NCBI GenBank assembly: GCA_020850375.1
Contig: JADZET010000027.1
Coordinates: 1-16,595 of the forward strand
Origin: Phycisphaeraceae bacterium
GTDB lineage: Bacteria; Planctomycetota; Phycisphaerae; Phycisphaerales; Phycisphaeraceae
Length of the DNA: 16,595 nt
Direction of reading: 5' to 3'
Part shown: piece by piece, positions 1 to 16,595 of the stretch
Layout of the letters: each line of letters begins with the position of its first letter
Numbering within the stretch: position 1 is the stretch's first letter
Position numbers and translations under genes: made by a program
Notes under the pieces: generated by a model
What the model was told of the DNA's origin: nothing
The model's database searches: none
The model's input: only the letters and a program-made list of their open reading frames with translations

Positions 1-620
1 AGAACATCAGCTTCGAGGCGGCGGGCCTGACCGAGCCGCTCTCGGGCGCCTGGAAGGGCGTGATCCAGTACAGCCAGATGCAGGTCGGCGACGACGCGGT
101 GGTCATCGGCGTCGGCTCGATCGGCCTGCTGTGCATGATGGTCGCCCGCGCCGCCGGCGCCGGACGGCTGATCGCCATCGACCCCTCCGAGCACGCCCGC
201 GGGATGGCGCTCAAGCTCGGCGCCACCCACGCCATCAACCCCCTCGACGGCGACACCAAGAAGAAGGTCTACGACATCATCCCCGACGGCCCGGACTTCG
301 TCATCGAGGCGGCAGGCCCCATCCAGGCCGTCAAGCTCATGGTCGACCTGCTCCGCCGCGGCACGAAGTGGAACGTCTTCGGCATCACCACCCACGAGAA
401 GTTCGAACTCGACGGCGGCCTGACGCACTTCCTCGAGGCCCGCATGGACGCCAGCTTCGGCACCACGCCCATCGCCATGCAGAACGCCATCAAGCTCATG
501 GAGCGCGGCCTGGTCGACACCCAGAAGATCATCACCCACAGCTACCCCCTGACCAAGATCCACGAGGCCCTGGACATGATGGCCAGCCCCGACTCCAACA
601 AGGTCGTCATCAAGCCGTAA
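1..620 (+). CDS. Zinc-type medium-chain alcohol/sugar dehydrogenase, 3' part
   Basis: The reading frame is open from base 3, so the gene starts outside the window; about 205 C-terminal residues are present and end in TAA. The first residues (EAAGLTEPLSGAWKGV) match the segment before the Rossmann fold in zinc-dependent MDR enzymes of the sorbitol/threonine dehydrogenase type, although the Cys usual in EPLSCA is Gly here. The nucleotide-binding motif GVGSIG follows, and an Asp ends the second strand (AIDPSE), which favours NAD+ over NADP+. The zinc-binding part of the catalytic domain lies upstream and cannot be seen. Substrate is unknown; the neighbouring SDR and sugar hydrolases suggest a polyol, sugar or sugar-acid. 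The GTG at 60 is an internal codon, not a start, because homology continues upstream of it. Family call is confident, substrate is not. Confidence 0.9.
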   Translation, partial: NISFEAAGLTEPLSGAWKGVIQYSQMQVGDDAVVIGVGSIGLLCMMVARAAGAGRLIAIDPSEHARGMALKLGATHAINPLDGDTKKKVYDIIPDGPDFVIEAAGPIQAVKLMVDLLRRGTKWNVFGITTHEKFELDGGLTHFLEARMDASFGTTPIAMQNAIKLMERGLVDTQKIITHSYPLTKIHEALDMMASPDSNKVVIKP

Positions 621-641
621 CCCCCGGAAGTGACCCGGGGG
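621..641 (+). terminator. GC-rich hairpin directly after the dehydrogenase stop
   Basis: CCCCCGG (621-627) pairs perfectly with CCGGGGG (635-641) around a 7-nt loop, immediately after the TAA. There is no T-run, so it may act as a 3'-end stabiliser or a weak or factor-assisted terminator rather than a classical one. Confidence 0.4.
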
Positions 642-647
642 ATTCAG

Positions 648-798
648 CCGCCAAGACACAAGAAGACTTTTCACCACGGAGCACGGAGGACACGGAGAAG
701 AAATACAGAGATCAATTCAACTGAATGATCTTCTGGATCGACTCCGTGATCTCTGTGTCCTCCGTGGTGAATGCATTGGCTTCTTAGTGTCGTGGCGG
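648..798. repeat. Long imperfect palindrome (CACCACGGAGGACACGGAG-type intergenic element)
   Basis: The two halves are reverse complements with a few mismatches and bulges. CCGCCA (648-653) pairs with TGGCGG (793-798), GACAC (655-659) with GTGTC (787-791), AAGAAG (660-665) with CTTCTT (780-785), TTCACCACGGA (670-680) with TCCGTGGTGAA (761-771), GGACAC (688-693) with GTGTCC (755-760), and CAGAGATCA (706-714) with TGATCTCTG (747-755). The pattern resembles a palindromic intergenic element met often in planctomycete and other environmental genomes; that recognition is from memory. As RNA it would form one long stem between the two dehydrogenase genes. Its right arm covers the GTG at 787, which argues against that codon as the start of the next gene. 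Confidence 0.75.
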
Positions 799-819
799 AT
801 CATCCAGAGGGAACCAACC

Positions 820-1617
820 ATGCTCAGCTCACGTCCCGCTGTCCCCCCGCCGGTGCTGCCGACGGCCGACGAGTTCAAGGACAAGGTGGCCGTGGTCACC
901 GGCGGGTCCGACGGCATCGGCAAGGGCATCGTCGTGGCCCTGGTCAGCGTCGGAGCCCACGTCTTCTTCTGCGGCCGCGGCGAGGAGACTGGCCTGGCCA
1001 CGCAGAAGGAGATCGGCCCGCTGAGCCACTTCGTCCGCTGCGACGTGTCCAGCCCCGACCAGATCAACGCCTTGATCCAGCAGGCCGGCGATTTCCGCGG
1101 TTCGATCGATTTCCTGGTCAACAACGCCGGCATGGACCCCGGCGGGCACTTCGAGAGCACCAAGCTCGAATTCCTCGAGCAGATGTGGCAGACGAACCTG
1201 CGGTCGATGTTCCTCGTCACCCAGGCGGCCATGCCCTACCTCAAGAAGGGAGCGGGCAAGGCCGTCGTCAACATCGGCACGACCAACTACATGCGCGGCA
1301 TCGAGGGCATGACCGTCTACAACACCTCCAAGAGCGGCATCGTCGGCTTCACCCGCACGCTCGCCCGCGAGATGGGCCACCTCGGCTACGGCATCCGGGT
1401 CAATCTCGTCTCGCCCGGCTGGACCGTCACCGACCGCCAGATCAAGCACCGCGGCATGAACGAAAAAAACACCGTGGGCCTGATCAATGGCCAGTCGGTC
1501 CGCGAGCTGATGTACCCCGAGCACATCGCCAGCGTGACGATGTTCCTGCTCTCAAAGGCGTCGACGGCCGTCAGCGGCCAGAACATCGTCGCCGACGGCG
1601 GGGCGATCTTTCAGTAA
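820..1617 (+). CDS. SDR-family NAD(P)-dependent oxidoreductase
   Basis: A 265-residue classical short-chain dehydrogenase, the usual length. It shows the cofactor motif TGGSDGIG (27-34), NNAG (101-104), the structural Asn (N126) and the catalytic YxxxK (Y167, K171), followed by the SPGW loop and a C-terminal ADGG segment. The position 13 residues before Tyr, normally the catalytic Ser, is Thr154 (IGTT), so the triad is Thr-Tyr-Lys. The ATG at 820 is chosen because AGAGGGA lies at a suitable distance upstream and the longer GTG start (787) falls inside the palindrome. It probably belongs with the MDR gene upstream and reduces or oxidises a sugar or sugar-acid hydroxyl. FabG-type acyl reduction cannot be excluded from sequence alone. 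Confidence 0.92.
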   Translation: MLSSRPAVPPPVLPTADEFKDKVAVVTGGSDGIGKGIVVALVSVGAHVFFCGRGEETGLATQKEIGPLSHFVRCDVSSPDQINALIQQAGDFRGSIDFLVNNAGMDPGGHFESTKLEFLEQMWQTNLRSMFLVTQAAMPYLKKGAGKAVVNIGTTNYMRGIEGMTVYNTSKSGIVGFTRTLAREMGHLGYGIRVNLVSPGWTVTDRQIKHRGMNEKNTVGLINGQSVRELMYPEHIASVTMFLLSKASTAVSGQNIVADGGAIFQ

Positions 1618-1658
1618 CTCCCCAGCCCGGCATCACGGACTGACTCACCAAAATAAAC

Positions 1659-1690
1659 AACTCCCTCCGCCCCGCGGCGAAGGGAGTTTC
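1659..1690. terminator. Bidirectional terminator between SDR and DUF4380 genes
   Basis: AACTCCCT (1659-1666) pairs with AGGGAGTT (1681-1688). Inside, CGCC (1668-1671) pairs with GGCG (1676-1679) around a 4-nt loop, with one C/A mismatch between the two stems. A T-rich tail follows on the plus strand and an A-rich stretch precedes it, so it can end both the SDR (+) and the convergent lipoprotein gene (-). Confidence 0.85.
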
Positions 1691-1717
1691 TTGTTGTGGA
1701 TCAATCGGCCGACTGGC

Positions 1718-2749
1718 TCACTTCCCAACGACCTTCTCGATGTACCGCCCCACCGCCTTCGGATCGTCGAGGTTCACGCCCTTGGGCGCACCCAACCATC
1801 GCCACTGCTGCACGAACGACGCGCTCTGGCCCGTCTTGACCTTGAGCTCGGCCGAGATCGGCTCGATCTCGATCTCCTTGTCGGTGATCCAGAAGATCGC
1901 GTTGGCCCCGTCGTAGTGCGGGTAGACGCCCTTCTCGTCGATCGGGTAGGTCATCAGCAGGATGCCCTGCTCGAAGACCACGCCTAACCATCCCGCCCGC
2001 AGGTGCGCCGCCAGCCCCACCCCCTTGCTCGTGCCGACGCGCAGGACGAGGTAGCCGTCTTGCGTCGTCACGCGATCGACCGGGTCCACCGTGGAGTTGT
2101 CGCGCGTCATCCAGCCCCGCGGGTAGGCCTCGTTCACGCCCAGCGGGGCGATCAGGTATCGGCTCACGGGCATCATCGCCCGCTCCCAGATCGTCCAGCC
2201 GTCAGCCTCGTCGCCGCTGACGCGTTTGATCGTGGCGGTGTAGGTCAGCTGCTTGCCGTCGGGCGAGAGCTGATATCGCTTGGCAAAGACCAGGCCCGTC
2301 TGGCCCGCGGCGGCTTCGTCGCTCTGGACCTCGACGCTGCCCGGCAGCATGTTGACGTTCGGCCAGGGGTGCAGCCACAGGCCCGGCCACTGGTTGCGGC
2401 CGTCGCCGGTGCGTTTGAGGTCCGTGGGGTTGCCGTCCCACGGGGCCCAGGGCATGCTGGGGTCCAGCGTTCGCCCGTCGAGCTTCTCGTTGGGCAGGAA
2501 GAGGTTGGCCTGCCCCGTGCCGGTAAAGTCCAGCTCGCTCAGCCGCCCGGCCCACGCGGGAACGACGACGGCCGTGGTGGAGCCGGCGCTCAGCGACACG
2601 CACCCTTCGAGTCCGCGATGCTTCACGGTGCTCACCTCCACGCCGGTAGAGCCAGCGTTGGCCATGGACATCTCGCCCCGGCAGCCGATCGTCAGGACCA
2701 GCGTCGACAACACGCCCGCGACCCTCCAACCATTGACCCGCTCGCCCAT
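1718..2749 (-). CDS. Predicted lipoprotein with DUF4380 / aldose-epimerase-like fold
   Basis: A 343-residue protein. The N-terminus is a short charged segment, a hydrophobic stretch (about residues 10-22) and a lipobox LTIGC with Cys23, so it should be lipidated and membrane-attached. The mature part (VVVPAWAGRLSELDFTG, a long beta-rich body, PWDGNPTDL and WPGLWLHPWPN motifs) resembles DUF4380 proteins, which share the galactose-mutarotase-like beta sandwich; no standard mutarotase catalytic His/Glu pair was confirmed. The ATG at 2749 is chosen over an upstream start (2779) because AGGAGA sits 6 nt before it and the signal peptide then begins correctly. It is divergent from the rhamnosidase gene across 87 bp, so it may bind or epimerise sugars released in the same pathway. 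The function is inferred. Confidence 0.8.
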   Translation of the reverse strand: MGERVNGWRVAGVLSTLVLTIGCRGEMSMANAGSTGVEVSTVKHRGLEGCVSLSAGSTTAVVVPAWAGRLSELDFTGTGQANLFLPNEKLDGRTLDPSMPWAPWDGNPTDLKRTGDGRNQWPGLWLHPWPNVNMLPGSVEVQSDEAAAGQTGLVFAKRYQLSPDGKQLTYTATIKRVSGDEADGWTIWERAMMPVSRYLIAPLGVNEAYPRGWMTRDNSTVDPVDRVTTQDGYLVLRVGTSKGVGLAAHLRAGWLGVVFEQGILLMTYPIDEKGVYPHYDGANAIFWITDKEIEIEPISAELKVKTGQSASFVQQWRWLGAPKGVNLDDPKAVGRYIEKVVGK

Positions 2750-2836
2750 GGGCTGTCTCCTGTTTATGCTTGGAACCACGTTCGCATGATAAGTGCCGGG
2801 CCGACCGGCCGCGAGCTGGCGCGTCGAGGCAAATCG

Positions 2837-5275
2837 ATGATGATCGACCCCCCAACTCCGGAGGCTCCCTTGGCCTTTGACAGGCCGGCCCCACCCTCAG
2901 CCATCGACTGGGCGGCGTGCGGGCTGTGGCCCTGCCGGTGGATTCATGTCCAGGGGGCGGACGATCGGCCGCTCTTCGCGGCCTATCGCCTCACATGGCA
3001 ACAGGATGAGCCGCGAGTCGTCCAGGTCTTCGTCTCAGCCGACGAACGCTATGAGCTGCTTCTCGACGGCCGCCGGATCGGGCGCGGGCCCCAGCGAGGG
3101 GACACCACACACTGGCGGTACGAGACCCACGACCTGCACCTGGCGCCGGGGCCGCACGTGTTGAGCGCCCGCGTCTGGTCGCTCGGCGACATGGCCCCCT
3201 GGGCGCAGTTCTCCGCTCGTCACGGATTTCTCCTGCAGCCGCGCGACGCCGACCTCGACGCCCTCTTGGGCACGGGCGTCGCCCCCTGGCAGGCCCGGCG
3301 GTGCGACGCGATCCGAGCCGTCGCCGATCCACGCTTCACGCCCGTCGGCCCGGCGTTCGAACTCGACGGCGCCAAGCCCTCGTGGGAGTCGAGCCAGGGC
3401 GGTTGGCACGCGGCCCTGATGGCCCATCACGGCGCCCACGCGGCGAGCTTCAACAACGAGCGCCCCGTCCACCTGCTCGTCCCGGCCGAGTTGCCGGCCA
3501 TGCTCGACGAACCGATCCCGCTGGGCGATCAGGCCGTCGTGCGATTCGTCGAAGATCTACCGCCGGATCAGGACGTGGACACCCTGGCCGTGGACGTGAA
3601 ACGGGACCTGCCCGCCGAGCATCGCGCGTGGCAGGACATGCTCGCGGGACGCTCGGGCCTGCGCGTCGAACCAGGGCAGGCGAGACGGGTGATCATCGAC
3701 CTGCAGAACTACTTCTGCGCCTACCCCGTCGTTACGCTCCGCGACGGTGCCGGCGGCGTGGTCGAGCTCGGTTGGGCGGAGACGCTGCTGACCCAGTGCA
3801 ACCGCTGGGAGGGTAAAGGGCCGCGTGGTCTGATCGACGGACGCTTCTTCAACGGCCTGACCGACCGCTTCCTGACCCCAGGGGGGAACGAGGCGCGTCG
3901 TCTCGAAATCCCCTGGTGGCGATCCGGCCGCTTCGTCCAACTCGTCGTCCGCCCGGCGAGCGAAACGATTGAGGTTGTCGGCCTGGAGCTGCGCGAGACG
4001 CGTTACCCGCTGGAGATGCACGGACGATTCACCTGCCGGTCAGCCGAGACGACCTGGCCGCAGGGCATCGCCGAGATGATCCCCGTCGCCCTGCGCGGCC
4101 TGCAGATGTGCGCCCACGAGACCTACCTCGACTGCCCCTACTACGAGCAACTGATGTACGTCGGCGACACGCGCCTGCAGGCCCTGACCGGCTACGCCAT
4201 CGATCCCGACGACCGATTGCAGCGCAAGGCCCTGGTGACCTTCGACGCCTCCCGCCGGCCGGACGGACTGACGCAGTCGCGCTACCCGAGCTGGCGGATG
4301 CAGATCATCCCTCCCTTCTCACTGTGGTGGGTCGGCATGGTCCACGACTTCACCCTCTGGCGAGACGATCCCGGGCTCGTCCGCGCCTTGCTTCCGGGGG
4401 TCCACGCGGTGCTCGAGGCCTTCCTACTTCATCAACGACCGGATGGCCTGGTCGATCTTCCGGTGGGGTGGAACTTCACCGACTGGGTCCGCGGCTGGCG
4501 CAACGGCGTGGGCCCCAATGACCCCTCAGGCATCAGCGGCTTGGTGAACTGGCAGCTTGTCCTGGCCCTGCAAGAGGCGGCGGAACTGGACGAGCACGCC
4601 GGCGAACCGGAGTTGGCGGCACGTTGGCGACGACTGGCCCAACAGATCGGCGGCCTCTTGGTCGAACGATTCTGGGATGAATCCCACGGCCTCCTGGCGG
4701 ACGATCCGGGGCACGAGCACTTCTCAGAGCACAGCCAGGCGATGGCCGTCCTGGCGGGGGCGCTCAGTCCCTCGCAGACCGATCTCGTGCTGCGGAATCT
4801 TCAGCGACAAGACCATCAGCCCCCCCTCGCCCGCGCAAGCCTCTACTTCTCCCACTACCTCCTCGAGGCCTTCGCCCGCCTGGGCCGGATGGACCTTTTC
4901 TTCGATCGCCTGCGGGTCTGGTTCACCCTCAAGGAACTGGATCTGAAAACCACCCCCGAGCAGATGCACGACCCGATCCGCTCGGACTGCCACGGCTGGG
5001 GTGGGCATCCGCTCTATCACCTGCTGGCGACAATCGCCGGCATCCGCCCTGAGGGCTGGTCCTTCAAGAAGGTCCGCATCACGCCACAACTCGGCCCGCT
5101 CGATCACCTCCGCGCCGCCATGCCCCACCCCGCCGGCGGGTCGATCGAAGTCGAATGCGAGAAACGCGCCGACAAGCTCAGCGGCATCATCCGATTGCCC
5201 GCCCATCTTGCCGGTGAATTGGCGCTCGACGGCCGCGTGATCGCGCTCCGAGCCGGCCGCGAGACGCGTTTCTAA
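2837..5275 (+). CDS. GH78-type alpha-L-rhamnosidase-like glycoside hydrolase
   Basis: An 812-residue protein with beta-sandwich domains up to about residue 400, an (alpha/alpha)6 barrel (about 405-745) and a small C-terminal beta domain. The barrel begins with the family motif HETYLDCPYYEQLMYVGD (428-444). In GH78 the segment DCPxRDExLGWTGD carries the general acid; here Asp432, Glu437 and Asp444 are kept in a one-residue shorter variant. RSDCHGWGGHP (715-725) is typical of the group, and Glu708 just before it is a candidate base. No signal peptide is visible, so it probably acts in the cytoplasm on imported oligosaccharides. The ATG at 2837 has GAGG 7 nt upstream; ATG 2786 and the much longer upstream frame (from 2003) lack support and overlap the lipoprotein antisense. 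Other terminal deoxy-sugars are possible substrates. Confidence 0.88.
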   Translation: MMIDPPTPEAPLAFDRPAPPSAIDWAACGLWPCRWIHVQGADDRPLFAAYRLTWQQDEPRVVQVFVSADERYELLLDGRRIGRGPQRGDTTHWRYETHDLHLAPGPHVLSARVWSLGDMAPWAQFSARHGFLLQPRDADLDALLGTGVAPWQARRCDAIRAVADPRFTPVGPAFELDGAKPSWESSQGGWHAALMAHHGAHAASFNNERPVHLLVPAELPAMLDEPIPLGDQAVVRFVEDLPPDQDVDTLAVDVKRDLPAEHRAWQDMLAGRSGLRVEPGQARRVIIDLQNYFCAYPVVTLRDGAGGVVELGWAETLLTQCNRWEGKGPRGLIDGRFFNGLTDRFLTPGGNEARRLEIPWWRSGRFVQLVVRPASETIEVVGLELRETRYPLEMHGRFTCRSAETTWPQGIAEMIPVALRGLQMCAHETYLDCPYYEQLMYVGDTRLQALTGYAIDPDDRLQRKALVTFDASRRPDGLTQSRYPSWRMQIIPPFSLWWVGMVHDFTLWRDDPGLVRALLPGVHAVLEAFLLHQRPDGLVDLPVGWNFTDWVRGWRNGVGPNDPSGISGLVNWQLVLALQEAAELDEHAGEPELAARWRRLAQQIGGLLVERFWDESHGLLADDPGHEHFSEHSQAMAVLAGALSPSQTDLVLRNLQRQDHQPPLARASLYFSHYLLEAFARLGRMDLFFDRLRVWFTLKELDLKTTPEQMHDPIRSDCHGWGGHPLYHLLATIAGIRPEGWSFKKVRITPQLGPLDHLRAAMPHPAGGSIEVECEKRADKLSGIIRLPAHLAGELALDGRVIALRAGRETRF

Positions 5276-7197
5276 ACCCTCGGCAGCCAGACGCGCATCC
5301 GCCCCACCCCTTCCGGGGGCGGGGGCGACGGCCGATTCGCCCAGAGGTGATAAGGGACGGCCGTGAGCTTGGCCGGCCGCCACGCCTGGTCCCTGCCGTG
5401 GGGCTTGTAGAGCGTGCTCTTCCAGCGTTCGAGATCGACGACCACGCCCTGGGCCTCGACGAAGGGCACGCCGTCAAAGATCTGCGATTTCTGCACGATC
5501 CGCAGCGGCTGCGCCGGGTCGATCCTCGCGGCATCGACACGATCGCCCTCAAGCTGGTCGCACTGCTCGAAGCAGTAGACCACCGGCCCGCGCTGCACGG
5601 CCAGGCAGCCCGCCGCCGACTCGATCCGCGGGTGCGCCTCGACCAGCACCGCCGGCATGGCCAGATCCAGCTCCACCACGTCGCCGCGCTGCCAGCGTCG
5701 CTCGAGCGTCAGGTACCCGTCAGCGTCGCGATCAACCTTCTGCGCCTGGCCGTTGACCTTCACCGTCACCTGCTCGCACCACCCCGGCCGCCGCAGGCTC
5801 AGCGAAAGGTCGTGCCCGTCGGACTCGATCACTTCGAATCTCACCAGGCCCGACCACGGGTACTCCGTCTTGACCTCGAGCGTCAGCCGCCCGGCCGAGG
5901 CGGTCTCGGCGACGATCCGGCTGGCGGTGTACTGGTGAACCTGCACGCCGCGGTCGTCCGTCGTGGCGATCAGGTGCTCGAGCGTGGCCAGCGTCCGCAT
6001 CACGTTCGGCGGGCAGCAGGCGGTGCGATACCACGGCGTCCGCCTCAGACCCCCGTCGCCCGCCAGGCGGTTGTCGTAGAACCAGGAGGCGAAATCGCGC
6101 CCGATCCCGCTGAGCACCCCGTTGTAGAGCGCCCGCTCGATCACGTCGGCGAAGCGAGACAATCCCGTGGCCAGGAGCATACGCCACCCGAGCATCATCG
6201 TGGCGATCGTGGCGCAGGTCTCGCAATAGGCCTTGTGATTCGGCAGCTCGTAGGCGTCGCCGAAGGACTCGTCGCGGTGGTGCACGCCGTTGCCGCCGGT
6301 GATGTACATCTTGCGGTACTCGAGGTCGTCCCACATCCGAAGGCCGGCGTCGAAGAGGGCTTGCTCACCCGTCTCGAGGTAAACGTCCACCATGCCGCAG
6401 ATCAGGTAGAGCTGCCGCACGGCGTGCCCCTCGACCTCGGTGCAGTGGCGGACGGGAAGGCGGTCCTGCAGGTATCCCCCGTTCTTACCCGGCGGGCGCA
6501 GAATGCCCTTGCCCCGGCAGTCGATCATGGCTTGACCGAGCGCCAGGTAGCGCTTCTCGCCCGTCAACCGGTAGAGCTCGACCAAGGCCATCTCCGCCTC
6601 GGGGTGGCCGCAGGCCCCCTCGCGCCGCCCCGGGCCGAAGACCGCGTCGAGCAGATCAGCGAACCTCTCCGCCACGCGCAGAAGCTCACGCCCCTGAGTC
6701 GCGCGGGCGTGGGCGACGGCCGCCTGGAAGAGATGCCCCGCGCAGTAGATCTCGTGGTCACTGTGGAGCTTGGTCCAGCGTGCCTCCGGCGGCTGGGTGA
6801 CCTGGTAGAACGAATTGAGGTAGCCGTCGGGCGCCTGCGCCGCAACCAGCAGATCCGCTGTGCGGTCCATCATTGCCTGCAACTCGGGCGAGGACTCGCG
6901 TCCCAGCTCCCACGCCAACGCCTCGAGCCACTTGTAAAGGTCCGAGTCGATGTAATACGGCCCCTTGAACGCCGTGGCGCCCCCCGGAAGGCGGCCGGCG
7001 GCCAGGCCCAAGTCGTGAAAGTTGCCCGCCTCCTCCAGACGCTGGTACCCCGCCTCAAGGCCGATCCGCCGACACCGACTCTGGTAGAAAGCGAGGTAGC
7101 CGCCCCGGAGCTGCGCCTGCGGCATGCCGACAGGTCGGAGCTTGGCGTAGGGGCTGGCGGTGACGTCGACGAGAGCAGCGCTGCGAGGCGTGGTCAT
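5272..7197 (-). CDS. GH127 beta-L-arabinofuranosidase family protein
   Basis: A 641-residue protein, normal for GH127 (formerly DUF1680): an (alpha/alpha)6 barrel followed by beta-sandwich domains. Residues known to be essential in Bifidobacterium HypBA1 (Glu322, Glu338, Cys340, Cys417, Cys418) have clear counterparts: Glu310 in HHRDESFGDAYELPN, Glu326 and Cys328 in YCETC, and Cys394-Cys395 in CCPPN. The cysteine nucleophile and zinc site are therefore intact. There is no signal peptide. The ATG at 7197 is preferred over the ATG at 7212 because GGAGG lies 8 nt upstream and overlaps that earlier ATG. The 3' end overlaps the convergent rhamnosidase gene by 4 bases. Probable role: removal of terminal beta-L-arabinofuranose, or a related residue, from plant or algal oligosaccharides. 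Confidence 0.93.
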   Translation of the reverse strand: MTTPRSAALVDVTASPYAKLRPVGMPQAQLRGGYLAFYQSRCRRIGLEAGYQRLEEAGNFHDLGLAAGRLPGGATAFKGPYYIDSDLYKWLEALAWELGRESSPELQAMMDRTADLLVAAQAPDGYLNSFYQVTQPPEARWTKLHSDHEIYCAGHLFQAAVAHARATQGRELLRVAERFADLLDAVFGPGRREGACGHPEAEMALVELYRLTGEKRYLALGQAMIDCRGKGILRPPGKNGGYLQDRLPVRHCTEVEGHAVRQLYLICGMVDVYLETGEQALFDAGLRMWDDLEYRKMYITGGNGVHHRDESFGDAYELPNHKAYCETCATIATMMLGWRMLLATGLSRFADVIERALYNGVLSGIGRDFASWFYDNRLAGDGGLRRTPWYRTACCPPNVMRTLATLEHLIATTDDRGVQVHQYTASRIVAETASAGRLTLEVKTEYPWSGLVRFEVIESDGHDLSLSLRRPGWCEQVTVKVNGQAQKVDRDADGYLTLERRWQRGDVVELDLAMPAVLVEAHPRIESAAGCLAVQRGPVVYCFEQCDQLEGDRVDAARIDPAQPLRIVQKSQIFDGVPFVEAQGVVVDLERWKSTLYKPHGRDQAWRPAKLTAVPYHLWANRPSPPPPEGVGRMRVWLPRV

Positions 7198-7263
7198 CGC
7201 GAGGGCCTCCATTCCCGGAGACCGTTAGGTTACGGCCAATTCATCCCGACGGCGATTCGCCGA

Positions 7264-7674
7264 TCACACCCGCTCACGTGTCAGTCGCTCCAGCAGCGGT
7301 GCATTGGCGGGAGGAAAGGCATACTGCGCCAGGTCGCTCGGCCGAACCCAGCGATGGTCCGCCACATGGAGGTTCTTTGGTTCGCCGGCCAGCCATCGGC
7401 ATCGGAATGGGCGGATCGTCACGTGGGCGTGCTCGTAAGCATGATCGAGAACACCCAAGGGCTCCTCCACGCTCACCTCCAGGCCCACCTCCTCCCGGAA
7501 CTCCCGCGCGACGCAGGCCTGGGGGGACTCGCCGGGCTCGATCTTGCCCCCCGGAAACTCCCAAAACCCGCCCAGGACCGTGTCCGGACGACGCAGAGTG
7601 ATCAGATAATGGTCAAGCCCCTGTCGATCCTGAACTAAAACGCCAATCGCCACTTCAATGCGTTTGAGGGTCAT
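7264..7674 (-). CDS. MutT-like Nudix hydrolase
   Basis: A 136-residue protein with a perfect 23-residue Nudix box (residues 43-65: G-x5-E-x7-REFREEVGL), which carries the metal-binding glutamates. The general layout (WEFPGGKIEPGE, then VLDHAYEHAHVTIRPF and HRWV) is that of MutT/CTP-pyrophosphohydrolase proteins that clean oxidised or other non-canonical nucleoside triphosphates from the pool. It lies 66 bp upstream of the GH127 gene on the same strand, so the two could share a transcript, though no functional link is expected. The ATG at 7674 is chosen over an upstream TTG (7698). It has no Shine-Dalgarno sequence, and a TATAGT (7684-7689, minus strand) sits about 10 bases upstream, so a very short leader is possible. 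Confidence 0.92.
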   Translation of the reverse strand: MTLKRIEVAIGVLVQDRQGLDHYLITLRRPDTVLGGFWEFPGGKIEPGESPQACVAREFREEVGLEVSVEEPLGVLDHAYEHAHVTIRPFRCRWLAGEPKNLHVADHRWVRPSDLAQYAFPPANAPLLERLTRERV

Positions 7675-7711
7675 GACTGGCCCACTATAAACGATCAAAG
7701 GCCGTCTTGGC

Positions 7712-7725
7712 GTCTGATTTCAGAC
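7712..7725. promoter_or_regulatory. Perfect 14-bp palindrome upstream of the Nudix gene
   Basis: GTCTGA-TT-TCAGAC is an exact inverted repeat located 38 bp before the Nudix start and just upstream of its possible -10 box. It has the form of a dimeric repressor or activator site. A second inverted repeat, GTCCAG (7736-7741) with CTGGAC (7758-7763), follows. Confidence 0.35.
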
Positions 7726-7860
7726 CTCCCCATTTGTCCAGTCGAGCCAAGTTGAGCCTGGACTTTCAGTTAAGTACTCGGCGATCGATCCGGCCGTTAA
7801 TGAACGCAAATCATTGTTTTTCCTTCATCTTACATCTTGCCGAGAATGAGAATATGTGCA

Positions 7861-7890
7861 TTGACACCCTGGGAAACGGTGGGCTAGGAT
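7861..7890 (+). promoter_or_regulatory. Sigma70-type promoter for an orphan short transcript
   Basis: A consensus -35 TTGACA (7861-7866) is followed after 18 bases by TAGGAT (7885-7890; 4 of 6 matches). It lies at the end of an AT-richer stretch (about 7735-7865) with no gene. Transcription would begin near 7897, and a strong terminator ends at 7979, before any open reading frame. Confidence 0.5.
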
Positions 7891-7896
7891 AGCGCC

Positions 7897-7979
7897 CGTC
7901 CGGAACAAACTGCGGGCTCATCTTGAGCCGTGGCGCACCTCCGCTTGCAGGATCGGAGCCCTCAAGCGGAGGTTTTTTT
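7897..7979 (+). ncRNA. Candidate small RNA, or attenuated leader, of about 80 nt
   Basis: The segment is bounded by a promoter (7861-7890) and a T7-tailed terminator. It contains a first perfect hairpin, GGCTCA (7915-7920) with TGAGCC (7924-7929) and a 3-nt loop, then the terminator stem. No start codon with a ribosome site was found inside it. The motif GCGCCCGTCCGG (7892-7903) recurs almost exactly just after the terminator (GCGCCCTGTCCGGG, 7980-7993). It matches no RNA family I recognise. The alternative is a transcription-attenuating leader of the gene starting at 8195. Confidence 0.42.
7937..7979 (+). terminator. Strong Rho-independent terminator
   Basis: ACCTCCGCTTG (7937-7947) pairs perfectly over 11 bp with CAAGCGGAGGT (7963-7973), around a 15-nt loop, followed by an unbroken run of seven T (7973-7979). 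It is oriented for the plus strand only. No protein gene on that strand lies directly upstream; the Nudix gene runs the other way. Confidence 0.85.
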
Positions 7980-8194
7980 GCGCCCTGTCCGGGCTCAGGG
8001 GCAGACGATCCCCATCAGAGTGGTTGATCTGGGAATGGCGGCAACGTGGCGATTCGACCGGTCGTGACCACGTGAAGAGGGGCCAGGGCAGCGACTTCAT
8101 TGCGGGTGTGCCACACGCTTGGCATGGGGTCGCCCGGGGGTGAAGTAGAGTTCCTCACGATGGCGTGGCCGCCGCGCCAAAGGGAGGACCGGCG

Positions 8195-8818
8195 ATGAAT
8201 CTTCGCGTGGGACCGTTCGTGTACCGGGTGCGGTTCGTGGAAGAGCTCATCGAGCACGAGGGCCGGCGGTGCCTGGGGCTGTGCGACAACGACGCGCACG
8301 TGATCCTGGTGGCCCGCCACGGCAGCGAGGCCCAGCAGGTCCAGGTCGTCTGCCACGAGTACATGGAGGCGTGGGTTTACCACTTCGGCCAGGGCATGAC
8401 GGACAAGGAGGCCATGTGCGACCTGTTCGGCATGGCCATGACGCAGTTCACACTCGACCTGATGCACCAGATGCGCTGCTGGGCGGACCCGTCGCCCGCG
8501 GGCGACGCGTCGGCGACGAACGGCGATGACCTATCGCTGGCCGGTGATGACACACAGGCCATGGCGTCGGCGCCGGGACGGCCGCTCGGAGAGCATGGCT
8601 CTTTGGCCGAGGAATCCGCGGAATACACACAGCGGTATAAGGACGTGTTCGATCGGAACACGCGTCCTGAGACAGAGCATGGCCATGGGCCGGGGGCGTC
8701 GGTGGGTCTGAAGCAGTTGGGCAGGTGGTCGGTGCGTGGTCTAGGCCAGGAGGGAGGTTGGCGGATTCGGCTTGTCGAGCCCTCCGGGGAAACGGGGGCT
8801 GTGCGGCGCGTGTCATAA
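8195..8818 (+). CDS. Hypothetical protein, zincin-like N-terminal domain with altered HExxH
   Basis: A 207-residue protein. The ATG at 8195 has AGGGAGG 7 nt upstream, the best ribosome site in the area. Residues 1-92 look like a small metallopeptidase-type domain: an N-terminal beta part (YRVRFVEELIEHEGRRCLG, ending in HVILVA), then VVCHEYMEAWVYHFG, then an acidic helix TDKEAMCDLFGMA. The order resembles ImmA/IrrE-like zincins (HExxH helix, then a downstream Glu such as Glu72). However the motif reads HEYME: His54 and Glu55 are present but the second His is Glu58. Residues 95-207 are polar, Gly/Ser/Asp-rich and probably disordered. It could be an inactive or metal-altered relative; no family is confidently named. 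The 3' end overlaps the convergent gene by 6 bases. Confidence 0.72.
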   Translation: MNLRVGPFVYRVRFVEELIEHEGRRCLGLCDNDAHVILVARHGSEAQQVQVVCHEYMEAWVYHFGQGMTDKEAMCDLFGMAMTQFTLDLMHQMRCWADPSPAGDASATNGDDLSLAGDDTQAMASAPGRPLGEHGSLAEESAEYTQRYKDVFDRNTRPETEHGHGPGASVGLKQLGRWSVRGLGQEGGWRIRLVEPSGETGAVRRVS

Positions 8819-9196
8819 GTCATCCAAATCAGGGTCGGGCGAAGGGAGGTTCTGGTTCGGCGGCGTGGGCGTGGCGAGGTGGTCAAGCCCGTGAATGGAA
8901 GGGCGGGCGTGCTTGGCCGCCTTGCGTGACAAAGGGGCGGGCGAGGCGTTGGTCCCAAGCGATCGCGCCTCGACCTGGCCGACGATGCCTAATCGACTCG
9001 CGGCCGCATCGACCTCGGCCAGGGCGGCGCGCCGGACGAAACTGACCTGCTCAGAGGCGGGCGCCTCAAGGAACATCAGCAGCGCTGCCGAGAGGACCAT
9101 GCCCTTCTGCTTGCCGTGGCCGTACAGGGCACAGACGCGGTTGAAATCAGCCAGCAGTTCGGCGGGCACGGCCAGGTTGAGCGTTTTCTTTCGCAT
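8813..9196 (-). CDS. Small protein with ribbon-helix-helix-like N-terminus
   Basis: A 127-residue protein starting MRKKTLNLAVPAELL. The ATG at 9196 has GAGGAAA at good spacing; the frame runs further upstream to 9349, but that extension looks like random coding. Residues 4-11 form a likely beta strand, followed by two helices (about 12-27 and 32-46), the layout of CopG/Arc-type ribbon-helix-helix DNA-binding proteins. A helix (about 50-70) and a Pro/Ser-rich tail follow. The domain is inferred from pattern only. No toxin-like partner is adjacent in the same direction, so this is not a clear toxin-antitoxin pair; a regulator of this block, perhaps acting on the palindromes near 9448-9480, is more natural. 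Confidence 0.65.
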   Translation of the reverse strand: MRKKTLNLAVPAELLADFNRVCALYGHGKQKGMVLSAALLMFLEAPASEQVSFVRRAALAEVDAAASRLGIVGQVEARSLGTNASPAPLSRKAAKHARPSIHGLDHLATPTPPNQNLPSPDPDLDDL

Positions 9197-9441
9197 GGCG
9201 GTTTCCTCGAGCGGGCAACGGTCGGTCACGCATCGATCAGGGCCAGACGTGAACCAAGTCATTAGGCCGAGAACCAGCAGGTCAGGGGTGAGCATGTCGG
9301 CGGAGCAACGCACGGACGTCGGCGAGCAGACGCATGGCGGGCTGTTCAAGTTTTGTGGAAAACGGCATAAGCTCTGTCCCCTGCCGCTTCAATAAGGCCA
9401 AACGTGTGGCACTGTCAGATCATCTCACAATCACCCGGGGC

Positions 9442-9469
9442 TTGCAAATCATGATGATCATTGTATCAT
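9442..9469 (+). promoter_or_regulatory. Promoter for a leaderless gene
   Basis: TTGCAA (9442-9447), 16 bases, then TATCAT (9464-9469; 5 of 6 matches to the -10 consensus). The expected transcription start, about 7 nt downstream, falls on the first ATG at 9476, which has no Shine-Dalgarno sequence. This fits a leaderless messenger. Confidence 0.45.
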
Positions 9470-9480
9470 AGTGATATGAT
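9448..9480. promoter_or_regulatory. Cluster of AT-rich palindromes over promoter and start codon
   Basis: Three exact inverted repeats lie side by side: ATCATGAT (9448-9455), ATGATCAT (9454-9461), and ATCATA-GTGA-TATGAT (9465-9480). They cover the spacer, the -10 box and the start codon of the next gene, as a repressor operator would. The composition is strikingly AT-rich against the surrounding high-GC sequence. Confidence 0.5.
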
Positions 9481-9895
9481 GATGGGCAAGCGTAAAGCCA
9501 TAAAAACGGGTGAAAAGGCTGTTCAGATCCCACACCCTTCCTGGGACATGGACTGGCTGTCCGATCGTTCCCCCGATAGTTCCAAAGCGCACGGCCAGCC
9601 GCCCGATGCCGCCACGCAGGCCCGCAAGGACAAGCCCTCACCCCCAAGGCCTGAACCTGTCAGCATGGGACAAGTCCTTGGTATAGCGCTATTTCTGAGC
9701 GGAAGCCAGTGGCACGATACCCACAAAATCTTCCGTCGGAAGCTGCCGGCGGTGGTCAGAAAATTCCTCGACCAGGCGGACCGACTGACGCTTGAGCGCT
9801 GTGTCGTCGAGGCCATGACCCGGCTCAATCAAACAGATCTCTCCCCCACACGTTCGGCGGGGCGAACGCCCTCGAACAAGCGAAAAAAGGCTTGA
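9476..9895 (+). CDS. Hypothetical protein, probably leaderless
   Basis: A 139-residue protein with three consecutive ATG codons (9476, 9479, 9482) at the front and no ribosome site. An in-frame TTG at 9461 is possible but lies before the predicted transcription start. Residues 1-65 are basic, then Pro/Ser-rich and probably disordered. Residues 66-125 (MGQVLGIALFLSGSQW, IFRRKLPAVVRKFLDQADRLTLERCVVEAMTRL) are predicted helical. The C-terminus is basic (NKRKKA). I do not recognise a family. It is divergent from the ribbon-helix-helix-like gene, and the next gene's -35 box overlaps its stop codon. Confidence 0.55.
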   Translation: MMMGKRKAIKTGEKAVQIPHPSWDMDWLSDRSPDSSKAHGQPPDAATQARKDKPSPPRPEPVSMGQVLGIALFLSGSQWHDTHKIFRRKLPAVVRKFLDQADRLTLERCVVEAMTRLNQTDLSPTRSAGRTPSNKRKKA

Positions 9896-9948
9896 CACGA
9901 CGTCTTGTTCGGTAGAAGATAGGGTACCCAAACAGAAACCTATCTTCT
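9892..9948 (+). promoter_or_regulatory. -35 box and perfect 10-bp inverted repeat before the QW-motif gene
   Basis: A consensus TTGACA (9892-9897) overlaps the upstream stop codon. The matching -10 region is weak (TAGAAG at 9913-9918, 15-base spacer, or GAAGAT at 9915-9920, 17-base spacer). AGAAGATAGG (9914-9923) pairs exactly with CCTATCTTCT (9939-9948) across 15 nt. This could be an operator overlapping the -10 region, or a 5'-leader hairpin. GAGGG (9950-9954) then serves the ATG at 9962. Confidence 0.5.
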
Positions 9949-9961
9949 TGAGGGCAAGACC

Positions 9962-10675
9962 ATGATGAGCGAACACCTGATCCTTAGCCAGTTTGAGGCC
10001 CGCTCCTGGCGAAAGCTGCTCCAGGGCCTGCAACACAACGGCGTGGATGTGCCGGCGCATTTGGTGAGCCGGCTGACCGAGCCCTCCGCGGGGGCGATCG
10101 CCTTGGGGCTGCGCCGTTTGCTGGAGTTGAGCTTCGGTCTTAGCCGGGGCGCTCTGGACATGCTCCGGACCCTGCTCGATCAGCAGCGACCGGACGGGAG
10201 CTGGGCGGGCGATCCGGCGCCCACAGCCGCCGCTATGGCGGCGATCGGGGCGTGCCTGGTTGGCTCACTCAAGCCAAGCCTGCCCCCGGATCTGGCCGTG
10301 CGGGCATCGCTGGCTCAGCGGCGTGGCCTAAGCGCCCTGGCGGTCATGCAGGACGACGAAGGGACCTGGAGACATCCCGGCGAAAGCTCGGATCGTCAGA
10401 CGGCCGGCTCGGCGTGTTGGATCCGGGAGCTGCTGTCGCGCGATGCGGAGGCGCGCCAGTGCCTGCACCTCGATCCCGTCGTGGCCACGCCTGGTTCACC
10501 GGGCCGGCGCACACGAACCGCTCGCCGCGCCGAGACCTCCCCCACCGCCGTGGCCTCACGCTTTCACCGCCGCGAGCCGCACCCCCACGGCGGCCAATCA
10601 ACCCGGCCGGGGCTGAGCTACCGGATGGGACGAGCCGGCTGGGGATGGGATGAGCGGGCCTGGCCCGCGGCGTAA
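9962..10675 (+). CDS. Hypothetical protein with two QW-like (alpha/alpha-toroid) motifs
   Basis: A 237-residue protein, starting at ATG 9962 with GAGGG 7 nt upstream (a second ATG follows at once). Residues about 45-160 contain two repeats of the pattern helix-QxxxGxW-helix: DQQRPDGSW (73-81) followed by PTAAAMAAIGACL, and MQDDEGTW (129-136) followed by QTAGSACWI. Such QW-type repeats are typical of squalene/terpenoid cyclases, prenyltransferase beta subunits and related alpha/alpha toroids. Two repeats are too few for a full toroid, and the cyclase DxDD motif is absent, so enzymatic cyclase activity is unlikely. The C-terminal 60 residues are Arg/Pro-rich and low complexity. It could be a degraded or minimal relative, or an unrelated helical protein. 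Confidence 0.6.
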   Translation: MMSEHLILSQFEARSWRKLLQGLQHNGVDVPAHLVSRLTEPSAGAIALGLRRLLELSFGLSRGALDMLRTLLDQQRPDGSWAGDPAPTAAAMAAIGACLVGSLKPSLPPDLAVRASLAQRRGLSALAVMQDDEGTWRHPGESSDRQTAGSACWIRELLSRDAEARQCLHLDPVVATPGSPGRRTRTARRAETSPTAVASRFHRREPHPHGGQSTRPGLSYRMGRAGWGWDERAWPAA

Positions 10676-10746
10676 GACACGCACGCACGGGGGCCGATGG
10701 CGCCTGATCGCCCGGCGGTACGGGTTTGGCCAGGTCTTGCCCGTGG

Positions 10747-11835
10747 TCAGCGGATGATCCGCGCCCCGCCGCCCTTGGCCACGCGCTCGAGCTCTTCCCT
10801 GGTGATCTGGCTCGTGTCGCCGCGCGTCGTCTGTAACAGCGCGCCGTGGCACGTGCCGTAGTTCACCGCCTCCTGCGGTCCCTTGCCCTGGAGGAACGCG
10901 TAGGCGAACCCCGACGCGAACCCATCGCCGCCGCCGACGCGGTCCTCGATGATCAGACGATCGAACCTCGGGCCCTCATAGAACCGATCCTCAGCCGCCC
11001 AGTAGAGAATGGCGGACCAGTGGTTCTCGCTGGCGCTGACCACCTCACGCAGGGTCGTGCCGATGACCTTGAGGTTCGGGTAGTCCTTCGCCACGCGGCG
11101 GACCATTTTCTTGTAGTTCTCGATGGGCAGGGATTCGAGCTTCTCCGACGTGCCCTCGACCTCGTAGCCCAGTACCTTCTGGAAGTCCTCCTCGTTGCCG
11201 ATCAGGCAGTCGATGTACTTCATCAGCGGCTTGGTCGTGGCGATGGCGTCTTTCGACGACCAGAGCTTCGAGCGGAAGTTCAGGTCATAGGAGACGATCG
11301 TGCCGGCCTCGTGGGCGGCCTGCAGCGCCTCGGCGGCGACCTGGCGGGTGGTGGGGCTCAGGCAGGTGAAGATGCCGCCGGTGTGCAGCCAGCGGACGCC
11401 GCCGCCGAAGAGCTTCTTCCAGTCGATGTCGCCGGGCTTGAGTTTGGACGTGGCCGAGTGGCCGCGGTCGTAGAGCGTGACGCTCGCCCGTGGGCCGGCG
11501 CCGACCTCGGTGAAGTTCAGCCCGATGCGCGCCTCCCGCCCCACGCCGTCATAGGGCATGGTCACCACGTGCCCCGTGTCCATCCCCACCGTCCGGGCGT
11601 GGTTGAGGATGATCTTGCCCACCGGGTTGTCGACCAGCGCGCCCACCCAGCCCGTGCGGAAACCCAATCGCGACAGTGCGTAGGCCACGTTGTACTCCCC
11701 GCCGCCGACCCAGACCTCCAACTGCGTGGCGAACTCAATCCGTCCCGCGCCGGGCGGGCTCAGGCGGATCATGCACTCACCGAGGGACACGAGGTCGAGT
11801 TCGGATCGATCGGCCGGCTTGAGAGGCAGATTCAT
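10747..11835 (-). CDS. PfkB-family sugar kinase, 2-keto-3-deoxygluconate kinase-like
   Basis: A 362-residue ribokinase-fold protein. It shows the N-terminal LGECMIRLSP strand, the substrate-binding GGGEYNVAYALSRLG (44-58), HTGGIFTCLSP, the central strand SYDLNFRSKLW (182-192), NEEDF, and the PfkB signature DRVGGGDGFASGF (298-310) with catalytic Asp304. The NxRxxLW context and GGGD signature fit 2-keto-3-deoxygluconate kinases, which make KDPG for the Entner-Doudoroff and uronate routes; other keto-sugar acids or fructose-type substrates are possible. The ATG at 11835 is preferred over a GTG at 11847; neither has a strong ribosome site. It is divergent from the enolase homologue across 275 bp, which suggests shared control of sugar-acid catabolism. 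Confidence 0.88.
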   Translation of the reverse strand: MNLPLKPADRSELDLVSLGECMIRLSPPGAGRIEFATQLEVWVGGGEYNVAYALSRLGFRTGWVGALVDNPVGKIILNHARTVGMDTGHVVTMPYDGVGREARIGLNFTEVGAGPRASVTLYDRGHSATSKLKPGDIDWKKLFGGGVRWLHTGGIFTCLSPTTRQVAAEALQAAHEAGTIVSYDLNFRSKLWSSKDAIATTKPLMKYIDCLIGNEEDFQKVLGYEVEGTSEKLESLPIENYKKMVRRVAKDYPNLKVIGTTLREVVSASENHWSAILYWAAEDRFYEGPRFDRLIIEDRVGGGDGFASGFAYAFLQGKGPQEAVNYGTCHGALLQTTRGDTSQITREELERVAKGGGARIIR

Positions 11836-12034
11836 GGATTCACTCACCGAAAAGGGTTGCTGAAGGATCCGCCGGCCGTATCGCGTGCAGCCGGGGCCGA
11901 GAAGCGGAGGATTCCGAGCGGTATCGACTGGTTTTCTCGGGAAAGATAGGTATTCTGACCGGCCGATCCTGAAGTGTCAAAGACACCAGATCCTCACGCA
12001 GAAAACGGAGATGCTTGAATCCGAGCCCGTGCTG

Positions 12035-12049
12035 CGGGCGTCCCGCCCG
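12035..12049. repeat. GC hairpin in the kinase/enolase divergent region
   Basis: CGGGCG (12035-12040) pairs with CGCCCG (12044-12049) over a 3-nt loop, within a GTGCTGCGGGCGTCCCGCCCGT context. The text looks like a dispersed intergenic hairpin repeat, but only one copy is in this window. It would lie in the 5' leader of the enolase homologue. Confidence 0.35.
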
Positions 12050-12110
12050 TGTGATTCGAAGATCCCGGGTGGCTCAATCCCCCCGATTTGCACAGAAAGA
12101 CAACCCATCC

Positions 12111-13403
12111 ATGAGTGTCCGCATCCGCAACGTCCTGGCCCGTGAGGTGATCAACGAGAAAGGCCTGCCCACCGTCGAGGTCGACGTCCAGCTCGACGAC
12201 GGCAGCTTCGGCCGGGCCACCGCGCCCGGCGGCACCTCACGCGGCATCCACGAGCCCGTCGACCTCAAGGACGGGGACAAGACCTACTTCCACGGCCTGG
12301 GCGTCAGCAAGGCCATCCACAACGTCAACACCGAGATCCGCGCCCTGCTCATCGGCAAACATGTCGAGGCTCAGGAAGAGATCGACCGCGCGATGATCGC
12401 CCTCGACGGCACGCCCAACCGCTCGCGCCTCGGCGGCAACGCGATCATCGCCACCTCCATGGCCGCCGCCAAGGCCGCCGCCGCCTCGCACCGCGTCCCC
12501 CTCTGCGAACAGATGGGCGGTGGCTGCGAGATCCCCCTGGCGTTCATCTACATGATGTTCGCCGGGCCGGCCTACGTCGGCGGCGACGTCTGCGACTTCC
12601 AGGAGTTCGCCCTGATCGCCCTCTCGGCCAAGAGCTACAGGGAGGGCTATCTCTCGACCCTGGGCATCTACCGCCGGCTCACCGATCTCCTGGCCCAACG
12701 CGCCGGCCAACCCTCGCCGCGCAACAAGGACGTCGCCGGCAGCTCCGTCGGCCGGTTCGATTCCAACGAGGAGGCCCTGGCCACGCTCACGCGATTCATC
12801 GAGGAAGAGGGCTTCACCCCCGGCAAAGACTTCGGCTTCTACCTCGACATCGCCGCCAGCCAGCTCTACGACGGCAAACACTACCACCTCCACGCCGACA
12901 AGCAGACGCTCACGCCCCCGCAGATGATCGACCGGCTCGAAGATCTCTGCCGCAAGTACCCCATCGTGAGCATGGAGGACTGCCTCTACGAAGAGGACTG
13001 GGACGGCTGGAAAGCGCTGACCGACCGGCTGGGCAAGAGGGTCCAGATCGTCGGTGACGACCTCTTTGTGACCAACGCGGCCATGCTGGCCAAGGGCGCG
13101 AAGATGGGCGCCGCCAACGCCGTGGTCATCAAGCCCAATCAGGTCGGCACGCTGACCGAGACCTACGAGGCCATCGCCCTGGCCAAGAAGCTCGGGTACG
13201 GCACGATCATCTCGCCGCGATCGGGCGAGCTCTGGGACCCCTACATCCCCCACCTGTGCGTCGGGCAGAACCTCGGGCAGGGCAAGCTCGCCGGGGCCCA
13301 CTCGCGCGGCGAGTCGAATCTCAACGAGTTCTCCCGCATCATCGACCACCTCGGCGACCGAGCCGTCTACCGCGGCCGCGAGGTGCTGGCGAGGTTCCTC
13401 TGA
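12111..13403 (+). CDS. Divergent enolase-family protein with incomplete enolase active site
   Basis: A 430-residue protein with the full enolase length and fold. Kept (yeast numbering in brackets): metal ligands Asp246 (LDIAAS, 246), Glu289 (SMEDCLYEED, 295) and Asp316 (GDDLFVTN, 320); catalytic base Lys341 (IKPNQVGTLTET, 345); Lys392 (396); loop Ser43 (39); and the QEF Glu (168). Changed: the NGGEHADN loop with His159 is replaced by AGPAYVGGD (151-159); the GDEGGYAP motif with Glu211 is replaced by AGSSVGRF, and no Glu occurs in residues 181-219; SHRSGE with His373 reads SPRSGE (368-373). It can probably bind Mg2+ and abstract a proton, but standard 2-phosphoglycerate dehydration is doubtful. 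The ATG at 12111 begins the homology; the ribosome site is weak. A MOFRL kinase homologue follows after 28 bp. I read this as a paralogue with another substrate, not the housekeeping enolase. Confidence 0.88.
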   Translation: MSVRIRNVLAREVINEKGLPTVEVDVQLDDGSFGRATAPGGTSRGIHEPVDLKDGDKTYFHGLGVSKAIHNVNTEIRALLIGKHVEAQEEIDRAMIALDGTPNRSRLGGNAIIATSMAAAKAAAASHRVPLCEQMGGGCEIPLAFIYMMFAGPAYVGGDVCDFQEFALIALSAKSYREGYLSTLGIYRRLTDLLAQRAGQPSPRNKDVAGSSVGRFDSNEEALATLTRFIEEEGFTPGKDFGFYLDIAASQLYDGKHYHLHADKQTLTPPQMIDRLEDLCRKYPIVSMEDCLYEEDWDGWKALTDRLGKRVQIVGDDLFVTNAAMLAKGAKMGAANAVVIKPNQVGTLTETYEAIALAKKLGYGTIISPRSGELWDPYIPHLCVGQNLGQGKLAGAHSRGESNLNEFSRIIDHLGDRAVYRGREVLARFL

Positions 13404-13431
13404 TCCTCGCCGTGGCGCGGAGGCAGTCGCG

Positions 13432-14856
13432 ATGATCATCCGCAACCGCGATGAGCTGCTGGCCCATGGCAACGTCAGGGGACGAACCCTGGCCCTGGAC
13501 ATCCTCGAGCGCACCCTGCAACGCGTTGATGCTCGCGAGCTTGTCAGGCGAACGGTCCGGCTGGAGGCGGGTGGCTTGAAGGTGGCTGATCAGGACTACC
13601 CGCTCGCGGAGATCGAGAACATCTACGTCCTTGGGGCCGGCAAGGGCGTCTACCACTTCGCCGCAGCTCTCGAGGAACTGCTGGGCGACCGCATCCGCGA
13701 GGGCCTGGTGATCGAGAAGCACCTGGGCGCGATGGACCAGGCCCGCCGGAAGATCCAGCGTCTTCGCCACATCCGCGTCCACGAGGCCGGCCACCCCGTT
13801 CCCGACGCCGCCGGGGTCGACGGCGCCGGGCGGCTGATCCAGCTCGCCCAGCGGGCGCAAGCGAACGACCTGGTCTTCGTCTGCGTCGTCGGCGGCTGCT
13901 CGAGCCTGACCACCCTGCCGGCCGAGGGGCTGAGCCTCCTGGACATCCAGCTCGCCACGCATGACCTGATGCAGAGCGGCGCGGACGTCGAGATCCTCGA
14001 CGCCCTGCGCACCACCACCACGCAGCTCCAGGGCGGCCAGCTCGCCCGCCACATCCACCCGGCCAGGATCGTCAATCTCGTGGTTGACGATGACATCTGG
14101 CGCTACCCACACGGCTGGGAGCAGCGGCCCGACGAGGCCGGCTGGGGCCCCAGCGCCCCGGTCAAACGCGCCGACCATCAGCGCCTGTCAACGCTGGTTC
14201 AGACACTCCAGCATCGCGATCTGTGGCAAGGACTTCCGGGGGCTATTCGCCGTCACCTCAAGCGCGGTGACCCCGGCCGTGACGCCCTGACCGCCGATGA
14301 CTTTCAGCGGCTGGGCGTGCGATGGCGGACCGTGGTGATGGCCGACCCCCGCACGAGCGCCGAGGCCGCACGCGATGCGGCCAAGGAGTCGGGCCTGGCG
14401 GCCGTGATCCTCTCGACCACCATGGAGGGTAACGCCGCCCAGGCGGGCATCACCGTGGCGGCCGTGGCCAAAGAGATCGCCCGCAGCGGCCACCCCGTGT
14501 CACGACCCGGCGCGGTGATCATCACCGGGGAGACGACCGTCCGCCTTGAGCGAGGCCACGGCCAGGGCGGCCCGAATCAGGAATGCGTCGTCAGCGCCGC
14601 GACGCGTCTGGAAAACGCGGCCAACATCGTCATCGCCTCGGTCGGCACCGATGGAACAGACGGCCCGACCGGCATCGCCGGCGGCATCGTCGACGGCCGG
14701 ACGCTCCCGCGTGCCCGTCAACACGGCATAAACCTGCCGGCCGAGCTCGACAGACACAATGCCTCGCACGTGCTGCTGTCGCTGAGCGACGCGATCTACT
14801 TCAGCGAGCCGGGGACGAATCTCTGCGACCTGACCGTCATCGTCGTCGCCGACTGA
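13432..14856 (+). CDS. Divergent DUF4147/MOFRL glycerate-2-kinase-like protein
   Basis: A 474-residue protein with GGAGG 8 nt before its ATG. It follows the class II glycerate kinase plan: YVLGAGKGVYHF (65-76, with the conserved GAGK lysine at 71), EAGHPVPDAAGVDGAG, a DUF4147 domain to about residue 300, and a C-terminal MOFRL domain with TGETTVRLERGHGQGG, SVGTDGTDGPTG (403-414) and GTNLCDL. Several signature residues differ. The usual SGGGSALL is VGGCSSLTTLP (153-163), the phosphate-binding VRKHLS is LRTTTT (192-197), and GGRNQE is GGPNQE (379-384), losing a highly conserved Arg. The SDVxGDD...IASGPT segment is also rebuilt (VVDDDIWRYPHGW). It is co-directional with the divergent enolase, 28 bp apart, so probably one operon. 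True glycerate kinase would supply enolase with 2-phosphoglycerate; this copy may use a related acid or have lost kinase activity. Confidence 0.87.
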   Translation: MIIRNRDELLAHGNVRGRTLALDILERTLQRVDARELVRRTVRLEAGGLKVADQDYPLAEIENIYVLGAGKGVYHFAAALEELLGDRIREGLVIEKHLGAMDQARRKIQRLRHIRVHEAGHPVPDAAGVDGAGRLIQLAQRAQANDLVFVCVVGGCSSLTTLPAEGLSLLDIQLATHDLMQSGADVEILDALRTTTTQLQGGQLARHIHPARIVNLVVDDDIWRYPHGWEQRPDEAGWGPSAPVKRADHQRLSTLVQTLQHRDLWQGLPGAIRRHLKRGDPGRDALTADDFQRLGVRWRTVVMADPRTSAEAARDAAKESGLAAVILSTTMEGNAAQAGITVAAVAKEIARSGHPVSRPGAVIITGETTVRLERGHGQGGPNQECVVSAATRLENAANIVIASVGTDGTDGPTGIAGGIVDGRTLPRARQHGINLPAELDRHNASHVLLSLSDAIYFSEPGTNLCDLTVIVVAD

Positions 14857-14871
14857 GTTGGGCAAAACGGC

Positions 14872-16221
14872 TCACGCGGAGAGCACTGCCACGGCGTCGT
14901 GCTCGAACGGCGGCGTGAGCTGCACCTTGCCCCCGCACGAAACAAAGGATGCCGGCCTGACCTCGCCGCTGTCGGGGTTGATCCAGCGGAGCTCAAGCTC
15001 GCCCGACCAGGGGGAAAGGTCCAGGCTCAGCACGCCGGACTGAGGTTGATAGGCGATGAGCGTCGGCCTCTTCACCGAATCGGCCGCCGCCAGGCAGTAG
15101 CCGCTGGAAGAGATCTCGCCGCGCGGCGTCAGCACGACAAGGTCCACGGACTTCGCCAGCCGCCCGATGTGCCCCAGGGCGCGGCGGAGGCTGTGCCAGC
15201 GATCGTCAGCCGGGTCCCAGGTCTTTAGCTCATCCACCCAGATGCTCTTGGATGCATAAGGGTCCATGAACACCGGGTTCCGCCCCCGGCAGAAGCTCTT
15301 CCACGCCCAGAACCGGTCCCCGCCGATGCCCCAGAGATGGTCCGTGTCATCGAGGATAACCTTGCGCCCGTCCGCCACCTCCGGGTCGTTGGCGTCCCTC
15401 CCCGGCTTGGGCGAAATCCACTCGGCCCCGCTGGCGATCAACTTGCTGTTGTCGCCCCCGGGGAACGGCACGGTGAACCCCACCGGGTGCCGCATCGGGC
15501 GATTGGACTCGACCGCGTGGATGAAGTCGATCAGATGGTTCTGCCAGTCGTACGCGGCCCCGTTGCTCTCGTTGCTGATCTCGTAGAGCACGTTGGGCAG
15601 GTCGCCCACCGTCTCGATGACGTGACGGACATAGTTCTCCTGCACGCGCAGCACGGCCCGGCTGCGCAGGTGGTGCGTGCCCCGCCCGTCGCCGAACCCG
15701 TACGGGTCGCCGTCCACGCCGTTGATGTTGTTGTCCTTGTGGCAATAGTGCCCCGTCCACGGGCTGCCGTACTGGGCGTTCTTCTCCTCGATGCTCCAGC
15801 CGTCAAAGAGCATGATCGAGACGTAGATCCCCCGCTCGCCCGCCGCGATCACCCGCCGGCGCATCCGCTGGAAGTAGAGCGGGTCGAACTTCTCGAGGTC
15901 GTAGCGCGGCTTGCCGTCGAGCGCATTGCCCGGGCCGGTGCGGACGAAGGGCACGGGCTCGAAGTGAAGCCATTTGCCGTATGCCTTCATCGGGCAGCTC
16001 CCATGCTCCCACGTCCAGAGCCGGAAAAAGTTGTGGCCCAGGTTCGTCAGGAAGTCGAGGAACTGCTCGTAATCGAACGGCGCCGGCGGGTCGGTCCAGC
16101 CGACGTCCTGGAGGTTGTCCCAGGTGTGCGAGCCGGTCAGCAGGATCGCCTTGCCCGAGGCGTCGGCGAAGTAGCGGGGATTGGTCGGATGGACACGCAG
16201 GTGACCCGTGATGGTGGGCAT
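14872..16221 (-). CDS. Putative TIM-barrel glycoside hydrolase, DUF6298/DUF4038-like
   Basis: A 449-residue protein with AGGAAA upstream of ATG 16221. It opens with HPTNPRYFADASGKAILLTGSHTWDNL (11-37), the start typical of DUF4038/DUF6298 and GH140-related barrels. Then come LGHNFFRLWTWEHG (61-74), a central barrel with YEISNESNG (213-221, Glu218 as likely acid/base), ILDDTDHLWGIGGD (289-302), RGRNPVFMDPY, and a C-terminal beta domain (about 370-449) like the 'putative collagen-binding' domains found with this group. The segment where clan-A enzymes place the nucleophile Glu is Asp-rich here. No signal peptide is seen. The specificity is unknown; apiose, arabinose or other side-chain sugars would fit the neighbours. 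Its 3' end is 15 bp from the convergent kinase-like gene. Confidence 0.82.
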   Translation of the reverse strand: MPTITGHLRVHPTNPRYFADASGKAILLTGSHTWDNLQDVGWTDPPAPFDYEQFLDFLTNLGHNFFRLWTWEHGSCPMKAYGKWLHFEPVPFVRTGPGNALDGKPRYDLEKFDPLYFQRMRRRVIAAGERGIYVSIMLFDGWSIEEKNAQYGSPWTGHYCHKDNNINGVDGDPYGFGDGRGTHHLRSRAVLRVQENYVRHVIETVGDLPNVLYEISNESNGAAYDWQNHLIDFIHAVESNRPMRHPVGFTVPFPGGDNSKLIASGAEWISPKPGRDANDPEVADGRKVILDDTDHLWGIGGDRFWAWKSFCRGRNPVFMDPYASKSIWVDELKTWDPADDRWHSLRRALGHIGRLAKSVDLVVLTPRGEISSSGYCLAAADSVKRPTLIAYQPQSGVLSLDLSPWSGELELRWINPDSGEVRPASFVSCGGKVQLTPPFEHDAVAVLSA

Positions 16222-16250
16222 GGACGGCTTTTCCTGACGAGTCAGAAGAT

Positions 16251-16595
16251 TCAGGATTGGGGTGGGTAGGCGATAAAGCCTGTCTTGACACCCGCGAGGA
16301 ACCCGGCCGATTCGTAGAACCGAAGCGTCGGCTCATCCTTGCGGCCGGTCAGGAGCATCACCTTATAGCATCCCCGCTGCCACGCAAGGGCTTGGGCGTG
16401 ACGCATCATCGCCTTACCGATGCCCCGCCCCCGAAAGTCAGTGTGCGTCACCACGTTCTCGATCAGGCCATAGGATCGACCGCCGCGTGTCAGGTTGGGC
16501 ACGATAACCAACGTGCAGCAGGCGACAGACCGGCGGTCAAGCTCGCCGATCAGAAGGTAGTGATCCGGGTCATCCAGGATGCGCCGCCAGACCTG
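16251..16595 (-). CDS. GNAT-family N-acetyltransferase, N-terminus outside the window
   Basis: The frame stays open to the window edge, so the gene is truncated at its 5' end; 114 residues are visible, beginning QVWRRILDDPDHYLLIGELD. The TTG at 16511 is an internal codon, because the strand YLLIGELDRRSVACCTLVIVPNL continues across it as in GNAT proteins. The acetyl-CoA motif (VTHTDFRGRGIGKAMM) and the final FYESAGF segment are clear. The substrate cannot be told. It ends 29 bp before the downstream glycosidase gene on the same strand, so they may be co-transcribed. Confidence 0.9.
   Translation of the reverse strand, partial: QVWRRILDDPDHYLLIGELDRRSVACCTLVIVPNLTRGGRSYGLIENVVTHTDFRGRGIGKAMMRHAQALAWQRGCYKVMLLTGRKDEPTLRFYESAGFLAGVKTGFIAYPPQS

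Follow-up and report, generated by a model that had tools for sequence, protein, structure and literature searches.

The window, the whole stretch of DNA analysed here, covered 16,595 nucleotides of contig JADZET010000027.1 from a Phycisphaeraceae bacterium (GCA_020850375.1). An enolase-like open reading frame was located on the forward strand at 12015-13403 and matched Pfam Enolase_N (6.6e-45) and Enolase_C (5.3e-64). An ATG at 12111 coincided with the start of the conserved N-terminus, and the enolase-like protein at 12111-13403 was about 430 aa. The following gene on the forward strand (13432-14856) encoded a glycerate 2-kinase-like protein of 474 aa with DUF4147 (8.4e-47) and MOFRL (2.3e-26) domains; the gap between the two genes (13404-13431, 28 bp) was consistent with co-transcription. 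A PfkB sugar kinase gene (10747-11847, reverse strand, Pfam PfkB 2.5e-24) was transcribed divergently from this pair. The layout given by the first-pass annotation, with both homologues 28 bp apart and the PfkB kinase opposite, agreed with the list of open reading frames.

The same order of genes, GH127, NUDIX, PfkB, enolase-like, kinase and DUF6298, was found in JADZCW010000272.1 of the metagenome-assembled genome SJ746 (locus L001), the proteins of which shared 84-98% identity with those of the window. Between these two loci dN/dS was about 0.11 for the enolase-like gene and about 0.20 for the kinase gene, and these low values indicated that both genes were under purifying selection.

Active-site residues of the enolase-like protein

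The relatives of the enolase-like protein were examined among the best 120 of 7,899 matches, with class I fragments further down uncounted. Residue positions followed yeast enolase numbering, and the classes were assigned from the residues after inspecting them. The class I alignment contained 94 sequences, 88 of which were at least 400 aa, and excluded P0092, which is sister to class I. Lys345, Asp320, Glu295, Arg374, Ser375 and Lys396 were kept in all 94 class I enolases, Asp246 in 93 and Glu168 in 92, with Asp246, Glu295 and Asp320 being the metal ligands; Ser39 was also retained, as in canonical enolase. By contrast, none of the 94 carried Glu in the column of Glu211, where Ala was the commonest residue (72 sequences), and none carried His in the column of His373 or of His159, both active-site residues of enolase. 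A Glu within two columns of the Glu211 position was present in 12/94 class I enolases, and a His within two columns of His159 in 2/94. The window protein itself had Ala at Glu211, Pro at His373 and no His159, and its loop 1 read PGGTSRG, with an insertion in loop 2 around GPAYVG. His373 and His159 were both found in the 25 canonical enolases among the best 120 matches, many of these being from one genus. The nearest canonical enolases among the matches listed were about 46% identical to the window protein, and class I enolases formed a separate clade with 100/100 support in the tree.

According to PMC4450660, Lys345 of enolase is the base, Glu211 the general acid and Ser39 a ligand of the second Mg, and the substrate is bound by Arg and Ser. 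The changed active site that had been noticed in the window protein was thus common to all 94 class I members, which lacked Glu211, His373 and His159, and as judged from these alignments it is a fixed trait of a subfamily, rather than noise in one sequence. The window protein scored 404 bits with the NCBIfam enolase equivalog TIGR01060, against a cut-off of 300, so that automatic naming hides the subfamily. Arg at position 40 in place of Thr was dropped as a class signature, as canonical-type enolases of Bathyarchaeia carry Arg or Lys there. The apparently truncated enolases in genomes G007 and G221 lay at masked stretches and were hence uninformative.

Altered motifs of the partner kinase

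For the kinase, the best 120 of 7,349 matches were listed, the first 45 of which were class I kinases (P0121 being the window's own) and the remaining 75 others. The RKH motif was found in 0/45 class I kinases versus 61/75 other kinases, and its His was kept in 1/45 versus 74/75 in the same listing. The stretch before GWGP had 13-18 residues in class I kinases compared with 6 in most others, as read from sampled sorted lengths, and Phe457, Pro460 and Cys465 were present in 45/45 class I kinases. The 14 class I kinases included in the tree formed a 100/100 clade. Both DUF4147 and MOFRL of the window kinase exceeded the curated Pfam cut-offs, and its scores with the NCBIfam glycerate 2-kinase models were far below the cut-offs (124.8 vs 670 and 98.1 vs 550). 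The changed site noticed earlier in this single kinase was borne out by the RKH counts among the best 120 matches.

Recurrent pairing and matched divergence

In L001 and L002 the class I kinase and enolase genes were direct neighbours; in L004 they were separated by a LarA gene (about 1.4 kb). Tandem arrangements with a kinase were also found for class II enolases, in which Glu211 is kept and His373 is replaced by Glu (L073, L076, L108, L110), for a class III enolase (L074), and for class IV enolases, in which Gln167, Glu168 and Glu211 are lost (L077, L078, L091, L123). Overall, 12 of the 20 determinable divergent enolases had a kinase in tandem or near-tandem, compared with 0/28 canonical enolases (Fisher p 1.8e-6), in genomes that were chosen for holding class I or being relatives of holders and that give non-independent rows. 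Since 8 of the 28 canonical enolases sat in genomes without any kinase match, the test was repeated with all such genomes removed, giving 12/19 versus 0/20 (Fisher p 1.3e-5). The canonical neighbourhoods were judged by match coordinates, some of them near contig ends, and L075, with the His373 stretch missing, was counted as canonical. The divergent loci at contig ends (L005, L006, L079, L109), the partial canonical loci (L088, L127, L128, L129) and the window itself were left out. The enolase gene came first in 6 of the 12 pairs and the kinase gene in the other 6, which indicated that the adjacency is more than one inherited arrangement. Among the best 120 of 7,349 kinase matches, a longest contig of exactly the same size as that of a class I enolase was recorded for 11/45 class I kinases and 0/75 others.

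The divergence of both genes together, as suggested in the first-pass annotation, was reflected in the matched 100/100 clades of class I enolases and their partner kinases. Class IV enolases and their partner kinases each formed a 100/100 clade as well, the kinase clade also including two unpaired kinases, and class II partner kinases formed no single clade (the L073 kinase, in two pieces, was absent from the tree). Within class I, the distances between enolases and between kinases of 13 pairs were correlated (r 0.54, reached by 1 of 10,000 shuffles), 11 of the pairs being inferred from equal longest-contig size and one of these 11 (P0002/P0123, corresponding to L002) being seen as DNA; shared species history could be an alternative cause of this correlation. 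Four of the seven class I genomes (G003, G005, G006, G007), each with a class I enolase, gave no class I kinase match in the sequence searched, so the two-gene module is frequent and not necessarily obligatory. In the open-licence literature, with subscription journals outside the scope, no paper on a pair of enolase and DUF4147 kinase was found.

Canonical copies and rarity of class I

Canonical copies were checked in G001, the genome of L001 and a near-identical relative, and in G002, the Phycisphaeraceae genome of L002. Each had a canonical enolase bearing Glu211, His373 and His159, and the unrelated class I glycerate kinase PF02595 was present in both and in G003. A canonical-type enolase was also found in G004, G005 and G006, the His373 stretch being missing from the copy of G004; none was found in the G003 sequence searched, though this genome has the PF02595 kinase. 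With these separate enzymes for both steps in G001 and G002, the pair is not a housekeeping one. The two findings named beforehand as contrary, a pair absent from other genomes and an enolase without canonical copy elsewhere, were thus not encountered, as the pair recurs in unrelated microbes and the two nearest genomes have canonical copies.

These results bear on whether the pair still converts glycerate to 2-phosphoglycerate and then to phosphoenolpyruvate (PEP), with another acid such as Glu168 standing in for Glu211 and the residue changes reflecting drift or tuning. The retained fold, base, metal ligands and Arg374/Ser375, the presence of Glu168 in nearly all class I members, the TIGR01060 score above cut-off and the clear homology of the kinase to class II glycerate kinase would all agree with this explanation. 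It is nevertheless unlikely, considering the loss of Glu211, His373 and His159 each in all 94 sequences, the separate housekeeping enzymes of G001 and G002, and the rarity of the family, which was detected in 1 of 392 Planctomycetota genomes sampled.

At least 7 class I enolase loci were recovered when one genome for each species was scanned with exact short patterns only. Profile searches were performed on genome samples from the classes of G007, G002, G004 and G006 and the phyla of G003 and G002, the two Planctomycetota samples overlapping, and gave 2/256, 1/198, 1/82, 0/155, 1/198 and 1/392 genomes with a match, all of them already known class I loci. Presence was judged by a gap in scores (class I at most 1e-219, the next matches at least 1e-135), for which 7 of 11 weaker matches were inspected in one genome sample; profile A2 was built from 36 of 95 sequences and profile A3 from 26 of 45. 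The 0/155 was obtained in the class of G004 at 1e-140, a threshold that misses broken genes, as shown by the class I copy of G004 itself, the reading frame of which is irregular. Among 175 pattern matches in viral contigs no relative was present. The class I-bearing lineages were Planctomycetota, KSB1, Spirochaetales, Deltaproteobacteria and Bathyarchaeota, all represented by metagenome-assembled genomes, in which the assignment of a single contig can err.

Gene neighbourhoods of the pair

The nearest solved relative of the PfkB kinase was the 2-keto-3-deoxygluconate (KDG) kinase of T. maritima (2afb, E 2.2e-67), and its scores with the NCBIfam KDG-kinase models were 199, 113 and 32 against cut-offs of 440, 400 and 400. 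The sole NCBIfam match of the window GH127 protein was aceric acid hydrolase, at 442 bits far below the cut-off of 950. Relatives of the PfkB, GH127, NUDIX and DUF6298 proteins stood beside the pair only in L001; at E 1e-5, searches of L002 (20 kb) and of L003-L007 (3.9-20 kb, with L005 and L006 short at 5.4 and 3.9 kb) gave no relative. The PfkB kinase is therefore probably outside the module, and it was set aside as a member together with the hydrolases. Among the ten window proteins, no KDG aldolase, gluconate dehydratase or glyceraldehyde-oxidising gene was recognised.

The first-pass annotation had proposed that the pair belongs to a lower pathway starting from 2-keto-3-deoxy acids, which would work together with the KDG-type kinase and the glycoside hydrolases and have as its substrate an acid from plant polysaccharide that is longer, methylated or of the deoxy type. 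The resemblance of PfkB to KDG kinase, the aceric acid hydrolase match, the gene order kept in L001, and a GH43 and an apiosidase-like protein near the pair in L002 point in this direction. Such a pathway nonetheless appears rather improbable when relatives of PfkB, GH127 and DUF6298 were missing from L002-L007, and the expected co-occurrence of pair and glycoside hydrolase genes was confined, for GH127, to L001. What held from that annotation was the joint divergence, the recurrent pair and the canonical copies elsewhere; the link to sugar acids was not supported.

The neighbourhoods of other class I enolases were of different composition. A TRAP transporter (DctPQM), a saccharopine-dehydrogenase-like protein, DUF1847 and LarA were found in L003, and alanine dehydrogenase, LarA and the kinase in L004. 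L007 contained a B12-binding protein, a URO-D-family protein and a phosphoglycerate mutase, with an MtmB-like protein 3.6 kb away; the nearest models of the URO-D-family protein were MtaA/CmuA, with scores below their cut-offs. In the other classes, the TTT transporter TctABC and a D-2-hydroxyacid dehydrogenase (L073) and LarA beside the enolase (L108) were found in class II, a mandelate-racemase-type enzyme, MTTB and a peptide-type ABC importer in class III (L074), and MtmB-like proteins (L080, L092) or an aldo/keto reductase and esterase-like proteins (L077) in class IV. The protein at L002:11730-12848, a tentative candidate for a corrinoid methyltransferase, had only a sub-cut-off Pfam match to DUF7517 (E 0.031) and no NCBIfam match; a single BLASTP comparison with the MtaA/CmuA-like protein of L007 gave a weak E of 0.004.

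PMC7583248, the main text of which has 0 occurrences of the word enolase, states that LarA enzymes isomerise 2-hydroxy acids. The models closest to the LarA neighbours were those of malate and lactate racemases, with every score under the cut-off. Searches for LarA gave no match in G001 or G002 and 2-6 matches in each of eight further genomes, so that its adjacency is no more than suggestive and the hint of a hydroxy acid comes from outside the window's own lineage. With this reservation, the TRAP and LarA neighbours in L003-L007 point, suggestively, to imported hydroxy acids; as the neighbourhoods differ between loci, no single substrate is indicated.

Discussion

Taken at the level of sequence, the enolase-like and kinase genes very probably constitute a real, selected, non-housekeeping module. 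That the pair acts on an acid other than glycerate is likely, and the fuller reading that we favour, a catabolic two-step module for such a 2-hydroxy acid, is given a probability of roughly 0.55. Both reactions and the class of substrate are inferred. The DUF4147/MOFRL kinase would phosphorylate the 2-hydroxyl with ATP, comparable to the class II glycerate kinase of T. tenax with D-glycerate, and the resulting 2-phospho acid would be bound by the enolase-like protein via the retained Mg ligands, Arg374/Ser375 and Lys396. Lys345 would take the C2 proton, and Mg with Arg374/Ser375 would hold the enolate and phosphate. Since Glu211, His373 and His159 are gone, the C3 group would be expelled or handled otherwise than the hydroxide of 2-phosphoglycerate, and the product may be PEP or a substituted form of it, or else a rearranged enol phosphate. 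Speculatively, loss of Glu211 would permit a group other than hydroxide to leave.

Racemases are among the members of the enolase superfamily, and the enolase-like protein might carry out no elimination at all, being a 2-phospho acid epimerase or isomerase, or a non-catalytic enolase with a regulatory or structural role. The main losses do concern groups tied to the departure of hydroxide, going by the role of Glu211 given in PMC4450660. This alternative is improbable, with the base and metal ligands kept in 93-94 of 94 sequences and low dN/dS, and the same two observations argue against a dead enolase-like protein.

Returning to the two-step module, the several divergent classes raise a wider and doubtful idea, that enolase and kinase were repeatedly co-recruited as interchangeable phosphorylate-and-eliminate cassettes, which would form PEP or an analogue from 2-hydroxy acids whose C3 group (for example amine, sulfite or phosphate in place of hydroxide) leaves without acid help. 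For some classes a methylated amine as the leaving group would agree with the methylamine-type methyltransferase homologues next to class III and IV enolases (MTTB of L074, MtmB-like proteins of L080 and L092) and with the B12-binding and MtaA/CmuA-like proteins next to the class I enolase of L007.

Compared with enolase (EC 4.2.1.11), the class I protein has the same fold, Enolase_N and Enolase_C domains, Lys345, metal ligands, Arg374/Ser375, Lys396 and Ser39, whereas it differs in lacking Glu211, His373 and His159, in the loop 2 insertion and in its separate clade. Another enolase homologue with a different reaction is carboxyphosphonoenolpyruvate synthase of phosphonate antibiotic clusters; no phosphonate enzyme was present among the identified neighbours of the pair. 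The kinase resembles class II glycerate 2-kinases (T. maritima TM1585, T. tenax GK) in both domains, about 30% identity and the fold of 2b8n/1x3l, and class I kinases are unlike them in the absence of RKH, the longer stretch before GWGP and the residues at 457, 460 and 465. In the non-phosphorylative Entner-Doudoroff branch, as described in PMC2063504, glycerate kinase is followed by enolase. The pair likewise combines a class II kinase homologue with an enolase homologue, but both window proteins are altered and no pathway genes accompanied the pair consistently across the loci examined.

Enolase is usually viewed as a single-function family. If the proposed function is true, the enolase active site has been re-purposed, with the acid at C3 removed while the substrate-binding Arg and Ser stay, and glycolysis cannot always be deduced from an enolase match in a metagenome bin. 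If another hydroxy acid is its substrate, the pair would represent an unrecognised route into central metabolism in the class I-bearing lineages.

Other genes in the window

The GH127 protein (5272-7212, minus strand) had the aceric acid hydrolase model as its sole NCBIfam match, with a score of 442 bits against a cut-off of 950. Aceric acid is a sugar constituent of rhamnogalacturonan-II. Two plus-strand reading frames (9461-9895 and 9962-10675) had counterparts with similar starts at 3438-3857 and 3926-4636 of JADZCW010000272.1, the closest relative of this locus.

Divergent enolases in other genomes

The very divergent class IV enolases were found at 10 loci (L077, L078, L079, L080, L086, L087, L089, L091, L092 and L123), hosted by Bathyarchaeia and one Spirochaetales genome, with four copies each in genomes G005 and G007. 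The Ser-Arg order at residues 374/375 (yeast numbering) was swapped, Lys396 was replaced by Arg in nine of them, and two were adjoined by MtmB-like proteins. An operon-like row was observed around the class III enolase of L074 (G004 contig 490), made up of a mandelate-racemase-type enzyme, a DUF4147 kinase, the enolase, an MTTB-family protein and an ABC importer. A further divergent enolase, L084 (G006 contig 99), was unpaired, carried Glu211 to Gly and His373 to Glu substitutions, and was adjoined by a mandelate-racemase-type gene.

Probable automatic naming of class I proteins as enolase

Although the window's class I protein (12111-13403, plus strand) lacks the general acid, it scored over the cut-off of TIGR01060, the phosphopyruvate hydratase equivalog model, so class I members will probably be given the name enolase by automatic annotation.
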